DNA of 64,000 bases, taken from contig WGMH01000003.1 of the NCBI GenBank assembly GCA_016125165.1, positions 186,001-250,000 on the forward strand, given 5' to 3'. The translations under genes were made by a program, and so were the position numbers. Each line of letters begins with the position of its first letter. Position 1 is the first letter of the stretch. This DNA comes from Alphaproteobacteria bacterium. GTDB lineage: Bacteria; Pseudomonadota; Alphaproteobacteria; Micropepsales; Micropepsaceae. Below are positions 1 through 64,000 of this stretch, in pieces. Below the pieces are notes generated by a model. The model was given only the letters and a program-made list of their open reading frames with translations. It searched no databases and was not told the DNA's origin.

Positions 1-47
1 TTTTCGAATCTTGCGCGCCGCGCGGGAAAAGAAAAATCATTCACTCG

Positions 48-118
48 CCTCATCCTGAGGAATTCCAAGGCGCTCGCCTCTGAAGTCCGCGGCAGTCCGT
101 GGCGAAGCACAATGTGTC
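48..118. repeat. possible partial interspersed intergenic repeat
   Basis: This non-coding end of the window begins with the small inverted repeat CCTCA-tcc-TGAGG (about 50-62) and closes with GGCGAAGCA. This resembles the abundant palindromic intergenic elements of many alphaproteobacterial genomes. Only one clear arm is visible, so it may be a decayed copy or chance. I see no coding signal between position 1 and the end of nrdR. Confidence 0.3.
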
Positions 119-146
119 TTAAGGGTGCACGGCCAGCGCGAAACCG

Positions 147-605
147 TCAGTCCTTGTCGCCGGACATTTCACCCAGTAGCGCCTCGAAATCCTTGGTCTC
201 GCGAAAGTTCTTGTAGACCGAGGCAAAGCGCACATAGGCCACCTTGTCTAGGCTCTGCAGCGCCTGCATCACCAGCTCGCCGATCATCGTGGACGGAATC
301 TCGTTTTCGCCCAGGCTTTCCAGACGGCGAACGATCCCCGTGACACTGCGTTCGATGCGCTCGGCTTCCACCGGGCGTTTGCGCAGCGCATGCGCCAGCG
401 AGCGTTCCAACTTGTCGCGATCGAAGGGCTCGCGCCGTCCCGACTTCTTCACCACGATCAGCTCACGCAGCTGCACGCGTTCGAAGGTGGTGAAGCGTCC
501 GCCACAGGCCGGGCAATGACGCCGCCTGCGGATGGCCGAATTGTCTTCCGACGGGCGGCTATCCTTCACCTGACTATCGTCATGACCGCAGAACGGGCAG
601 CGCAT
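147..605 (-). CDS. nrdR: transcriptional repressor NrdR
   Basis: NrdR represses ribonucleotide reductase genes by binding NrdR boxes when loaded with ATP/dATP. The 152-residue product has the N-terminal zinc ribbon with Cys3, Cys6, Cys31 and Cys34, then an ATP-cone domain (about residues 47-137). Length and domain order are those of the family. It lies 21 bp downstream of glyA on the same strand, the usual alphaproteobacterial glyA-nrdR pair, so co-transcription is likely. No ribonucleotide reductase gene is in the window. The ATG at 605 gives the canonical MRCPFC start. Confidence 0.97.
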
Positions 606-626
606 GGTTTTCGGCTTCCTTGATGA

Positions 627-1931
627 TTATTGGTAGATCGGAAACTTGGCGCACAACTCTCCGACACGCGCGCGCACAGATGCTTCGACGGCAGCATCGC
701 CCTCTTCGCCCCTTGCGGCCACCGCTTCCACCACTTCGACAATCAGCTTGCCGATGGTGCGGAATTCAGCCGGACCAAAGCCGCGCGTGGTGCCCGCCGG
801 CGAACCCAGGCGAATGCCCGAGGTGATCGCGGGCTTTTCCGTGTCGAATGGAATGGCGTTCTTGTTGGTGGTGATCGCGGCGCGATCCAGCGCGCGTTCG
901 GTGGCGCGGCCGGTCGCCTTTTTCGGTCGCAGATCGACCAGCATCACGTGCGTGTCCGTACCGCCGGACACAATATCGAGGCCTTCGGCGTGCAGCGTCT
1001 CGGCAAGAACCTTCGCGTTCTCCACAACATTGCGCGCGTAAATCTTGAACTCCGGCCGCAACGCCTCTCCAAAGGCCACAGCCTTTGCCGCAATTACATG
1101 CATCAGCGGGCCGCCCTGAAGCCCGGGGAATACTGCCGAATTGATCTTCTTTCCAAGATCGAGATCGCGCGACAGGATCATGCCGCCGCGCGGCCCCCGC
1201 AATGTCTTGTGCGTCGTGGTGGTAACAACGTGCGCATAGTCGAGCGGGTTGGGATGAACACCGCCCGCCACCAGACCGGCAAAGTGCGCCATGTCCACCA
1301 TGAAATACGCGCCTACGGAATCGGCGATTTCGCGGAAACGCTTGAAGTCGATGAAGCGCGCATAGGCCGAACCGCCCGCGATAATGAGCTTAGGCTTGTT
1401 CGCCTTCGCCGTGGCTTCCAATTCGTCCATGTCGATGCGGTGGTCCTGACGGCGCACGGTGTAGGACACCGGCTTGAACCATTTGCCCGACTGATTGACC
1501 GGCGAACCATGCGTGAGGTGACCACCTGCCGCCAGATCGAGCCCCATAAAGGTGTCGCCGGGCTGCATGAGCGCAAAAAACACCGCCTGATTGGCCTGGG
1601 CGCCGGAATGGGGCTGCACATTGGCGAAGTCGCATGCGAAAAGGCGCCTGGCGCGGTCGATGGCCAGTTCTTCGGCGATGTCCACGTATTCGCAGCCGCC
1701 ATAGTAACGGCGGCCCGGATAGCCTTCGGCATACTTGTTGGTGAGGACGGAACCTTGCGCTTCCATGACCGCCTTCGAGACGATGTTTTCGGAAGCGATC
1801 AGCTCGATCTTGTCGCGCTGGCGGCCAAGTTCCTGCGCAATGGCGGTGGCCACTTCGGGGTCCCGCGCACTCAGATCATCATTGAAAAAGCTGGCGCTGC
1901 GCGACCCGGTCGCGTTTTCGACTGCCGACAT
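627..1931 (-). CDS. glyA: serine hydroxymethyltransferase
   Basis: This is a PLP enzyme that interconverts serine plus tetrahydrofolate with glycine plus 5,10-methylene-tetrahydrofolate, the main source of one-carbon units. The 434-residue protein is full length. The PLP lysine is Lys242 in the [14 protein letters not shown] block, and the N-terminal LIASENIVS and [13 protein letters not shown] motifs are intact. It begins at the ATG at 1931 behind a GGTGAGGTAGGG ribosome-binding stretch and is followed by nrdR. Glycine made here also feeds hemA, which lies about 1 kb away. Confidence 0.98.
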
Positions 1932-2309
1932 ACCCTACCTCACCGAAATGCCTGGCACGGGATGCCCTGACGCTGGCCGCCGGACCGTACCTGTCGTGCC
2001 CCTAGGCGTACCGCTTTACCAAATCTTGCGCCAGACACCAGACCTGTGCGCCGAAAAGCGGCACCCGCGGAAGGAACCCGGTATCCTTATGCAAAATGTT
2101 GTGGGCTTCTATGAAAAACGGAACTACCACAACAAAGAGCAATACACTCTTAGCGTGTTATAAAAGCTCGCAAAAGGTGTGCAAGTATTGGAATGCATTT
2201 TTACTAGTCAAAGACGCACCTTTATTAAGCCTCCCGAGACAATTCAATACAAACTGGGCAACAGAACCTATTGCATCAAGCCCTGCTTTGGGCGATACGA
2301 AATCCGAAT
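1932..2309. promoter_or_regulatory. divergent intergenic region, AT-rich towards mucR
   Basis: These 378 bp separate glyA (leftward) from mucR (rightward). The glyA-proximal half has the normal high GC content. From about 2090 to 2280 the composition turns sharply AT-rich, with many T-A steps and short A/T runs, unlike the rest of the window. Ros/MucR proteins favour AT-rich, TpA-rich targets and commonly autoregulate, so this is a plausible autoregulatory region (inference). I recognise no riboswitch here. Confidence 0.5.
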
Positions 2310-2789
2310 ATGAATTCAACAAGCGAAGTGCGGAGTTCGGGACAAGACATGCTGGGCGACGTTCACGGCGGCAAAGCCGACGATCTGCTGAAGCTGGCGA
2401 GCGATATTGTCGCCGCCTATGTGAGCAATAACCCCATTCCCGTCAGCGACGTTCCCGCGATGATCAAAAGCGTGCACGCCACGCTTGGCGGCCTTAGCGG
2501 TTCCGCACCGGGCGACGTCATCACCAGCCAGAAGCCTGCGGTCCCGGTGAAGAAGTCGGTGACGCCCGGCTACATCATCTGTCTGGAAGACGGCAAAAAG
2601 CTGAAGATGCTGAAGCGCTATCTGCGCTCCAACTACAATCTCACGCCGGAAGAATATCGCGCGAAGTGGGGCCTGCCGGCGGACTATCCGATGGTTGCGC
2701 CGGACTATGCCGCGCAGCGCTCCGAATTCGCCAAGAAAATCGGCCTCGGCAAGAATGCCCCGCCGGCGAAGAGCCGCCGCCGCGGTTAA
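2310..2789 (+). CDS. MucR/Ros-family transcriptional regulator, zinc-ligand-poor variant
   Basis: Ros/MucR proteins are small alphaproteobacterial DNA-binding regulators of exopolysaccharide, motility and cell-cycle genes. An N-terminal helical region containing DIVAAYVSNN (oligomerisation) precedes the Ros domain, which ends in the hallmark LTPEEYRAKWGLPADYPMVA. The classical Cys-x2-Cys/His-x-His finger is degraded: the first Cys is kept in CLEDGKK, but the second Cys is Asp and the helix histidines are Tyr/Asn (LKRYLRSNYN). Related metal-independent members are known. I chose ATG 2310 (159 aa); a TTG at 2271 and an ATG at 2343 are alternatives, none with a strong Shine-Dalgarno. Confidence 0.88.
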   Translation: MNSTSEVRSSGQDMLGDVHGGKADDLLKLASDIVAAYVSNNPIPVSDVPAMIKSVHATLGGLSGSAPGDVITSQKPAVPVKKSVTPGYIICLEDGKKLKMLKRYLRSNYNLTPEEYRAKWGLPADYPMVAPDYAAQRSEFAKKIGLGKNAPPAKSRRRG

Positions 2790-2819
2790 GTCCTCCAATA
2801 CTTTCGCGGCAGTTGAAAG

Positions 2820-2853
2820 CGCGGCGGCCCTATGGCTCGCCGCGTTTTCGTTT
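2820..2853 (+). terminator. rho-independent terminator after mucR
   Basis: A GC-rich stem (CGCGGCG, 2820-2826, with CGCCGCG, 2838-2844, plus an inner GCC/GGC) is followed by TTTTCGTTT. It sits 30 bp after the mucR stop and overlaps the stop codon of the converging small gene, so it may act in both directions. Confidence 0.7.
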
Positions 2854-3030
2854 GAGCACATATTGCAGCTTGCGCAGCGCGGCGGCTTCCAGCGTGGCTC
2901 GGGGCGCATTTGCTGGGCCAAGAATGACAGCTTCCACGCCGCTTGCGCCGTGGATCGCGGTCACCCTTACGGATGCACCCTGCACCAGAAACTCGAAGTA
3001 GATTTCAGAGCCGGACGAAGCGCCCGCCAT
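2830..3030 (-). CDS. small conserved alphaproteobacterial protein next to hemA
   Basis: The 66-residue product has a small beta-rich look: EIYFEFLVQGASVRVTAI, then VEAVILGPANAP, then a basic helical end (ALRKLQYVLKRKRGE). It resembles short proteins often encoded beside housekeeping genes in Alphaproteobacteria (I believe DUF6898), whose function is unknown. It starts 6 bp after the hemA stop on the same strand, so it is almost certainly translated from the hemA message. There is no signal peptide or membrane segment. Confidence 0.72.
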   Translation of the reverse strand: MAGASSGSEIYFEFLVQGASVRVTAIHGASGVEAVILGPANAPRATLEAAALRKLQYVLKRKRGEP

Positions 3031-3036
3031 GCCAGG

Positions 3037-4254
3037 TCAGGCCGCGCGCTTAAGCTGGTGGCTCGTCCACACCGTGTCGAGCGCCTTCACCAGCGCATGC
3101 ATCATCGCATCGTTGTGGTGCGGCGATGGTGTGAAGCGCAGGCGCTCCGTGCCGCGCGGCACCGTGGGAAAATTGATCGGCTGCACATAGATGCCGTGGT
3201 CGGCCAGCAGCGCATCGGATACCGATTTGCAAAGCGTTGCATCGCCCACAAACACCGGAACGATATGGCTGGTGGAATCCATCACCGGCAGCCCCGCTTC
3301 GCGCATCAGGCTCTTTAGCCGGGTTGCGCGCTCATGGATGGCGGTGCGTTCGGCTTCGCTTTCCTTCAGATGACGGATGGAGGCCAGCACACCCGCCGCG
3401 ATCGACGGCGCGACCGAGGTGGTGAAAATGAAACCCGGCGCGAAGGAGCGGATACAGTCCACAAGCTCGCGACTGGCGGCGATATAACCGCCCATGACGC
3501 CAAAGGCTTTGGCAAGTGTGCCTTCGACAATGTCGATCCGGTCCATGACGCCGTCGCGGGCAGCGACGCCTGCCCCGCGCGGACCATAGAGGCCGACGCT
3601 GTGGACTTCATCGATATAGGTCATGGCACCATATTTGTCGGCCAGATCGCAGATAGCCTCGACCGGCGCGAAATGCCCATCCATCGAATAGACAGCTTCA
3701 AAAGCAATCAGCTTCGGTGCGGAAGGATCGACCGTTTTCAGCTGAGCTTCCAGATCCGCCAGATCATTGTGCTTGAAGATTCGTTTCTCGCCGCCGCCAT
3801 GGCGGATACCCTCAATCATCGAGGCGTGGTTCAGTTCGTCGGAAAAGATGACAAGCCCCGGCAGCAACCGGGTGAGCGTGGATAGCGTCGCGTCGTTGGA
3901 AATATAGCCGGACGTGAAGACCAGCGCGGATTCCTTGCCATGGAGATCGGCTATCTCCGCTTCCAGTTCCACATGGTAGTGCGTGGTGCCGGAGATATTG
4001 CGTGTGCCGCCAGAACCGGCGCCCGCCGTATCCAGCGCTTCGTGCATAGCCGCCAGAACCTTCGGGTGCTGGCTCATGCACAGATAGTCGTTGCTGCACC
4101 ACACGGTGATCGGGCGCTTGGCGCTTTCCGAATAGAAATCGGCATTGGGGTAGCGGCCCCGCGCACGCACGATATCGGCAAAAACCCGGTATCGACCTTC
4201 GCGCCTCAGGCCCGCCAGGGCATCACGAAATTTCGTGGCATAGGGAAACGCCAT
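3037..4254 (-). CDS. hemA: 5-aminolevulinate synthase
   Basis: ALAS condenses glycine with succinyl-CoA to 5-aminolevulinate, the first step of the C4 (Shemin) tetrapyrrole pathway of Alphaproteobacteria. The 405 residues match the usual length. The PLP lysine is Lys249 in [33 protein letters not shown] and [17 protein letters not shown] are conserved. It heads a two-gene unit with the 66-residue partner. The next pathway enzyme, hemB, is also in the window, 13 kb away on the opposite strand. The upstream 192 bp show no operator that I can name. Confidence 0.98.
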
Positions 4255-4446
4255 CGCTACATCCCTCTCGCCGGCAATGGGCCGACGGCTGAAAGATATC
4301 TGGGGTCATTCTCGGATTTTCCAAGCGAATTGTCACATACGGCAAACTGCGCATTCAGTTGCAAGTCGTTCGCAAGTTGAACCCAAGTGATCGCCCGGCT
4401 GCGTCCGCGCGTAGGTTAAACCGACCAAGCCCCGTGGAGTGCGCCC

Positions 4447-5217
4447 GTGTCTGTTCTCATCCTGACCTTTGTGACGATCCTCGCCAGCACCGTCGCTCTC
4501 TGGCCGCTGAGCCTGCTGCTTCGCGATTGCAGCATCATCGACATTTTCTGGTCGTTCGGGTTCCTGATCATCGCTCTGGTCGCCATGCAGGCGGCACAGG
4601 CAGATGGCGCGCGCACTCTCATGGTGGTGGGGCTTGTCGCGCTCTGGGCCTTCCGGCTTGGCGTCCACATCTTCCTGCGCTGGCGCAAGAAAGGCGAAGA
4701 CTATCGCTATGCCGCCATGCGCGCGAAACACGGCGCGCGCTGGTGGTGGTGGAGTTTCTTTCAGGTGTTCATGTTGCAGGCATTGCTGCTTTGGACGATT
4801 TCGCTGCCGGTGCAGGCCGCGATCCTTGCGCCAGACAGCACGCATGGCCTGACTGACGCGTTGGGCGCGATGCTTGTTCTATGCGGCATTGCGCTCGAAG
4901 CCGTGGCAGATATCCAGCTCACGCATTTTCGCGCCAACCCCGCCAACGCTGGCCGGGTCATGGACCGCGGCGTATGGAGATGGTCGCGCCACCCCAACTA
5001 TTTCGCCGACGCACTGATGTGGTGGGGCTTCTATATTATCGCGCTCGGCATCGGCGGCTGGTGGACGATCATCGGCCCGATTGTGATGACCGTCCTACTG
5101 CTCAAAGTCTCGGGCGTCTCGCTCATGGAAGACGGCATCGACGAACGCAGGCCCGCTTATGCCGACTACAAACGCCGCGTCAGCGCCTTTGTGCCGATGC
5201 CACCCCGCAGGGGCTAG
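4447..5217 (+). CDS. DUF1295 integral membrane protein (steroid 5-alpha-reductase-like)
   Basis: This is a 256-residue polytopic membrane protein of the DUF1295 family, which shares its C-terminal fold with steroid 5-alpha-reductases and isoprenylcysteine methyltransferases. The diagnostic C-terminal block is present: [17 protein letters not shown] followed by [17 protein letters not shown], which forms the NADPH or SAM cofactor-binding region in relatives. Its substrate is unknown. The start is a GTG at 4447 preceded by GGAG at a 7-bp spacing. Its stop overlaps the stop of the converging monooxygenase gene by 4 bp. Confidence 0.88.
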
Positions 5218-7022
5218 TGCCCGTTCAGCTCAAGCCCCTTGAGACTACCCTCCGCACGCCAGTCTTCGAGCACTTTCACAAAGGCGATGGGCCCCGCGCC
5301 ATAGGGGCCGTTCTGCGAGGCGCGTTCGGAAGGCTTGCCTTCATTGTTGTAGTAGCCCGGCGTGCACTCTTCGAGGAATCGCTGACGCATCACCGCGAGC
5401 GAGATGATGGTCTGCACCCATTCCTTCTCCGCCTGCTCCGATGCTTCCACCGTGCGGACCTGACGGTTCGCGCATTCACGGATGATATAGGACAGGTGCT
5501 TGCTCTGCTCATTGAGCATATGCGGATAGTTTGCGGTAAAGCCGGCTTGCGCATTGCTCATGATGAACACATTCGGAAAGCCCCGCGCATGCATGCCGTG
5601 CAGCGTCTCCACGCCATCGTCCCACTTCTGGGTGAGTGAGTTTCCGCCCTTGCCATAGAGCTCATAGCCTGAGCGGCGCGTGTAGCTGGTGCCGACTTCA
5701 AAACCCGTGGCGTAAATCAGGCAGTCGATTTCATATTCCTTGCCGTTGGCCACAATACCGTGCTCGGTGATGCGCTCCACACCCTGCCCGCCCGTATCGA
5801 CCAGCGTGACGTTCGGACGGTTGAAGGTCTGCAGATATTCATCGTGGAAACAGGGACGCTTGCAGAACTGGTTGTAATACGGCTTCAGCGCTTCTGCCGT
5901 ATTTGCGTCCGCAATGATCGAATCCACGCGCGCCCGGATCTGTTCCATCTTCTTGTAGTCGGCGAGCTGCATCAGCTCCATCGGGTTCCTGGCTTCGCCG
6001 CCAGCTTCCTGCTGTTTGCGCGCCAGAAACAGGATATTGCCGATGATGTCTGTCCAGCCGTCATTGACGAGGTCCTCCTCCTGGAAGCCTCCGGAAACCA
6101 GAACATTGAAATTGTCCATGCGCTTCTGCTGCCAGCCGGGCTCGAGGCTGCGCACCCACTGCGGATCGGTGGGACGGTTGTTGCGCACATCGATGGACGA
6201 CGGCGTGCGCTGGAACACGTAAAGCTCCTTTGCCCACTGGCCCAGATGCGGCACGCATTGCACAGCGGTAGCGCCGGTACCGATGATGCCAATGCGCTTG
6301 TCTTTTAACTTGGTAAGGCCGCCATTGGAATCGCCGCCGGTGTAGTCGTAATCCCATCGGCTGGTGTGGAACGAATGTCCCTTGAAACTATCCACCCCTT
6401 CGATACCGGGCAGCTTGGGCCGATGAAGCGGTCCGTTTGCCATCACCACGAAGCGCGCCTTCATGGCATCGCCGCGGTTGGTTTTCACGGTCCAGCGCGA
6501 GGTGGCTTCATCCCAGCGCATCTCCGTCACTTCGGTCTGGAAGCAGGCGTTGCGATAGAGATCGAAATGTTCGCCAATCGCGCGCGAATGTTGAAGAATT
6601 TCCGGTGCGCGCGAGTACTTTTCGACCGGCATGTAGCCAATCTCTTCGAGCAAGGGCAGATACACGTAGGACTCGATATCGCAGGCCGCGCCTGGATAGC
6701 GGTTCCAGTACCAGGTGCCGCCGAAGTCTCCGCCCTTCTCAATGATGCGAATGTCGTCAATGCCTGCTTCGCGCAGCCGCGCGCCCGCGAGCAGGCCGCC
6801 GAAACCGCCACCCACAACCACGACTTCCACTTCATCGGTGAGCGGCGCTCGTGCGAAGCCCGGCTTTACATAGGGATCTTCGAGATAGTGGGCAAACTGG
6901 CCCTTCATCTCGCGATATTGTTCGTTTCCCTGCTCGCGCAAACGCTTGTCGCGCTCGGCGCGGTATTTCGCGCGCAAAGCATCCGGATTGAAGCCGAGTT
7001 CGGCGGTATCGGACAGGCCCAT
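5214..7022 (-). CDS. flavin-containing Baeyer-Villiger-type monooxygenase
   Basis: The product is predicted to be an FAD- and NADPH-dependent oxygenase inserting oxygen into ketones. The 602-residue protein has a Rossmann FAD site (GGGFGG, 71-76), the [11 protein letters not shown] block (101-111), the type I BVMO fingerprint [11 protein letters not shown] (213-223, matching FxGxxxHxxxW) and a second nucleotide site (GTGATAV, 248-254). An N-terminal extension of about 60 residues ([17 protein letters not shown]) is typical of the cyclohexanone/steroid-monooxygenase-like subgroup. Substrate is not predictable. It is a single gene, separated by 95 bp from the ABC exporter. Confidence 0.92.
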
Positions 7023-7117
7023 GGTACGCTTCCCGAATAGTTGTCCGGGATATTATGCGGGAGCCGAATTGCGCGCGCGAGTGGAAATTTGCGGGGACCG
7101 GTCAAGCCGCCGTTGCG

Positions 7118-7894
7118 TCAAGTCTTGAGACGATACCCTGTCTTGAAGATCCAGATCACGATACCGAGGCAAAGTACAAAGAAGCCCAGCGTTGCGCCGA
7201 GGCTGAACCCGATGCCGACATCCGACGTTCCGTAGAAGCTCCAACGGAATCCGCTGATGAGATAGACAACCGGGTTGAACAGCGTGACGGTGCGCCAGCC
7301 CGGCGGCAGCATGGAAATGGAATAGAAGGCTCCACCAAGAAACGTGAGCGGCGTCACCACCAGCATTGGGATGATCTGTATCTGCTCGAAACTGTTGGCG
7401 AGCACGCCAATAATGAAGCCAAAAAGGCTGAAAGTGGCGGCCACCAGAATGAGCAACGCGACCATCGCAAAAGGGTGCTCGACACGAATGGGCACAAAGA
7501 ACGAGGCCACCAGCAGAATCACCAGACCCAGTACCACCGATTTCGTGGCCGCCGCACCAACATAGGCCAGCACTGTTTCCATTGCGGACACCGGCGCGGA
7601 CAGAAGTTCATAGATCGTGCCGGTAAATTTGGGGAAATAGATACCGAATGAGGCATTGAAAATGCTCTCGGTGAACAGCGACAGCATGATTAACCCAGGC
7701 ACGATGAACGCACCATAGGAAACCCCGTCCACGCTGGTCATGCGCGAGCCGATGGCTGCGCCGAAAACCACGAAATAGAGTGACGTGGTAATGGCGGGTG
7801 TCGCAAGGCTCTGCCAGATCGTGCGCAGGGCACGCGATATTTCGAAGCGATAGATGGCCCAGACAGCGTGGCGGTTGAAAGCGGGCGCGCTCAT
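7118..7894 (-). CDS. ABC-2 type transporter permease
   Basis: This 258-residue integral membrane subunit belongs to an ABC-2 exporter of the YadH/NodJ type, with about six membrane segments. The ABC-2 signature region around [19 protein letters not shown] lies in the first half and the segment [19 protein letters not shown] in the second. Its ATG overlaps the stop codon of the ATPase gene by four bases, so the two are translationally coupled. The exported substrate cannot be told; small hydrophobic molecules or polysaccharides are typical for the family. Confidence 0.92.
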
Positions 7895-8829
7895 GACTGC
7901 CCCCTCTGCCCGCTGACGAGGCTGACGAAAATATCTTCCAGAGAGCTTTGCTGCGTGTTCAAGTCACGATAGCCGATGCCAAGTTCCAACAGGCGGCGCA
8001 ACAGCGCCGGAATGCCAGTGTTCTCCGAGTTGGAATCGAAACTGTACTCAAGCTCCAGACCATCCGCTTTCAATGCCAGATTCCAATCGGCCAGCTCGGG
8101 CGGAACCGCTTCCATTCTCTCCTGCAACTGAAGCGTGAGCCGCTTCTTGCCCAGCTTTTTCATCAAGGCGGCTTTCTCTTCCACGAGGATCAGCTCACCC
8201 TTGTTGATGACACCGATGCGGTCGGCCATCTCCTCGGCTTCGTCGATATAGTGGGTGGTAAGAATGATGGTCACGCCGCTCTGGCGCAATGCGCGCACGA
8301 GATTCCACATGTCGCGGCGCAATTCCACGTCCACACCAGCAGTCGGCTCATCAAGAAACAGGATACGCGGCTCATGACTGAGCGCCTTGGCGATCATGAC
8401 ACGACGCTTCATGCCGCCTGACAGCGTGTTGATCGTGTCCTTGCGCTTTTCCCAGAGCGAAAGGTCTTTGAGTATCTTCTCGACATAGGCCGGATCAGGT
8501 GCGCGCGCGAAGAGGCCACGGCTGAAATTCACCGTGGCCCACACCGTTTCCCACATATCGGTGTGCAGTTCCTGCGGAACCAGACCGATCTTCATGCGTG
8601 CATCGCGATAGTCGCTCAGGACATCGTGACCATCGGCAGTGATGGCGCCGCTGGACGGCGTCACGATCCCGCAGACGATGGAAATGAGCGTCGTCTTGCC
8701 GGCCCCATTGGGGCCCAGCAGGGCGAAGATCTCGCCGCGGTTGATTTCAAGGTCGATACGCTTCAGGGCCTGATGGCCCGAAGCATAGGTCTTCGTCAGA
8801 CCGGATATCGAGACGATGGGTTCGGGCAT
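7891..8829 (-). CDS. ABC exporter ATP-binding protein
   Basis: This is the ATPase of the ABC-2 exporter. The 312-residue form starting at ATG 8829 ([15 protein letters not shown]) is chosen; a 60-residue longer reading would run into the GST gene. Walker A is GPNGAGKT (39-46), Q-loop Gln86, signature LSGGM (136-140), Walker B ILFLDEP (from 156) and a switch histidine in [10 protein letters not shown]. The C-terminal 90 residues are the YadG-like extension. It is coupled by ATGA to the permease. Confidence 0.94.
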
Positions 8830-8849
8830 GAGTGGTCTGGATTGCCGAT

Positions 8850-9497
8850 TCAGCGGGGCACCATATGAAGGTATGGCTCGGCTTCCTTCAATGTGCGGGC
8901 GATTGATGGGCGGGCCTTCAACCGTTCCAGATATTTCTGTGCATTTGGAAATCGTCCTTCCATAGGCACGCGGAAATCGGCGTAATAGAGCGCCGGAAGC
9001 GCCGCACAATCCGCCATGGTGAAGGCATCGCCCATGGCCCAGGTCTTGCCGGCCAAGTCTTCTTCCACCATGCGGTAGGCGGTTTCGATGGCGCGACGCG
9101 CGTCTGCCACGCCCATGGGGTCATGCATGCCTTCGGGCCGCATCTTGTCAGCCGTGATCTTCTGCATCGGCAACTGCAAATAGAGATCATAGAAGCGGTC
9201 GCGCATGCGCATCTGCCGGGCGGCATCGGGATCGGACGGGATGAATTTCGTCGCTCCGGGATAATGCTGATCCAGATACTCGATGATGATGCTGGATTCC
9301 GGAATGATCCGATCATCCCTGTCGTCACGCAGAACCGGGAATTTGCCAATCGGCCACATCTCATAGAAGGCATTGCGCTCACCTTCGTCCATCAGGTTCA
9401 CGATGTGCGGCACGAAGGCCGTGCCGTTCTCGTAAAGCGCGATCTCCGCCTTCCAGCAGAATGACGACAGCGGATGATAATAGAGATGGAGGCTCAA
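8850..9497 (-). CDS. glutathione S-transferase family protein
   Basis: The 215 residues contain an N-terminal thioredoxin-like domain ([21 protein letters not shown]; the cis-proline lies in GKFPVLRD and the SNAIL-type ESSIIIEYL follows) and an all-helical C-terminal domain. It probably conjugates glutathione to electrophiles in the cytoplasm. Its ATG overlaps the stop of the upstream YceI gene by four bases, and the ABC ATPase follows 20 bp later, so a YceI-GST-ABC exporter transcript is possible. Confidence 0.88.
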
Positions 9498-10180
9498 CGT
9501 TTTTTCTCCTTCGGAGCCGCGGGCTTGTGCCAGGCAGGGCCGGTGAATTCCGTTTCGATGGCGATATCCACCCGGTCGCCCACACCCATACTGGTACCCG
9601 GCGGAGGCAGGCCATTGGTCATACCAAATTCAGAACGCTTGATGAATCCAGATGCGGAAAAGCCGGCGCGCGCATGCGGATCCATTTCGAAACCGGCCCA
9701 GCCACCATTGAAGACGGCATGTAGAACGACTGGCTTGGTCACGCCATGGAGCGTGAGGTTGCCGGTGATGTCGGCCGTGTTGGGCGCGGTCATCACGACG
9801 CGGGTGGAAACAAATTTCATTGTCGGGAATTTGTCGGCCTCAAAGAACTCCCTGCCCAGCACCTGTTCCAGGAAACCGGTAGGCGGTGTGTTCAGCACAA
9901 GCGAGCGAACATCTACCGTGGCCGTGATTTTGGAGGCGGAAGGCTCCTTGGGGTGGAGCTTAAGCGTCGCATCGAAATTGCTGAAATGCGCGGTGTAATT
10001 GGAAAATCCAATGTGGTTCACCTTGAAGGTGATGCTGGCGTGCGCCTTGTCGAGAGTATAGGCGCCAGCAGGCACTTCGGTCTTCACCGGCACAATATTC
10101 GCGGCGCTGTGCGCATGGGGCAGATCGCCAAGAACCGCCAGGCTCGCACCCAACAAAAAGCCCTTGAATGCGGGTTTCAT
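9494..10180 (-). CDS. YceI-family periplasmic protein
   Basis: YceI proteins are periplasmic lipocalin-like barrels binding long isoprenoid or lipid ligands. The 228-residue precursor has a signal peptide (MKPAFKGFLLGASLAVLG, with a cleavage region around AHSAA). The barrel carries the family landmarks YTLDKAHASITFKVNHIGFS, EFFEADKFPTMKFVST and GNLTLHGVTKPV, and a charged [10 protein letters not shown] tail. A VOC/PhnB-like gene ends 9 bp upstream and GST overlaps downstream, so this is the middle of a small stress-type cluster. Confidence 0.93.
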   Translation of the reverse strand: MKPAFKGFLLGASLAVLGDLPHAHSAANIVPVKTEVPAGAYTLDKAHASITFKVNHIGFSNYTAHFSNFDATLKLHPKEPSASKITATVDVRSLVLNTPPTGFLEQVLGREFFEADKFPTMKFVSTRVVMTAPNTADITGNLTLHGVTKPVVLHAVFNGGWAGFEMDPHARAGFSASGFIKRSEFGMTNGLPPPGTSMGVGDRVDIAIETEFTGPAWHKPAAPKEKKR

Positions 10181-10189
10181 GGCGTGGAC

Positions 10190-10597
10190 CTATTGCGCCG
10201 GAAAATTGATCATCCACGGAATGCCGAAGCGATCCGTGACCATGCCAAACCGCTTGGAAAAGAAAGTTTCGGCCATCGGCATGCGCACATCGCCACCTTC
10301 GCTCAGAGCCTTGAAGGCGCTTTCCGCCTGCTCCACCGAGGCGGCAATGAAAGAAACGGAGAATCCTTGCGGCTTGGTGTAACCGCCTTGCTGTCCATCC
10401 GATCCCATCAGTGCGGTGTCGCCAATTGTCATGGCGGCATGCATGATCTTGCCGCGCCAGCTCTCGGGAACCGAGGACGTTCCCGGTTCCATCGCGAACG
10501 GCAGCATCATATCGATCCTGCCACCCAACGCCTTTTCATAAAGTCTGAAGGCTTCCTCGCAGGTGCCATCGAAATTCAGGTAGGGATTTACGGGCAT
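10190..10597 (-). CDS. PhnB/glyoxalase-fold (VOC) protein
   Basis: This 135-residue member of the PhnB-like 3-demethylubiquinone methyltransferase/glyoxalase superfamily has the typical opening NPYLNFDGTCEEAFRLYEKA, then HAAMTIGDTALMGSD, and the closing WRGKI/RFGIPWMINFP elements. Family members are small dimeric proteins, mostly without an assigned reaction. The gene lies between a small membrane protein and yceI on the same strand. Confidence 0.9.
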   Translation of the reverse strand: MPVNPYLNFDGTCEEAFRLYEKALGGRIDMMLPFAMEPGTSSVPESWRGKIMHAAMTIGDTALMGSDGQQGGYTKPQGFSVSFIAASVEQAESAFKALSEGGDVRMPMAETFFSKRFGMVTDRFGIPWMINFPAQ

Positions 10598-10615
10598 GGT
10601 GTGTCTCCTTTTGCA

Positions 10616-11026
10616 CTAACGCGCGGGGGCGAGTTTTGCGCCAAGCCAGCAGCTTGGCAGAGCAAGAACGGCCAGCAGGATCGGGTACCAGTGATGCCCG
10701 ATGTTCCACATCGCCACCGCGCCAAGCGCACCCAGCAGCGTGCCGACAATCCCCAGTATCACGCCATGCAGCATAGATTTGGCAGGAGCGAGACGTGCCG
10801 TGACAAATCCCGCGAAGACGGTGATGGCTGTCCTGTAGCAAAGCGCAATGAACAACTGGGTGTCGGGCGGGTCGGCGCTGGCCATCTGGGGAAGGACCGT
10901 GGCTTCGAGAACCGCATCAGTCCCGACCGACAAAGCCACCACGATTGCAAGACCTGCCAGCACCGCAAGGATTGAACGCGGTATCGACGCCTGATCGCCC
11001 TGCTCTTTCGCCTCGTCTACAACCAT
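10616..11026 (-). CDS. small four-helix membrane protein
   Basis: I do not recognise a named family. The 136 residues begin with a hydrophilic acidic stretch (MVVDEAKEQGDQ) followed by four hydrophobic segments: about 19-40, 57-78, 86-107 and 112-130. The second helix region carries CYRTAITVFAGFVTARLAP, a pattern common in small alphaproteobacterial membrane proteins. It is divergent from the MarR gene and upstream of the VOC gene, so it may be under that MarR regulator (inference). Confidence 0.75.
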   Translation of the reverse strand: MVVDEAKEQGDQASIPRSILAVLAGLAIVVALSVGTDAVLEATVLPQMASADPPDTQLFIALCYRTAITVFAGFVTARLAPAKSMLHGVILGIVGTLLGALGAVAMWNIGHHWYPILLAVLALPSCWLGAKLAPAR

Positions 11027-11050
11027 CCCACGCGCTTTCTTGACTATTTC

Positions 11051-11062
11051 GTTGATATCAAC
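11051..11062. promoter_or_regulatory. 12-bp perfect palindrome, candidate MarR operator
   Basis: GTTGATATCAAC is a perfect 12-bp palindrome in the 48-bp gap between the membrane-protein gene (left) and the marR-type gene (right), ending 12 bp before the latter's ATG. MarR proteins typically bind short perfect palindromes in exactly such divergent gaps. Binding by this protein is inferred. Confidence 0.5.
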
Positions 11063-11074
11063 ATTATTGCCGGT

Positions 11075-11524
11075 ATGTCAAAGCCCGAAGCGCCGTCCGT
11101 GGCATTCGCCCATCACGTTCGCGAGACGTGCCTGTGTCTTGGCACGCAGCGCGCGGCACGTGCGCTCGCGCGCATCTTTGACGATGCGCTGCGCCCCGTT
11201 GGTATCACCAGCGGACAATTCTCTCTGCTGATGACGATGGCGCGCTCGGAGCCGCAAACCTATGCGAACGTCTCCAGCATTCTGGGCATGGACCGGACCA
11301 CACTGACCGCCAATCTGAAGCCGCTTGAGCGGCGGGGCCTGGTGAAGATCATCGTGGACAGGAAGGATAAACGCGCCCGCCTTCTGACGCTCACCTCCGA
11401 AGGGCGAGCCGTTCTGGCGAAAGCCGCGCCCATCTGGAAGAAAACACATGCAATGGTGGAAACGCGCGTAACGCACGCCTCTCCTGATGCGCTGCGCGCC
11501 GATCTGGATGCCCTCTGCGCCTGA
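11075..11524 (+). CDS. MarR-family transcriptional regulator
   Basis: This 149-residue winged-helix regulator carries the MarR core: LARIFDDALRPVGITSGQFSLL (dimerisation/helix 1-2), the recognition region NVSSILGMDRTTLTANLKPLERRGLV, and the wing with DKRARLLTLTSEGRAVL. MarR proteins repress neighbouring genes and release DNA on binding phenolic or oxidising ligands. The gene is divergent from the membrane-protein/VOC/YceI/GST run, which makes that run a candidate target. The ATG at 11075 follows the 12-bp palindrome. Confidence 0.9.
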   Translation: MSKPEAPSVAFAHHVRETCLCLGTQRAARALARIFDDALRPVGITSGQFSLLMTMARSEPQTYANVSSILGMDRTTLTANLKPLERRGLVKIIVDRKDKRARLLTLTSEGRAVLAKAAPIWKKTHAMVETRVTHASPDALRADLDALCA

Positions 11525-11542
11525 TCCTATAGCAACTGATCC

Positions 11543-12055
11543 CTACGCCTTGCGGATTTCGCCCAGATAGGCTTCGAGCTTGTCGAATGTGCCCTTGAAA
11601 CCCTGCTGCATCGAAGGATGCATGGCCTTGAAGCGGGCACGTTCGGCAGGCGTCGCGTCCACGGGCTTTCCACGCGATGTGATCGTCGTGCGCCCATTCG
11701 TCTCGCTGAAACTGACGTGATTCAGAATCTTCAGCGGCCAGTCATTGGAGATGGCCGCAAACGGCGCGCGCGCGATGTTGCCCTGCGCATCGGAGAAGGA
11801 ATTGGTGAACACCATCAGTTCCGGCGCCTTGATCTCGAGATAGTCGAAGCGGCCCCACATCTCATCGCCGTTCGGTGCGCGCATGCCGTAGTGGAAGTGG
11901 CCACCCGGCCTGAAATCGAGCGTGCAGGAAATCCAGTCGAAGCCCGCCGGACCCCACCATTTGGCCAGATGTTCGGCCTTCGAATAGACCTCCCAAACCA
12001 AGTCGCGTGGTGTATCGACGGTGCGGTTGACGATGAATTCGAGATCCTCTGACAT
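11543..12055 (-). CDS. SRPBCC (AHSA1-like) domain protein, copy 2 of the ArsR operon
   Basis: The 170-residue SRPBCC/START-like protein is of the activator-of-Hsp90-ATPase-homologue type, and the hydrophobic cavity fold may bind a lipidic ligand. Landmarks are RTVDTPRDLVWEVYSKAEHL, KWWGPAGFDW and FRPGGHFHYGM. It lies 3 bp after the stop of a paralogous SRPBCC gene in an ArsR-led operon. The biochemical role of such pairs is unknown. Confidence 0.9.
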   Translation of the reverse strand: MSEDLEFIVNRTVDTPRDLVWEVYSKAEHLAKWWGPAGFDWISCTLDFRPGGHFHYGMRAPNGDEMWGRFDYLEIKAPELMVFTNSFSDAQGNIARAPFAAISNDWPLKILNHVSFSETNGRTTITSRGKPVDATPAERARFKAMHPSMQQGFKGTFDKLEAYLGEIRKA

Positions 12056-12058
12056 GGA

Positions 12059-12541
12059 TCAGCCTTTCTTCCTTGCAAGTTGAGCGACATAGGCGGCCAG
12101 GCGCGCGACGGTCTGCTGTCCACCTTCCACCGCACCCTTTTCGCGGGCAACGCGCTCGCGCTCTTGGGCAGTGGCGAACACGCCGCGCATGGTGAGTTGC
12201 GTTTTTCCGCCCGTGTCCTCCAACGTGATGGTGTTGTGAAAACGGATTTCCGGGTTGTCTTTTCCGTCATCGTGCCAGATGGCAATGCGTTCGGGAGGCA
12301 CGATCTCTTCGAACTGCACGCGATTTTCATAATCGCGGCCATCGGGACCGTGCATCACGAAGCGCCACACGCCACCGGGCCGAAACTCAAAGCGTGACGT
12401 CGTGGTGGTGAAGCCATCCGGCCCCCACCACTGCGACAAATGCTTGGGATCGGTGAAGGCCTCGAACACCAGATCGCGCGGCGCATCGATCAGCCGCGTC
12501 GTCACGATCGAGCGGGCATCCAGTTCAGTTGCGTCTGCCAC
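12059..12541 (-). CDS. SRPBCC (AHSA1-like) domain protein, copy 1 of the ArsR operon
   Basis: The 160-residue paralogue of the next gene has the same layout: TRLIDAPRDLVFEAFTDPKHL, QWWGPDGFT, FRPGGVWRFVMHGPDG and an AHSA1-type C-terminus. Its first codons overlap the end of the arsR-type gene by 17 bp, so translation is coupled. ArsR-SRPBCC pairs are a common conserved module in Proteobacteria; the two tandem copies here probably arose by duplication. Confidence 0.9.
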   Translation of the reverse strand: MADATELDARSIVTTRLIDAPRDLVFEAFTDPKHLSQWWGPDGFTTTTSRFEFRPGGVWRFVMHGPDGRDYENRVQFEEIVPPERIAIWHDDGKDNPEIRFHNTITLEDTGGKTQLTMRGVFATAQERERVAREKGAVEGGQQTVARLAAYVAQLARKKG

Positions 12542-12884
12542 GTCTCTTCCCCTTCGACTTTTTGGCCTGCAGCACCTTCAGATAGTCTTCGAGGCGGTCG
12601 AGGCGCTCTTCCCAAAGCTCGCGGTATGCCTCGAGCCAGCCATCCACGGGCTTCAGCGCCTTGGGTTCGAGTTTGCAGGGCCGCCACTGCGCCTCCCGCC
12701 CGCGCGAGATCAGCCCCGCGCGCTCCAGAACCTTCAGGTGTTTCGAAACTGCCGGAAGGCTCATGTCGAAGGGCGCGGCAAGTTCCTGCACGGAGGTCTC
12801 GCCCAGCACCAGCCGCGCCAGGATCGCCCTGCGCGTAGGATCCGCGAGCGCGGCAAAGGTTTGGCTGAGGTGGTCCGGCGGCAC
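12525..12884 (-). CDS. ArsR-family transcriptional regulator (metal-site-free type)
   Basis: The 119-residue winged-helix repressor contains FAALADPTRRAILARLVLGE, then VQELAAPFDMSLPAVSKHLKVLERAGLI (recognition helix) and the wing RGREAQWRPCKLEPKAL. There are no ELCV-type metal cysteines, as usual for ArsR proteins leading SRPBCC operons. Translation starts at a GTG (12884). Just upstream lies an AT-rich inverted-repeat region suited to autoregulation. It is the first gene of the ArsR-AHSA1-AHSA1 operon. Confidence 0.92.
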   Translation of the reverse strand: MPPDHLSQTFAALADPTRRAILARLVLGETSVQELAAPFDMSLPAVSKHLKVLERAGLISRGREAQWRPCKLEPKALKPVDGWLEAYRELWEERLDRLEDYLKVLQAKKSKGKRRGRRN

Positions 12885-12887
12885 GTG

Positions 12888-12921
12888 TTTAACTCATTAG
12901 TTATTTATCTTAGTAGTTAAA
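12888..12921. promoter_or_regulatory. AT-rich inverted repeats, candidate ArsR operator/promoter
   Basis: TTTAACT (12888-12894) and AGTTAAA (12915-12921) form perfect 7-bp arms, with a nested AACT-catt-AGTT (12891-12902). The block begins 4 bp upstream of the arsR GTG and is strikingly AT-rich against its surroundings. It likely contains both the promoter and the repressor site (inference). Confidence 0.55.
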
Positions 12922-12964
12922 TATAGGTGCAACACCTAGCTGTCAACTGCGCCGGGAGGACGAT

Positions 12965-13612
12965 TCAGGATGCGGTGGCGATGACCGCGTTCACGGCCAT
13001 GGCAATGATGGCGGTGTTGAAAAAGAAGGACACCACGCTATGCCCCATGGTGGCGCGGCGCATCTGCGTCGAACACACTGCGACATCAGACGTTTGGGCC
13101 GTCATTCCGATGGTCAGTGCATAGTAGAGAAACTCCCACACGCCGGGCTGTTCGGTTTCCGGAAAATTGAGGCCACCGCGATAGCCAGGATCGGGGCCCG
13201 CACGGCGATAGAAGAGATTGGCATAGTGGAACGCCGCGATCACATGGAGCATGAGCCAACCCAGCGGCGCACAGGCGATGGCGAGCACAAGCGAATAGAT
13301 ATCGATGCCATGCATGCGGTTCAGAACAGTGATCAGGCCCACGCTTACAATGGCAATAACCCCAATGCACAGCACCAGCACAATGAAGACGCCCTCGTCC
13401 TCGTAGGCTGCTCGATCACATAGTTGGCTGGCGGAAATGCGGGCAATGACAAATGCCGCCAGCACCAGATAGGTGAAAAAGAACAGATCACCAGCGGCGA
13501 CCCAGCGCAGCGCCGCAGACAATTGCGGCGTGACGGCGTAAAGCGCCGCCCCGGCCAGCAGGGCGGCGTAAAACCGGCCGTGATGATAGACGTGCCTGCG
13601 AATGGAAACCGT
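12965..13612 (-). CDS. DUF1345 membrane protein with an apparently non-canonical start codon
   Basis: This is a DUF1345 integral membrane protein with about five helices; the C-terminal FLYYALTIGMTAQTSDVAV and VVSFFFNTAIIA are the family core. The reading frame continues upstream of the only in-frame TTG (13522) through RRHVYHHGRFYAALLAGAAL, which looks like the normal family N-terminus. No ATG, GTG or TTG exists there. A perfect AGGAGG (13618-13623) precedes an in-frame ACG (13610-13612) by 5 bp; GTT (13607-13609) and ATT (13601-13603) are alternatives. From the ACG the protein would be 215 residues. The gene follows the LdtR gene by 53 bp. Confidence 0.7.
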   Translation of the reverse strand, partial: TVSIRRHVYHHGRFYAALLAGAALYAVTPQLSAALRWVAAGDLFFFTYLVLAAFVIARISASQLCDRAAYEDEGVFIVLVLCIGVIAIVSVGLITVLNRMHGIDIYSLVLAIACAPLGWLMLHVIAAFHYANLFYRRAGPDPGYRGGLNFPETEQPGVWEFLYYALTIGMTAQTSDVAVCSTQMRRATMGHSVVSFFFNTAIIAMAVNAVIATAS

Positions 13613-13665
13613 AACCGCCTCCTGCGTCGCGCAGGAGACGGTTCTGCCACGAGTCGGCCACTTCC

Positions 13666-14178
13666 TTACAGGCGGAACCTGACCTGATCGATCCAGAAGC
13701 GTTCGATGCGGCGCAGATGCGCATTCATCTGTTCCAGCTCCGGCCCGCCGACATTGCCGACAGGCTCGAGCGAGGCCAGATGCCTGCTGAACATCTCGCG
13801 CAGCATGTCGCGCACGGCTTCACCCTTGCGCGTGAGGCGCACCAGCACCGAGCGGCGGTCAACTTCCGAGCGCTCGTGATGGATATAACCGGATTCCACC
13901 AGCTTCTTGAGATTGTAGGACACGTTCGAGCCCAGATAGTGGCCGCGCGTGCGAAGTTCGCCCGCCGTCAATTCCTGGTCGCCGACGTTGAAGAGCAACA
14001 GCGCCTGAACGCTATTGATCTCACGTTCGTCCTTTCGGTCCAACTCGTCCTTGATCACGTCGAGGAGCTGTCGATGCAGCCTCTCCACTAGGGCGAGTGT
14101 CTCCATATAGTGCTTTGCTGCCGGGACTGCGTACGCAAGCGCAGTCGCGGCCTCCTGCTTGGCCAACGCCGTCATCAT
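13666..14178 (-). CDS. LdtR-like MarR-family regulator
   Basis: This 170-residue winged-helix protein closely resembles LdtR, the alphaproteobacterial regulator tied to L,D-transpeptidase and osmotic/cell-wall stress: LALVERLHRQLLDVIKDELD, INSVQALLLFNVGDQELTAGEL, RTRGHYLGSNVSYNLKKLVE and the wing RSEVDRRSVLVRLT. Two adjacent ATGs (14178 and 14175) follow a GGGAGGGAAG ribosome site that is part of a hairpin. The DUF1345 gene is probably co-transcribed. No L,D-transpeptidase gene is nearby. Confidence 0.88.
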   Translation of the reverse strand: MMTALAKQEAATALAYAVPAAKHYMETLALVERLHRQLLDVIKDELDRKDEREINSVQALLLFNVGDQELTAGELRTRGHYLGSNVSYNLKKLVESGYIHHERSEVDRRSVLVRLTRKGEAVRDMLREMFSRHLASLEPVGNVGGPELEQMNAHLRRIERFWIDQVRFRL

Positions 14179-14183
14179 CTTCC

Positions 14184-14201
14184 CTCCCGGTTTTCCGGGA
14201 G
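14184..14201 (-). other. hairpin overlapping the ribosome-binding site of the LdtR-like gene
   Basis: On the minus strand CTCCCGG-AAAA-CCGGGAG forms a 7-bp stem with a 4-base loop, and its 3' arm contains the GGGAG of the Shine-Dalgarno for ATG 14178. If formed in the mRNA it would mask the site. Whether this regulates translation is unknown. Confidence 0.45.
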
Positions 14202-14260
14202 CCCACCTGTTTTATTTGATCACAGGGTAATGATGGCGGCTTAAGAGGCGGTAAATTCGA

Positions 14261-15151
14261 CTAAACTTCTCCGCGTAACATGCGGATGATTGCCGAGAAA
14301 TCGAGCGACGCATGTCCATTCGCGGCAAACAAAGCGTAAAGCTGCGCCGCTTCGGCGCCCAAAGGCGTCACCGCGCCAGCTCCCTGAGCCGCAGATTGCG
14401 CCAATTTCAGATCTTTCAGCATCAGCGCCGTGGCGAAGCCGCCTGCATATTCCCGGTTCGCGGGGGAAGTGGGAACCGGTCCCGGAACGGGACAATATGT
14501 CGTCAGCGACCAGCACTGGCCGGACGATGTGGAGGCGATGTCGAACAGCTTCTGGGGATCGAGGCCGAGCTTTTCGCCCAGCGCAAACGCTTCGCAGGTG
14601 CCGATCATGGAAATCGCAAGCAGCATGTTGTTGCAAATCTTGGCCGCCTGCCCTGCGCCGGCGCCGCCTGCGAGCACGACCTTCTTGCCCATCTTCTCGA
14701 GAATTGGCTGCGCCTTGGCAAAGGTAGCGTCGGAACCTCCGCACATAAACGTGAGCGTGCCCGCCTCGGCGCCGCCGACGCCGCCAGACACGGGCGCATC
14801 AAGAAATGCAAAGCCCGCCTTCTCCGCCGCCGTATGCACGGCGCGCGCGGAATCGATGTCGATGGTGGAAGAGTCGATCAGCAGCGCATCCTTGCGCGCA
14901 TTCGCGAGCACGCCGTCATCGCCGAGATAAACACCGCGCACATGCGTTCCAGCGGGCAGCATGCTCACCACTACGTCGGCACCAGTTACGGCGTCCTTCA
15001 CGCTCGCAGCTTTCGCGGCGCCCGCGCTAGCGACGTTTGCCAGCAGATCGGCGGAGAGATCAAAGGCGCGCACTGTGTGCCCGGCCTTCAGAAGATTCTT
15101 CGCCATCGGTCCGCCCATATTACCGACACCGATAAAAGCGATCACTGACAT
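14261..15151 (-). CDS. mmsB: 3-hydroxyisobutyrate dehydrogenase
   Basis: The enzyme oxidises 3-hydroxyisobutyrate to methylmalonate semialdehyde with NAD+ in valine degradation. The 296-residue protein has the Rossmann start FIGVGNMGGPMAKNLLKAGH, the substrate motif DAPVSGGVGGAEAGTLTFM, catalytic lysine in GQAAKICNNMLLA and the C-terminal LKDLKLA helix. ATG 15151 is preferred over 15175 because GGGAGG lies 7 bp before it. It is the third gene of a valine operon with the hydrolase and acyl-CoA dehydrogenase, though an 87-bp gap with a repeat element intervenes. Confidence 0.93.
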   Translation of the reverse strand: MSVIAFIGVGNMGGPMAKNLLKAGHTVRAFDLSADLLANVASAGAAKAASVKDAVTGADVVVSMLPAGTHVRGVYLGDDGVLANARKDALLIDSSTIDIDSARAVHTAAEKAGFAFLDAPVSGGVGGAEAGTLTFMCGGSDATFAKAQPILEKMGKKVVLAGGAGAGQAAKICNNMLLAISMIGTCEAFALGEKLGLDPQKLFDIASTSSGQCWSLTTYCPVPGPVPTSPANREYAGGFATALMLKDLKLAQSAAQGAGAVTPLGAEAAQLYALFAANGHASLDFSAIIRMLRGEV

Positions 15152-15166
15152 TTCCGTTCCTCCCTT

Positions 15167-15234
15167 CGTCATCACCCGGCTCGTCCGGGTAATCCATGTG
15201 AAAATGGGTCGCCAGCACGAAGCGGGCGATGACG
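15167..15234. repeat. palindromic intergenic repeat element
   Basis: A 68-bp element bounded by CGTCATC and GATGACG carries an internal CCCGG...CCGGG stem (CACCCGGCTCGTCCGGGTAA) and a second arm rich in GCGGGCGATGAC. It matches the general plan of short interspersed palindromic elements common between alphaproteobacterial genes. It separates mmsB from the hydrolase gene. I can see only this one clear copy in the window. Confidence 0.5.
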
Positions 15235-15238
15235 GCGT

Positions 15239-16279
15239 TTATTTGGACAGTTCGAGTTCATTCTCCAGCGGCGCGAAATAGTCATCGATATCCGCATCAG
15301 ACACATCTGCCAGCGAGGCCGGTTTCCATTTCGGCGCGCCATCCTTGTCGATGATGGTGGCGCGCACGCCTTCGTAGAAATCGTGCCCTGCAACGACGCG
15401 ATGCACGAGCCGGTATTCCAGCTTCATGCAATCGTCAAAGCCCATCTTGGCACCCTCACGCAACTGGCGATAGGCGACCTTCAGGCTTGTCGGCGATTTG
15501 GTTGCGATGACGGCAAATGCGTCGCGTGCGAACGGGCTGGCATCAGCATCGAGCGCCGCAAGGATTGCATCGATGCTGTTCCCGCTGAACAGCCGCTGCA
15601 CGGTGTCGGCAATTGCGGCCAGCGGCGGCTCGGGCGCTGGCTCGGCGAGACCGGCAAGCACCAATTGCGGATCAGGTGTTTTGGAAAGCTGCGCGATCAA
15701 ATCGTCCCATCTTGCCATCGGCACGCAATCGGTCGCGAAGCCGGCATAGATGGCATCGGCGGTTTTCAGCCGCGCGCCGGTGAGCGCCAGATACATGCCG
15801 ATCTCACCTTTCATACGCGGCAAGAAATACGTGCCACCAACATCGGGGAAAAGACCGATGCCCGTTTCCGGCATGGCGAAGGTGATGATCTCGGACGCGA
15901 TGCGATGACTGCCGTGCACCGACACGCCAACGCCGCCGCCCATCACAACGCCGTTGATGAGCGCGATGTATGCCTTCGGATAGTGCTTGATCAGGGCATT
16001 CAGAATGTATTCGTCGCGATAGAAATCGAGCGCATAGGACGTGCCCGCCTTCCCGGACTCGTAGAGCGCGCGGATATCGCCGCCCGCGCAGAAGGCTTTC
16101 TCTCCTGCTCCGCGCACAACCACGCAGCCTATAGAGTCATCGTCGCGCCACGCTTTCAGCTGCGCCGTCATCGCCAAGGCCATGCCATGTGTGAGCGCAT
16201 TCAGCGCCTTGGGGTGATTGAGGGTGATAAGTCCCACAAACCCACGCTGCTCGAAAAGAACTTCGGCATCCTCGCTCAT
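15239..16279 (-). CDS. 3-hydroxyisobutyryl-CoA hydrolase (enoyl-CoA hydratase/isomerase family)
   Basis: The enzyme cleaves 3-hydroxyisobutyryl-CoA to free 3-hydroxyisobutyrate in valine catabolism. The 346 residues are the family length, about 80 longer than plain enoyl-CoA hydratases. Crotonase motifs are [15 protein letters not shown] (CoA/oxyanion loop), [20 protein letters not shown] (second oxyanion Gly) and [19 protein letters not shown] with the catalytic Glu. Its ATG overlaps the stop of the acyl-CoA dehydrogenase gene by four bases. The following mmsB product would use its output. Confidence 0.92.
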
Positions 16280-17415
16280 TGCCGGAACATCTCGCGCGCC
16301 ACGATCACCCGCATGATCTCGTTGGTGCCTTCCAATATCTGATGTACGCGCAGATCACGCACATGCCGCTCGGCCGGGAAGTCTTTCAGATAGCCGTAGC
16401 CGCCGTGCAGTTGCAGGGCATCATTGGCAATCTTGAAGCCCATGTCGGATGCAAAGCGCTTGGCCATGGCGCATTTCATGGTGGCGCGCGGGTCTTTCTT
16501 GTCCAGCGCGTCCGCCGCGCCACGTATCATCAGGCGCGACGCTTCAAGTTCTGTTGCCATATCGGCGAGCTTGAACTGCGTTGCCTGGAAGTCTGCGATG
16601 GCGCGGCCGAACTGTTTGCGTTCGGCGACATAGGCTTTGGACTCTTCCAACGCGGCGCGCGCAGTGCCGACGGAACAGGCGCCGATATTAATGCGCCCGC
16701 CATCCAGCCCCATCATCGCGATACGGAAGCCCTCGCCCTCCGCACCGATGCGATTGGCAACCGGCACGCGGCAGTCCTCAAAGATCACCTGCGCCGTGGG
16801 CTGGCTATTCCAGCCCATCTTCCGTTCCTTCTTGCCGAAGGAAAGGCCAGGCGTGCCCTTTTCCACCACAAGGCAGGAAACGCCCTTTGGTCCGTCCTCG
16901 CCCGTCCGCACCATGCAGACATACACATCCGAAATCCCGGCGCCGGAGATGAATGCCTTCGATCCGTTGAGCACATAATGGTCGCCGTCTTTCACTGCAC
17001 GAGTTTTCAGGCTGGCGGCATCGGAGCCCGATCCCGGCTCGGTCAGGCAGTAGCTCGCAATCCTTTCCATCGTGGTCATCTTCGGCAGGAAGCGCGCGCG
17101 CTGTTCCGTGTTGCCAAAGCGATCGATAATCCACGACGCCATATTGTGAATGGAAAGAAATGCGGCGGTGGCGGTGCAGCCCGCCGAAAGCTCTTCGAAA
17201 ATGATCGCCGCATCAAGGCGCGACATTTCCGAACCGCCGACATCGGATTTGACATAGATGCTTGCGAACCCCAGTTCGGCGGCCTCACGCATCGTGTCTA
17301 CCGGGAAGAATTCGGTCGCGTCCCATTCCGCTGCGAAGGGCGCAAGCCTGTCGGCGGCAAAGCGGCGGGCGGCATCCTCGACGGCGCGCTGGTCTTCGTT
17401 GAGTTCGAAATCCAT
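16276..17415 (-). CDS. isobutyryl-CoA (short-chain) acyl-CoA dehydrogenase
   Basis: This FAD enzyme is predicted to oxidise isobutyryl-CoA to methacrylyl-CoA. The 379-residue form starts at ATG 17415 ([17 protein letters not shown]). Landmarks are [19 protein letters not shown] (FAD/substrate loop), [21 protein letters not shown] and the catalytic Glu in [16 protein letters not shown]. Context with the hydrolase and mmsB favours isobutyryl-CoA over other short-chain substrates (inference). It is the first gene of the operon and divergent from hemB, with 125 bp between them. Confidence 0.92.
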
Positions 17416-17462
17416 TTGGGTTCTTTCGTGCTGGCGCGAGGCCGTCTTAGCGCCCCCGCTGA

Positions 17463-18539
<1,077 letters not shown>

Positions 18540-18655
18540 AATTTCCTTTCACGCGTCTGTGCGCGCAACCTCGCGCGCTCGTGAACTCGCGCGCCTTGCG
18601 CCAATGGCACCATAACGACAAGACTGCACTTGGTTAGCAGGAGGAAATTGAACAC

Positions 18656-18916
18656 ATGCGCAAAATCGCAATCGCTGCATTTGCTGGTATTGGCTTGTTT
18701 TGGACAACCGTCGCGAATGCCGCGGACTATCAGAACTATTCCGCGTCCGACACGAAAAATCCGAGTTCGGTTTCGTGCCGAAACCTCTACCACAATGGCA
18801 CACTCATCTCGAAGGAGACGTGCGGAACGAAATCTGCCTGGGAGCGGGCACGCCAGCGGGACACGCAAATGGAGCTTTTTCGCATTCAGCAGCGCTCTTT
18901 GCTGATGCACCGCTGA
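18656..18916 (+). CDS. small secreted protein of unknown function
   Basis: The 86-residue product begins with a clean signal peptide (MRKIAIAAFAGIGLFWTTV, cleavage after ANA). The mature part of about 63 residues has exactly two cysteines (SCRNLYHNGTLISKETC), which could form a periplasmic disulfide. It ends in a basic, glutamine-rich helix (WERARQRDTQMELFRIQQRS). A perfect AGGAGG lies 10 bp before the ATG, so it is surely translated. Similar short two-Cys secreted proteins are frequent in Alphaproteobacteria, but I know no function. Confidence 0.8.
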   Translation: MRKIAIAAFAGIGLFWTTVANAADYQNYSASDTKNPSSVSCRNLYHNGTLISKETCGTKSAWERARQRDTQMELFRIQQRSLLMHR

Positions 18917-18928
18917 TTTTGGTCACAG

Positions 18929-19510
18929 CTACCCGCGCGGCACTGTGAACAGGCTGCGCAGGACGATTTCGGCGCGCGAGGGCAGCACATGCAGTCCCGC
19001 GCGCCGCTGTCCCAGATCAATCACGTTTTCCAGACTGAGCATGGCGAGCCCATGCACAGCGGACCAGACGGCGAAGCCAAGCGCCATGTCACCAAGCGCC
19101 CGCCCGATTTCGGCTCCCACGGCGTCCGCGCCTGCCGTCAATTCCTCGTGGGAATCCCGATTGGGGAGCTGTGCGCTGAACATCAGGCGCGTAAGGCCCG
19201 GCTTGCTTGCGACAAACCGCATGTAGCCCGCGCCGATCATGGTGATGCGATCCATCTGCGTGCCGGGACTGCTGGCAGCGGTGGCGACGCGGGCGCGCAA
19301 TTCCTCGAAGCCTTCGCGCGCCAATTCCACCAACAGCGCCTCATGGCTTTCATAGTGGCGATACGGTGCGGCATGGCTGACACCTGCGCGACGTGCAACC
19401 GCGCGCAGGCTGAGAGCAGCCAATCCTTCCTGCTCCAGGATTTCCTGCGCGGCCCGGTGCAGCGCATTCCGCAGATCGCCGTGATGGTAAGACTTTGCCG
19501 GATCGCTCAT
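18929..19510 (-). CDS. TetR-family transcriptional regulator (WHG-domain type)
   Basis: The 193-residue regulator has an N-terminal TetR helix-turn-helix with HHGDLRNALHRAAQEILE, LSLRAVARRAGVSHAAPYRHY and then a WHG-type ligand domain (FAVWSAVHGLAMLSLENV). Its ATG region overlaps the stop of nothing upstream; instead its own start overlaps the end of the downstream-numbered dehydrogenase gene by four bases, so the two form one operon with the dehydrogenase translated first. The regulator's ligand and targets are unknown. Confidence 0.9.
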   Translation of the reverse strand: MSDPAKSYHHGDLRNALHRAAQEILEQEGLAALSLRAVARRAGVSHAAPYRHYESHEALLVELAREGFEELRARVATAASSPGTQMDRITMIGAGYMRFVASKPGLTRLMFSAQLPNRDSHEELTAGADAVGAEIGRALGDMALGFAVWSAVHGLAMLSLENVIDLGQRRAGLHVLPSRAEIVLRSLFTVPRG

Positions 19511-20391
19511 GAGCGCGCGGTTTTATGCGATTCGAGCCGCGCATACAGGCTGGATGTATCCCATCGCCTGCCGCCCATCTGCTCCACTTCCGCATAGAAT
19601 TGATCGACCAATGACGTTACCGGCAACGATGTGCCATTGCGGCGCGCTTCATCCAGGCAGATGCCCAGATCCTTGCGCATCCACTCCACCGCAAATCCAT
19701 GTTCGAAATGATTGGCCAGCATGGTTTTGTGCCGATTCTCCATCTGCCAGGATTGCGCGGCCCCCTTGGAGATGACTTCGACGACCTTCTCCGCATCGAG
19801 GCCCGCCGCACGGGCGAAGCTGAGGCCCTCGGAGAGCGCCTGCACCAGGCCGGCTATGCAAATCTGATTGACCATCTTTGTGAGTTGGCCTGAACCGGCA
19901 GGACCAAGCCGCATGCACTGGCGCGCATATGCCGACATTGCCGGTTCGGCGCGCGCATAATCCGCCTCGGCGCCACCGCACATGATGGTGAGCGCGCCGT
20001 TCTTCGCGCCCTGTTCGCCTCCGGAGACCGGCGCATCGACGAAACCGAGGCTGCGCTTGTGCGCTTCTTCCGCAAGCTCGCGTGCGAGCGCGGCGGATGC
20101 GGTGGTGTGATCAACGAAGATCGAACCTTTGCTCATCGTCACGAAGGCGCCGTGACGGCCGGTCGCGACTTCGCGCACATCGTCATCGCGGCCCACACAG
20201 GCAAACACAATCTCCGCACCCGCTGCCGCTTCGGCAGGGATCTTTGCGCGCTTGCCACCATATTCGGCCACCCAGGCATCGGCCTTCGCGGTGGTGCGGT
20301 TGTAAACGGTTACCTCGTGCCCCTTCTTCAGAAGGTGCCCCGCCATTGGATATCCCATCACCCCAAGACCGAGGAATGCAACGCGTGCCAT
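19507..20391 (-). CDS. NAD(P)-dependent beta-hydroxyacid dehydrogenase family protein
   Basis: This 294-residue 6-phosphogluconate/3-hydroxyisobutyrate dehydrogenase-like enzyme contains the Rossmann GLGVMGYPMAGHLLKKGH, DAPVSGGEQGAKNGALTIMCGG, catalytic Lys in GQLTKMVNQICIAGLVQAL and KDLGICLDEARR. YNRTT after the second strand suggests NADP preference (inference). It is a paralogue of the mmsB product 5 kb away but not in a valine operon. Candidates are glyoxylate/succinic semialdehyde reductase-like enzymes. A TetR gene overlaps its 3' end. Confidence 0.9.
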   Translation of the reverse strand: MARVAFLGLGVMGYPMAGHLLKKGHEVTVYNRTTAKADAWVAEYGGKRAKIPAEAAAGAEIVFACVGRDDDVREVATGRHGAFVTMSKGSIFVDHTTASAALARELAEEAHKRSLGFVDAPVSGGEQGAKNGALTIMCGGAEADYARAEPAMSAYARQCMRLGPAGSGQLTKMVNQICIAGLVQALSEGLSFARAAGLDAEKVVEVISKGAAQSWQMENRHKTMLANHFEHGFAVEWMRKDLGICLDEARRNGTSLPVTSLVDQFYAEVEQMGGRRWDTSSLYARLESHKTARS

Positions 20392-20410
20392 GGTCTTCTA
20401 TCCTTTGCGC

Positions 20411-21436
20411 TTACTTTACACCGGCAATCTGCTTCCAGCTTGCCTCGATGGCCGTCACCGCGTTGTCGGGCAGCGGCACATAGCCCAGCGCGGCCGCCAT
20501 TTCATCGCCGTTGGCGTACGACCATCTGAAGAACTGCAGAGCAAGCGATGATGCGCCGGTATCGCGTGGGCGCCGGTTCATCAGGATGTATGTCGTTGCC
20601 GTTATCGGCCAGGACGCGTCGCCCGGCTGGTCAACAAGCAGGACATAGAACTGCTTTGTCGACGCCTTCGCCCAATCCGCGCCGGATGCCGCGGACTTGA
20701 AAGTTGCGGCGCTCGCCGTGACAGCCTTGCCTGCGCGATTGTAGAGGCGCACGCAGTTCAGCTTGTTCTGCTCCGCATAGGCGAACTCAACATAGCCGAT
20801 GGAGCCCGCTGTCTTTGACACATAGCTGGCAATCCCTTCATTGCCTTTCGCGCCCAGCCCCACAGGCCATTCCACCGCCGTGCTGGCGCCAATTTCGTCA
20901 TGCCAGAACTTGCTTTTCTGCGCGAGGAAGGATGTGAAAACAAATGTTGTGCCCGAACCATCAGAGCGATGGACGACGGCAATCGCCTGATGTGGCAGCT
21001 TCATGCCACGATTCAGCGCAGCGATACGCTGATCGTCCCAGCGCGATATCTTTCCGGCAAAAATGTCGGCAAGGACGGCGCCGTTCAGCACAAGCCTGTT
21101 ATTGCCAACGCCGGCCAGGTTGATGACCGGCACGATTCCACCAATGACGGTCGGGAATTGCACGAGATTGGATTTTCCGAGATCTGCCGGCAGTAGCGGC
21201 ATGTCCGAAGCGCCAAACGTCACAGTGCCCGCTTTGATCTGCGCAATACCACCACCCGAACCGATGGATTGATAGTTCAGGTTGTTGCCTGTCTTGGCTT
21301 GGAAGCCAGACGCCCACTTCGCATAGACGGGATAAGGAAAGGACGCACCTGCGCCCGAGATGGTGCCCGCCGTGGCGGCACTGGCAACAAGAAAGCATGC
21401 CGCGAGGATAGCGGCCGCACGATGGAAAACATTCAT
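20411..21436 (-). CDS. pstS: phosphate ABC transporter substrate-binding protein PstS, copy 1
   Basis: This is a periplasmic phosphate-binding protein. The 341-residue precursor starts at ATG 21436 after GGAGAG and has a signal peptide ending near TAG. Binding-loop motifs are [39 protein letters not shown] and [16 protein letters not shown]. It lies downstream of a second pstS behind a strong terminator. No PstC, PstA or PstB gene is in the window, so the transporter partner must lie elsewhere. Confidence 0.93.
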   Translation of the reverse strand: MNVFHRAAAILAACFLVASAATAGTISGAGASFPYPVYAKWASGFQAKTGNNLNYQSIGSGGGIAQIKAGTVTFGASDMPLLPADLGKSNLVQFPTVIGGIVPVINLAGVGNNRLVLNGAVLADIFAGKISRWDDQRIAALNRGMKLPHQAIAVVHRSDGSGTTFVFTSFLAQKSKFWHDEIGASTAVEWPVGLGAKGNEGIASYVSKTAGSIGYVEFAYAEQNKLNCVRLYNRAGKAVTASAATFKSAASGADWAKASTKQFYVLLVDQPGDASWPITATTYILMNRRPRDTGASSLALQFFRWSYANGDEMAAALGYVPLPDNAVTAIEASWKQIAGVK

Positions 21437-21520
21437 GGAACTCTCCGGACCATTGGCGCCCGAAGGGAGCATAAATCGCCTTGCGGCGCCAAGCCCGCGC
21501 CCAAAAGCCCTTCAATCCAT

Positions 21521-21555
21521 AGAAAAGGGGCGGAAGACCGGATGGCCTTCCGCCC
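21521..21555 (-). terminator. rho-independent terminator after pstS copy 2
   Basis: On the minus strand GGGCGGAAG (21555-21547) pairs with CTTCCGCCC (21536-21528) across a 10-base loop and is followed by CTTTTCT. It lies between the two pstS genes and should largely end transcripts coming from the porin-pstS2 pair. Confidence 0.8.
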
Positions 21556-21613
21556 GTTTCGGCTGAGAATCACGCGCGGGGAGCAAGCATGCGCGTGATC
21601 GCCAAGGGGACTT

Positions 21614-22648
21614 TTACATTCCGGAACCGGAAATGCCCTTCCAGGAGGCTTCGATCTGCTTGACGACGTTTTCCGGCATCGGGATGTAGTCCAGATCCAG
21701 AGCCATCTTGTCGCCCTTCTCGAAACACCACTTGAAGAACTTCAGCGCGTCGGCGCTGGCGGCGGCATTCGCCGGGTTCTTGTACATGAGGATGAAGGTG
21801 GCGACGGTCATCGGCCAGCTGGTGTCACCCGGCTGGTTGGCGAGGATCACGCCGTAGCCCGGCTGGCTGTTCCAGTCGGCATTGGCGGCTGCAGCGGCGA
21901 AGGCTTCAGACGTCGGAGAGACGACCTTGCCGGCCTTGTTCTTCATCTTGGTGTAGGCAAGCTTGTTCTGCGTGGCATAGGCGTATTCGACATAGCCGAT
22001 CGAACCGATCGTCTGGCCGACGTTACCGGCTACGCCTTCATTGCCCTTCGCGCCAACGCCGACTGGCCATTCAACCGACTTTTCAACGCCAACGTTCTTC
22101 TTCCACTCGGCCGAAACGTCCGAGAGGTAGTAGGTAAAGTTGTAGGTCGTGCCGGAACCGTCCGAGCGGTGAACAACGAGGATCGCCATGTTCGGAAGCT
22201 TCACGCCGGCGTTCAGCGCGGCAATCTTCGGGTCATTCCACTTTGTGATCTTGCCCATGTAGATGTCGGCAATCGTGTTGCCATCGAGCGTGAGCTGGCC
22301 CGGCTTGATGCCCGGCAGGTTCACGACAGGCACGATGCCGCCCATCACCATCGGCCACTGCAGAAGGCCGATGCTGGAGAGATCGGAACCGGAGAGCGGC
22401 GCGTCGGACGCACCGAACGTCACGGTCTTCGCCTTGATCTGGGCAATACCGCCGCCCGAACCAATGGACTGATAGTTGAGGCCCGTGCCCGTGGCGGCCT
22501 TATAGGCAGCGGCCCACTTGGAATAGACAGGATAGGGGAACGTCGCGCCCGCGCCGGTGATATCGGCGGCAAACGCGCTCGTGCTGATCGCGACAGCGGC
22601 CGCAAAGCCGATCACGCCAGCAAAGAGTGCGGAGAGGGGTTTCTTCAT
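21614..22648 (-). CDS. pstS: phosphate ABC transporter substrate-binding protein PstS, copy 2
   Basis: This periplasmic phosphate-binding protein has 344 residues from ATG 22648 (AAGGAAGA ribosome site), with a signal peptide [20 protein letters not shown] cleaved near AFA. The phosphate-site motifs are [36 protein letters not shown] and [18 protein letters not shown]. It is clearly paralogous to copy 1 over the whole length. It lies directly downstream of the porin gene and probably shares its Pho-box promoter. Confidence 0.94.
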
Positions 22649-22716
22649 CGTCGTCTTCCTTTGGGTGTGCATTCGGGAGAGGCGAATGCGAGGGGGTCTT
22701 CGGAGTTGAAGAAGAA

Positions 22717-22743
22717 CGGGGACCGCGCGGAGCGCGATCCCCG
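22717..22743 (-). other. stable hairpin between porin and pstS copy 2
   Basis: CGGGGA (22717-22722) pairs with TCCCCG (22738-22743) and CGCGC with GCGCG around a GGA loop; one C/A mismatch interrupts the stem. There is no good T run, so it is more likely a processing or partial-termination element than a full terminator. It may set a higher level of porin than of PstS message (inference). Confidence 0.5.
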
Positions 22744-22753
22744 TATACGGGTG

Positions 22754-23986
22754 TTACCAGCGAAGCTGACCGAAAATGCCAACTTCGTCGTAGCTGCCGC
22801 CGACAACCGCGCCACCGATGGTGCCGTTCGAAGTCGCAAGCGTGCCGTGATCAGCTTCGTCGTGCTTGTACACGAGCGAGAGATCGACGATCTTCGTCGG
22901 GCTCCACTGAACACCGACGTTGAAGTACTTGTCCTTCAGCGGGCTGTTGGTGTCCTGGTTCGGTTGGACCCAATCGTAACGGCCAAAGACCGACCACTGC
23001 GGATCGAACTGGTAAGATGCGAAGCCGCTCCAGCCCTGAGCCTTGTCGCTGGCGATGGTGGTCACGTTGTTCCAGTCGCTACCGTAGAAGTATTCGACAC
23101 CAAGCGTGATCGTCTTGGTCTTGTAGGCGGCAAGCGCGTCGAAACGCGTAGCGGTGTGATGCGTGACCGCGCCCTGCACGTCCTTGCCAAGCTTTCCGGT
23201 GTACCCCCCGACAGCGAGCACGAAGTCATCGACCTTTGCGCTCAGGCGGCCCTCAACGTCCACAGACTTGAAATGCGTGGCATTGTTGGAGCCCGGAGGC
23301 GCCTTGTAACCAGCACCATTGATGACTGCGACGGCGTATTCGAACATGCCGCCGAACTTGCCCGAGGCGTGCACGCCCCAGTCCGCAGAGGTACCGAACT
23401 TGGTACGGTCGATCAGCGTATTTTCAATGTGGCGGTAGCCATAGACGCCTTCAGCAAACGGCACCCACGGCAGATCGGTCGAACCCAGGCGCACATCGAG
23501 AGCCGGCGAGATGTTCGCGCGCAGATAGGCCTTCTTGATGTAAAGCTGCGTGACCTTCGCGGTGCTGTCGTACTGGAAGTCAGTCGTCAGGTTTGCGGAC
23601 CACACGTCGTCGAACTTGTGATCGACGCCGAAATAGAAGCGCTTGATATCGAAACCGATACCGTTATCCGTGCCCTTCACGCCGTTCACGTCATGATCGA
23701 CATTCGTGATGTCGAAATACATACGGCCGCTGATCGAGGTGTTGCTCCACCAGCCATCCAGCTTGGACGCAGCAGACGCATAGGCGTCGCGGTCTTTCGC
23801 CTGACGGATTTCTGCGTTCTGCAGTTCGGCTTCGAGCGCCTCGATGCGCGCTTCGAGATCTGCATTGCTCGGACCGGCCTGCTGTTCGGACCACTTTGGG
23901 TCATTCGAACCGGCTTGCGCAGCCGCAGACGAGAACACCAATGCAACGACGGCGGCGCTGGCCAGCCATGCTGCTTTCCCCTTCAT
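22754..23986 (-). CDS. OprP/OprO-like phosphate-selective porin
   Basis: This is an outer-membrane barrel of the phosphate-selective porin O/P family, 410 residues from ATG 23986 behind GGAGG. A signal peptide (ASAAVVALVFSSAAAQAG) is followed by a short coiled-coil segment rich in EARIEALEAELQNAE, typical of trimeric members. The barrel has alternating aromatic strands (FYFGVDHKFDDVWSANLTTD) and ends in terminal aromatic GQLRW. The Pho box 124-152 bp upstream and pstS downstream support a phosphate-starvation role; related porins can also pass other anions. Confidence 0.9.
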   Translation of the reverse strand: MKGKAAWLASAAVVALVFSSAAAQAGSNDPKWSEQQAGPSNADLEARIEALEAELQNAEIRQAKDRDAYASAASKLDGWWSNTSISGRMYFDITNVDHDVNGVKGTDNGIGFDIKRFYFGVDHKFDDVWSANLTTDFQYDSTAKVTQLYIKKAYLRANISPALDVRLGSTDLPWVPFAEGVYGYRHIENTLIDRTKFGTSADWGVHASGKFGGMFEYAVAVINGAGYKAPPGSNNATHFKSVDVEGRLSAKVDDFVLAVGGYTGKLGKDVQGAVTHHTATRFDALAAYKTKTITLGVEYFYGSDWNNVTTIASDKAQGWSGFASYQFDPQWSVFGRYDWVQPNQDTNSPLKDKYFNVGVQWSPTKIVDLSLVYKHDEADHGTLATSNGTIGGAVVGGSYDEVGIFGQLRW

Positions 23987-24109
23987 TACTACCTCCAAAT
24001 ACTGGAAGAGGCGCCGATTTCGAGGTTATCCAACCGCCCAATGCCGTTGGCGCTAACCCAGGGAGCCCCCTTTGCGGGCGCAGCAATGCAGCCCGGCTGT
24101 AACGCCTGC

Positions 24110-24138
24110 GTGACTGTTCTTTGACGGTTCAGTGACAG
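24110..24138 (-). promoter_or_regulatory. Pho box with three direct repeats (PhoB-binding site)
   Basis: Reading on the minus strand there are three heptamers at exact 11-bp intervals: CTGTCAC (24138-24132), CCGTCAA (24127-24121) and CAGTCAC (24116-24110), separated by TGAA and AGAA. This fits the alphaproteobacterial PhoB consensus of CTGTCAT-like direct repeats. It lies upstream of the porin-pstS pair and points towards it. Confidence 0.85.
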
Positions 24139-24219
24139 CGGCTGGGGATCGGGGGAGCGGATGCATTCCCTAAGAAAGTGTTGCGCCGGAGACGCAGCAT
24201 TGCGCGTGTATGACCCCGC

Positions 24220-24235
24220 TAAACGGTTGCTTAAC
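24220..24235 (+). promoter_or_regulatory. near-consensus CtrA site upstream of motB
   Basis: TAAA-CGGTTGC-TTAAC differs from the CtrA pattern TTAA-N7-TTAA(C) at one position in the first half-site. It ends 46 bp before the motB ATG. Flagellar genes are classical CtrA targets in Alphaproteobacteria, so the position makes sense, but one mismatch keeps the confidence low. Confidence 0.35.
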
Positions 24236-24281
24236 AGCACCGCGCGCATTCTGCGATTCACGATTTGGAACGGGCTGGGAC

Positions 24282-25217
24282 ATGGCTGCGGACGGCGCCA
24301 TTATCATAAAACGCGTCAAGAAGGGTGGACACGGCGGCCATCACGGCGGCGCGTGGAAAGTGGCCTATGCCGACTTCGTCACGGCAATGATGGCCTTCTT
24401 CCTCCTGATGTGGCTCATCAACACCACCACGCCTGAACAGAAGCGCGGCATCGCCGACTATTTCGCGGCCCAGAGCATTTCCCAGACATCATCGGGCTCC
24501 GGCGGCATTCTGGCCGGCAAGATTCTCGGCACCGATGGTGCGCGCGCCGGCGGCGTTGTTTCGGTGGCCGACAAGAATACGCCTCCGTCTCCCTCGAGCA
24601 CGACACAGGAATCTGACACCACCAACAAGCGCGGCGGCTCTACGCCCGCCGAAGGTCAGGATCCGTCCTCGCAAACCAAGAGCGATGACGACCTGCAGCG
24701 CTCGGTCCCCTCCACGCAGAACGGTCAATTCGAAGCGGCCGCGGAATCCATCCGGCAGGCGATGCAGAGCATGCCGGACATTGCCGCGCTTTCGCGCCAG
24801 GTGATTGTGGATCAGACGCCCGATGGCATGCGCATACAGCTTGTCGATCAGGATGGCCGACCGATGTTCAAGGCGGGCACCTCGCAACTGATGCCCTACG
24901 CGAAGACCCTCCTGACTGAAATCGGCAAGATCGTCGATCGCCTGCCCAACCGCATCGCCATCAGCGGTCACACCGATGGCCAGCGTTTCGAGGCCAATGA
25001 CGGAACCACCAATTGGGAGCTTTCCGCCGCCCGCGCGAATGCCGCCCGCGCCATGATCGAGCAAGGCGGCGTCAAGGACGACCGCATCTATTCCGTGGAA
25101 GGCAAGGCAGGCTCCGAACCCCTGCTGCCGGACGACCCGAACGCCTCGGCCAACCGCCGCCTCAGCATCGTGCTTCTGAACGAGGCGCCCCCCGCCCCGC
25201 CCGGCCATAAACTTTGA
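24282..25217 (+). CDS. motB: flagellar motor stator protein MotB
   Basis: MotB with MotA forms the proton channel of the flagellar stator and anchors it to peptidoglycan. The 311-residue form from ATG 24282 has a cationic glycine/histidine-rich N-terminus (VKKGGHGGHHGGAWKVAY) and the single membrane helix with the essential proton-carrying Asp31 (ADFVTAMMAFFLLMWLIN). A Ser/Thr/Pro-rich linker (about 80-150) and an OmpA-like peptidoglycan-binding domain (ISGHTDGQ, LSAARANAARAMI, NRRLSIVLL) follow. No motA is adjacent. Upstream frame extension to 24210 is not supported. Confidence 0.94.
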   Translation: MAADGAIIIKRVKKGGHGGHHGGAWKVAYADFVTAMMAFFLLMWLINTTTPEQKRGIADYFAAQSISQTSSGSGGILAGKILGTDGARAGGVVSVADKNTPPSPSSTTQESDTTNKRGGSTPAEGQDPSSQTKSDDDLQRSVPSTQNGQFEAAAESIRQAMQSMPDIAALSRQVIVDQTPDGMRIQLVDQDGRPMFKAGTSQLMPYAKTLLTEIGKIVDRLPNRIAISGHTDGQRFEANDGTTNWELSAARANAARAMIEQGGVKDDRIYSVEGKAGSEPLLPDDPNASANRRLSIVLLNEAPPAPPGHKL

Positions 25218-25301
25218 TTGCAAAGATTGCCGCCACCGCACTGGCATAAACAGCGAAAATGACTGCATAATTTTCGCGCAAGGCCGGATACAGGGTGAAA
25301 G

Positions 25302-26033
25302 GTGACAGACCAGCGCACCGCCAGATTGCCGCAATTTTTCCTGACGCCCGGCGGCCCCTGCCCGTACCTGCCCGGCCGCACGGAACGAAAGGTATTTGCC
25401 CGCCTCACCGGAACGCTGGCCCAGCCGCTGAACGAGGCGCTAACCCATTCCGGATTTCGCCGCAGCCAGATGATCGCGTACCGCCCGGCCTGCGAGAACT
25501 GCTCGGCCTGCATCTCGGTGCGCATCGTGGTCAATGAGTTCGATATCTCGCGCGGACACAGGCGGAACCTTCGCCGCAATGCCGACCTGGTGCGCTCACA
25601 GGTCCTGCCGGAAGCCACACGTGAGCAGTTTGCGTTGCTGCGCACCTACCTCGACGCGCGTCATGCCGGGGGCGGCATGTCGGACATGGGTCTCTTCGAT
25701 TATGTGGCCATGGTGGAGGAAACGCCTGTCAACACGCATATCGCCGAATACCGCCAGAAGAATGAGGGTGGTGAACCGGGTCCGCTGATGGCCGCCGCGC
25801 TCACCGATGTTCTGCGCGATGGCCTTTCCATGGTCTACAGCTACTACCATCCCGGCGAACATGCGCGCAGTCTTGGCACGCACATGATCCTCGATCACAT
25901 CGCGCAGGCGCGCGAACGCGGGCTCCCATATGTCTATCTCGGATACTGGATTCGGGGCAGCGACAAGATGGATTACAAATCGCGCTTTCGCCCGATCGAA
26001 GCGCTTGGACCGGAAGGCTGGGAACGTCTCTAA
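25302..26033 (+). CDS. bpt: aspartate/glutamate leucyltransferase (Bpt/Ate family)
   Basis: This leucyl/arginyl-tRNA-protein transferase adds a leucine to proteins with N-terminal Asp or Glu and so feeds the N-degron/ClpAP route. The 243-residue protein has the N-terminal CPYLPGRTERKVF block, the RPACENCSACISVRI cysteine cluster, YRPACEN-to-RRNLRRN linker and the C-terminal GNAT-like part (VYSYYHPGEHARSLGTHMI, YLGYWIRGSDKMDYKSRFRP). It starts with GTG 25302. The stop overlaps the converging GNAT gene. Confidence 0.93.
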   Translation: MTDQRTARLPQFFLTPGGPCPYLPGRTERKVFARLTGTLAQPLNEALTHSGFRRSQMIAYRPACENCSACISVRIVVNEFDISRGHRRNLRRNADLVRSQVLPEATREQFALLRTYLDARHAGGGMSDMGLFDYVAMVEETPVNTHIAEYRQKNEGGEPGPLMAAALTDVLRDGLSMVYSYYHPGEHARSLGTHMILDHIAQARERGLPYVYLGYWIRGSDKMDYKSRFRPIEALGPEGWERL

Positions 26034-26521
26034 CGCGCAAACGTGCGCAGCATCGACAGTTCGTCGTAGTAGCGGCCGTTGACACACAGCGCATGCGGCA
26101 GGCAACCAATCTCAAAAAAACCGTGCCGCTTGTAGAAGGCAATGGCGCGGGCGTTTTCGGCGTTCACGGTCAGTTGGATCTGCTCTGCCTCTTCTGCTGC
26201 TTTCGCCAGCACCGCCTCCATGATCGCATCGCCAAGGCCGCTGCCGCGCGCGCTTTCACGCACATACATGGCACCGAGACTTGCCGTGTGCGCGATCTTC
26301 CTGCGGGCGGGCTGCGAATAGACAGCCATGCCGCTAAGCGTGTCGCCAACAAAGCCGCCGAAGGTCGTCGCACTCGCAAGCCGCTGTAGCCACTCTTCGC
26401 GGCTGGCGGCCTCTTCCGCGTCAAGATCGGCGGCAAAGGCTTCCGGGTGCAGACGCAACGCTTCAAGGCGCAGTGCGCGCATGGCGTCGAAATCGTCAGC
26501 AATCAGGCGGCGCACGCTCAT
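26030..26521 (-). CDS. GNAT-family N-acetyltransferase
   Basis: The 163-residue acetyltransferase (from ATG 26521, coupled by ATGA to metG) has the acetyl-CoA loop in SARGSGLGDAIMEAVL (motif A, R/Q-x-x-G-x-G/A), preceded by the beta-strand ASLGAMYV and followed by LTVNAENARAIAFYKRHGFFEIG. The substrate is unknown. The opening RRLIADDFDAMRALRLEAL is typical of RimI-like/small-molecule GNATs. Co-translation with metG may be coincidental. Confidence 0.9.
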   Translation of the reverse strand: MSVRRLIADDFDAMRALRLEALRLHPEAFAADLDAEEAASREEWLQRLASATTFGGFVGDTLSGMAVYSQPARRKIAHTASLGAMYVRESARGSGLGDAIMEAVLAKAAEEAEQIQLTVNAENARAIAFYKRHGFFEIGCLPHALCVNGRYYDELSMLRTFAR

Positions 26522-28236
26522 GGCGCGCCTCCGAAGCGCTCTTTCCACGCGGCAACCTGCTCGTCGGTGATCTTGGCGAAGAGCACATCCGGTGCCTTGA
26601 TCACCAGACCGTGCTCAAGTTCGTCCAGTTCCTCAGCCATCGGACGGTCGGGCCAGGGAATGATTGCGGGCGCCGGCTGGATCGCTTCATGGATGGCGCG
26701 TGCTGCCGTCGGGATCACCGGCCAGGCCAGGTGTCCGAACACATGTACGAGGTTGAGCCCCATACGCACACCAACTGCCGCCTTCTCGCGGTCGGTCTTG
26801 AAATGCGTCCACGGCGCGGCGCGCGTCAGATATTCGTTCCCTGCCACCCAGATCGCCCGCAACTCGCCCATCGCCTTGCGAAACTCGAGCGCCTCGAGAA
26901 AGTCGGTGTAGGCCTTTACACGCGCATCCAGTTCCGCGCACAGCGCGGCCTCGTCCTCACCATAGCAGCCTTCGCCCGGCACCTTGCCGTCGAACCGAGA
27001 GACGCAGAATTTCGTGACGCGGTTGACGAAGTTGCCGAGAACATCCGCCAAATCCTTGTTCACCACCGCTGCGAAATGATCGAAGGTGAAGTTGGAATCC
27101 GAATTCTCCGGCGAATTCGCCATCAGGTAATAGCGCCAGTAATCGGCAGGCAGAAGCTCGAGCGCCGTATCCATGAACACGCCGCGCTTCTGCGACGTGG
27201 AGAACTTGCCGCCATCATAATTCAGCCAATTGAAGCCTTTCAGCCGGTCCACCAGCTTCCATTCTTCCTGTGGGCGCGCGCCCATGATGGTTACGGGAAA
27301 TCCCACCGTGTGGAACGGTACGTTGTCCTTGCCCATGAATTCGAAATAGCGAACGTCCTTCGCGGCCGATCCTTCCCACCAGTCGCGCCAGGAGTTGCCC
27401 TTGCCGTTCGCTTCGGCCCATTCCTTCGTCACGCCGATATATTCAATAGGCGCATCGAACCAGACGTAGAAGACCTTGCCCTTGAGCTGGCCATCCGCGA
27501 TGTCATCGGGTACCGGCACACCCCAGTCGTAATCGCGGGTGATGCCGCGGTCCTGCAAGCCTTCTTCCAGCCATTTGTTGGCGATGGAATAGACGAGCGG
27601 CGGCCATTCGGCCCTATGTGCATCAATCCATTCGCGCAGCTGCGGCACGAAGTTAGACTGCTTCAGGAACAGATGCGTGGAATCGCGGATTTCGATGTCC
27701 GGAGAGTTGGAAACCGCCGAGCGCGGGCTGATGAGATCGATGGGATCGAGAACGCGCGTGCAATTCTCGCACTGGTCGCCGCGTGCGCGATCATAGCCGC
27801 AATGCGGGCAGGTGCCGATCACATAGCGGTCGGGCAGAAAGCGCTTGTCGGCATTGGAATAGACCTGCTTGGTCGTACGCACATCGAGGTGGCCGTTTTT
27901 CCACAACACGCGCGCGAAGTGCTGCGTCATCTCCCTATTCTGGGCCGAGGATGACCGGCCGAAATGATCCCAGGAGAGATTGAACCCGTCCGATGCCTTC
28001 TTCTGGATGGCAAATTGCTCGTCGCAGAAGGTACGCACATCCTGCCCCGCGTCGAGCGCAGCCAGTTCGGTGGGCGAGCCGTGTTCGTCCGTCGCGCACA
28101 GAAGCAGGGTCTCGAAGCCTTGGGCGCGCTTGAAACGGCCAAACACATCCGCCGGCAGCATCGAGCCCGCGAGGGTGCCCAAGTGCTTGACGCCATTGAT
28201 ATATGGCAGGGCGCTGGTGATGAGGATGCGGGTCAT
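26518..28236 (-). CDS. metG: methionyl-tRNA synthetase
   Basis: MetG charges tRNA-Met with methionine. The 572-residue class I synthetase has HLGT (18-21) as the HIGH signature, a four-cysteine zinc knuckle (Cys143, Cys146, Cys156, Cys159) and KFSTSQ (344-349) as KMSKS. The WDAPIEYIG and helical anticodon domain follow; there is no C-terminal EMAPII dimerisation domain. It starts at ATG 28236. The GNAT gene overlaps its stop by four bases. Confidence 0.97.
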   Translation of the reverse strand: MTRILITSALPYINGVKHLGTLAGSMLPADVFGRFKRAQGFETLLLCATDEHGSPTELAALDAGQDVRTFCDEQFAIQKKASDGFNLSWDHFGRSSSAQNREMTQHFARVLWKNGHLDVRTTKQVYSNADKRFLPDRYVIGTCPHCGYDRARGDQCENCTRVLDPIDLISPRSAVSNSPDIEIRDSTHLFLKQSNFVPQLREWIDAHRAEWPPLVYSIANKWLEEGLQDRGITRDYDWGVPVPDDIADGQLKGKVFYVWFDAPIEYIGVTKEWAEANGKGNSWRDWWEGSAAKDVRYFEFMGKDNVPFHTVGFPVTIMGARPQEEWKLVDRLKGFNWLNYDGGKFSTSQKRGVFMDTALELLPADYWRYYLMANSPENSDSNFTFDHFAAVVNKDLADVLGNFVNRVTKFCVSRFDGKVPGEGCYGEDEAALCAELDARVKAYTDFLEALEFRKAMGELRAIWVAGNEYLTRAAPWTHFKTDREKAAVGVRMGLNLVHVFGHLAWPVIPTAARAIHEAIQPAPAIIPWPDRPMAEELDELEHGLVIKAPDVLFAKITDEQVAAWKERFGGAP

Positions 28237-28343
28237 GGGCGGGCCGGGGCCGGGTTTTCGGGGGCGCGGAGATTATCGTTTCGCACGAATCCGTCTACCC
28301 CTTTGTCCCAGCCGGAAAAAGGGGCTTCTGGAATCCGCCGAAA

Positions 28344-29006
28344 ATGAGCGTGAACGAGCCGAAACAGCATCTGCAGTTCAACTTCCAGGGAAACCTGATT
28401 GCCGGGCTTCTGGCGATCACGCCATTGGTGGTGGTGTGGCTGGTGTTCGATTTCTTCCTCACGGCGCTTTCCCATGCCGGGCAACCCGTGGCGAACGGGC
28501 TTCTGGCCTTCATCGTGGACCGCGTTCCTTCCGCGGAACCATGGCTCAATGATCCGGTGTTGCAGTGGATCATTGCGGTGCTGGTGGCGCTGCTTCTTCT
28601 CTACAGCATTGGAGCCATCGCCTCGCGCGTCGTGGGCCGCAAGATCATCGAATATTTCGAACGCCTCATAACCCGCATTCCCGTCGTGCAATCGGTGTAT
28701 TCCGCCACCAAAAAACTGGTGAATGTGCTGCAGCAGAAGCCTGAAGGCGGCTCACGCGTGGTGCTGGTGGAGTTTCCGCATCCGGGCCTGCGCGCCATCG
28801 GTTTTCTGATGCGTACCTTCCACGATGCGGCGACAGGGGAGGAACTGGCGGCTGTCTATGTGCCAACAGCGCCAAATCCCACGTCCGGCTATCTGGAAAT
28901 TGTGCCGCTGGAAAAACTCTATCCGACCAACATGACCATGGATCAGGCGATGACCATGATCCTCTCGGGCGGCGCGACCACACCCGAACGAATTGCCATA
29001 GGCTGA
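28344..29006 (+). CDS. DUF502 family membrane protein
   Basis: The 220-residue protein has two N-terminal transmembrane helices (about 18-42 and 72-95) and a conserved cytoplasmic domain with RIPVVQSVYSATKKLVNVLQ, VVLVEFPHPGLRAIGFLMRT, VYVPTAPNPTSGYLEIVPL and TMDQAMTMILSGGATTPE. This is the standard DUF502 layout. Function is unknown in bacteria; plant relatives (LCV/COV) affect membrane trafficking. It is divergent from metG and converges on the methyltransferase gene. Confidence 0.92.
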   Translation: MSVNEPKQHLQFNFQGNLIAGLLAITPLVVVWLVFDFFLTALSHAGQPVANGLLAFIVDRVPSAEPWLNDPVLQWIIAVLVALLLLYSIGAIASRVVGRKIIEYFERLITRIPVVQSVYSATKKLVNVLQQKPEGGSRVVLVEFPHPGLRAIGFLMRTFHDAATGEELAAVYVPTAPNPTSGYLEIVPLEKLYPTNMTMDQAMTMILSGGATTPERIAIG

Positions 29007-29010
29007 GCCG

Positions 29011-30468
29011 TCAGCCCCTGCGCGCGCACCAGAACCGATACATCCCCGCATAGGTGAACGGGTATGCGCGTTCATATTTCGACCAGGAATCGAAATCGCG
29101 AAACGCCGTATCGTGCGGCGCCATATCCATATATCGCCGCTGTGCAGCCGTGTCGGGAAATCCGAAGCCGAGAAATTCCATGTCCAACGCATCGACGGTG
29201 CGCTGGATACGGCGGATATCGAATGGATCCTCGTGCTCGTGCAGATAGAGGTCCTTCACGCCGCCCAGCGTGAAGAAATCAAAGGATCGCAGAAAACTCA
29301 TGCGCCCCAACCCGATCAAATGCGCGCGAACGGCCCGCAGCATATCGTCATTGACGGGCTGTCGCGCCAGATCACCGATGAACGCACGGCCAGCCGCCAC
29401 ATTCAGCCGCGCCACCTTGCTGTAGACCATGATGCGCAGGGGGGCGCCGGGCTTCAGCACATCGCGCAGCGCAGCCCACCCCGCCTCCGGGCTTGGCAGG
29501 TGGTGCAGAACCCCGCTGGTGACGATGAAATCGAAGGTCATTCCCAGATCGGCCACGCGATTGAGGTCATGTTTGCGGAAATCGATGTTGGTGATCCCAA
29601 GCGTTGCACACCGCTCGCGTGCATAGGCAAGGCTCGCATCGCTGATGTCGATGGCTGTAACCTGCGCATTCGGATAGGTAGTGGCCGCGAGCGCGGCTTC
29701 GCGGCCCGTACCGCAACCGGCGGCCAAAATCCGTGCGCCATCTGGCAAGGTCAATGGCTCGCCTGAGGGAAACCTGCTGCCGCGTCGGTTTGCCGGATTG
29801 CGATTGATGCGCGTCCAGACCGGATAGGGCCAGCCTTCATATTGCCCGGCTACCGCGTTGGTGACATCCGCATCAAATCCGGACGAAGCCCGAAAAGCGT
29901 TCGTCCTGGGCTGATAGGTCTGAGCGATGGGGCTATCGTGCAACGCGGACAGGCGTGCGCGCTCATCCGCATCGAAGAGCCATGCCCCCTGGTTCAGGCG
30001 CGTGGTTTCGGCCATCGCCGCCACGGTCTGGGGATAGGCCGCCCATGCGTCGGACATCAGCAACCAGCGTCGCAATGCCGTCAAATGCTTCTCCGCCACA
30101 AGCGATGGCACATAGAAGGCCTTCAGAAGTTCACGCACGAATTCCGAATCTTCAATCTTGTCGGCGAGCGTGCTTTCGCTCACATCATCGAAAAATCTGA
30201 CCTCATCTGTCAGATGCTGCCAACAGACAAGCGCGACCGACCGGGGATCGATGCCCGGATCGGCAATGAGCATGTGCAAGGCCTCAGTCCGTCCCCGCGT
30301 ATCGTTTGTGCGGACGTGCTGGAGAAGATGCGCCAGCATGGTCCGCGTGTCCGGATCGGAGGGGTCGGCATCGAACGCAGCCCACGCCTGAACCAGCGCC
30401 TCTCCCATCGAGCCCTCCTTTTCGAGGTCGCGGGCGGCGGCACGCAGGCTGGCGGGATCGGTGCTCAT
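29011..30468 (-). CDS. class I SAM-dependent methyltransferase with long helical N-terminus
   Basis: The 485-residue product (ATG 30468, MSTDPASLRAAARDLEKEG) has about 200 residues of helical, TPR-like sequence followed by a methyltransferase domain: ILAAGCGTGREAALAATTYP (SAM motif I), VTAIDISDASLAYAR, FDFIVTSGVLHHLPSPEAGW and LKPGAPLRIMVYSKV. The C-terminal 130 residues hold DLYLHEHEDPFDIRRIQR and a conserved tail, as in bacterial methyltransferase fusions with TPR-like domains. Substrate is unknown, and the tRNA-Thr gene lies just upstream. Confidence 0.88.
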   Translation of the reverse strand: MSTDPASLRAAARDLEKEGSMGEALVQAWAAFDADPSDPDTRTMLAHLLQHVRTNDTRGRTEALHMLIADPGIDPRSVALVCWQHLTDEVRFFDDVSESTLADKIEDSEFVRELLKAFYVPSLVAEKHLTALRRWLLMSDAWAAYPQTVAAMAETTRLNQGAWLFDADERARLSALHDSPIAQTYQPRTNAFRASSGFDADVTNAVAGQYEGWPYPVWTRINRNPANRRGSRFPSGEPLTLPDGARILAAGCGTGREAALAATTYPNAQVTAIDISDASLAYARERCATLGITNIDFRKHDLNRVADLGMTFDFIVTSGVLHHLPSPEAGWAALRDVLKPGAPLRIMVYSKVARLNVAAGRAFIGDLARQPVNDDMLRAVRAHLIGLGRMSFLRSFDFFTLGGVKDLYLHEHEDPFDIRRIQRTVDALDMEFLGFGFPDTAAQRRYMDMAPHDTAFRDFDSWSKYERAYPFTYAGMYRFWCARRG

Positions 30469-30545
30469 GGCGAAAATCCGGGATACCGCCCGCCGATAGC
30501 ACAGGAGTTGCGCGGCGGCCAATCGCGTCGTATTGCGGGCGCCGT

Positions 30546-30621
30546 GCCGGCTTAGCTCAGCTGGTAGAGCACCTGATTTGTAATCAGGGGGTCACAGGTT
30601 CGAGTCCTGTAGCCGGCACCA
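30546..30621 (+). tRNA. tRNA-Thr (anticodon UGU)
   Basis: The cloverleaf can be drawn fully: acceptor GCCGGCT/AGCCGGC, D arm GCTC...GAGC, anticodon stem CCTGA/TCAGG with loop TTTGTAA (anticodon TGT), T arm ACAGG-TTCGAGT-CCTGT and an encoded CCA end (30619-30621). It lies 78 bp upstream of the methyltransferase ATG on the other strand and 36 bp before the beta-lactamase-like gene. No integrase or attachment duplication is seen. Confidence 0.97.
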
Positions 30622-30656
30622 TCCACATGATCCGCGCCCGTGATAGTGTGGATGCC

Positions 30657-31802
30657 ATGAGCATCCCCATCGACGGCTTCTGCGATCCGGCATTCGCGCG
30701 CGTGCGCGAGGCGTTTGCCCACAATTTCGCGGCACATGGCGAGCCCGGCGCCGCGGTGTGCGTGAATGTCGACGGGCGCAACGTCATCGATCTGTGGGGC
30801 GGCTATCGCGACCGCGCGCGGGTGCTTCCGTGGCAGCGCCAGACGCTGGTGAATTTTTTTTCGGTAAGCAAGGCGCTCTGCACCCTGTGCATTCTTCGTC
30901 TGGTCGATGCGAACAGACTGGATATCGATACCCCGGTTTCGCGGTATTGGCCGCAATTCGCGCAAGCTGGAAAAGACAACATCACCACGCGGCAGATTCT
31001 GGCGCACCGCGCAGCGCTTCCCGCCATCCGGGAGAACCTTCCCGATGGCGCAATGCTCGATTGGAACTTGATGGCGGATGCGCTTGCACGCACGCCGCCT
31101 TGGTGGGAGCCGGGCACTGCTCATGGCTACCACGTCAACACCTTTGGATTTCTGCTGGGCGAGATCGTTCGGCGCATCACCGGCAAGAGCATCGGCACGA
31201 TATTGCGCGAAGAGATTGCACTTCCACTCGATGCGGATGTTCACATCGGCCTTCCCCTATCCGAACATGCGCGATGCGCGGAGTTTCTGTGGCCCGAGGC
31301 CGCAGCCAGCGGCGCATCCACCATGCCCGGCGAGGCCGACGAAATGCGCTGGAAAACCTATTGGAACCCGCCCGGCATTTCGGGTGGCGGATGGGTAAAC
31401 CGGCGGGAATGGCGTCTGGCGGAGGTACCCTCCACCAATGGTCACGGCACCGCGCGTGGCATCACGCGCATCTACACGGCCCTGGCCAGCGGCGGTACTG
31501 TTGACGGAATCAAGATCGTTTCACGCGCGACGCTGAAATCCGCGCTGCTGGAACAGTCGAACGGGTTTGACTGCATCAACCAACGCCCCAGCCGTTTCGG
31601 CCTTGGCTTCCAGTTGACCCAGCCGGAGCGGCCGTTGGGTCCCAATCCCGGCGCTTTCGGCCATTTCGGCGCGGGGGGTTCTCTTGGCTATTGCGATCCG
31701 GAAGCCGGCATCGCCTTTGGCTATGTGACCAACGATATGGGGCCCCGCTGGCAAAACCCGCGCAATCGCGGCCTGATGGATGCCGTCTATGCCTCGTTGT
31801 GA
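30657..31802 (+). CDS. class C beta-lactamase-like serine hydrolase (EstB/penicillin-binding-protein family)
   Basis: The 381-residue protein belongs to the serine beta-lactamase-like superfamily. The SxxK nucleophile motif is Ser69-Val-Ser-Lys72 (NFFSVSKALC), the second tyrosine motif lies in GYHVNTFGFL, and the HFGAGGS segment near residue 340 replaces KTG. There is no signal peptide, which favours a cytoplasmic esterase (EstB-like) over a true beta-lactamase. ATG 30657 is chosen; an ATG at 30627 is possible but lies very close to the tRNA end. Confidence 0.88.
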   Translation: MSIPIDGFCDPAFARVREAFAHNFAAHGEPGAAVCVNVDGRNVIDLWGGYRDRARVLPWQRQTLVNFFSVSKALCTLCILRLVDANRLDIDTPVSRYWPQFAQAGKDNITTRQILAHRAALPAIRENLPDGAMLDWNLMADALARTPPWWEPGTAHGYHVNTFGFLLGEIVRRITGKSIGTILREEIALPLDADVHIGLPLSEHARCAEFLWPEAAASGASTMPGEADEMRWKTYWNPPGISGGGWVNRREWRLAEVPSTNGHGTARGITRIYTALASGGTVDGIKIVSRATLKSALLEQSNGFDCINQRPSRFGLGFQLTQPERPLGPNPGAFGHFGAGGSLGYCDPEAGIAFGYVTNDMGPRWQNPRNRGLMDAVYASL

Positions 31803-31843
31803 CCACCGAAGTTCGAAGTTGTTTACCGTTCATGTGCCGTTCA

Positions 31844-31867
31844 GCCGGGAAGGATCAGGTTCCCGGC
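31844..31867 (+). other. intergenic hairpin without T tract
   Basis: GCCGGGA (31844-31850) and TCCCGGC (31861-31867) form a 7-bp stem around a 10-base loop, 21 bp before the ATG of the low-complexity secreted protein. Without a T run it is not a convincing terminator; it may be a 5' UTR element. Confidence 0.4.
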
Positions 31868-31888
31868 GTAACCTCTGTTGGGACCACC

Positions 31889-32818
31889 ATGCGCATTGAT
31901 CTGAAGCCCGCACTCTGGGCTCTGGCGTTTACGGGCGTCACACTTGCTGCAACCGCTGCTGATGCCGCGCCTTGGCAGGGCCGCAGCGAAGGAACGCTGC
32001 GCTCTGAAACGTCAAACGCGCCGCAAAATCCCCGTCCGAACTTTTCCAGCGAGTCCTATCGCCAGTCCAGCGAGACCTATCGGCAGCCAAGCGCCCCACA
32101 ACCGCGATCCTTTGACCGGCCAAGCTCACATCAGCCCAACTGGCAACCGCAGTATACCCAGCCCCAAAACACGCAGCCGCGAAATGTGCCGCAACAGCCG
32201 CGCAACAACTGGAATTCCACGCCCCCGCAAAACACCAACAGCCACCGCAGTCACAACAACACCAGCGGCCCAAGCAACAATTCACCCTGGCCCAGCAGCA
32301 ACTCGCACCGCCGCAACGCCTCGCCGTGGAACAACAACTGGCAGCGTCCGCCCAAAAATCTGCGCCCCGGTCAGCGTCCCAACAAGGGCAGTATTCACTG
32401 GAATCATGATCGCTACCGCTTCAACCATCATGAATACCGCAGCTTCAATTCATGGGAGCGCAATCTGTGGCGCGAGGGTCGCTGGCATCACGGCCGCTAT
32501 CACAACCGCAATGGCTGGTGGTGGATAACGGGCGGCTATTGGTACTTCTACGATGTTCCCGTCTATCCGTATCCGAGCACCGTTTCGAGCTACTACTACG
32601 ACGACTACGACAGCACCGAAGATGGGGACTACTGGTACTATTGCCGTGATCCGCAGGGCTATTACCCGTACGTTCGCTATTGCAATGTCGAATGGGAAGC
32701 CGTGCCCGCGCGGCCCTATGACGACCAGTACGACGATGAGGGCTATACCGACGACGATCAGTACGGCCCCAATGACGGCCCATACGACAATGGTCCGTAC
32801 GACGACGACGACCAATAG
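31889..32818 (+). CDS. secreted low-complexity protein (Q/N/S-rich, then H/W/Y-rich, then acidic)
   Basis: The 309-residue precursor has a signal peptide (LKPALWALAFTGVTLAATA, cleavage near ADA). The mature protein is three zones. Residues about 30-155 are rich in Gln, Asn, Ser and Pro (many NTQPRN-like stretches). A basic aromatic core follows (NHDRYRFNHHEYRSFNSW, then WWWITGGYWYFYDVP), with a Cys pair in YWYYCRDPQGYYPYVRYCN. The last 40 residues are Asp/Tyr/Gly-rich (DDQYDDEGYTDDDQYGPNDG). The Cys-pair motif recurs in alphaproteobacterial envelope proteins of unknown role. A strong terminator follows. Confidence 0.82.
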   Translation: MRIDLKPALWALAFTGVTLAATAADAAPWQGRSEGTLRSETSNAPQNPRPNFSSESYRQSSETYRQPSAPQPRSFDRPSSHQPNWQPQYTQPQNTQPRNVPQQPRNNWNSTPPQNTNSHRSHNNTSGPSNNSPWPSSNSHRRNASPWNNNWQRPPKNLRPGQRPNKGSIHWNHDRYRFNHHEYRSFNSWERNLWREGRWHHGRYHNRNGWWWITGGYWYFYDVPVYPYPSTVSSYYYDDYDSTEDGDYWYYCRDPQGYYPYVRYCNVEWEAVPARPYDDQYDDEGYTDDDQYGPNDGPYDNGPYDDDDQ

Positions 32819-32844
32819 TCCGTAGCGCATAACGCGCGCATTTC

Positions 32845-32885
32845 CGGGCACATGAGGCGATGGCTTCATGTGCCCGTTCTTCTTT
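32845..32885 (+). terminator. rho-independent terminator after the low-complexity secreted protein
   Basis: CGGGCACATGA (32845-32855) pairs perfectly with TCATGTGCCCG (32866-32876), with an inner GGC/GCT extension, and is followed by TTCTTCTTT. It sits between this gene and the converging cupin gene. Confidence 0.85.
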
Positions 32886-32890
32886 GCCGC

Positions 32891-33349
32891 CTATGGCGCG
32901 ATGGGTTTGCCATCCTTCGTGACAAAGCGGCCGTCACGGTTGGCGCTCATCAGGTTAATATCCGAACAGGTGGTCAGATCGTCCGGCGCGCGCGAACCAA
33001 CTTCCAGATAGATCGCCATCGCATCAGACCGGTTTATGAGATGATGTCCTTTGCCCGACGCTTTCGGGAAGGCCGCGCAATCGCCTGCGCGCAGAACAGT
33101 TTCACCATCGTCTTCAACCAGCACGACCTCGCCGGCGATGACGACAACAAATTCGTCTTCGTGGCTGTGCCAGTGCCGCTGGCTCGACCAGGTTTCCGGA
33201 GGCAAATGCATCAGGTTGACGCCGAAATCCGTCAACCCGCCCGCATTGCCAATCCGCTGGCGCACGCGATCCCTGCATGGCGCATCGTATGGGGACGGAT
33301 AACCGGAGCCCTTACGCTCCGGAACGGCAGCAATGTCGATTTTGGGCAT
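32891..33349 (-). CDS. cupin-domain protein
   Basis: The 152-residue single-domain cupin (ATG 33349, MPKIDIAAVPERKGSGYP) carries the metal-site motif 1 in QRHWHSHEDEFVVVIAGEV (two His and Glu) and motif 2 in GDCAAFPKASGKGHHLIN with the third His. Similar proteins are annotated as transcriptional regulators or as metal-binding isomerase-like enzymes. The substrate is unknown. A much longer open frame upstream has no coding character and is ignored. Confidence 0.9.
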   Translation of the reverse strand: MPKIDIAAVPERKGSGYPSPYDAPCRDRVRQRIGNAGGLTDFGVNLMHLPPETWSSQRHWHSHEDEFVVVIAGEVVLVEDDGETVLRAGDCAAFPKASGKGHHLINRSDAMAIYLEVGSRAPDDLTTCSDINLMSANRDGRFVTKDGKPIAP

Positions 33350-33420
33350 GGCGTTCAACCCGCGTGCAGCCTGCCGGGCGAGTTGAAACGCAGCGGATCG
33401 GCTCTGTCCAGCCGGAGCAA

Positions 33421-34995
33421 TCAGGTTCCGGACTTCTTGTGCGCATCTTCGGCCAGTGCCTGCATCGGCAGAGGCGAGAACTGCATGGCGCTTGCGCGCG
33501 CAGCCGCGAGTTGTTGCGGCGTCAACTGCGTGTCGAGAACCTGCAGGCGTTCGCGCGCTTCGCCGTCGCCGCCGGATGCTGCAATCGCATACCATTTATA
33601 GGCATCGAACAGGCTTTGCGGCACGCCGAGCCCGCGTTCAAACATCACGGCCAGATTGAACTGGGAATCGCCGTATCCGAGCGCGGCGGCTTTCGCGAAC
33701 CAGCGCGCGGCCTCTTCTTCGTTGCGATCCGTTCCCCAACCCTGCGCGTAGGCAACAGCCAGATTGTGCATGGCCTTGCGATGGCCCTGCAGCGCGGCGC
33801 GCTCATACCAGCGCACGGCATTGGTGCGATCTTCCAGCGTATGCGCCGTGCGCTGTTCATAGACACCAAGCCGGTACTGTGCGTTAGGATCCCCTGTCTC
33901 CGCCGCATGCTGGAGATTCTCTACCATCGGCGTTTCCGGCACGGATGCCGCAAGAATGGATTTGTGGCGTACGGAATCAATTCGCGCCTGTCCAAGGCCG
34001 AACTCCGCGCCCGCATTTCCGCGCGGCAATGGCTGACCGCGACTGAGCATCAGGCCCGCACCGGAAAGCGTTGCGAACAGCATCAGTGCCACACCTGCCA
34101 ACGCCTGCGTGCGCCGGGGAACGCCAGTCAGTGTCCGAAATATCCCGACGATGCGCTTTGCTATGCCCTGCTTTTCCGGCTCCGGAGGGATTGCAGCGGC
34201 GGCGGCTCGGGCTGCTTCTCGCGCGGCACGGATGCCCGACGAGCTTGGCGGCGCGTCGGAAGGGGGCGCGGGCGGTGGCGTTGATGCCGCCTCCGGCACG
34301 TGGTCGTCTGAACCAGAACTTTCCGGCGCTGGCATTTCCATCGGTTCGGCAAATGCACCGCCAGCCTTCAAAGCTTCAACACGATTAGCCAGTTCCACAA
34401 ATAGCTGGCGGGCATCGCGTAAACCGTCAGCCTGAACGCGCTCGGTCTCACTCACACGGCCGCTCAGATCCGCTTCCCGTTGCTCCATGAGAGAAAGCGC
34501 ACGGGTTTGGGCCTCCTCAACGGCGCTCTGGCGGGCCTGCAAGGCTTCCAGCGTGTGCTCGAACACGCGCAGTCGCCGTTCCAGCCAGGCATCCACGCGC
34601 CGAGCCTCCAGCCGCGCCAGCCGTTCCTCGATGGAGGTCTGTTCCGAGGCCGATGGTTGTATAACCGGTGTGGCGGCAGGTGCACTGCCGCGTGTGTTCG
34701 GGTGGGGCGCCGGTTGTGCCATTTCGGCACATTCCGGGTTTGTTTCGACCTCAGGCGCCGCAACAGTCCGCATTCTGGCCGCGAAACCGGCCAGGTCTTC
34801 AGCCAGTATGGCGGTCATCAACTCGTTCTTGCCCGCAAAATGCGCGAACATGGCCCGCGGGGCGAGACCCGCGGCCTTGGCCACTTTGCTGATGGTGAGT
34901 TTGGCAGCGCCCTCGGCCGCGATGAGGGCACGCGCGGCGTCGAGAATCTCCGCGCGGGAGATATCCGTCCGCACCTTTCGCGCCGCCTGCCCCAT
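33421..34995 (-). CDS. TetR-like HTH / coiled-coil / transmembrane / Sel1-repeat fusion protein
   Basis: The 524-residue protein begins at ATG 34995 behind AGGAGG. Residues about 12-58 are a recognisable TetR N-terminal helix-turn-helix (ISRAEILDAARALIAAEG, KVAKAAGLAPRAMFAHFAGK). A heptad-rich coiled coil follows (about 120-212), then a Pro/Ser-rich linker, one membrane helix (about 297-317, QALAGVALMLFATLSGAGLM) and, outside the membrane, three to four Sel1/TPR-like repeats (about 357-485). The C-terminal half resembles the periplasmic Sel1 part of the polarity factor PodJ. No TetR ligand domain is present. This looks like a membrane-tethered DNA-binding or localisation protein; its function is unknown. 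Confidence 0.85.
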   Translation of the reverse strand: MGQAARKVRTDISRAEILDAARALIAAEGAAKLTISKVAKAAGLAPRAMFAHFAGKNELMTAILAEDLAGFAARMRTVAAPEVETNPECAEMAQPAPHPNTRGSAPAATPVIQPSASEQTSIEERLARLEARRVDAWLERRLRVFEHTLEALQARQSAVEEAQTRALSLMEQREADLSGRVSETERVQADGLRDARQLFVELANRVEALKAGGAFAEPMEMPAPESSGSDDHVPEAASTPPPAPPSDAPPSSSGIRAAREAARAAAAAIPPEPEKQGIAKRIVGIFRTLTGVPRRTQALAGVALMLFATLSGAGLMLSRGQPLPRGNAGAEFGLGQARIDSVRHKSILAASVPETPMVENLQHAAETGDPNAQYRLGVYEQRTAHTLEDRTNAVRWYERAALQGHRKAMHNLAVAYAQGWGTDRNEEEAARWFAKAAALGYGDSQFNLAVMFERGLGVPQSLFDAYKWYAIAASGGDGEARERLQVLDTQLTPQQLAAARASAMQFSPLPMQALAEDAHKKSGT

Positions 34996-35127
34996 TCGCG
35001 CCTCCTCAACGCCCGGCCCGCGAAGGACCGGTTCATGTCGGCGCATTGGTGCACGGCCCGCTTTAAGAATCCGCCGCGCGAGCCGCTAAAATTTTAGGTA
35101 GCCGGAGCGGGGCCACGGCGAGAGCGA

Positions 35128-35367
35128 TCAGGCGCGCTTGCGCGGCGCCTTGTCCTTGCCGTTCTTCTCCTGCAGCTGCTGGTAGGCATTGTCCTGTACG
35201 CGCCCCATGGAGCGGGCCATCAGCGCGCGCACCCCTTCAATCCGTTCGGCGGCGGGCGACATGCCCGAGCGTGCCGCAATGCTTGCGGCCTCCGATAAAA
35301 GATCATCGGCGCGCACGAGCGCATGAAACAAATCCAGATCGCTGCTTTGCTGTGACACAGTTTGCAT
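35128..35367 (-). CDS. small helical protein of unknown function
   Basis: The 79-residue protein starts at ATG 35367 after AGGG. It is almost entirely helical: DLDLFHALVRADDLLSEAAS, then RIEGVRALMARSMGRVQDNA, and a lysine-rich tail (KNGKDKAPRKRA). There is no signal peptide or membrane segment. It lies 8 bp downstream of the tandem-GNAT gene on the same strand, so it is probably co-expressed. I do not recognise the family. Confidence 0.72.
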   Translation of the reverse strand: MQTVSQQSSDLDLFHALVRADDLLSEAASIAARSGMSPAAERIEGVRALMARSMGRVQDNAYQQLQEKNGKDKAPRKRA

Positions 35368-35375
35368 GGCACGCC

Positions 35376-36572
35376 CTAATGAGGATTGGTTGCTGGCCGG
35401 GAGGAAGATTTGTCCAGAACGCCAGGATCGTCCCATGCGCCTTCCGGACGGATCAGAACGTATGGGTCGGAGTGAATCGTCAGTGGTTCGGGATGCGGCT
35501 CCAGCTCGCCGACCAGTTCGACATACTCATGGTCTGAGAACACCAGCGGCACATTTTTCGCGATCGGCTTGAAGCCGAACTGGGCCCAAAAGCGCAACAG
35601 TCGCTTCTGCCCGTGGCCATAGACTTTGCGATAGCCCTTGCGCCGCACGAAATCGACAGCAGTTTTCACCACGGAACGCGCGATCAGCGTACGCCGGAAT
35701 CTCGGCAGAACCGCCATGCGTTCGAGCTTCGCGAAATCGGCGAAGTAGCGGATGCGCATCGTCGCCGCGGGCTGTCCGTCCACGTAGCCGATCAGATGCG
35801 TGCCGGTATAGTCGTTGCCGTCAAATTCCTCTTCATACGGACAATCCTGCTCGGCCAAGAATGCGGCCGCGCGAATGGCCATCGCCATCTGCACTTCATC
35901 GCCGGTGGTCGCGACCTTGACCTTGAAGCGGTCATGCATGGGATTTGTGCGCTTGGCGTTTTCAACCTTCGGCTTGTCGGTATTGCCGCCTAGCCAATAT
36001 TGCTCGCCCACGCCTTCGTGGCCGTCGCGCATGGGGGTAAAGCCAAAACCGCGCAGCGCGCGCAGGCCCGCTTCGGTGGCCGCCGTGGCACAAAGCGGAA
36101 GACCGGCGTAGGACGCGCCCAGCCCGAAAGCCACCAGCGGGATGGCGATGGACGCCAGCCGCTTTATAACGAAAGACCACATATAAATGATCTCGGCCGG
36201 CTCGCCGTCGGCGGCCACACAGCTCAGATCGGGAACGCGCGTATTAAGTGTATTACTACGTAAATGTTGTTCCCCTTTTTCGTTGAGGAATAGGAAGCTC
36301 AAATACCCAACGAATCGTGCATTGGTGTGTGCATCGTCGTCGGCCCGGAACACGCCCCAGAAGGATTCCTGATTGTGCTTCAGCACCGTGGCGGCGACGT
36401 TGACCGATCCGACACTGGGGTCGAGCTGGGTGTGCGTGACCGCTTCCGCCAGGGGAAGCTCGTCCAGCCGCAGCGGCCGCACAAAAACAATGCCCCCATC
36501 GGGATGCGGCGCACTCTTTATTCTGCTGGCGTCTTCCGCAGCGGCAGGCGCGGTCTCGTTCTGATCGGCCAT
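35376..36572 (-). CDS. tandem GNAT-domain acyltransferase (autoinducer-synthase/FeeM-like)
   Basis: This is a 398-residue protein with two GNAT-like halves. The C-terminal domain is the clearer one: AIRAAAFLAEQDCPYEEEFDG, HLIGYVDGQPAATMRIRYF, LERMAVLPRFRRTLIARSVV (acetyl/acyl-CoA pocket) and GYRKVYGHGQKRLLRFWAQFGF. This block resembles LuxI/FeeM-type N-acyl amino acid synthases. The N-terminal half keeps a degenerate GNAT pattern ending in ALRGFGFTPM. It is divergent from a LysR gene with 95 bp between the starts, a typical regulator-target pair. Whether it makes an acylated signal is not shown. Confidence 0.78.
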   Translation of the reverse strand: MADQNETAPAAAEDASRIKSAPHPDGGIVFVRPLRLDELPLAEAVTHTQLDPSVGSVNVAATVLKHNQESFWGVFRADDDAHTNARFVGYLSFLFLNEKGEQHLRSNTLNTRVPDLSCVAADGEPAEIIYMWSFVIKRLASIAIPLVAFGLGASYAGLPLCATAATEAGLRALRGFGFTPMRDGHEGVGEQYWLGGNTDKPKVENAKRTNPMHDRFKVKVATTGDEVQMAMAIRAAAFLAEQDCPYEEEFDGNDYTGTHLIGYVDGQPAATMRIRYFADFAKLERMAVLPRFRRTLIARSVVKTAVDFVRRKGYRKVYGHGQKRLLRFWAQFGFKPIAKNVPLVFSDHEYVELVGELEPHPEPLTIHSDPYVLIRPEGAWDDPGVLDKSSSRPATNPH

Positions 36573-36667
36573 CACCGTAAATCCCCTTCTCGTCGCAGTG
36601 AGCTTCTTGCTCGTTTATGCTTTTGTCGCCCGTGGGAAAGCGGGCGCTGCGGGAGAAGCTCACCCAA

Positions 36668-37711
36668 ATGAGATCGAGTCGGAAACCCCGCAAAGGGTTA
36701 TTGGGCCATAAGGAGATCGCACCTCCTGAGACCCTGAAAAACGTGGATTGGGACGATTTCCGGATTTTCACGAGCGTAGCGCGTGCAGGCAGCTACACGC
36801 GGGCCGCGCGGGAACTCGGCATGACGCAACCTGCCGTCAGCCAGCGCATGAACAAATTCGAACACGCCATGGGTGTGCGCCTGTTCGACCGCAACGCCCA
36901 GGGCGCCACCCTCACTTCCGATGGGGCACGCGTTCTGAATTATGCGAGCGCCGCAGAAGTGGCGCTGACCCGCGCCATGGCGATGGCGCAGGACGCCGTT
37001 GAAAATGTGCAGGGGCGTTGCAGTCTCGCGGTCGGTGAAGGGCTCTGCGCCTATTGGGTGTCGCGCTTCATCACACCCTTCATCATAGCCAATCCGAACA
37101 TCGAACTTCAGGTCTTCACGACACAGGATCGCGCGGGAAGCAAAAAGGCGCTCTACGATCTTCAGATCCAATACACAGAACCGACCGATCCCGGTCTTAT
37201 CGCGATGCGCGTCGCAAACCTGCACTTCATGCTGTACGCCTCAACCGACTACATCGCCACGCATGGTGCGCCCCTGCAGTTCGAGGACCTGATCGATCAC
37301 AGGCTGCTGGATCATACGCTCGGGCTTACACAGCGCGGCACGCTCGCCACCTGGGCCAACTATTCGAAGACCCCCGCCCTCTTCACCAATTCCATGGTCG
37401 CGCTTGCCGAAGCGGCACGAAACGGTTCCGGTATTGCGCTGTTGCCGACCTATGCGGGACTGGTGGATCGCAACCTCGTTCCACTTCTTCCTGGCCTGAA
37501 CTTCCCGACGCCCGTCTATCTCTGTTTCGAGCGCGGCGCGCGCGAAAAGCCGGCGGCTCACGTCCTGCTCGAATATGTCAGGAATGTTGTATTCGACAAA
37601 CGCGCGATGCCCTGGTTCGACGAGGAATTCCATATTCCGCAACAACGCTGGCACGACATGTTCAAGGCGCGGCTTGCGTCCCTGGGCGGTCAGAAGGCGG
37701 CAAAGAGTTGA
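36668..37711 (+). CDS. LysR-family transcriptional regulator
   Basis: The protein has the N-terminal LysR helix-turn-helix (DDFRIFTSVARAGSYTRAAR, ELGMTQPAVSQRMNKFEHAM) and a periplasmic-binding-protein-like effector domain (from about residue 108 to the end, with VANLHFMLYASTDYI and GSGIALLPTYAG). I chose ATG 36668 (347 aa), which puts GGGAG about 11 bp upstream; an ATG at 36617 lacks a ribosome site. Divergent placement suggests it regulates the tandem-GNAT gene. The effector is unknown. Confidence 0.9.
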   Translation: MRSSRKPRKGLLGHKEIAPPETLKNVDWDDFRIFTSVARAGSYTRAARELGMTQPAVSQRMNKFEHAMGVRLFDRNAQGATLTSDGARVLNYASAAEVALTRAMAMAQDAVENVQGRCSLAVGEGLCAYWVSRFITPFIIANPNIELQVFTTQDRAGSKKALYDLQIQYTEPTDPGLIAMRVANLHFMLYASTDYIATHGAPLQFEDLIDHRLLDHTLGLTQRGTLATWANYSKTPALFTNSMVALAEAARNGSGIALLPTYAGLVDRNLVPLLPGLNFPTPVYLCFERGAREKPAAHVLLEYVRNVVFDKRAMPWFDEEFHIPQQRWHDMFKARLASLGGQKAAKS

Positions 37712-37840
37712 GCCAATGAGACGCTGGAATGTGATGGTAAAGAATTTACCCTGCTTGTATGACACACCTGATCTGGGTAGCGCTGCGCTTTACAGCGCAA
37801 CGACGCATGCCCTTATACCCGATGTAACCGGAGGTTGTTC

Positions 37841-38263
37841 GTGCCGCGCACTGTGAGTCCCGTTGACGTCGAAGTTGGGCGGCGCGTGCGCGATGCGCGC
37901 AAGGAACGCTCGCTCAGCCAGTCCGCGCTCGCAGAACAGATCGGCGTGAAATACCAGCAGATTCAACGCTACGAAAACGGCGTGAATCGCATATCCGCCA
38001 GCCGGCTGCTGCGCATCTCGCAGGCGCTCGGACTTCCGCTTAGCGCCTTGCTTCCCGATGCCGTCCGCATTTCAGGACATGGCGATGCATCGGCGCATGT
38101 CAGTTCACCGAAAATCCTGTCGTCGCATCATGGCGCGAGCGAAAGCCCGCAGGATGTGGCACAGGAAGGCCGCAATGCCCTGCAGGCCTATTTCGCCATC
38201 AAGAATCCGGAGCTACGGCTTTGGGTCGTGCAGATGATGGCAAGCCTCGCAAAGCTGACCTGA
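37841..38263 (+). CDS. XRE-family helix-turn-helix regulator
   Basis: The 140-residue product starts at GTG 37841, 6 bp after GGAGG (an upstream TTG at 37835 is less likely). The HTH is VGRRVRDARKERSLSQSALA, then EQIGVKYQQIQRYENGVNRI, the typical XRE/Cro layout with SQSALA. A 70-residue C-terminal region follows, with ESPQDVAQEGRNALQAYFAI resembling alphaproteobacterial cell-cycle/biofilm XRE regulators. It converges on the polysaccharide locus. Targets are unknown. Confidence 0.88.
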   Translation: MPRTVSPVDVEVGRRVRDARKERSLSQSALAEQIGVKYQQIQRYENGVNRISASRLLRISQALGLPLSALLPDAVRISGHGDASAHVSSPKILSSHHGASESPQDVAQEGRNALQAYFAIKNPELRLWVVQMMASLAKLT

Positions 38264-38270
38264 CTGCAAT

Positions 38271-39065
38271 TCAGAACGCTGTCCACAGCGCAAGGCTGAC
38301 GCCCTGCTCAACCAGCGAATTCTGCCCCGTGGGGCTGTAGAAAAACGCACTCTGCAACGACCACCGGCGCGCAATGCGTGAAACCGTCGATAGCTGAACC
38401 TTGTGAATGCGATAATAACCGAACGGCGGTGACGCATTACCCGCTGCGACAGTGTTGAAGCTCTGAAGCATCACTTGCATCTTCGGCATCAGGTTCAAGC
38501 CAAGCGTAACGTCCAGAACCGATTCATCCGGTCGCGGACCCGTGACTTTGCGGCCTGCGAATTCGATGTCGATGAATCCATGTCGATGGAACACGTCGAA
38601 CCCGCGACCGTAGAGCAATCGCACTTCGTACTGACTTCCGGAATCGCCCGGTGCGCTCGCGACCGACATGTCGAAGGCCCCGCCTGCCTTCATCGAGGCC
38701 TGCAAGGAAATGACGTCATCGCCATCCAGAAGCCGCATGCGAGCGCCACCGGCCAGCGCGAAATCCTTGGATTTCAGTACAACGCCCGTAGGCAGGCTGA
38801 ATTTCGCCGTAACAAATTCGGGGGTCAGGAAAAGTGTCCAGCCATCACGCCATCCGTACTCGATATTCTGCGTATTGAGCAGCTTCTCGAAATAGGTCGG
38901 TCCTGCAACGCTGGCATGATTGTCGAAATAGGATGAGGCCGTGCTGTAGGTTGCGTCGCTGATGATGTGCGTGCGTCCCTCCGGCACAGTCCATGCGCCG
39001 GCCCGCGCAGTCCCCACCGCGGATGCCCACAGCAAGAGTGCAAGCGCGATCCGGATCGCTGTCAT
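38271..39065 (-). CDS. outer-membrane beta-barrel of the polysaccharide locus (XagA-like)
   Basis: The 264-residue precursor (ATG 39065, coupled by ATGA to the membrane gene) has a signal peptide ending near ARAGA, then GAWTVPEGRTHIISDATYS, a start typical of XagA-like barrels. Many amphipathic strands (YGWRDGWTLFLTPEFVTAKF, YEVRLLYGRGFDVFHRHGF) and a C-terminal aromatic residue (LWTAF) indicate an outer-membrane beta-barrel. By position it would export or modify the polysaccharide made by the glycosyltransferase two genes upstream (inference). Confidence 0.75.
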   Translation of the reverse strand: MTAIRIALALLLWASAVGTARAGAWTVPEGRTHIISDATYSTASSYFDNHASVAGPTYFEKLLNTQNIEYGWRDGWTLFLTPEFVTAKFSLPTGVVLKSKDFALAGGARMRLLDGDDVISLQASMKAGGAFDMSVASAPGDSGSQYEVRLLYGRGFDVFHRHGFIDIEFAGRKVTGPRPDESVLDVTLGLNLMPKMQVMLQSFNTVAAGNASPPFGYYRIHKVQLSTVSRIARRWSLQSAFFYSPTGQNSLVEQGVSLALWTAF

Positions 39066-39892
39066 TGCAGCACCGTCAGTAACACCGGCCATGACAGCAA
39101 TGCCGACAGCATCGCCCCAAGGAGCGCGTCGCGTGTCCGCCATGTGCCAGGGGGCCAATGCGCGATCAGCACAGGCGCAAAGGGTGCAGCCACAGCAAGC
39201 CATACAACCGGATGACCACCTGCTCCACACGCGGCGAGCATCACGGCTGACAGCAGCACCGCGCCGGCGGTGAGAAACGCCGCTTTTGGTGACATGCCGA
39301 CTGCGCCCGAAAGCTCAGGTGCCAGCGACGGCAATAAGGGCGGAGCCACCGCAAACGATAAGGCCATGCGATGCCAGAGCTGCGTATCGTGGAGAATTTG
39401 CGGTGCGACTGGCGTGGGCAAGGTGCGTGCGACGGCGGCACCCGCATCAAACAATCCGGCAATCGCCGAAACATGGAGCAGCAAGGCTGCGCTCAGAGGC
39501 GCAAATGCCAGAAGCAATACCCTGCCAACTGCGCGGCGAATATGGCGCTCACGCGCCGCAAAAGCTCCCAATGCCCCAAGCATTCCCAGCATCACAGGGG
39601 CCGCCACAACTGCGATCGCCTGAACCAGCGAGAGCGACGCACCGAACATCAGCACGCGGCGGGCGCCGCCGCCTGCCGCAATTCCGCGCAAGCCCAGTGC
39701 AAGGCCGAATGCCAAAAGTGCAATGACAGCCAGCAGCGCACCGTGGGTAACAGCAAGCGCCGTTCCAGCCTGTAACAGGGAAAGAACCGACAGCCCGCCT
39801 GAAGCGATTGCCGCATATCCGTGGCGCTGAAAAAGAAGAAAATAGAGCAAGCCAAGCACGGCCAGACCTGCCGCGGCGCCGGCGCTCATCAT
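39062..39892 (-). CDS. polytopic membrane protein of the polysaccharide locus
   Basis: The 276-residue protein is nearly all hydrophobic, with about eight membrane helices (for example AGLAVLGLLYFLLFQRHGY, ALLAVIALLAFGLALGL, VVWLAVAAPFAPVLIAHW). Two adjacent ATGs (39892 and 39889) sit at the glycosyltransferase stop, giving ATGA coupling at both gene ends. I know no named domain; its place matches the middle membrane component of xag-type loci (inference). It could support polysaccharide passage through the inner membrane. Confidence 0.72.
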   Translation of the reverse strand: MMSAGAAAGLAVLGLLYFLLFQRHGYAAIASGGLSVLSLLQAGTALAVTHGALLAVIALLAFGLALGLRGIAAGGGARRVLMFGASLSLVQAIAVVAAPVMLGMLGALGAFAARERHIRRAVGRVLLLAFAPLSAALLLHVSAIAGLFDAGAAVARTLPTPVAPQILHDTQLWHRMALSFAVAPPLLPSLAPELSGAVGMSPKAAFLTAGAVLLSAVMLAACGAGGHPVVWLAVAAPFAPVLIAHWPPGTWRTRDALLGAMLSALLSWPVLLTVLQ

Positions 39893-41631
39893 GGCGCGCA
39901 CGCCACGGCCGCACCATGGCTTGTCTTGCGCCAGTGAAAAGGGCGCACTGCCAGATCGTAGAGCGCCAGATACCCCGCAACAGACATGAGAAGCCAATAC
40001 AGCGGTGCGAACAGCATGGCGGGCACAAATTCATACCAGCCACGCCGCACCAGCCCGATCATGGACAGAAAAATGAAAAGCAGATTGCCGCCCAGGATGG
40101 CAATGAGCGCGGGATGCACGTCACCTCCGCCCCATGCCTGCACCACATAGATCAGCCATAACAAAGGGTTTGCGAGCGCGGCCGCCACTGTTCCGCCGAT
40201 GAAAAGCTGAAAGCCGAAGAACCCGCGCGATCCCGCATCGCTCCAGAGCCGCAGCGGATTTCGCATGTTCACCAGCCAGGTCTGCATGTAGCCCTTCAGC
40301 CAGCGCGCGCGCTGCGGCAGCCAGGCATTCAGCGTGGCCGTTGCCTCTTCGAATGTCGTTGAATCGAATGTGCGCACGCGCTTTCCAACGCGTGCCATGC
40401 GAATGCCCAGATCGGCGTCTTCCGTGACGTTGAAGGGATCCCAGCCGTGCAGCGCGCGCAGAACTTCGGTGCGAAAATGGTTGGAGGTGCCGCCCAGCGG
40501 CATGGGAATGCCCACCCGATCCAGTCCCGGGAGCAGATAGTCGAACCACAGCGCAAAATCCGCGGCGAAAAGCTGAGTCAGGATGTTGCGGTCGGCGTTG
40601 TAGAAATTCAGCCGCGCCTGCAGACAACCCACATCCGGGGAAAGCATGCGAAATGTGCGAACAGCCTTTTTCAGTTGGTCCGGTTCCGGTCTGTCTTCGG
40701 CATCGTAGATCACCGTGAATTCGCCGCGCGCAAACGGCAGCGCCACATTGGTCGCCTTGGGCTTGGTGCGCGGTTCGGCTTGCGGCACCTTGAGAACCTG
40801 AACGCGCGGATCGCCTGCAAAGGCGTCGGCGGCGGCCACTGTGGGCATGTCGTCAGCTTCGACGATGATCTTGATGTCGAGCCTGTCGCGCGGATAGTCG
40901 AGTGCGTCCATGGCATGCATGATCTGCGGCACCATGTGGGCCTCGCGATAGAGCGGCACCAGAACAGTGTAGAGCGGCCAATCCTCTTCGGCGTGCGCAG
41001 CGTTGCTGGCGTCCCATGGGTTCTCGCGCCCACCGATCCAGACCAGCACCAGGCGGAATGCGGCATTGGCGACAAAGGCAAGGCCAGTTGCCACCGCAAC
41101 AACGTCGAGACTGAGATGCGGCCAGAATATGAAGGCAGCACAGATGGTCATTGCCAGCGCCGCGATCATCCAGCGATGCACTTGTCCAGGTATTCCGTAT
41201 GCAGAGAATTGTGGTTCGCTGCGCGCCAGCAGCCAGATGGCGTCTTCCAAAGCCCGGGCGCCATGGCGCGCCGCCAACTGGTTCCAAACGATACTGTGCG
41301 CTGTCCGCGTGATGCGCACATGCCAGCCAACCTTGGCACGGATCGCCATGGCGCTCTGCGGTGAAACATCGGCGGCAGCGACAGACGTTCCATCTTCGCC
41401 GGGAATACAAAGGTGTCGCACACTGAAGTCGAGATCGTCCGGCAGCGCGGCAGACGGAGTGCGACGGCGCAATGCGGTCCGCGTAACCCCCTGCCCGGCT
41501 TTCCGCCAGGGATAGGTGAACTGGACGCCCCCGCGCCCGCCTTCAGACAGCAAATTACCCCCGCCCCTGATTGAGCGCCGCGTCACCCCTTCTTTCCAGC
41601 GTAATTCGCCCGGGCGACCGGCAATGCGCAC
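39889..41631 (-). CDS. XagB-like family 2 glycosyltransferase (processive, membrane-bound)
   Basis: The 580-residue reading (GTG 41631; the true start may lie up to 90 residues inward) has a helical N-terminal region, two membrane helices (about 153-190) and a GT2 domain. Its motifs are VLVPLYREAHMV, VEADD, VIYDAEDRPEPDQ, VTEDADLGIRMARVG and QRARWLKGY, i.e. the D, DxD, TED and QxxRW signatures of cellulose-synthase-like processive enzymes. C-terminal membrane helices follow. There is no PilZ domain. It leads the three-gene coupled locus and probably synthesises an exopolysaccharide. Confidence 0.9.
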   Translation of the reverse strand: MRIAGRPGELRWKEGVTRRSIRGGGNLLSEGGRGGVQFTYPWRKAGQGVTRTALRRRTPSAALPDDLDFSVRHLCIPGEDGTSVAAADVSPQSAMAIRAKVGWHVRITRTAHSIVWNQLAARHGARALEDAIWLLARSEPQFSAYGIPGQVHRWMIAALAMTICAAFIFWPHLSLDVVAVATGLAFVANAAFRLVLVWIGGRENPWDASNAAHAEEDWPLYTVLVPLYREAHMVPQIMHAMDALDYPRDRLDIKIIVEADDMPTVAAADAFAGDPRVQVLKVPQAEPRTKPKATNVALPFARGEFTVIYDAEDRPEPDQLKKAVRTFRMLSPDVGCLQARLNFYNADRNILTQLFAADFALWFDYLLPGLDRVGIPMPLGGTSNHFRTEVLRALHGWDPFNVTEDADLGIRMARVGKRVRTFDSTTFEEATATLNAWLPQRARWLKGYMQTWLVNMRNPLRLWSDAGSRGFFGFQLFIGGTVAAALANPLLWLIYVVQAWGGGDVHPALIAILGGNLLFIFLSMIGLVRRGWYEFVPAMLFAPLYWLLMSVAGYLALYDLAVRPFHWRKTSHGAAVACAP

Positions 41632-41724
41632 GTTTAAGGTGTGCGCACCGCAACCTTAACTGGTTGTCAGCAAGGGCGACTGCATCTCAAAAGTTGTACC
41701 GTTGTGCACAACCACAGATTGGTG

Positions 41725-43239
41725 TCAGGTGGAAATCCCCAGCATCGCGTAGAGAGCAGCATTGGTGCGGTAGGCCCGCGCACGTTTTGTCACGAAATCT
41801 CGGATCGGCGAATTCGCAGGCGCATCTGGCGCCATGCGTTTCAACGCGGCATCCGCCATCGCATCGGCACTGTCGCTTGCACCCATCTGCATGAAGAGCT
41901 GATCGGGCACCGGAACAGCAAACGCCGTGCCTATGGCCGAGGGCAGAAATCCGATCGCGCTGGCCGTCCCTGCACGCGTACGCACGGTCGTCTGCATGGC
42001 CCGCGCGGAAGCCTGCGCCTCCGGCATCGGGCGATAGACAGGCCGTACTTGTCCGGTGATGAGCAGCGCATGCAGGTTTACGACAACGGCCTGGGCATCG
42101 GCGTCTTTCGCGAGCGCCTGCTGCACAAGTTCGCCCAGGCTGCGCGGTCCCTTGGAGAGCAGATCGACAATGCCGTGCGCGTGTTCATTGTCGAAAACCA
42201 TCTCGCCCAGCGAGGCGCGCACCTTGTAACGCACCGATGCGACGGGAATTTCCAGCACGAATGCCAGACTGTTCATCATCATGTCGCGATTGTCGGCGGC
42301 AAGGCGTCGGCCGCCTCGCACCAGCACATCGCGACGTGCGCGCGTGCCGCGCAGATAATCCTTCACCAGTTCGCGCGCGAACGCAGTCTGCACACGGCCC
42401 AGCAGCGTCTTGTAGGGTTCGTGCGACATCAGCGTCGGCAGCGTTTCGCCCATGTCTGCCGGGCCCGCCAGCTGGCAGTCCACGGCGGCGAAGTCGGCGG
42501 CCACATCCGTCACATAGAGTGGATTGGCAAAGGGATTGGCGAAATCCGTGGTCAACGCTTCTGGCGGCAACGTATCCAGATCCTTGAGCGCTTCCGGCGG
42601 AACACCGGCCAGAATGGCGGGCACCTTGGCGGCATAGAGCGCGGCATACAATTCGCGCGTATAAGCCAGGTGTGTCTTCACATCGGTCTGCACCCCGCGC
42701 GCGGTTTCCAGGAACAGTCTGCGGAACGGTTCGATACGATCTGAACCGGGGCGCGCGTTGTAGCTGACGAACACAACACCGCCCGGCTTCAGAAATTTGC
42801 GAACGAAGGCCAGCACCTGCGCCCGCTCGCGCAACGGCACCCACGAATAGACGCCGTCCAGAACGATATAATCGAATTGCGGCAGGCTAAGCTCGATCGC
42901 CTGCTCCATGGTCGCGTGATGGAATTTGACATTACGCGCCTTGCCCGCTTCGGCGAGCGCCTTGCCACCCTCCAGCATCTGCTCGCGCGCGTCGATCGCG
43001 TGGAAATCGCCCAGGGGATTGGCAGCCGCCAGAAGCGCGGATGTGGTGCCCGATCCGCAATAGAGTTCGCAATAGGCAAAGCCCGCGCCCATGCCTTCGC
43101 CCACCGGAGAGCCCGGCGGTGGCGCATATCCGTTCACGATACAGGCATGATCGAGATAGGCCGGGGCCAGATCCTTCTGGAAAGCCCGTGCGCCGGGAAT
43201 GATGGCTGCTTCGGGGGCCCGGTTTTCGGGGTTTTCCAT
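41725..43239 (-). CDS. methyltransferase with regulatory domain (PKMT-like)
   Basis: The 504-residue protein (ATG 43239) joins a class I SAM methyltransferase (AYCELYCGSGTTSALLAAAN motif I, DFHAIDAREQMLEGG, DYIVLDGVYSWVP) to a methyltransferase regulatory domain (PF10119-like; residues about 200-310, with LAYTRELYAALYAAKVPAIL and HEPYKTLLGRVQTAFARELV) and a helical C-terminal part. The same architecture occurs in rickettsial protein lysine methyltransferases that modify outer-membrane proteins. The substrate here is unknown. It is a single gene with no coupled partner. Confidence 0.85.
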   Translation of the reverse strand: MENPENRAPEAAIIPGARAFQKDLAPAYLDHACIVNGYAPPPGSPVGEGMGAGFAYCELYCGSGTTSALLAAANPLGDFHAIDAREQMLEGGKALAEAGKARNVKFHHATMEQAIELSLPQFDYIVLDGVYSWVPLRERAQVLAFVRKFLKPGGVVFVSYNARPGSDRIEPFRRLFLETARGVQTDVKTHLAYTRELYAALYAAKVPAILAGVPPEALKDLDTLPPEALTTDFANPFANPLYVTDVAADFAAVDCQLAGPADMGETLPTLMSHEPYKTLLGRVQTAFARELVKDYLRGTRARRDVLVRGGRRLAADNRDMMMNSLAFVLEIPVASVRYKVRASLGEMVFDNEHAHGIVDLLSKGPRSLGELVQQALAKDADAQAVVVNLHALLITGQVRPVYRPMPEAQASARAMQTTVRTRAGTASAIGFLPSAIGTAFAVPVPDQLFMQMGASDSADAMADAALKRMAPDAPANSPIRDFVTKRARAYRTNAALYAMLGIST

Positions 43240-43310
43240 GCCAAATCGCGTGCTGGAGTTACGGGGCGGAATTGATCCGAAAACCCGGCCCGACACAAGC
43301 TTTCGAGGCC

Positions 43311-44588
43311 TTATTCCGCGGCGGGCGGGCTCTTTGCCGGATCCGTACGGGGCACCGCCACCCGTTGCACGCCATCCTGCGCCTGCGCGCCCTCGTTGAT
43401 GCGGCGGCCCAGAGCGATGACGTTCGGAATCTCATCGTCTGCCAGCGCCTTCATGCGCAGCTTGCGTTCGAAGGCCTTGGCGACATAGGGCGCAAGCGCC
43501 TCGTTTTTCATGTGCTGGCGCTCAGCTTCCCGCTCCTTGAATTCGGGCATGATGTCCTTGCCGAACAATTCGAGCGCCTCGCAGATATGCTCGTGCTTGT
43601 TGCGGCCGCCCTGCTGGATGAAAGCCACCTGGTCCACACCGGCTTCCGCGAATTTGCGCAGATGCACGCGCATCTCCTCCGGCGTGCCCATGCCGCCTGC
43701 GCCCGCATTGGCGGGCATTGTCTCTTTGACCGCTTCGAAATTCTTCCAGATATCGGTGCGGCCCGGCTTGTGCTCGCCGAAAACATAGTGATGTCCAAGC
43801 GCATAGCCGAAGAACTTGAAACCATCCAGACCGCGCTTGAGCGCTTCATCGCGGTTGGCATGAACGGAAAATCCGGTGACCATGCAGATATTCGGATTTA
43901 CGGCGTGACCGATGGGCACACATTCCTCGCGAAAAATCCGATAGTAATCATCGACCCATTGCTTGGCTTCGATCGGATCAACAAACGCGAATGTCAGCGC
44001 GCCGATGCCGCAACGCGCGGCAAGCTTGATCGTCTCGCGATTGGAACACGCCACCCACACTGGCGGATGCGGCCGCTGCACCGGCTTGGGAACGATGTTG
44101 CGGCAGGGCATTTCGAAGAATTCGCCCTTGAAACCCGGATAGGGATCCATCGCCAGCATATTGAGACATTGCTCGGTCGCCTCGCGCCACATCTCGCGCT
44201 TTTTGGCGACCGGCACGCGGTACCCATCCAACTCCAGCGCCGCCGACGACTCGCCCGTGCCGAATTCCACACGCCCCTTCGACACCAGATCGAGCGTCGC
44301 GATGCGCTCGGCCACGCGCGCGGGGTGATTGTATCCCGGCGGCATCAATGTGATGCCGTGACCAAGGCGAATGGTTTTCGTGCGTTGCGAACAAGCCGCC
44401 AGAAACACTTCCGGCGCGGAGGAATGCGAATATTCCTCAAGGAAGTGGTGTTCCACTTCCCAGGCATGGTCGATGCCCAGCCTGTCTGCCAGTTCGACCT
44501 GATCGAGCGCATCCTGAAACAGTTTGAGTTCGGCACCCTCTTCCCAGGGCCGGGGCAACTGGTGTTCGTAGAAGATGCCGAATTTCAT
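43311..44588 (-). CDS. LLM class flavin-dependent oxidoreductase (luciferase-like monooxygenase)
   Basis: The 425-residue protein is a luciferase-like TIM-barrel flavoprotein: MKFGIFYEHQLPRPW start, WEVEHHFLEEYSHSSAPEVF, LGHGITLMPPGYNHPARVAE, LVSKGRVEFGTGESSAAL and PPVWVACSNRETIKLAARCG. It would use reduced FMN and oxygen to oxidise an organic substrate and needs a flavin reductase in trans. ATG 44588 follows GGAG at 6 bp, 11 bp after the SDR stop. It is the third gene of the SDR/helical-protein operon. Confidence 0.92.
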   Translation of the reverse strand: MKFGIFYEHQLPRPWEEGAELKLFQDALDQVELADRLGIDHAWEVEHHFLEEYSHSSAPEVFLAACSQRTKTIRLGHGITLMPPGYNHPARVAERIATLDLVSKGRVEFGTGESSAALELDGYRVPVAKKREMWREATEQCLNMLAMDPYPGFKGEFFEMPCRNIVPKPVQRPHPPVWVACSNRETIKLAARCGIGALTFAFVDPIEAKQWVDDYYRIFREECVPIGHAVNPNICMVTGFSVHANRDEALKRGLDGFKFFGYALGHHYVFGEHKPGRTDIWKNFEAVKETMPANAGAGGMGTPEEMRVHLRKFAEAGVDQVAFIQQGGRNKHEHICEALELFGKDIMPEFKEREAERQHMKNEALAPYVAKAFERKLRMKALADDEIPNVIALGRRINEGAQAQDGVQRVAVPRTDPAKSPPAAE

Positions 44589-44599
44589 CGTTGTCTCCG

Positions 44600-45493
44600 T
44601 CAATTATCCGGCGTCAGAAGCGTGGTGGACGCAGGAAGGTCTTTTACGCTGGCCAATGACGGGCTCTGATAGGCTGCATCGAACGCCGCCATGATCCCCT
44701 GAAAGCGCATCTCGACGAAGGGGCGCATCGAAGGATGGGTGAAGATGTAAAGCTCGCCCGCCTTCATCGCTTCCAGTACGCGGTTGCCCACGATATCCGG
44801 ATCGATGCCGTTCAATACGTTTTGCGCGGCCTGATCGCGCGTAGCGCCAACACCGGGATCGACTTCGCCGCTTCCGCCATATCTGTCCTGCCGCGCGCGG
44901 CCACTTTCATGGATTCGCGTTTTGACGAAACCGGGGCACAACACCGATACGCCGATATTGTCGGCCGCCAGTTGCCCGGCCCAGCCTTCGCTCATCGCCA
45001 CCACGGCGAATTTCGTGGCGCAGTAGGGCTCCATGCCCGGAGGCGAAAACATGCCGGCCATGGAGGCAGTATTGACGATGTGGCCGCCTTCGCCGTGACT
45101 CTTTATCAGCGGCACGAACGTTTCAGTACCATAGACCACGCCCTTCAGATTGACGTCGATGATCCAGTCCCAATCCTTGTCACGCACCGTATCAATGGGT
45201 CCGCCCACGGCAACACCCGCGTTGTTGCAGACCACATGAACCTTGCCGAAGGCGGCAATTGCTTCGAGGGCCGCCTGACGCATCCCCGCCCGCTCGGTCA
45301 CATCGCAAAAAACCGGCACGGCCTTTATCTGTTCGCTGGCGAGCTGTTCGGCAGCGGCTTTGGCCGTGTTCATGTCCACATCGGCGAGCACGACATTCAT
45401 ACCCGCGCGCCCAAACGTGCGCGCCATGGAAAGACCGATGCCGCTTGCGCCACCTGTGATGAATGCGGTCTTGCCCCGAAAATCCTTGATCAT
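44600..45493 (-). CDS. short-chain dehydrogenase/reductase
   Basis: The 297-residue classical SDR has a TGGASGIGLSMARTFGRAG cofactor loop, DVD (acidic residue favouring NAD), NNAGV, catalytic Ser in NTASMAG and YxxxK in PYCATKF, and an extended C-terminal region. Typical substrates are alcohols or ketones in degradation pathways. Its ATG overlaps the stop of the helical-protein gene by four bases and it precedes the luciferase-like gene, so all three act together. Confidence 0.93.
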   Translation of the reverse strand: MIKDFRGKTAFITGGASGIGLSMARTFGRAGMNVVLADVDMNTAKAAAEQLASEQIKAVPVFCDVTERAGMRQAALEAIAAFGKVHVVCNNAGVAVGGPIDTVRDKDWDWIIDVNLKGVVYGTETFVPLIKSHGEGGHIVNTASMAGMFSPPGMEPYCATKFAVVAMSEGWAGQLAADNIGVSVLCPGFVKTRIHESGRARQDRYGGSGEVDPGVGATRDQAAQNVLNGIDPDIVGNRVLEAMKAGELYIFTHPSMRPFVEMRFQGIMAAFDAAYQSPSLASVKDLPASTTLLTPDN

Positions 45494-46518
45494 GCAGCTT
45501 CCTTCTGTTCAAGAGCGTGAAAATTGCGAACCAGTTCCGCGCCATTGGGACGCGTGCCAAGGAGTGCTTCAAGCTCCTTGCGCTTTTCCGCGCGATCCCA
45601 ATCGAAATTCGCGACCGAATGCCATTGCACCATCGCTTTCCAGACCGGATCGATGATCTGTTTGCCGGCAATGCGGCTGCCGTCTGCGCCCTTGAAGGTA
45701 AAGCTGCGAAGCTCCGACATCACGACGGTGAGGTAACCCACATGTGGCTGCTCGTCGTCGCGGATTCGGTCCACAAGATCTGCGGCATGCGCAGCGATAT
45801 CGCGGCGATCACGAAAGTTGCGCGGATCGCGCATCACATGTGTGCAAAAACCGAAAAAGGCCTCTGCGCGGATTTCCACCATCAGCAAATTCATGAGCAG
45901 GAGAATCCAGTTCTCGTGGTTCTCCGGAAGTTGCGGGAAGGCGCGTCCATTCTGTGGCCGGCCCACGGATGGCGGAACCTTGGCGTGCGGGTAGGCGTGC
46001 CTTCCGAACAGCATGTCGCGCACAGCGAACCACATGGAATCGTGACCGCCCTCACCGCTTTCAGGGTTGCCCGCTTCATCGAGCCCATGCGCCAGCAGCA
46101 GGCCCTTGTTCAGATGGCCGGTGGCGGTTTCCGAGATGTCGCCTTCGACAATTTCCTGAAAATCCGCGCAGGGACCGAGCGTCAATATCTTTCCCCGCGC
46201 TTCGAGAAGGCCAGTGATGCTGAGCGAATTCCAGAATGTTTGGCCCAAGCCATTGGCGAGCAAAAATCCCTGCTGTTCGGTGTTCGGATAATTGCCGCGC
46301 GCCAGAAGCGACTGGGAGGAATCGATGATCTCAACGCCACGCGCGCGCGCCGCCGCTTCCCAGGCACGAATGGCGGGCCACCGGTAAAGCGTGCGGGGGG
46401 AAATGTATTTTCCGTCCGCGTCGAAGCCGCCATGCAGCAGGTACCCGGCCTCTTCCTGTCTGCTCGCATAGGGATGATCTGCGAGAAGCTCTTCGCGGGT
46501 GTAGGCCAGCCGAGCCAT
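45490..46518 (-). CDS. helical protein of unknown function, possible ferritin-like diiron protein
   Basis: I do not recognise the family. The 342-residue protein starts at ATG 46518 behind GGAGAAC. From about residue 118 it is mainly helical, and it contains carboxylate/histidine pairs suggestive of a ferritin-like diiron site: Glu130 with a nearby His135, Glu219 (VEIRAEAFF) and an E-x2-H at Glu256/His259 (DDEQPHVGYL). No signal peptide is present. It leads the operon with SDR and a flavin monooxygenase, which fits an oxygenase role (inference). A TetR-type operator lies in its promoter region. Confidence 0.72.
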   Translation of the reverse strand: MARLAYTREELLADHPYASRQEEAGYLLHGGFDADGKYISPRTLYRWPAIRAWEAAARARGVEIIDSSQSLLARGNYPNTEQQGFLLANGLGQTFWNSLSITGLLEARGKILTLGPCADFQEIVEGDISETATGHLNKGLLLAHGLDEAGNPESGEGGHDSMWFAVRDMLFGRHAYPHAKVPPSVGRPQNGRAFPQLPENHENWILLLMNLLMVEIRAEAFFGFCTHVMRDPRNFRDRRDIAAHAADLVDRIRDDEQPHVGYLTVVMSELRSFTFKGADGSRIAGKQIIDPVWKAMVQWHSVANFDWDRAEKRKELEALLGTRPNGAELVRNFHALEQKEAA

Positions 46519-46560
46519 CCAAAGTTCTCCCGATGGGCGCGTGTGCCCGCCCTTTTCTAA

Positions 46561-46577
46561 ACTGATAGTTTGTCAGT
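46561..46577. promoter_or_regulatory. TetR-type imperfect palindrome, candidate operator
   Basis: ACTGATAGTTTGTCAGT is a 17-bp imperfect inverted repeat (ACTGA/TCAGT outer arms) located 43 bp upstream of the ATG of the helical-protein operon, where a promoter would lie. TetR repressors commonly bind ACTGACA-type palindromes. The TetR gene at 47428-48045 is a candidate binder. Confidence 0.5.
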
Positions 46578-46757
46578 CGGGGTGTCCTGTCAATCACAGA
46601 CCCTGCCTTTTGCCTGCCATTCCGTAATCTTCACAAGACAAATCGCTACATGTTTTCAGCATGTTAATGCAACGGCGCAGCAACCATCCCCTAGTTTTGC
46701 GCGTATCGCTTGAGGGTGTCGCATCGGGCGCGCCCTGGCAAACTAGGGAACACCAAC

Positions 46758-47372
46758 ATGACAAGACAGCATGCGTTCGCCGCCGCCTCCGCCGCAGCGC
46801 TCTTGCTGGCAGCGGGGCCAGCCTTTGCCTCCGATGAAGGCTATTACGTGTCTGGCACCGGCGGGGTCTCGCTTACGCCCGATCTGCGTCTGAAGGGCAC
46901 CACAACGGGCACGCAGAAGGAAAACTTCGACACCGGCTACGTTTTCGGCGGTGCGGTTGGCTATGACAATGGCGATGGTCAGCGTATCGAAATCAATTCT
47001 CAGTACAACCACGCGCCGTTGGCTTCGATCAATGGAACTTCCACAAGCGGAACGCTTGCGGCGACGAGTATCATGGTCAACGGCCAGATGGATCTCACGC
47101 AGAACACCGACACAACGCCCTATGTCGGCGCAGGCGTGGGCGTGCAGTATATCGACGCAAAAGTCGGCGCCTATTCAGGCACGGATTGGAAACCGGCCTA
47201 CCAGGTCGAAGCCGGCCTTCGTCACAAGCTCACCGACAGGATATCGCTCTATGGCGAATACCGCTTCACGCAAAGCGAGGCGGCGCACGTCGATAACGGC
47301 TTTGACAACGCCAACCAGCATTATTCCGATCACGGATTGCTGGCGGGGCTGACCTACAAGATTGGCGAATAA
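46758..47372 (+). CDS. small outer-membrane beta-barrel protein (OmpW/Omp25-like)
   Basis: The 204-residue precursor starts at ATG 46758 after AGGGAAC with a signal peptide (RQHAFAAASAAALLLAAGPA, cleavage near FAS). The mature part is an eight-strand-type barrel: YYVSGTGGVSLTPDLRLKG, TPYVGAGVGVQYIDAKV, AYQVEAGLRHKLTDRISLYG and the end GLLAGLTYKIGE. Such proteins are abundant small envelope porins or adhesins in Alphaproteobacteria. The function is not predictable. A terminator follows. Confidence 0.85.
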   Translation: MTRQHAFAAASAAALLLAAGPAFASDEGYYVSGTGGVSLTPDLRLKGTTTGTQKENFDTGYVFGGAVGYDNGDGQRIEINSQYNHAPLASINGTSTSGTLAATSIMVNGQMDLTQNTDTTPYVGAGVGVQYIDAKVGAYSGTDWKPAYQVEAGLRHKLTDRISLYGEYRFTQSEAAHVDNGFDNANQHYSDHGLLAGLTYKIGE

Positions 47373-47382
47373 CGCATCTACC

Positions 47383-47428
47383 GAGGCGCCGGGGGGCCGG
47401 CGTCTCGGCGGGGGCGCTTTTCCTTTTT
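47383..47428 (+). terminator. rho-independent terminator after the barrel gene
   Basis: GAGGCGCCGG (47383-47392) pairs with CCGGCGTCTC (47397-47406) around a GGGG loop with one G-T wobble; CTTTTCCTTTTTC follows after a short spacer (47416-47428). The T tract is 10 bp from the stem, which weakens the call slightly. Confidence 0.65.
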
Positions 47429-48045
47429 CAGGGCTTGAGCGCGCGCACGATGAAGCGCGTCAGATTTTTTTCGAGCTTCTCGCGGCTGCGGCCGGAACGA
47501 AAGCCTTCGCTGGCTACCTGGTGCAACGCGCCCACGATTGCCTGCCCCACGATCTCATAATCGTAGCCATCGATTACTTCACGCGACTGGGCGGTTTCGG
47601 CGATCATTTTGCCCCAATCGCTGCCCCAGCGATGCAATAGCGGTGGCGCCGGTGCGCCTTCCGCATCGATCACCGCTTCATCGGTCATCGCGGCGTTCAG
47701 CACACCCGGATTGCCTTGCGCATAATCGAAAATTCCGGAAAGCGTGATGGCAATGGTGCTTTCCAGATCGCGCCGGTCGCCCACGCGCTCGCGCAGATAG
47801 GAATCCAGTTCTTCGCGTGCGTCGTCCACAAAACTCAGAAAACAGGCGCGCTTGTCCGGGAAGTGCAGATAGAACGTGCCGTGCCCAAGTCCCGCGTCGC
47901 GCGCAATATCCTGCGGACGGGTGGCGTGATAACCGCGCTCAACAAACAGCTTGCGGGCCGACTTTTTCAGCTTGGCAAGGCTTTCCGGTTTACGGCGCGG
48001 CGCGCGCGTGTCCTGCTGATCGGCCGGGGCATCGGTTTGCGACAT
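47428..48045 (-). CDS. TetR-family transcriptional regulator
   Basis: The 205-residue regulator has a basic lead (PRRKPESLAKLKKSARKLF) and the HTH ERGYHATRPQDIARDAGLGH, followed by GTFYLHFPDKRACFLSFVDD. The C-terminal ligand domain (about 75-205) is generic. It starts at ATG 48045, 4 bp after a GGACTG-tcat-CAGTCC inverted repeat. It may control the helical-protein/SDR/luciferase operon, whose promoter carries a related half-site (inference), or the neighbouring molybdenum hydroxylase gene. Confidence 0.88.
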   Translation of the reverse strand: MSQTDAPADQQDTRAPRRKPESLAKLKKSARKLFVERGYHATRPQDIARDAGLGHGTFYLHFPDKRACFLSFVDDAREELDSYLRERVGDRRDLESTIAITLSGIFDYAQGNPGVLNAAMTDEAVIDAEGAPAPPLLHRWGSDWGKMIAETAQSREVIDGYDYEIVGQAIVGALHQVASEGFRSGRSREKLEKNLTRFIVRALKP

Positions 48046-48049
48046 GGCA

Positions 48050-48065
48050 GGACTGTCATCAGTCC
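48050..48065. promoter_or_regulatory. inverted repeat at the TetR start, candidate autoregulatory operator
   Basis: GGACTG (48050-48055) and CAGTCC (48060-48065) form perfect 6-bp arms around TCAT, immediately upstream of the TetR ATG. The inner ACTG/CAGT half-sites resemble the arms of the palindrome at 46561-46577. Autoregulation is an inference. Confidence 0.4.
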
Positions 48066-48128
48066 GGCCTCGCGAGTCAACGCAGAGCCCTGCGGCATCC
48101 CCGCCACAGGGCCTTTGCGGTCATTGCG

Positions 48129-50441
48129 TCAGGCCGCCTTGCCATGCATCGCACGCCACACGCGCTCGGGCGTGGCAGGCATGTCAATGTGATCCACGTC
48201 AATGGCATCGGCAATCGCGCTCATGACGGCGGGCATCGCCCCAACAGTTCCGGCTTCGCCACAGCCCTTTGCACCCATTGGGTTCGTCTTGCAGGGATAT
48301 TCCTCATAGGCGAATTCGATGTCCGGCATGTCATCGGCGCGCGGCATTGCATAGTCCGTGAAGCTCGCGGTCAAAAGCTGGCCACTATCATCATCGTAGA
48401 CGATGTTCTCGAGCAGCGCCTGCCCAAGACCCTGCACCACGCCGCCATGCACCTGCCCGGCCACCAGCATCGGGTTGATGATCTTCCCGAAATCATCCAG
48501 CACCTTGTAGGCGACGATATCGACCTTGCCGGTGTCCTGATCCACTTCCACTTCGCAGACGTGACAGCCGTTCGGAAAGGTCGGCGCCTCGCCGTTGAAC
48601 ACGCCTTCGCTGTCGAGGCCGTTCTCAAATCCCGGCACGCTTTCGCGCTTGAGCGTTACAGCCAGCTCGCCAACCGTCATCGTGCGATCGGTATTGGCCA
48701 CTGTGAATCGGCCAATGCCTTCCACAATGTCGAATGCCACTTCGTTGCCGCCCGCCTGCATCACCTGACCGGCGGCCACCTTGCCCTTGCGGATCACTTC
48801 GTCGGCGGTAATGCGAATTGCAGCGCCCGACATGTTAAGCGAACGCGAACCGCCCGTGCCACCGCCATTCACCCAATTGGTGTCACCCTGTTTGATGGTG
48901 ATGGATTCGAATGGCACGCCCAGCTTGTCGGCCAGCACTTGCGCGAATGCCGTTTCGTGGCCCTGACCGTTCGACTGCGTGCCGACATACACCTCAACGC
49001 CGCCGTTTTCCGTGAACTTCACAGCAGCAGGTTCAGAACCGACCGCGGCCGTGATCTCGACGTAATAGGCAATGCCAAGGCCGCGCTTCTTGCCGCGCTT
49101 CGCCGATGCCGCCTTGCGCGCCGCAAAGCCCGCCATATCGGCGCGCCTCACGCCTTCTTCCAGCATGTGCGGAAAATTGCCGGAATCGAACGCAAGCCCG
49201 AACCAGTTCTTGTAAGGCAGCTCTTCCGGCGTGGGCAGATTGCGCTTGCGCAGCTCCACGCGGTCGATGCCGGTTTTGCGCGCGGCAACGTCCATCAGCC
49301 GCTCCATCAGATAGGCAGCTTCCGGACGGCCTGCGCCGCGATAGGCATCCACAGGTGCGCTGTTCGAGAAGTAGCCCTTCACCGCCGCATGGAATGTGGG
49401 AATGCGATAAAGTCCGCCAAAAATACGGCCTCCCGCCATTGTGGCGATGAACGGCGCATAGAGCGAAAGATAACCGCCCATATTCGCCGTGCCCTTGATG
49501 CGCATGGCGAGGATCTTTCCATCCTTGTCGAGCGCCAGTTCGCCGGTCGTCATCATGTCGCGACCGTGATCGTCCGACAGGAATCCTTCGGTGCGGTCCG
49601 AACTCCAGCGCACCGGGCAACCGGCCACTTTCGCGGCAACAAGAACCAGTACCTGTTCGGGATACAGAAATCCCTTCATGCCGAAGCCACCGCCAACATC
49701 CTTCGTAACGACGCGGAAATTCTTCTCCTCGCTCTTGAAAACAAAGCGGGCGAGCGCGCCGCGCACATTTCCCGATCCCTGCGCGCCGGTGTAGAGCGTG
49801 TATTGACCGCTTGCATTGTCGTAGAGGCCGATAGCGTTTCGCGTTTCCATCGGCGTCGCGTTCACGCGGTTCTGCACCACGTCAAGCGAAATGGTATGTG
49901 CCGCGCTCGCAAACGCCGCATCGGTTGCGGCCCTGTCGCCTATTTCCCAGTCGAAACTTTCGTTGCCCGGATTGTCGGCCCAGATTTGCGGCCCATTTGG
50001 TGCAGAGGCGAGCGTGCCCACCGCATCGAGTGGTTCGTAGTCCACGTCCACCAATTCGGCAGCGTCTACGGCCTGTGCATAGGTCTTGGCGACTACCATC
50101 ACCACGGTTTCGCCTATGAATGTCACTTTGCCCTTGGCCAGAGGCAGCTTTGGCGTCTGCTTCACGCGCGTCCCATCGCGATTCTGCAGGGGCGCGCCGC
50201 ACGGCATGGGCTGCACGCCCGCCGCTTCCACGTCTTCATGGGTCAGCACTGCGATTACGCCCGGCGCAGCCTTTGCGACATCAATATTGATAGCACGGAT
50301 GCGCGCGTGGCCATGCGGGCTGCGGTGAAAGGCGACGAAGCCCTCGCCGTCAAACCGCAAATCATCCGTATACTGACCGTGACCGGTAACAAAGCGGATA
50401 TCTTCCGTCCGGCGGACGGATTGGCCGATGCCGAATTTCAT
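48129..50441 (-). CDS. orphan molybdopterin-binding large subunit, CoxL-like (xanthine dehydrogenase family)
   Basis: The 770-residue protein is a complete aerobic-type molybdenum hydroxylase large subunit: IGQSVRRTEDIRFVTGHGQY, the GGGFGMKG block (250-257), the AYRGAGR motif (366-372), GQGHETAFAQVLADKLG, TGGSRSLNMSG and the base glutamate in KGCGEAGTVGAMP. AYRGAGR marks it as form II/other rather than true CO dehydrogenase (AYRCSFR). No FAD (CoxM) or iron-sulfur (CoxS) subunit gene is adjacent, which is unusual. The substrate is unknown. Confidence 0.9.
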   Translation of the reverse strand: MKFGIGQSVRRTEDIRFVTGHGQYTDDLRFDGEGFVAFHRSPHGHARIRAINIDVAKAAPGVIAVLTHEDVEAAGVQPMPCGAPLQNRDGTRVKQTPKLPLAKGKVTFIGETVVMVVAKTYAQAVDAAELVDVDYEPLDAVGTLASAPNGPQIWADNPGNESFDWEIGDRAATDAAFASAAHTISLDVVQNRVNATPMETRNAIGLYDNASGQYTLYTGAQGSGNVRGALARFVFKSEEKNFRVVTKDVGGGFGMKGFLYPEQVLVLVAAKVAGCPVRWSSDRTEGFLSDDHGRDMMTTGELALDKDGKILAMRIKGTANMGGYLSLYAPFIATMAGGRIFGGLYRIPTFHAAVKGYFSNSAPVDAYRGAGRPEAAYLMERLMDVAARKTGIDRVELRKRNLPTPEELPYKNWFGLAFDSGNFPHMLEEGVRRADMAGFAARKAASAKRGKKRGLGIAYYVEITAAVGSEPAAVKFTENGGVEVYVGTQSNGQGHETAFAQVLADKLGVPFESITIKQGDTNWVNGGGTGGSRSLNMSGAAIRITADEVIRKGKVAAGQVMQAGGNEVAFDIVEGIGRFTVANTDRTMTVGELAVTLKRESVPGFENGLDSEGVFNGEAPTFPNGCHVCEVEVDQDTGKVDIVAYKVLDDFGKIINPMLVAGQVHGGVVQGLGQALLENIVYDDDSGQLLTASFTDYAMPRADDMPDIEFAYEEYPCKTNPMGAKGCGEAGTVGAMPAVMSAIADAIDVDHIDMPATPERVWRAMHGKAA

Positions 50442-50503
50442 ACCTTAAACCTCGTCATGGCCGGGCAGCGAAGCGCGACCCAGCCACCCAGTGTTGAAAA
50501 TAC

Positions 50504-51316
50504 TCAGTGGCGATAGCTCGGATCGAGCCGGTCGAGTTTGCGCAGCAGCGCGGGCCACGCGAGCGGGCCAACAAGCCCCTCAAATGCCACCTTGCCCTGC
50601 ATCGCTGTCTTCTCCGGCACGCCCTGGTTTGGCCAGTTCGGCTTCACGCCACCGGCCAGCGCGCGCACCTGCATGGAGCAGGCACGTTCCAGATAGAACA
50701 TGCGCAGGAACGCATCGGCGCAGGAATTGCCCAGCGCCAGCGTGCCGTGGTTGCGCAACATCATGACGTGCTTCTCGTTGCCCAGGTCGTGCACCAGCCG
50801 GTCGCGTTCATCCAGATCGAGCGCCACGCCTTCATAGTCGTGATAGGCGCAATCGCCACAGATCATCATCGCATGCTGGTCGAGCGGCAGAAGCCCGTCG
50901 GCCTGCGCCGACACCGCTACGCCATCGGTCGTGTGCAGATGGATAATACAGTGCGCGTCGTCGCGGTTCATGTGCAGCGCGCTGTGGATGGTGAAACCGG
51001 CGGGGTTCACCGGATAGGGCGTCTCCTGCACCTTATTGCCGTTGACATCGATCTTCACGAGGCTGGAGGCAGTGATCTCTTCGAAGAGAAGACCATAGGG
51101 GTTGATGAGGAAGTGGTGTTCCGGCCCCGGCACGCGCGCGGAGATGTGGGTGAAGATCATGTCATCCCACCCATAGAGCGCCACCAGACGATAGGTCGCC
51201 GCCAGATCGACGCGAAGCTGCCACTCCTCCGGGCTCACCTTGCCTTCAAGGGATTCGATGGTGTTGGCGGCGGGCACGCGCACCCGCATCTTTTCCATGC
51301 TTTCCATAGGGTTCAT
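50504..51316 (-). CDS. class II aldolase/adducin family protein
   Basis: The 270-residue protein (ATG 51316 after AAGGAA) has the class II aldolase zinc site: His-x-His in CIIHLHTTDGVAVS and a third His in MLRNHGTLALG, with FTHISARVPGPEHHFLINP before it. Such proteins cleave or isomerise small sugar phosphates, but many are uncharacterised. It lies between glpK and the coxL-like gene on the same strand; a functional link is not evident. Confidence 0.9.
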   Translation of the reverse strand: MNPMESMEKMRVRVPAANTIESLEGKVSPEEWQLRVDLAATYRLVALYGWDDMIFTHISARVPGPEHHFLINPYGLLFEEITASSLVKIDVNGNKVQETPYPVNPAGFTIHSALHMNRDDAHCIIHLHTTDGVAVSAQADGLLPLDQHAMMICGDCAYHDYEGVALDLDERDRLVHDLGNEKHVMMLRNHGTLALGNSCADAFLRMFYLERACSMQVRALAGGVKPNWPNQGVPEKTAMQGKVAFEGLVGPLAWPALLRKLDRLDPSYRH

Positions 51317-51391
51317 GGACAGGGTTCCTTCCCAGTGTAATGGCGTTCGCACAAGAGTGGCTCCCGTGCGCCGTGCCTGTCAAACGCCCTG

Positions 51392-52882
51392 CTAACGCAC
51401 CCGCTCCACCGCTTTCATCCAGCCGTCATAGAGGCCGTCACGCGTGCTGGTGCTCATGGCGGGTTCGAAGCGACGGTCGAGCGCCCAGGCTTTGGAAATG
51501 GCGGAAAGATCGGCGAACACGCCCGCCGCGAGTCCTGCCAGATAGGCTGCGCCGAGGGCCGTCGTTTCGGTGTTTTGGGGCCGCTCGACCGGCAGGCCCG
51601 TGAGATCGGCCAGCCGCTGGCAGAACCAGTCATTGCGCACCATGCCGCCATCCACCTTCAGCGCGCGCGGTTGCCCCAGCCCCGCCGCCTTCATGTCGCG
51701 GCCCATGGCTTCCAGAAGGTCGCGAGTCTGATAACAGACCGCATCGAGCGCGGCGCGCGCGATTTCTGCAACGCCGGCATCGCGGGTCAGCCCCACAATG
51801 GCGCCGCGGGCATCCGGGTCCCAATAGGGCGCGCCAAGCCCTGTGAACGCGGGAACGAAATAGAGCCCTTCCGCCGCCTTCGCCGTGCGCGCCAGCGCTT
51901 CTACTTCACCCGCAGAACGGATCACGCCCAACGCATCGCGCAACCATTGCACCACCGCGCCCGCAATGAAGATGCTGCCTTCGATGGCATAGGCCGTTTG
52001 ACCTTTCACCCGATAGCCGGCGGTTCCGATCAGCCGGTTTTCCGAACGCGCGGCCACATCGCCGGTATTCACCAGCGCGAAACAGCCCGTGCCGTAGGTG
52101 GATTTTACATCGCCGGGCTTGAAACAGGTCTGCCCAAACAGCGCCGCCTGCTGATCGCCCGCAACGCCACGAATGGGAATGGATGCGCCGAACAGGTCCT
52201 GCTGTGTTTCACCGAAATCTCCAGCGCTGTCGCGCACATCGGGCAGAAGTGCGCGCGGCACGTTGAACAGTGCCAGCATTTGCTCGCTCCATGTCAGCGT
52301 GGAAAGATCGAGCAGCAATGTGCGCGAGGCATTGGTCACATCGGTCGCGTGCACCTTTCCGCCCGTGAGATTGTAGATGAGCCAGGTATCGATGGTGCCG
52401 AAGGCGAGTTCGCCCTTTTCGGAGCGCGCACGCGCGCCGGGTACATGATCCAGCAGCCAGCCCACCTTGGTTCCCGAAAAATAGGGATCAAGCAGCAGGC
52501 CGGTGCGTGCCGCCACATGCGGCTCGTGTCCTTCGGCCTTCAGTGCGCGGCAGCGTTCGGCGGTCCGGCGATCCTGCCAGACGATGGCATTGTGAATGGG
52601 TACGCCGCTTGCGCGGTCCCACACCACGGTTGTCTCGCGCTGATTGGTGATCCCGATGCCCGCGACATCGGCTGGCGCGATGCCCTTTAGCACGATGCGG
52701 CAGCAGGTCAGCGTTGCATCCCAGATCTCGCGGGCATCATGTTCCACCCAGCCATTGGCCGGATAGATCTGCCGCAGTTCGATGGCATGGCGCGCAACGG
52801 TCCGCGCCGCATTGTCGAACAGGATGGCGCGCGTGGAGGTTGTACCCTGATCGATGGCCAGTATGTATGGCGGCTCGTGCAT
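51392..52882 (-). CDS. glpK: glycerol kinase
   Basis: GlpK phosphorylates glycerol to glycerol-3-phosphate with ATP. The 496-residue FGGY-family kinase has the N-terminal [17 protein letters not shown] phosphate loop, [50 protein letters not shown] and [15 protein letters not shown], all as in GlpK. Neither glpF (uptake) nor glpD (dehydrogenase) is adjacent. The start at ATG 52882 has only a weak ribosome site. Confidence 0.95.
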
Positions 52883-52911
52883 CCGGATTCGTCCCTGAAA
52901 AGCCCGTTAGC

Positions 52912-52927
52912 TTAACACGCTGTTAAC
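52912..52927. promoter_or_regulatory. CtrA-type site TTAA-N7-TTAA
   Basis: TTAA-CACGCTG-TTAAC (52912-52927) exactly matches the CtrA consensus spacing. It lies in the 100-bp gap between glpK and the DUF2336 gene, ending 55 bp before the DUF2336 ATG. Such a position fits CtrA control of the DUF2336 gene better than of glpK (inference). Confidence 0.6.
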
Positions 52928-52982
52928 GGCATTTTGCCAATCTTGGCAGGCTGTCGTGAACGGCAAAGATCAAGGGGCGGAT

Positions 52983-54068
52983 ATGTCCGTGGGGCTGAGT
53001 GCCTTGGACTTGCAGGATGTGAACACGCTTGTGCGGCTTGCGGCAAATCCGCAGTCCAACGGGCGGGGCGAAATCTATCTTGCGATTGCCAAGCTCTATC
53101 ATTTGCAGGGTCCGAGGCTCTCGGAGCGCGAGCGCTCGCTCATGCGCGAAATCCTGCAGAGGCTGGCGCGTGATGTCGAAATGGCGATCCGCATCACCCT
53201 TGCAGAGCGTCTGGCCGATGACGACACCGTTCCTGCCGAACTGATTCTGACGTTGTGCGACGACGATATCGAAGTCGCCCGTCCGCTCATCCTGCGCAGC
53301 CGCGCGCTCAGCGACAACGATCTTCTTGAACTTGTGAAATCCGCCGACACGCAGCACCAGACAGCCTGCGCCGAACGCCCGAATATCGGAGAACCGGTCA
53401 CGGATGCGCTGGCACGCTCGGACTCGGAATCGGTTCTGGTGGCCCTGCTTCGCAACGTCACCGCGCAGATCGCCGGGCCAACGTTTGAAACGCTGGTTGA
53501 AAAGTCACGCCGTATCGAAGGCATTCAGGCGCCGCTGGTACAACGCCGCGACCTTCCCACCCCACTCGCCACGCGCATGTGCGTGTGGGTGTCCGAGGAA
53601 CTGAAAACCCAGATCGTCAAATCCTTTCCCATCTCGGCCGATCAGGTGGCGCAGAAGGTTTCCGAAGCCTCCCACGCCGTTGTGCATGGCACGCCCGCGG
53701 GCGATCCGCCGGATTCTGCGCGCAAGCTGGTGGAGAAACTCTCCGCTGCCGGGCAGCTCAAAGCCGGATTTCTCTTGCGGGTATTGCACCAGGGAAAGGC
53801 CGATCTTTTCGAGCTCGCCTTCGCCAAACTTCTCGACGTCACGCCCGAGCGCATGAATGGCTTTCTCTATGAAAGCGGCCCGCGCAGCGTGGCGCTGGCC
53901 TGCCGCGCTGTGGGCATCGACCGCTGTGTCTTCAACACGGTGTTCAATCTCTCCCGTCAGGGACGCGGCCTTCGCAACTTGATGACCGGGGAAGAGCGCA
54001 AGGACGTGGAAGCTGTGTTCGACAGCTATACCCGCTCCGAAGCAATCGCGCGTCTGACCGCACATTAG
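52983..54068 (+). CDS. DUF2336 domain protein
   Basis: The 361-residue protein is chosen from ATG 52983, which follows AGGGG at 6 bp (a GTG at 52956 is an alternative). It is all helical, with HEAT-like repeats at the N-terminus (ARDVEMAIRITLAERLADDD, VARPLILRSRALSDNDLLEL) that are typical of DUF2336, an alphaproteobacterial family often tied to cell-cycle or chemotaxis genes. There is no signal peptide or membrane segment. The upstream CtrA-type site supports a cell-cycle link. Function is unknown. Confidence 0.85.
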   Translation: MSVGLSALDLQDVNTLVRLAANPQSNGRGEIYLAIAKLYHLQGPRLSERERSLMREILQRLARDVEMAIRITLAERLADDDTVPAELILTLCDDDIEVARPLILRSRALSDNDLLELVKSADTQHQTACAERPNIGEPVTDALARSDSESVLVALLRNVTAQIAGPTFETLVEKSRRIEGIQAPLVQRRDLPTPLATRMCVWVSEELKTQIVKSFPISADQVAQKVSEASHAVVHGTPAGDPPDSARKLVEKLSAAGQLKAGFLLRVLHQGKADLFELAFAKLLDVTPERMNGFLYESGPRSVALACRAVGIDRCVFNTVFNLSRQGRGLRNLMTGEERKDVEAVFDSYTRSEAIARLTAH

Positions 54069-54096
54069 CCGCGTTTCGGCCACTTGAGCGGGACCG

Positions 54097-54120
54097 GCCC
54101 GGGTCTGCTAAAGTCCGGGC
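54097..54120 (+). other. GC-rich hairpin abutting the moaA start codon
   Basis: GCCCGG (54097-54102) and CCGGGC (54115-54120) can form a 6-bp stem around a 12-base loop; the 3' arm touches the moaA ATG at 54121. No clear Shine-Dalgarno is present. It is not the known gammaproteobacterial Moco riboswitch. Confidence 0.35.
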
Positions 54121-55107
54121 ATGATTGACCCGTTCGGCCGCAAAATCTCCTATCTGCGCGTCTCTGTGACAGACCGCTGCGATTTCCGCTGCGTGTACTG
54201 CATGAGCGAGCACATGACCTTCCTGCCGAAGGCCGATCTGTTGTCGCTGGAAGAGCTTGAGCGCCTCTGCGCCGCCTTCATCGCCAAGGGCACCGAACGC
54301 ATCCGCATCACGGGGGGCGAGCCGCTCGTGCGTCGCAACGTGATGCACTTCATCGAACGTCTGGGCGCGCGCCTGGGCAACGGCCTTCAGGATCTGACGC
54401 TCACCACCAATGGCAGCCAGCTTGCGCGCCATGCCGATGGCCTCTTTGCCGCCGGTATCCGCCGCATCAATGTCTCTCTCGATACGCGCGATGCCGAGAA
54501 ATTCCGCGCCATCACCCGTTGGGGCGATCTCGGCAAGGTGCTGGATGGCATTGAAGCGGCGCGCGCTGCGGGCCTTGCCGTGAAGATCAACATGGTAGCG
54601 CTGCGTGGCATCAATGAAGCCGAGATCGCGCCCATGATGGAATGGGCACATGGTCTGGGCATGGATCTCACGCTGATCGAAACCATGCCGCTCGGCGATG
54701 TGGAGACAGACCGCGTGGAACAATACCTTCCGCTGTCGCTGGTGCGCGCGCAGTTGGCCCAGCGTTATACGCTGGAGGAAAGCGATCACCGCACCGGCGG
54801 CCCTGCCCGCTATGTACGCGTTGCGGAAACCGGGGGCCGCCTCGGATTCATAACGCCCCTCACGCACAATTTCTGCGAAAGCTGCAATCGCGTGCGACTT
54901 ACCTGCACGGGCACGCTTTTCATGTGTCTGGGTCAGGAGGATCAGGCCGATTTGCGTGCCGTACTCAGATCTACAAATGATGATGCCGCGCTCGCCAGGG
55001 CCATCGAGAGTGCCATCGCCCGCAAGCCCAAGGGGCATGACTTCATAATCGACAGGCGCGCCAACACGCCCGCGATAGCGCGGCATATGTCGATGACCGG
55101 TGGCTGA
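54121..55107 (+). CDS. moaA: GTP 3',8-cyclase MoaA
   Basis: MoaA is a radical-SAM enzyme that converts GTP to 3',8-cyclo-GTP at the start of molybdenum cofactor synthesis. The 328-residue protein has the SAM cluster Cys20, Cys24 and Cys27 ([11 protein letters not shown]), GGEPLVRRN, the C-terminal cluster Cys252, Cys255 and Cys269 (C-x2-C-x13-C) and the terminal double glycine (MTGG). It would support the CoxL-like molybdenum hydroxylase 4 kb away. The nadK gene follows directly. Confidence 0.97.
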
Positions 55108-55111
55108 AACG

Positions 55112-55873
55112 ATGGCGCGCACAATCCACTTCGAAGCATCGAATGCCCCAGAAGCACAGGCCGCTCTCAAGGCCGTTCGCGAACGCTACAACGACATTGG
55201 CCCGGAGTCTGCCGACGTCGTCGTCGCCCTTGGCGGCGATGGCTTCATGCTGCAGACACTGCATGCCTTCATCGGCAAGCAGAAGCCGATCTATGGCATG
55301 AACCTCGGTTCCATCGGCTTTCTGATGAACGAATATCGCGCCGAAGGACTGATCGAGCGGCTCGACGCGGCCGAGGAAGCGCAGATACATCCCCTGCGCA
55401 TGACCGCAACCGCACATGGCAAGACCATCGAAGCCCTTGCGTTCAATGAAGTCTCTCTGTTGCGCCAGACACGGCAGGCGGCGAAGTTGCGGGTGATCGT
55501 GGACGAGAAGGTGCGTATTCCCGAGCTCATTTGCGATGGCGCGATGATCTGCACGCCTGCGGGTTCCACCGCATACAACCTTTCGGCACACGGGCCGATC
55601 CTGCCCATTGATGCGGCGCTTCTGGCGCTCACGCCGATCAGCGCCTTTCGTCCCCGCCGCTGGCGTGGTGCCCTGCTCTCGCACCGTGCGCGGGCCCGGT
55701 TTGAGATTCTGGAAGCCGAAAAACGCCCGGTTTCCGCGGTCGCCGACGATTACGAAGTGCGCGACGTTACCAGTGTGGACATAGCGGAAGACCGTTCCAT
55801 CGCCATGACCATGCTGTTCGATGCTGGACATAGCCTCGACGAACGCATCCTTGCCGAACAATTCGTCGATTGA
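55112..55873 (+). CDS. nadK: NAD kinase
   Basis: NadK phosphorylates NAD to NADP. The 253-residue protein has the GGDG motif (41-44, [18 protein letters not shown]), [33 protein letters not shown] and the glycine-rich ATP site [18 protein letters not shown] chose ATG 55112, 4 bp after the moaA stop; a GTG at 55100 overlapping moaA is also possible. It is shorter than the Escherichia coli enzyme, as usual in Alphaproteobacteria. Confidence 0.95.
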
Positions 55874-55976
55874 TCCGGGCACTTAACAAACCCTGAATTC
55901 ACATCGCGTTAAACCAACATGGGTAGCCTTGCGTCGGGGAAATGGACGCAATGCCGCATGTGAGGCGCGCGGGACG

Positions 55977-56507
55977 ATGAGCGGCTACCGGTTCGACCGT
56001 CTGAAAATTCTCGTCGTTGACGACAATCCGCACATGCGCAAGCTCGTGGAAACGATCCTGCGCGCATTCGGCGTGGTTCAGATATTCGAATCTGCAACTG
56101 CGGAAGCCGCATGGGAGCTTTTGGGCGAAATCAATCCCGATGTCGTCGTTCTCGATTGGTCGCTGGATGGCATGAACGGTCTCGAACTCACGCGCATGGT
56201 CCGCACGTCGCCTGCCAGTCCGAATCCGTTCGTACCGATCATTATGCTCACGGGGCATTCACAGGCCGAGCATGTGCGGCAGGCACGCGATGCGGGCGTC
56301 ACCGAATTTCTGGCCAAGCCGGTTTCGGTGAAGGGGATCCTCACACGTCTTTCGGCGGTAATCGAAAATCCGCGCCCGTTTGTGCGCACAAAGGTTTTTT
56401 TCGGCCCGTGCCGGCGGCGCCGGAACCACGACGAATATCATGGACCGGAACGCCGCGCGCCCAAACCTGAGGCGGCGGATGTCAAAGCAATGGCCGGGGC
56501 CATCTGA
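55977..56507 (+). CDS. CheY-like response regulator with alpha-type C-terminal tail
   Basis: The 176-residue protein has a receiver domain with acid pocket Asp15 and Asp16, likely phosphoacceptor Asp60 (VVLDWSLDGMNG), Thr92 and Lys114 (FLAKPVS). The C-terminal extension contains FVRTKVFFGPCRRRRN and EYHGPERRAP, a motif of an alphaproteobacterial receiver family. It has no DNA-binding or output domain. The Hpt-type gene follows 17 bp later, so the two probably form a phosphotransfer pair. ATG 55977 follows GGGA. Confidence 0.9.
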   Translation: MSGYRFDRLKILVVDDNPHMRKLVETILRAFGVVQIFESATAEAAWELLGEINPDVVVLDWSLDGMNGLELTRMVRTSPASPNPFVPIIMLTGHSQAEHVRQARDAGVTEFLAKPVSVKGILTRLSAVIENPRPFVRTKVFFGPCRRRRNHDEYHGPERRAPKPEAADVKAMAGAI

Positions 56508-56524
56508 GGAAACGAGGGAACGTC

Positions 56525-57013
56525 ATGGCAAAGCAGCAACCGATCGAAATTTTCATGCCGCCCAACATCCTCAAGGCAAAGATGGGTGGCGGCATCGGTG
56601 GCCTGGACATGGCCGCGATCAAGCGCGCCGAAGCAGCCATGGCTTCGCTCAAGGATGAATTTGGCGACTGGATCAACTCCGACGTTTCCAAACTGGCCGA
56701 CATGCGCGATGGCTTTGCGGCCAATCCCGGCCCGGATACGGTGGGCGATCTGTATCGCGCGAGCCACGATCTGCGCGGTCAGGCGCTGACGTTTGAATTT
56801 CCGCTGGTTGCGCGCATTGCAACGATATTGTGCAAACTGATCGATGGGGTCAGCGACAAGGCACCGCTCAATCTCATCGATGCGCACGTCAACGCCATCC
56901 GCGTGATCGTGAAGCAGAAGATCAAGGAAGCCACCGATCCGATCGCCGTCACGCTTATGAAAGAGCTGGACGATCGCGTCGCTGATATTCTTGGCAAGGC
57001 CGGCGTAAAGTAG
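56525..57013 (+). CDS. histidine-phosphotransfer (Hpt)-like protein
   Basis: The 162-residue helical protein contains LYRASHDLRGQALTFEFPLV, where His81 in HDLRG is the probable phosphorylated histidine of an Hpt helix, followed by IATILCKLIDG. The N-terminal EIFMPPNILKAKMGGGIGG and the C-terminal helix pair are conserved in this alphaproteobacterial family. It is co-transcribed with the receiver gene upstream. No sensor kinase is nearby, so the donor lies elsewhere. Confidence 0.85.
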   Translation: MAKQQPIEIFMPPNILKAKMGGGIGGLDMAAIKRAEAAMASLKDEFGDWINSDVSKLADMRDGFAANPGPDTVGDLYRASHDLRGQALTFEFPLVARIATILCKLIDGVSDKAPLNLIDAHVNAIRVIVKQKIKEATDPIAVTLMKELDDRVADILGKAGVK

Positions 57014-57025
57014 CTGGTTCCGGCT

Positions 57026-57802
57026 TCAGGTCGCATCCTTCATCAAGGCCGTGGTCTGCGTGTATCCCGCGTCTTCGCGGATACGCAGTATCTGCCCGTC
57101 AGGCCCATTCTCCACCCAGGGTTCCACTGTCAGCGGTCTGGACACGCGCGCCTGTGTCATTGCTTCGTCCAATGACGGCGCACCCGCCAGCTTCATCAGG
57201 TTCAGCTTGGTCGGGAAGATCACGTTCCACTTCTTGCGGTCGGCCACGGCGGCGTCGGGCGTGATCCAGATGGAATCCACCGATTCATGGCCGTCATGCA
57301 GGCCTGCATGCCCTTCCGGCGCTCTGGCAAGGAAGAAGTGCGTGTCGAAACGTTTCGGCATGTTCTTGGGCGTGATCCAGTGCGCGAAATGCGCAAGCTG
57401 GTCATAGGCAAGCCGCAGATTTTCCTTGCGCAGAAATTCGAGCAGCGAAATCTCGCGGCTGTCGAGGGCCTTGCGATAAGGCTCCAGCGCCGCCACGCGG
57501 TCAGCCGAAACAATCCCGCCTTCGCCGGCCGCGCGCGCAAACAGGATTCCGGATTCCTCAAAGGCTTCGCGGATGGCCGCCGCGCCCAGCGCGCGCATAT
57601 CCTCGGAGAACGTGTCGCCACCGTCGGTGAATTCCGCCAGACCGGGATCGAAATCGTCCTTCGCTGCCTTGCCGCCGGGAAACACCAGGGCGCCGGCCAC
57701 GAAATCGATCTGGTGGTGCCGCTTGACCATGAACACTTCAAAACCGCTCGCGACCTCGCGGGCGATGATGATGGTGGCTGCGGGAATGATGTTGTCGGCC
57801 AT
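57026..57802 (-). CDS. NUDIX hydrolase (NUDT19-like)
   Basis: The 258-residue protein has a Nudix box split by an insertion: GALVFPGGKAAKDDFD near residue 37, then the AAIREAFEESGILFAR half (about 75-90) with the catalytic REAFEESG. That insertion and the C-terminal HWITPKNMPKRFDTHFFLA are typical of the NUDT19-like subgroup acting on CoA derivatives. It lies alone on the minus strand and converges on the Hpt gene. Confidence 0.92.
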   Translation of the reverse strand: MADNIIPAATIIIAREVASGFEVFMVKRHHQIDFVAGALVFPGGKAAKDDFDPGLAEFTDGGDTFSEDMRALGAAAIREAFEESGILFARAAGEGGIVSADRVAALEPYRKALDSREISLLEFLRKENLRLAYDQLAHFAHWITPKNMPKRFDTHFFLARAPEGHAGLHDGHESVDSIWITPDAAVADRKKWNVIFPTKLNLMKLAGAPSLDEAMTQARVSRPLTVEPWVENGPDGQILRIREDAGYTQTTALMKDAT

Positions 57803-57892
57803 GGAACCTCGCTCTCTGCGAGCAGCCTAGCGAGCGGTCCTTGCATCGGCAAAGCCCGCCCGCTTTACGCTGCGACAGATTGAGATTCCGGC

Positions 57893-58474
57893 TCAGCCTT
57901 TTTCGACGGAGCCGCCGCCATGGACGGCGGAATTGACGGCGGGATTGCCCCAGAAGCGAATCTCGCCCCCGCCATGCACGGCGGCGTTCAGGCTCGCCTT
58001 GGCCGTCACCAGCACCTCGCCGCCGCCATGAACCGCGGCGTTCACGCTCGCGGCTTCCAAGGAGCGCGCATCGATCGTGCCGCCACCATGAACCGCCACA
58101 CTCAACGAACTGGCCTGGGGAAACTTGCCGTCCGTTTCGATATCGCCGCCGCCGTGAATAGCAAGACCTGCGATATCCGGAGTCACGATCTCGATCTCAA
58201 GCTCGTAGTGGCTCGGGCATTTGAACCAGCCTTCCTGACCGATCGAAAGCTGATCGTGACGCGAGCCCTCCAGCTTGATCGTTGTGCATTCGGTATTGCC
58301 CTTCAGCATCGTTACCTTTTGCGTCTTGCCATACTTCACAACCACATGGCCGCCGCCATTCAGGCTCACGCTGTGGAACGGGCCGACATTGATGGGTGTG
58401 GATGCGGTGGCGCTCATCATCAGCGCCGCAAGCGTGATGCCGCCAAGCGCGGCGATGCGGGAAATGCGGGTCAT
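57893..58474 (-). CDS. DUF2807 secreted repeat protein (AVHGGG repeats)
   Basis: The 193-residue precursor starts at ATG 58474 behind GGAGG, with a signal peptide (MTRISRIAALGGITLAALMM, cleavage near ATA). The mature part is a DUF2807 beta-helix in which the unit xAVHGGGxI/V recurs about every 18-20 residues (LAIHGGGDI, VAVHGGGTI, AAVHGGGEV, AAVHGGGEI, SAVHGGGSV), so the last third is nearly periodic. Members sit in the envelope; function is unknown. Confidence 0.88.
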   Translation of the reverse strand: MTRISRIAALGGITLAALMMSATASTPINVGPFHSVSLNGGGHVVVKYGKTQKVTMLKGNTECTTIKLEGSRHDQLSIGQEGWFKCPSHYELEIEIVTPDIAGLAIHGGGDIETDGKFPQASSLSVAVHGGGTIDARSLEAASVNAAVHGGGEVLVTAKASLNAAVHGGGEIRFWGNPAVNSAVHGGGSVEKG

Positions 58475-58593
58475 TCAGGCCTCCGGAACACAAAACATCC
58501 CGTTATATGACCACGCTGGCACTAGTTTGACCGCATCGCCAATGGCAGGGCGAGCCATGCGCGCGGTGCCGGTTCCATTCGGGCGAAGAATTC

Positions 58594-59484
58594 CTAGCTC
58601 AGCCAGCCGCTCTTGCCGTTGTCCTGTTTGTCGGGCGTCAGCGATGCCAGAACGTTCATCACGCCCGGCGTCATCACGAAGGAAGCACGCGGAATGCTGC
58701 ACAGGCCGCTCGTGAAGTCATCGTCGTCGCCAATGCTCGCCAGCTGAAGCGCCTGCCAGTCTGTGCCCACACTGCTGGGTTTCGCGCTCTGGAAGTTGCC
58801 GTTGAAGGCATAGTGGGTGGATTTTGCGGGCCGCGTGTTCTCAAGGCTTTCGAGCGAAGTATCGCTCTTTCCGTGCTTCAGCGCCCAATTGTAGACCTGC
58901 CGCACGGTCTTCTCGCTGCCATCCTTGTTGTAGAACACGTTGCGGTTCGAAGCGGCGGCGGCGGGGAACGCCTCAGCTGCGGACGCCTGCGGATTGTTCT
59001 GGCTCATGCGGATCAGCTTGCAGGCCGCATCAGGGCCCAGGAAGTGCGCCGCATAAAGTTCACCGCCGCAAACGCCGCGGCCCAGATTGTCCTCCAGCGT
59101 TGAGCGCGTGTCGTTCACGAACTCGCCGGCCATCAGCGAAGAGATGCGCGGATCGTTCCGCAGGGCAAGAATTGCCCGGCGGTCGGCAGCATCGGCCACA
59201 TGATAGCGGCCATCGGATCCCTTGGTGATGGCGTTGGCATAAGAGGAAAGGCCATGATCGGCGCCATGCTGCTTGACCACGCCGAGCCAGGTCTGCTCGA
59301 TGAACTGGAAAAGCCCTGAGGCACTGGAAGTGCTTGATTTGGCTTGGGGTTTCAGGCTCGACTCGCGCATGGCGGTGTTGAGCAGGTAGTCGAAATCGCT
59401 CCCCGTGGCGGCGCAAGCCTGCTTCAGCGTGGCAACAATTTCAGCCTTGGAACATGTCGAGGCGGAGACGGCTTCTGCCTGCAT
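58594..59484 (-). CDS. SLT-domain lytic transglycosylase without signal peptide
   Basis: The 296-residue protein begins at ATG 59484 with AGGAGG 8 bp upstream. The SLT fold is clear: YLLNTAMRESSLKPQAKS with catalytic Glu41, then SSASGLFQFIEQTWLGVVKQ. The first residues (MQAEAVSASTCSKAEIV) contain no signal peptide or membrane anchor, so it either acts at a specialised export machine (as flagellar or secretion-associated transglycosylases do) or is not exported by Sec. The C-terminal 130 residues are low in conserved motifs. Confidence 0.85.
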   Translation of the reverse strand: MQAEAVSASTCSKAEIVATLKQACAATGSDFDYLLNTAMRESSLKPQAKSSTSSASGLFQFIEQTWLGVVKQHGADHGLSSYANAITKGSDGRYHVADAADRRAILALRNDPRISSLMAGEFVNDTRSTLEDNLGRGVCGGELYAAHFLGPDAACKLIRMSQNNPQASAAEAFPAAAASNRNVFYNKDGSEKTVRQVYNWALKHGKSDTSLESLENTRPAKSTHYAFNGNFQSAKPSSVGTDWQALQLASIGDDDDFTSGLCSIPRASFVMTPGVMNVLASLTPDKQDNGKSGWLS

Positions 59485-59541
59485 CTCGCGGCCCTCCTTC
59501 GCATTCTGCGATGTAACCTTGGCAAGGTGCGTGCCAAGTCG

Positions 59542-59949
59542 TCAGAGCGATACGCGGAACGTCTCGCAAGCATTTGTTAGGGATTGCGGCGCGTAAGGTT
59601 CTGCCGTGCCATTGCCCCAGACCGGACCCGGCCAGGCGGCGTCGCCGGGATTGCGCGCGATCACATGGACATGGAGTTGCGGCACCATATTGCCGAGCGC
59701 GCCAACATTGATCTTCGCGCATCCCGTCAGCGCCTTCAGCTTCCCGCTGGCACGGGCGATCTCCTCGGTCAGCACCAGCCGCTCGGCGTGCGAGAGATCG
59801 TGCAGCTCCGACAGGCCAGCGCGCCGGGGCACGAGTATCACCCACGGATACCGCGCATCGTTCATCAGCAGAACGCGCGAAAGCGCCCAATCGGCAATGA
59901 AGGCGGTATCAGCTTCAAGGCGGGAATGAAGTGCGAAGTGGTGATCCAT
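59542..59949 (-). CDS. HIT-domain protein
   Basis: This 135-residue HIT-family protein has PWVILVPRRAGLSELHDLS and INVGALGNMVPQLHVHVIAR. The catalytic motif reads Q-x-H-x-H, so the first histidine of the H-x-H-x-H triad is glutamine, as in the common alphaproteobacterial subgroup with the trailing DAAWPGPVWG. The start at ATG 59949 overlaps the stop of the exchanger gene (TGATG), so translation is coupled. The substrate, presumably a nucleotide conjugate, is unknown. Confidence 0.88.
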   Translation of the reverse strand: MDHHFALHSRLEADTAFIADWALSRVLLMNDARYPWVILVPRRAGLSELHDLSHAERLVLTEEIARASGKLKALTGCAKINVGALGNMVPQLHVHVIARNPGDAAWPGPVWGNGTAEPYAPQSLTNACETFRVSL

Positions 59950-60926
59950 CACATCGGCGGCAGTATGAGGAGCCCCTCACGCCATGCGAGGTAGGCCATG
60001 TAGCAGACATATAGCAGAACCAGCAGAAATCCCTGAGGCCGCGTCACACGCCAGCCCGTGGCCATCAGCGGGATCAGCAACAGTGCCGCCCCCGCCATCA
60101 CCCACACATCCAGCCGGGCAAAATCGAGCGCGATGGCGATCGGATGGATCGTCGCTGTGGCGCCCAGCACCAGCAGGATATTGAAAATGTTGGAACCGAT
60201 CAGGTTGCCAATGGCCAGGCCACTTTGACGACGCACAGAGGCCACGATGGTCGTGACCAGTTCCGGCAGCGAGGTCCCGACTGCGATCACCGTCAGGCCG
60301 ATCACTGACTCCGGTATGTGGAAGTCGCGCGCCAGCACGATGCCGCCATTCACGACAAAGCGCGCGCCCACGTAGAGGGCCGCCAGCCCAAAGATCAGGA
60401 GGAACAGACTCACGCCAAGCCGAAGCTCGCTTCGCATGAGTTCCGACGCCCTCGCCGCCGCCACAGAATCTCCCGTGGTGCGACGCCAGTCGGTGATGAA
60501 CGCAACGACCACATAAAGCACGAACCCGGCGATAAGCACCCACCCGCACTGGCTGGAGAGGAAACCCATACGGGCGATCACCAGCAGCGCGCCGCTGGCA
60601 AGAAGCATTGCCAGCCCATCGCGCCACACCACTTTGGGCGGAGCTGGCAAGGGCCGGATCAGCGCGCCAAGACCGAGTATGAGAAGGATGTTGACGATGT
60701 TGCTGCCGATGACATTGCCTACCGCAATATCAGGCGCACCCTTCACCGCCGCATTGAGGGAAACCACCAGCTCCGGCGCGGAAGTGCCTGCAGAAACTAC
60801 CAAAAGTCCGATCAGCAGCGGCGACAATCGAAGCGCGCCCGCAAGCCCCACGCCGCCGCGCAGCACGGTTTCGCTCCCGGCGATCAGAAGAAGAAGTCCG
60901 GCTCCGACGATTAGGTAAGGAGTCAT
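59949..60926 (-). CDS. CaCA-family Na+/Ca2+ exchanger-like protein
   Basis: The 325-residue polytopic protein (ATG 60926) has about ten helices and the two inverted alpha repeats: SAGTSAPELVVSLNAAVKG, then GNVIGSNIVNILLILG in the first half, and AVGTSLPELVTTIVASV with GNLIGSNIFNILLVLG in the second. The GTSxPE motifs bind the transported ions. Escherichia coli YrbG is a relative. A HIT gene overlaps its 3' end. Confidence 0.93.
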   Translation of the reverse strand: MTPYLIVGAGLLLLIAGSETVLRGGVGLAGALRLSPLLIGLLVVSAGTSAPELVVSLNAAVKGAPDIAVGNVIGSNIVNILLILGLGALIRPLPAPPKVVWRDGLAMLLASGALLVIARMGFLSSQCGWVLIAGFVLYVVVAFITDWRRTTGDSVAAARASELMRSELRLGVSLFLLIFGLAALYVGARFVVNGGIVLARDFHIPESVIGLTVIAVGTSLPELVTTIVASVRRQSGLAIGNLIGSNIFNILLVLGATATIHPIAIALDFARLDVWVMAGAALLLIPLMATGWRVTRPQGFLLVLLYVCYMAYLAWREGLLILPPM

Positions 60927-61040
60927 ATGTTTGCGCTCGCACCCGCACGCGCCGTCCCCGAATGGCACGGTCACGCAACTGGAACACCCCTCGCTGCAAG
61001 GCGAATGCCGGTACAAAGCGGCGAAAAAGAGACAGGCGGC

Positions 61041-61625
61041 CTATTTGCCCCGGAATTGGGCCAGCGTTGCCGCCGCCAGCATCCCCGCCGCCAGAAAGCC
61101 CATCACGCCAGCCGCATAGGCGACGATGCTGAACCACTCCGGCAAGGCGCATGCGAGAAGAAGTACCGCGCCCGTCGCCCATCCGCGCGGCCCCCACGCC
61201 TCGAGCATTCCTGACGTGCCAACGCGCGCGCCAATCTTGGCCATGGCCGCCAACACCGCCAGCACGACCGCGAAGGCCAACAGAAGGAAGATGGCGGCGA
61301 GAGCTCGCGCTGGATCGGCCAGAGCAAAGCCAAGCACCAGCGCCGCAGAGGCCAGCGGCATCAGCGCCCCATCGAGGAACACGCCCGCTTTGCCACCATA
61401 GGTAAGCATTGAGAGTGGCGCGGCCAAGCCACCCGCCAACCATGTGACGGCAAAGAGCCCGAACGCCGCCCAATGCACATCGCCCCGAAGCGCGAACACC
61501 GCGCCGATGGCAGCAGCAAACCCCACCAACGTCAGCGCAGGGGCGCTCACCCCAGCCTTCGCCAGCGGCGTGGCAAGGGCGGTGAGAACAGGTTCGATAT
61601 GCTTCGCGGGATTCGGCCTCTGCAT
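61041..61625 (-). CDS. degenerate CDP-alcohol phosphatidyltransferase-like membrane protein
   Basis: The 194-residue protein (ATG 61625) keeps the overall CDP-alcohol phosphatidyltransferase pattern: HIEPVLTALATPLAKAGVSA, then a helix, a middle loop and four more helices. The catalytic DGxxAR...GxxxDxxxD loop, however, reads AGGLAAPLSMLTYGGKAG then VFLDGALM. The first Asp-Gly, the Arg and the last Asp are lost; only the Asp in FLDG remains. It is likely catalytically dead or changed in function. It is followed by the exchanger and HIT genes. Confidence 0.72.
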   Translation of the reverse strand: MQRPNPAKHIEPVLTALATPLAKAGVSAPALTLVGFAAAIGAVFALRGDVHWAAFGLFAVTWLAGGLAAPLSMLTYGGKAGVFLDGALMPLASAALVLGFALADPARALAAIFLLLAFAVVLAVLAAMAKIGARVGTSGMLEAWGPRGWATGAVLLLACALPEWFSIVAYAAGVMGFLAAGMLAAATLAQFRGK

Positions 61626-61760
61626 CGGCTCTTGTAACGCGCGGCCCGCCTGCGGCGAAGGGTGGATGCAGCCGGAAATTCTCAAAGCAGACCTGTCCCC
61701 TTCCGGGGTGACCGGCCTCGTCCGGCGTCCTAAACTGCAAATCAGAACGTGGAGGTTCTT

Positions 61761-62252
61761 ATGGAAAAGGCCTTATTCGGTGCAGGGTGTTTCTGGGGTG
61801 TCGAGCATTTCTTCCGCGAAGTGCCCGGCGTGATCGATGCCGTGTCCGGCTATGCTGGCGGCAAGGTGGACAATCCCAACTACCGCCAGGTGTGCACCGG
61901 CACCACCGACCATGCTGAGGTCGTCGAGGTCACATTCGATCCTTCGAAGGTGTCCTACGGGCGGCTCGTGGACCTGTTCTTCAAGATGCACGATCCCACG
62001 ACATTGAACCGTCAGGGCCCTGATGTCGGAACGCAGTATCGCAGCGTGATCTTCGCCAACTCGCCCGAGCAGAAAAGGATTGCGCAGGAACGCAAGGACG
62101 CGGCCTCCGCGTCCGGCAACTTCCGTCGCCCGATTGTCACCACCATTGAAGACGCCGTGCCATTCTGGCCGGCGGAAGAATATCACCAGCGCTACTTCGA
62201 GAAGAACGGCGGCTCGTGTCACGTCAGCTTTGCCGAGGTTGAGAACCAATGA
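61761..62252 (+). CDS. msrA: peptide-methionine (S)-S-oxide reductase
   Basis: MsrA repairs methionine-S-sulfoxide in proteins. The 163-residue enzyme has the catalytic GAGCFWGVEHFFREVPGV (Cys14-Phe-Trp) and GYAGGKVDNPNYRQVCTG. It starts at ATG 61761, 6 bp after GGAGG. It has no MsrB fusion. The gamma-glutamyltransferase gene overlaps its stop by four bases, so the two share a transcript. Confidence 0.97.
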   Translation: MEKALFGAGCFWGVEHFFREVPGVIDAVSGYAGGKVDNPNYRQVCTGTTDHAEVVEVTFDPSKVSYGRLVDLFFKMHDPTTLNRQGPDVGTQYRSVIFANSPEQKRIAQERKDAASASGNFRRPIVTTIEDAVPFWPAEEYHQRYFEKNGGSCHVSFAEVENQ

Positions 62253-64000
62253 CATCAACGCGCGCGATTGCGGGAGCAGTTTTTCTTATGGCGACAACCA
62301 TCATCTCCAACGTCTCCTATGGCGCGCAGACGCGCGGCGACCGTTATTCCGGTGCGCCGTGGGCCACGCGCTCTCCCGTGATCGCGCAACATGGCATGGC
62401 CGCGACAGAACAGCCGCTCGCCTCCGAAATCGCCGTGAGCATCCTGAAGAAAGGCGGCAGCGCGGTGGACGCCGCGATTGCCGCCAATGCGGCCATCGGG
62501 TTGATGCAGCCGGTGCTGAATGGCATCGGCGGCGATCTCTTCGCCATCGTCTACGATCCGAAGACGAAGAAGCTCTATGGCTATAACGGTTCGGGCCGCT
62601 CGGCGAAGGGGCGCGATCTCGAAAAGCTGAAAGCCGAGATCGAAGCCGCCTACAAAAAAGCGGGGCAGCCCAACCGCGCGCACATTCCGCCCGTGGGCAC
62701 GCTTCCCATCACCGTGCCCGGCGCAGTGGATGCGTGGTTCGCGCTGCACGACAAGTTCGGCAAGCTGCCGATGAGCGAAGTTCTGCAACCCGCCATCGAT
62801 TATGCCAACAACGGCTTTCCCGTCACGCAGCTGATCGCGCTTTACTGGAAAGGCAACATGGCCGCGTTCAAGAAGAACGCCGCCCTGATCGAGGAAAGCG
62901 ACAACGCCCGCCACACCTATCTGATCGCCGACAAGAACGGCGGCCACACGCCGGCCGAAGGCGAAATCTTCAAGAACCCCGACCTCGCCCGCACCTATTC
63001 GCTGCTCGCCGAAAAAGGCCGCGACGAATTCTACAAGGGCGGTATCGCGCAAACGATGGATGCCTACTTCAAGCGCATTGGCGGCGATCTTCGCTATGAA
63101 GACTTCGCCGAGCATCACGGCGAATGGGTCGATCCGCTCTCCGTGAACTATCGCGGCTATGACGTCTATGAGCTTCCGCCCAACGGACAGGGCGCGGCGG
63201 TTCTGCAGATGCTGCAGGTGCTGAAGGGCTTTGACCTCAAGAAGTCCGGCGCGGGTACCGCCGATACACTCACCGCCATGCTGGAAGCCAAGCGCCTCGC
63301 TTATGAAGATCTGGCGAAATGGTATGCAGATCCGGCGTTCTCCAACGTGCCGATGAAGGGCCTCCTGTCGGATGCTTATGCAGATGCGCGGCGCAAACTC
63401 ATCAGCGACAAGACCGCCAACCCGGAACTCGGCCCCGGCGATCCGAAGCTCTATGAAGGCGACACGATTTACCTCACCACCGCCGATGCGGATGGCATGA
63501 TGGTGTCGCTTATCCAGTCGAATTATCGCGGCATGGGTTCGGGCATCGTGGCCGACGGGCTCGGCTTCATGTTCCAGGATCGCGGCGAACTCTATTCGCT
63601 CGATCCGGCCTCGCCGAATGTCTATGCGCCGGGCAAGCGGCCCTTCCACACCATCATCCCCGCTTTCGTGATGAAGGATGGCCAGCCCTTCCTGTCGTTC
63701 GGCCTGATGGGCGGCGACATGCAGCCGCAAGGCCATGTGCAAATCCTCACCGGCATCATCGATTTCGGCATGAATGTGCAGGAAGCTGGCGACGCCGCGC
63801 GCTGGCGCCACTTCGGCAACGCCGAACCCACGGGCGAACCCTCGCAGGGCATCGGCACGGTGGAGATGGAGTCCGGCTTCAGCGAAGACGTGAAGGCCGA
63901 ACTGGAAAAGCGCGGCTACAAGGTCGTCCCCGGCACGGGAGGATTCGGCGGCTATCAGGCGATCATGCGCGCACCCAACGGCGTCTATTGGGGCGCATCC
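62249..64000 (+). CDS. gamma-glutamyltransferase family protein (partial, runs off the window)
   Basis: The frame is open from ATG 62249 (coupled to msrA by ATGA) to the window end, 584 codons with no stop. The precursor starts with a signal-like peptide (AIAGAVFLMATTIISNVSYG). The large-subunit motifs VDAAIAANAAIGLMQPVLNG and IGGDLFAIVYDP are typical of the Ntn-hydrolase gamma-glutamyltransferase family. The predicted autoprocessing/nucleophile Thr is Thr406, in EGDTIYLTTADADG; the canonical second Thr-His is replaced by Ile-Tyr, as in a common subgroup. Glutathione degradation or acylase activity is possible. The C-terminus is not visible. Confidence 0.92.
   Translation, partial: MTSTRAIAGAVFLMATTIISNVSYGAQTRGDRYSGAPWATRSPVIAQHGMAATEQPLASEIAVSILKKGGSAVDAAIAANAAIGLMQPVLNGIGGDLFAIVYDPKTKKLYGYNGSGRSAKGRDLEKLKAEIEAAYKKAGQPNRAHIPPVGTLPITVPGAVDAWFALHDKFGKLPMSEVLQPAIDYANNGFPVTQLIALYWKGNMAAFKKNAALIEESDNARHTYLIADKNGGHTPAEGEIFKNPDLARTYSLLAEKGRDEFYKGGIAQTMDAYFKRIGGDLRYEDFAEHHGEWVDPLSVNYRGYDVYELPPNGQGAAVLQMLQVLKGFDLKKSGAGTADTLTAMLEAKRLAYEDLAKWYADPAFSNVPMKGLLSDAYADARRKLISDKTANPELGPGDPKLYEGDTIYLTTADADGMMVSLIQSNYRGMGSGIVADGLGFMFQDRGELYSLDPASPNVYAPGKRPFHTIIPAFVMKDGQPFLSFGLMGGDMQPQGHVQILTGIIDFGMNVQEAGDAARWRHFGNAEPTGEPSQGIGTVEMESGFSEDVKAELEKRGYKVVPGTGGFGGYQAIMRAPNGVYWGAS

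Follow-up and report, generated by a model that had tools for sequence, protein, structure and literature searches.

In Escherichia coli, direct heptamer repeats spaced at 11 bp lie upstream of pstS, and to our knowledge the pstSCAB-phoU operon of this bacterium contains no porin gene. The porins OprP and OprO of Pseudomonas aeruginosa are phosphate-induced. In Caulobacter crescentus, according to the excerpted text of PMC11208175, pstS is encoded apart from pstCAB-phoUB, and both are activated by PhoB; the word 'porin' does not occur in the text of that paper. In Xanthomonas citri, according to the excerpt of PMC5439949, the pstSCAB-phoU operon does not include the gene of a second binding protein, PhoX, and the two phosphate-binding proteins of the pair, XAC1577 and XAC1578 by their consecutive locus tags, are both upregulated at phosphate starvation. 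A narrow literature search, covering titles and the beginnings of abstracts, brought up no account of a porin–pstS operon that has a Pho box and is separate from pstCAB, and the excerpt of PMC4046663 does not describe a porin–pstS operon with a Pho box.

Gene order, PstS proteins and intergenic hairpins

We analysed a stretch of 64,000 nucleotides (the window; G000:C8:186001-250000) of an assembly of 3.04 Mb in 14 contigs (95.6% complete). On the minus strand of the window, genes for a porin of 410 amino acids (22754-23986) and for two periplasmic phosphate-binding proteins, pstS1 (21614-22648) and pstS2 (20411-21436), follow one another in this order, with a Pho box upstream of the porin. The box (24138-24110, CTGTCAC-tgaa-CCGTCAA-agaa-CAGTCAC) consists of three heptamers whose starts are exactly 11 bp apart, and 123 bp separate it from the porin start. 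The initial annotation had described such a box aimed at a porin and then at pstS, in a locus devoid of inner-membrane transporter genes, and was right on both counts: no pstC, pstA or pstB lies beside porin–pstS1–pstS2 or among the flanking genes, and none of the matches of the genome to the pstC profile falls inside the window. Our analysis adds a weaker fourth repeat, pstS2, and strong hairpins behind both the porin gene and pstS1. We rejected the idea that pstCAB once stood between pstS and the HIBADH gene of this locus and was lost, as L033, by its translated ORFs, and several other relatives, by their gene lists, hold other genes there (MarR- and EmrAB-like, named by eye).

PstS1 and PstS2 score 420.3 and 375.8 bits against the NF008171 cut-off of 339, and the closest PDB chains of PstS1 are PstS proteins. 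These are the only two PstS above the cut-off in the assembly. A recent tandem duplication of pstS is not supported, since the two proteins are 56% identical and stand apart in the tree, where PstS2 sits on a long branch and its placement is unsure.

Just past the porin stop codon lies a hairpin of 13 pairs with a T-rich tail (22744-22716, minus strand; z -5.18), and a terminator-like hairpin of 12 pairs (21555-21528, minus strand; z -3.98 for the 101-nt stretch) separates pstS1 from pstS2. The porin–pstS gap was strongly folded in all ten short-porin loci examined, at -22 to -62 kcal/mol (energies computed without shuffles). In 14 long-porin loci (L102 and L099 excluded), the gaps measure 20-64 nt; energies of -15 or lower were obtained for four of them (L046, L047, L106 and L114), and the other ten fold weakly, again without shuffles. 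The two hairpins of the window probably make transcript levels differ between the three genes, and partial termination or 3'-end protection may be what sets porin and PstS levels apart. It is also possible that the terminator-like hairpins instead cut pstS1 and pstS2 off the porin transcript.

The Pho box and its conservation

Scored against three copies of the plain consensus CTGTCAT, the box matches at 16 of 21 positions, the best value in the window, and the score of 16 recurred once when 20 windows were generated with a first-order Markov model. The plain consensus by itself would make the box marginal; it is conservation that makes it a convincing candidate. With a matrix built from the porin boxes of 25 relatives only, no site in the window outscored the box, which reached 20.97 bits (12.44 for the runner-up that does not overlap it), where the expectation at 20 bits, under independent bases, is 0.013 per window. 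The background scan for this matrix kept L085, L088 and L089, duplicates of L033, L034 and L117.

Conservation was assessed in 29 porin loci, this one and 28 congeneric ones, by fitting a single heptamer matrix, applied at three successive positions 11 bp apart, to the porin-sense strand only, within the 300 bases before the porin start (placed by open reading frame or by alignment). These loci are a biased sample, as 14 of them (among L100-L118) were fetched because of their pstS; the porin of L102 is split over two frames, and L045 and L099, which are cut by contig ends, were excluded. As many as 26 of the 29 upstream regions contain a clear box, so that direct CTGTCAT-like repeats 11 bp apart are conserved ahead of orthologous genes, and 19 of the 26 possess a fourth repeat. 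The summed score was 610, compared with 206±47 (maximum 260) in 50 first-order Markov resamplings, which were fitted for 12 rounds against 30 for the real set. The reverse-complement control, with a total of 544, was uninformative, because the fit re-learns the same sites backwards. The box is absent from the 300 bases upstream of the porin in L036, L037 and L041. Pho-box-like sites were seen before genes near these box-less short porins (L036:8735-8763, L037:4972-4944 and L041:2637-2609); the gene behind the site in L036 encodes a DUF4118-HisKA sensor kinase, and in L037 a Mutator-type transposase gene lies between.

The weaker fourth heptamer of the window, GCGTTAC (24105-24099, minus strand), stands in the same 11-bp register and has a score of its own of 4.93. 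Across the 26 loci this +33 offset, which lay outside the fit, had a mean heptamer score of 2.39 (above 2 in 19 loci), as opposed to -14.71 at the control offset +44 and -13.41 at -11. Because the +33 offset scores far above both controls, we take the array to be composed of three strong repeats and one weak repeat. A CTGc.At-like block is common to the relatives after the fourth repeat (consensus over 26 loci), and its counterpart here, TGCATTG (24090-24084, minus strand), may be a -10 region; a sigma-70 scan found no promoter-like site.

Two other models behaved differently. R1, a mixed model of 52 boxes (27 from pstC and 25 from porin loci), did not report the porin box at E ≤10, in either the genome or the window; the uniform pstC type carries most weight in the model, and its genome search scored 150 of 742 first-look candidates. 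Its genome matches were the box before this genome's own pstC (E 9.1e-5, from a model that includes the pstC boxes of relatives), a site on contig C10 (E 0.06) and one at E 2.1. The C10 site (G000:C10:7385-7412, L132) is a weak Pho-box-like site between two divergent ORFs. With a matrix pooled from pstC heptamers, overlapping plus-strand registers outranked the minus-strand box, and the strand is ambiguous there because the set mixes GTCAC-, CTTTGC- and GTGAT-type heptamers.

If the heptamers were a chance match and the operon lay outside PhoB control, the marginal plain-consensus score, the silence of the mixed model and the lack of a PhoB over the cut-off in the assembly would all be accounted for. 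We nevertheless regard this as extremely improbable, given that position and register are kept across the genus, the unfitted fourth repeat included, and that the box tops the window with the matrix trained on relatives. Taken as a PhoB site, the array would be bound by phosphorylated PhoB at its three strong heptamers and the weak one upon phosphate starvation, and the operon would be switched on.

The regulator genes themselves gave no match over the cut-off for PhoB in this assembly (the best match to a relative's PhoB is 43% identical) and none for PhoU, which was found in 57 of the 60 genus genomes. In six relatives (L119-L124) phoU and a PhoR-like gene are clustered apart from pstCAB, and at least two of these clusters (L119 and L122) also contain phoB; in L119 PhoB passes its cut-off and PhoR falls short of it, at 306.5 versus 334.2 bits. 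Genes resembling gcrA and argD (names given by eye) lie near this phoR–phoU cluster. The argD ortholog was also missed in the present assembly, where the best match has 40% identity, as against 68-92% among four relatives. Since a neighbour of the cluster in relatives is missing along with it, the lack of PhoU and PhoB probably reflects an assembly gap, and we rejected their loss as a biological trait as a first reading. A Pho box was seen at the phoR–phoU junction in all six of these relatives.

Location of pstCAB and the probable partner of the PstS proteins

The transporter genes pstC, pstA and pstB form a cluster on contig C2, with matches above the cut-offs of TIGR02138, TIGR00974 and TIGR00972, and the genome therefore holds the three partners of a PstS; one pstC match in the assembly is over the cut-off. 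A box of a design like that of the porin, CTGTCACACAAGCTTCATAAAACTGTGAT (L031 9437-9409), has its end 44 bases upstream of the first start codon in the pstC reading frame. With pstCAB placed on C2 behind a Pho box of its own, transporter and porin–pstS unit must be transcribed separately, as the initial annotation had proposed. The search for pstCAB-phoU that the initial annotation had suggested thus succeeded for pstCAB and its box, and not for PhoU. Among 30 pstC loci, 28 have a box before pstC or before pstS–pstC, a count that is descriptive and no independent test, the template having been read from the same loci. In L057 and L068 pstS comes before pstC, and the box stands in front of this pstS, about 1.2 kb upstream; the two loci below the threshold are L078 and L075, the latter with no more than 87 bases of upstream sequence. 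The porin–pstS unit and pstCAB are probably co-regulated.

In the 60 genus genomes, this one included, pstC was present in 60 (59 over the cut-off) and pstS in 55 (53 over the cut-off). Distances between the two were compared by hand, and fragmented assemblies may hide some neighbours: in 43 of the 53 genomes with pstS over the cut-off, this one among them, pstC has no pstS closer than 5 kb, in eight (G002, G003, G004, G019, G022, G023, G033 and G061) it is directly beside pstC, and in two (G064 and G074) it is about 3 kb away. The split pst is the usual state of the genus and no peculiarity of this locus. Porin and pstS are neighbours in 25 of the 29 porin loci, pstS being absent beside the porin in L034, L042, L043 and L044, and in three of the four genomes with such a lone porin pstS adjoins pstC. 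In 20 further pstS loci with upstream DNA, a porin is directly upstream in 15, and 14 of these porins are of a longer kind of some 515-600 residues (truncated in L099 and split in L102). The other five are L103, L104, L105, L107 and L108. The porin-less pstS of L103, L104, L105 (G015) and L108 (G029) encode an N-terminal GAGGTA in place of GAGATF, a motif that is also found in some porin-linked PstS.

Outside the genus, 14 relatives of the porin came out of a pattern-based scan that covered 84,980 species with one genome each, and the stretches fetched around them contain pstS in eight cases, with pstC too in six, and neither gene in the other six. In L086 the order is porin–pstS–pstC–pstA, with a box matching at 17 of 21 positions 55-75 bases before the possible porin starts. 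In L091, from a Caulobacteraceae MAG (5671-12565), porin–pstS–pstC–pstA–pstB run in one direction and are followed by PhoU- and PhoB-like genes (identified by eye). In L090 (Pseudoxanthomonas), L096 (Dyella), L094 and L097, pstSCAB is divergent from the porin or next to it, which with L091 makes five distant loci where the porin adjoins pstSCAB genes. An association of the porin with pst is thus frequent, and what the window holds may be the half that stayed with pstS.

The initial annotation had taken the locus for a dedicated capture unit in its own right. An outer-membrane and periplasmic unit that captures phosphate for storage or signalling and works apart from PstCAB would suit genes that are encoded and controlled apart from pstCAB, the several PstS copies of some congeners, and the precedent of the X. 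citri PhoX outside the pstSCAB-phoU operon (as given in the excerpt of PMC5439949). We consider it very unlikely all the same, as 10 of the 53 genus genomes have pstS no more than about 3 kb from pstC, other lineages have the porin beside pst genes, and the assembly's one PstCAB has no other PstS: because PstS1 and PstS2 are the only PstS found in the assembly, and there is one pstCAB, they most likely serve PstCAB.

Our preferred reading, which we hold with high confidence, is that porin, pstS1 and pstS2 form a Pho-regulon operon, induced by phosphate starvation, whose PstS proteins serve the PstCAB encoded elsewhere. The porin would pass phosphate (or small anions) across the outer membrane, and the PstS proteins would bind phosphate in the periplasm and hand it over to PstCAB, encoded on another contig behind its own Pho box. 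A porin and a phosphate-binding protein can, then, stay one Pho-box unit while the permease sits elsewhere, and the absence of pstCAB nearby should not be read as the mark of a functional unit of its own. More generally, it is conceivable, if rather unlikely, that oxyanion importers in this lineage consist of two parts under separate control, an envelope module that comprises a porin and a periplasmic binding protein, and a permease module; the phosphate genes fit this scheme, and in this genome those for molybdate seem to do so too. A promoter of its own and intercistronic hairpins could then allow the envelope module to be adjusted independently of the pump.

The porin and comparison with known systems

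The porin matches PF07396 at 26.6 bits (cut-off 20.9), the match covering only profile positions 4-92 of 370, the N-terminal part. By eye it is likely to have a signal peptide. A profile of 20 porin relatives matched no PDB chain at E ≤1. An AlphaFold2 model (mean pLDDT 79.4) has sixteen main strands and a long N-terminal helix (residues 41-75). Fold comparison returned porins at Z 22-26 among the 50 matches listed; the best of these, chitoporin, PorB and the anion-selective Omp32, reached Z of about 26, with OprP at 25.0 and OprO at 24.9. The modelled fold ties with many trimeric porins and fits a phosphate porin and a general porin alike. Of the term 'OprP-like', used in the initial annotation, the PF07396 match and the predicted 16-strand barrel hold up, whereas the profile match is partial and the Z of OprP is not above that of other porins. 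The long porins of L046, L112 and L118, the three that were scanned, match PF07396 over nearly the whole profile. Elsewhere in this genome, a long porin that matches PF07396 comes immediately after modA (L032:4263-6649, G000:C8:47262-49648), with modB–modC on another contig (L005:380-2154, G000:C11); by eye there is no modBC beside that modA and no modA beside that modBC, a split like that of pstS and pstCAB.

What points to phosphate selectivity is the genetic linkage of the porin. A general porin, or one for other anions, that is phosphate-induced without being selective for phosphate and is paired with the usual PstS is a real possibility, though not the one that we favour: the partial PF07396 match, the lack of a PDB sequence match at E ≤1 and the tie of the fold with PorB, Omp32 and chitoporin at Z of about 26 (OprP 25.0) are all in keeping with it, and the recurrent linkage to pstS and to a Pho box speaks against it, linkage being in itself no proof of selectivity. 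Such a porin is compatible with the regulatory part of our preferred reading, a starvation-induced Pho-regulon operon.

Set against E. coli pstSCAB-phoU, the locus shares the PstS family and the 11-bp heptamer repeats, and differs in that binding protein and permease, placed in one operon in the excerpted E. coli literature, are split here. The likeness to OprP and OprO lies in the PF07396 match above the cut-off and in the barrel fold, the difference in a match to the N-terminal profile part only and in the lack of a PDB sequence match. In the loci of the Caulobacteraceae MAG, Xanthomonadales and other MAGs (L086 and L090-L098), the porin is 40-61% identical to ours and stands beside pstS in 6 of 10; unlike here, those six loci have pstC and pstA close by, and five of them pstB. 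A porin with pst in other lineages, porin–pstS here and a lone porin in four loci make this a tractable case of operon break-up with persisting regulatory sites. As in C. crescentus, pstS is encoded apart from pstCAB, but the excerpt of PMC11208175 has phoU and phoB after pstCAB, and here neither follows it. The presence of two phosphate-binding proteins recalls PstS and PhoX of X. citri, where, in the excerpt of PMC5439949, pstS stays in pstSCAB-phoU and the pair is 70% identical, compared with 56% here. A split pst and a second binding protein were, in short, already known, and the Pho-box porin–pstS unit is a mostly ordinary arrangement, common to many relatives.

Follow-up and report, generated by a model that had tools for sequence, protein, structure and literature searches.

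Why a DNA-binding domain of the TetR type should be joined, in one polypeptide, to a membrane helix and Sel1 repeats is the question raised by a gene in the window, the stretch of 64,000 nucleotides of a Micropepsaceae genome that was analyzed here. The gene, at 33421–34995 on the minus strand including the stop codon, was recognized from its translation, Pfam matches, and relatives as encoding a TetR-headed PodJ-like membrane protein of 524 residues. Its start ATG lies at 34995, the stop codon occupies 33423–33421, and the frame is uninterrupted. A Shine-Dalgarno sequence, AGGAGG (35001–35006, minus strand), lies 5 bases 5′ of the ATG. Thus, the well-placed start reported by the first-pass annotation was confirmed; its coordinates were right, and the strand, which it did not give, is minus. 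An alternative in-frame ATG at 35046 would yield a product of 541 residues. The neighboring genes encode a GNAT acetyltransferase (35376–36575, minus strand) and a LysR regulator (36719–37711, plus strand), and this arrangement is syntenic with two related loci (L030 and L043).

The N-terminal head matched Pfam TetR_N at residues 17–63 (34807–34947, minus strand), with an E-value of 5e-12 and a score of 45.8 bits (gathering threshold, 24). The PDB sequence search also matched the head to solved TetR-family repressors, e.g., 5d18 (34.5 bits, E-value 2.5e-7). The structure was modeled by AlphaFold2 on a 19-row alignment, the model numbering starting at residue 2 (one is added to obtain the 524-residue numbering); the mean pLDDT was 79 overall, and the helix-turn-helix formed a helical unit at residues 14–79 with pLDDT mostly about 90. 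The recognition helix region, defined by alignment and entropy, comprises residues 45–52 (APRAMFAH; 34840–34863, minus strand). The ligand-binding and dimerization domain that follows the helix-turn-helix in TetR proteins was absent by Pfam and AlphaFold2, in line with the first reading of the sequence, and a disordered linker, coiled coil, transmembrane helix, and Sel1 repeats were observed instead.

Beyond the head, AlphaFold2 predicted one single helix of 98 residues (116–213; 34357–34650, minus strand), probably a coiled coil, which includes the clade motif RLRVFE. A Pro/Ser-rich disordered linker follows at residues 214–252 (34240–34356, minus strand); pLDDT was below 50 over most of it, and the mean pairwise identity of the linker in the fusion alignment was 0.20. 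Alignment further revealed a juxtamembrane helix at residues 253–267 (34195–34239, minus strand) with the motif AREAARAAA, of a kind common to PodJ. The transmembrane helix, predicted at residues 294–318 (34042–34116, minus strand) from the AlphaFold2 helix, hydropathy, and positive-inside count, would place the N-terminus inside. The positive-inside rule was kept over 48 non-redundant fusions, with a mean of 6.2 Lys/Arg in the 25 residues before the helix and 2.7 after it. The predicted periplasmic part consists of Sel1 repeats at residues 355–504 (33484–33933, minus strand), supported by three Pfam stretches (E-value 9e-24), Foldseek matches to solved Sel1 proteins, and the Sel1 tree described below, and modeled as a solenoid with pLDDT mostly 94–98. 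The matches listed by Foldseek for the full model were Sel1/TPR-type proteins, so that search was no test of the TetR head. Hence, a DNA-binding-type domain and a transmembrane helix are present in one chain by Pfam, AlphaFold2, and hydropathy, and the coiled coil, linker, single transmembrane helix, and extracytoplasmic repeats proposed from the sequence were all borne out by the predictions.

The first-pass annotation had named a frameshift or sequencing error joining two genes, or a missing TetR_N match, as grounds for doubting this unusual domain combination. The TetR_N match proved well over the cut-off, the frame is unbroken, and dozens of independent assemblies show the same layout. The order as sampled is a single family of 96 genomes, and a survey of homologues and their neighborhoods found open frames with the TetR_N head and Sel1 together in at least 48 of them; 46 belong to the genus group of the window, counting its own genome, and 2 to another genus. 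Many had shared neighborhoods. Removal of redundancy left 48 fused sequences. A scan of genome contigs with the single sequence gave no match, and an alignment-based scan gave matches; all 19 alignment rows matched TetR_N and Sel1 at E ≤ 1. When nine further fused relatives were scanned singly, eight passed the TetR_N cut-off and the ninth fell just short (21 bits). Two of the relatives are named Rhizomicrobium (Micropepsaceae). In one locus (L034:4851-6538, from the same genome as L068), a frameshift, either real or a sequencing error, lies between the TetR head and the body, which would suit an assembly artefact or two genes joined by chance. However, the fusion is kept in 48 non-redundant sequences, many sharing neighborhoods. 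Because at least half of the family genomes encode the same fusion, many in common surroundings, the artefact reading was rejected, and we consider its probability negligible. The domain combination is real and conserved.

Neighbors recurring with several relatives were methionyl-tRNA synthetase, a DUF502 protein, a beta-lactamase-fold protein, and a glycosyltransferase. In many relatives (L036, L037, L040, L041, and L042), though not in the window, a protein resembling an FTR1-type iron permease by eye is encoded directly upstream of the fused gene. Several subclade A genes (L027, L031, L043, and L110) seem to start at TTG (apparently GTG in L110), after a conserved CGGAGCCGTCA stretch. The fusion was not found in the 380 Alphaproteobacteria sampled outside the family; among the matches listed there, all were C-terminal only, mainly in Sel1 (profile positions ~238 upward), and never included the head. 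At this sampling, therefore, the fusion seems confined to the family. Within it, several small-genome genus members gave weak matches at most, consistent with absence of the fusion and PodJ alike. Among the plasmid-borne matches listed, only the C-terminal part was matched, partially, with none reaching 80% coverage, and a search of viral contigs with one of the relatives as the query gave no match. A role in anti-phage defence was also considered and rejected, as PADLOC returned no match.

In Alphaproteobacteria such as Caulobacter, PodJ acts as a polar scaffold, characterized by polar localization and recruitment of PleC. Many family genomes also encode a protein of ~830 residues whose N-terminal sequence is MRPDLPWNVAGIPPEAREAARAAARREGLSVGEW and which has coiled coils, one transmembrane helix, and Sel1; we take it to be canonical PodJ. 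This protein begins with a conserved head of ~45 residues of another kind than TetR_N. The window protein has the same layout in prediction, namely, a cytoplasmic coiled coil, one transmembrane helix with the N-terminus inside, and periplasmic Sel1. In a quick tree of 129 Sel1 domains with one support measure, a branch (SH-aLRT 87) separated every fused row (n = 46), along with 10 head-less rows, from the entire set of PodJ and outgroup rows. The window protein accordingly does not group with PodJ but beside it, on the fused-clade side of this split; its exact place is unsure because its branch is long. The juxtamembrane motif ARRxA/AREAA was present in 35 of 48 fusions and 24 of 29 PodJ proteins, whereas an RLxVxE-type coiled-coil motif marks the fused clade (44/48 fusions compared to 3/29 PodJ). 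As all fusions lie on one side of the split, we read the protein as a paralogue of PodJ in which TetR came to serve as the head. The resemblance to PodJ seen at first was thus upheld as phylogenetic kinship, through the Sel1 tree and the juxtamembrane motif, beyond mere likeness.

The simplest reading of these sequences is that the TetR head was gained once on a PodJ-like body, and several losses would have followed. Four members of the same clade (L190, L191, L195, and L218) have the coiled coil, transmembrane helix, and Sel1 and no TetR head. In two genome pairs (G065/G067 and G017/G026), head-less members were nested among fused ones, with no helix-turn-helix frame nearby; the remaining head-less rows are weaker cases, as they involve contig ends, a frameshift, or long branches. 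DUF6538, an N-terminal domain of phage-type integrases, stands at the TetR-head position on a transmembrane-Sel1 body in one genome (L227:2637-3887), and the heads therefore appear swappable. In the genome of the window, canonical PodJ was not detected by searches with the full-length protein or the head profile, although this genome is 95.6% complete and a gap could hide it; no match to the profile of the PodJ head (PWNVAGIPPEAREAARAAARREGLSVGEW) was found anywhere in it, the head of the window protein being TetR_N.

Whether the head binds DNA was then considered. By score, it ranks 15th of the 28 TetR_N matches in its own genome, and its net charge is +3, compared to a mean of +1.2 (range −1 to +4) for the other TetR_N proteins there. 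Thus, it is a normal TetR domain. Over the fused clade, the mean head charge was −0.7, slightly negative and below that of other TetRs. Residues T/S34 and K/R56, which in TetR proteins usually contact the DNA backbone, were kept in 44 and 46 of the 48 fusions, respectively. In subclade A (n = 9), the recognition helix (ARATxYGYF) had a nearly invariant exposed face, with an entropy of 0.11 bits compared to 1.56 at other exposed positions; none of 5000 shuffles reached this. The shuffle value overstates the case because grouping by recognition helix itself biases that face toward low entropy, above all in subclade A. Exposed positions and subclades were our own selection, based on the TetR fold and on the sequences of the helix. 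No significant gain in conservation of the recognition face over other exposed positions was seen for subclades B, C, D, E, and G (p 0.10–0.75), and the branch of the window was too small to enter. No upstream palindrome shared by fused genes was found with exact 7-base half-sites and 0–12 base spacers in the ~400 bases preceding each of 43 genes, which represent seven recognition-helix groups, a search that a degenerate operator would escape. Autoregulation through such a palindrome was thus unsupported. The near-invariant face in subclade A is as expected for DNA binding, and judging from conservation, binding is likely for the heads of this subclade and plausible for that of the window.

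Taken as a whole, we put at about one half the probability that this protein is a single-pass inner-membrane scaffold, a PodJ paralogue in which a TetR-type DNA-binding head replaced PodJ's own, and that it couples one or more chromosomal sites to an envelope location. TetR heads bind in pairs, and because the usual TetR dimerization domain is gone, we infer that the long helix is the obvious dimerizer. The coiled coil would pair two chains such that two TetR heads grip a palindromic site, and the transmembrane helix and Sel1 domain would anchor the complex in the envelope, probably via the cell wall or a partner in the periplasm. One chromosomal site, or a small set, would thereby be coupled to an envelope location, and local effects on transcription are possible. 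A polar location is assumed here by analogy with PodJ. Since lineages drop the head yet keep the body, the body would have its own job. The more specific proposal, that the scaffold directly grips specific chromosomal sites through its TetR head, ties chromosome position to the envelope or pole in Micropepsaceae, and replaces PodJ in the genome of the window, is tentative, and we regard it as somewhat doubtful.

Of two mechanisms suggested by the first-pass annotation, the one in which an envelope signal sensed by the Sel1 repeats controls the head amounts to a one-component transmembrane transcription regulator like ToxR or CadC; Sel1 would sense the envelope state or a periplasmic partner, and the transmembrane helix and coiled coil would pass this on as altered operator binding. 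A cytoplasmic DNA-binding domain, transmembrane helix, and periplasmic domain in one chain follow the general plan of this class (PMC10269533), Caulobacter HigX is a membrane-held transcription factor that binds envelope-gene promoters in an alphaproteobacterium (PMC13384398), and the recognition face of subclade A is conserved. However, several lineages without the head keep the rest, where loss of the head would abolish a regulator; the linkers among head, coiled coil, and transmembrane helix are long, disordered, and variable, which is poor for a rigid relay; and the upstream region has no shared palindrome. The signal-sensing mechanism, weakened by the head-less lineages, is thus unlikely. 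The other mechanism, in which DNA binding would place or couple an envelope scaffold, fits better. Because the head was lost repeatedly and the body retained, a scaffold with a DNA-binding accessory is favored over a pure transcription factor.

That several lineages dispense with the head would also suit a pure polarity or cell-wall scaffold whose TetR-type helix-turn-helix was co-opted for protein interaction, for which RodZ, with an Xre-like helix-turn-helix that binds MreB, is a precedent. The recognition face without special conservation in most subclades, the slightly negative average charge of the head, and the swappable heads indicated by the DUF6538 relative are consistent with such a role. 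Nevertheless, subclade A conservation, the retention of T/S34 and K/R56, and the score and charge of the window's head, which are those of an ordinary TetR protein, argue against it, and we consider it improbable as well.

The canonical PodJ head, aligned from L050:4003-4200 and 32 related loci, was predicted as a two-helix hairpin with a mean pLDDT of 69.7 and about 90 in the helices. Its top seven Foldseek matches were all Arc repressor, six of them at 0.6–1.1 Å over 33–36 residues with a probability of 0.85–0.93; the E-values were 0.7–1.4 because the domain is tiny. Pfam gave weak NikA-like matches below the cut-off. PodJ's own head, as modeled, may therefore be of the Arc-like ribbon-helix-helix type. 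If so, the TetR head would represent a swap between two DNA-binding-type folds, and the same DNA-binding question would be carried to a well-studied model scaffold. PodJ-type heads were also observed in several short open frames close to one another, frequently consecutive, in other Alphaproteobacteria (e.g., G191:C4:38682-39773, G319:C12:9084-10702, and G110:C45:19676-23036). Direct chromosome-envelope links through a single protein are rare, and a PodJ paralogue that is conserved, confined to one lineage, and equipped with a TetR head of full strength offers a clean test of DNA binding by polarity scaffolds, for which the natural head-less relatives are ready controls.

Among known systems, TetR repressors share the N-terminal TetR_N at full strength, whereas the window protein lacks the ligand and dimerization domain, is predicted to be membrane-anchored, and showed no autoregulatory palindrome. 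SlmA, a TetR-family nucleoid occlusion factor, likewise uses a TetR head for chromosome-linked positioning, and weak NCBIfam and PDB matches of the window protein fall in its helix-turn-helix; in contrast, SlmA is soluble, has a complete TetR fold, and binds FtsZ, and the NCBIfam score, 14 bits, was below the cut-off of 120. Vibrio SflA has a single transmembrane helix, periplasmic TPR/Sel1-like repeats, a cytoplasmic DnaJ domain, and a HubP-dependent polar location (PMC7226244). The window protein likewise combines a single transmembrane helix, Sel1-like repeats, and a cytoplasmic effector domain, but in the reverse domain order and with TetR where SflA has DnaJ. Transmembrane transcription regulators are widespread, with more than 100 types of DNA-binding domain (PMC10269533); TetR is unmentioned in the main text of that paper, although its supplementary table may list it. 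HigX, of the LytTR type, is described as the first of these characterized in Alphaproteobacteria (PMC13384398). ToxR, CadC, TcpP, and Caulobacter HigX similarly hold a DNA-binding-type domain at the inner membrane by transmembrane helices; they differ in their DNA-binding folds, and periplasmic Sel1 with a long coiled coil was undescribed for them in the literature searched. In this literature, which included few subscription papers, no description of TetR and Sel1 in one protein or of PodJ with a DNA-binding head was found, in agreement with the first impression that no such system had been described. PodJ itself has coiled coils, a disordered membrane-proximal region, a transmembrane helix, and periplasmic repeats (PMC9926476, PMC9684454), and Caulobacter PodJ carries a peptidoglycan-binding domain (PMC9684454) that was not seen after the Sel1 repeats of the window protein. 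Although the latter also differs in its TetR_N head and a shorter coiled-coil region with its own RLRVFE motif, it shares with PodJ the cytoplasmic coiled coil, the disordered membrane-proximal region, one transmembrane helix, periplasmic Sel1, the juxtamembrane motif, and Sel1 ancestry.
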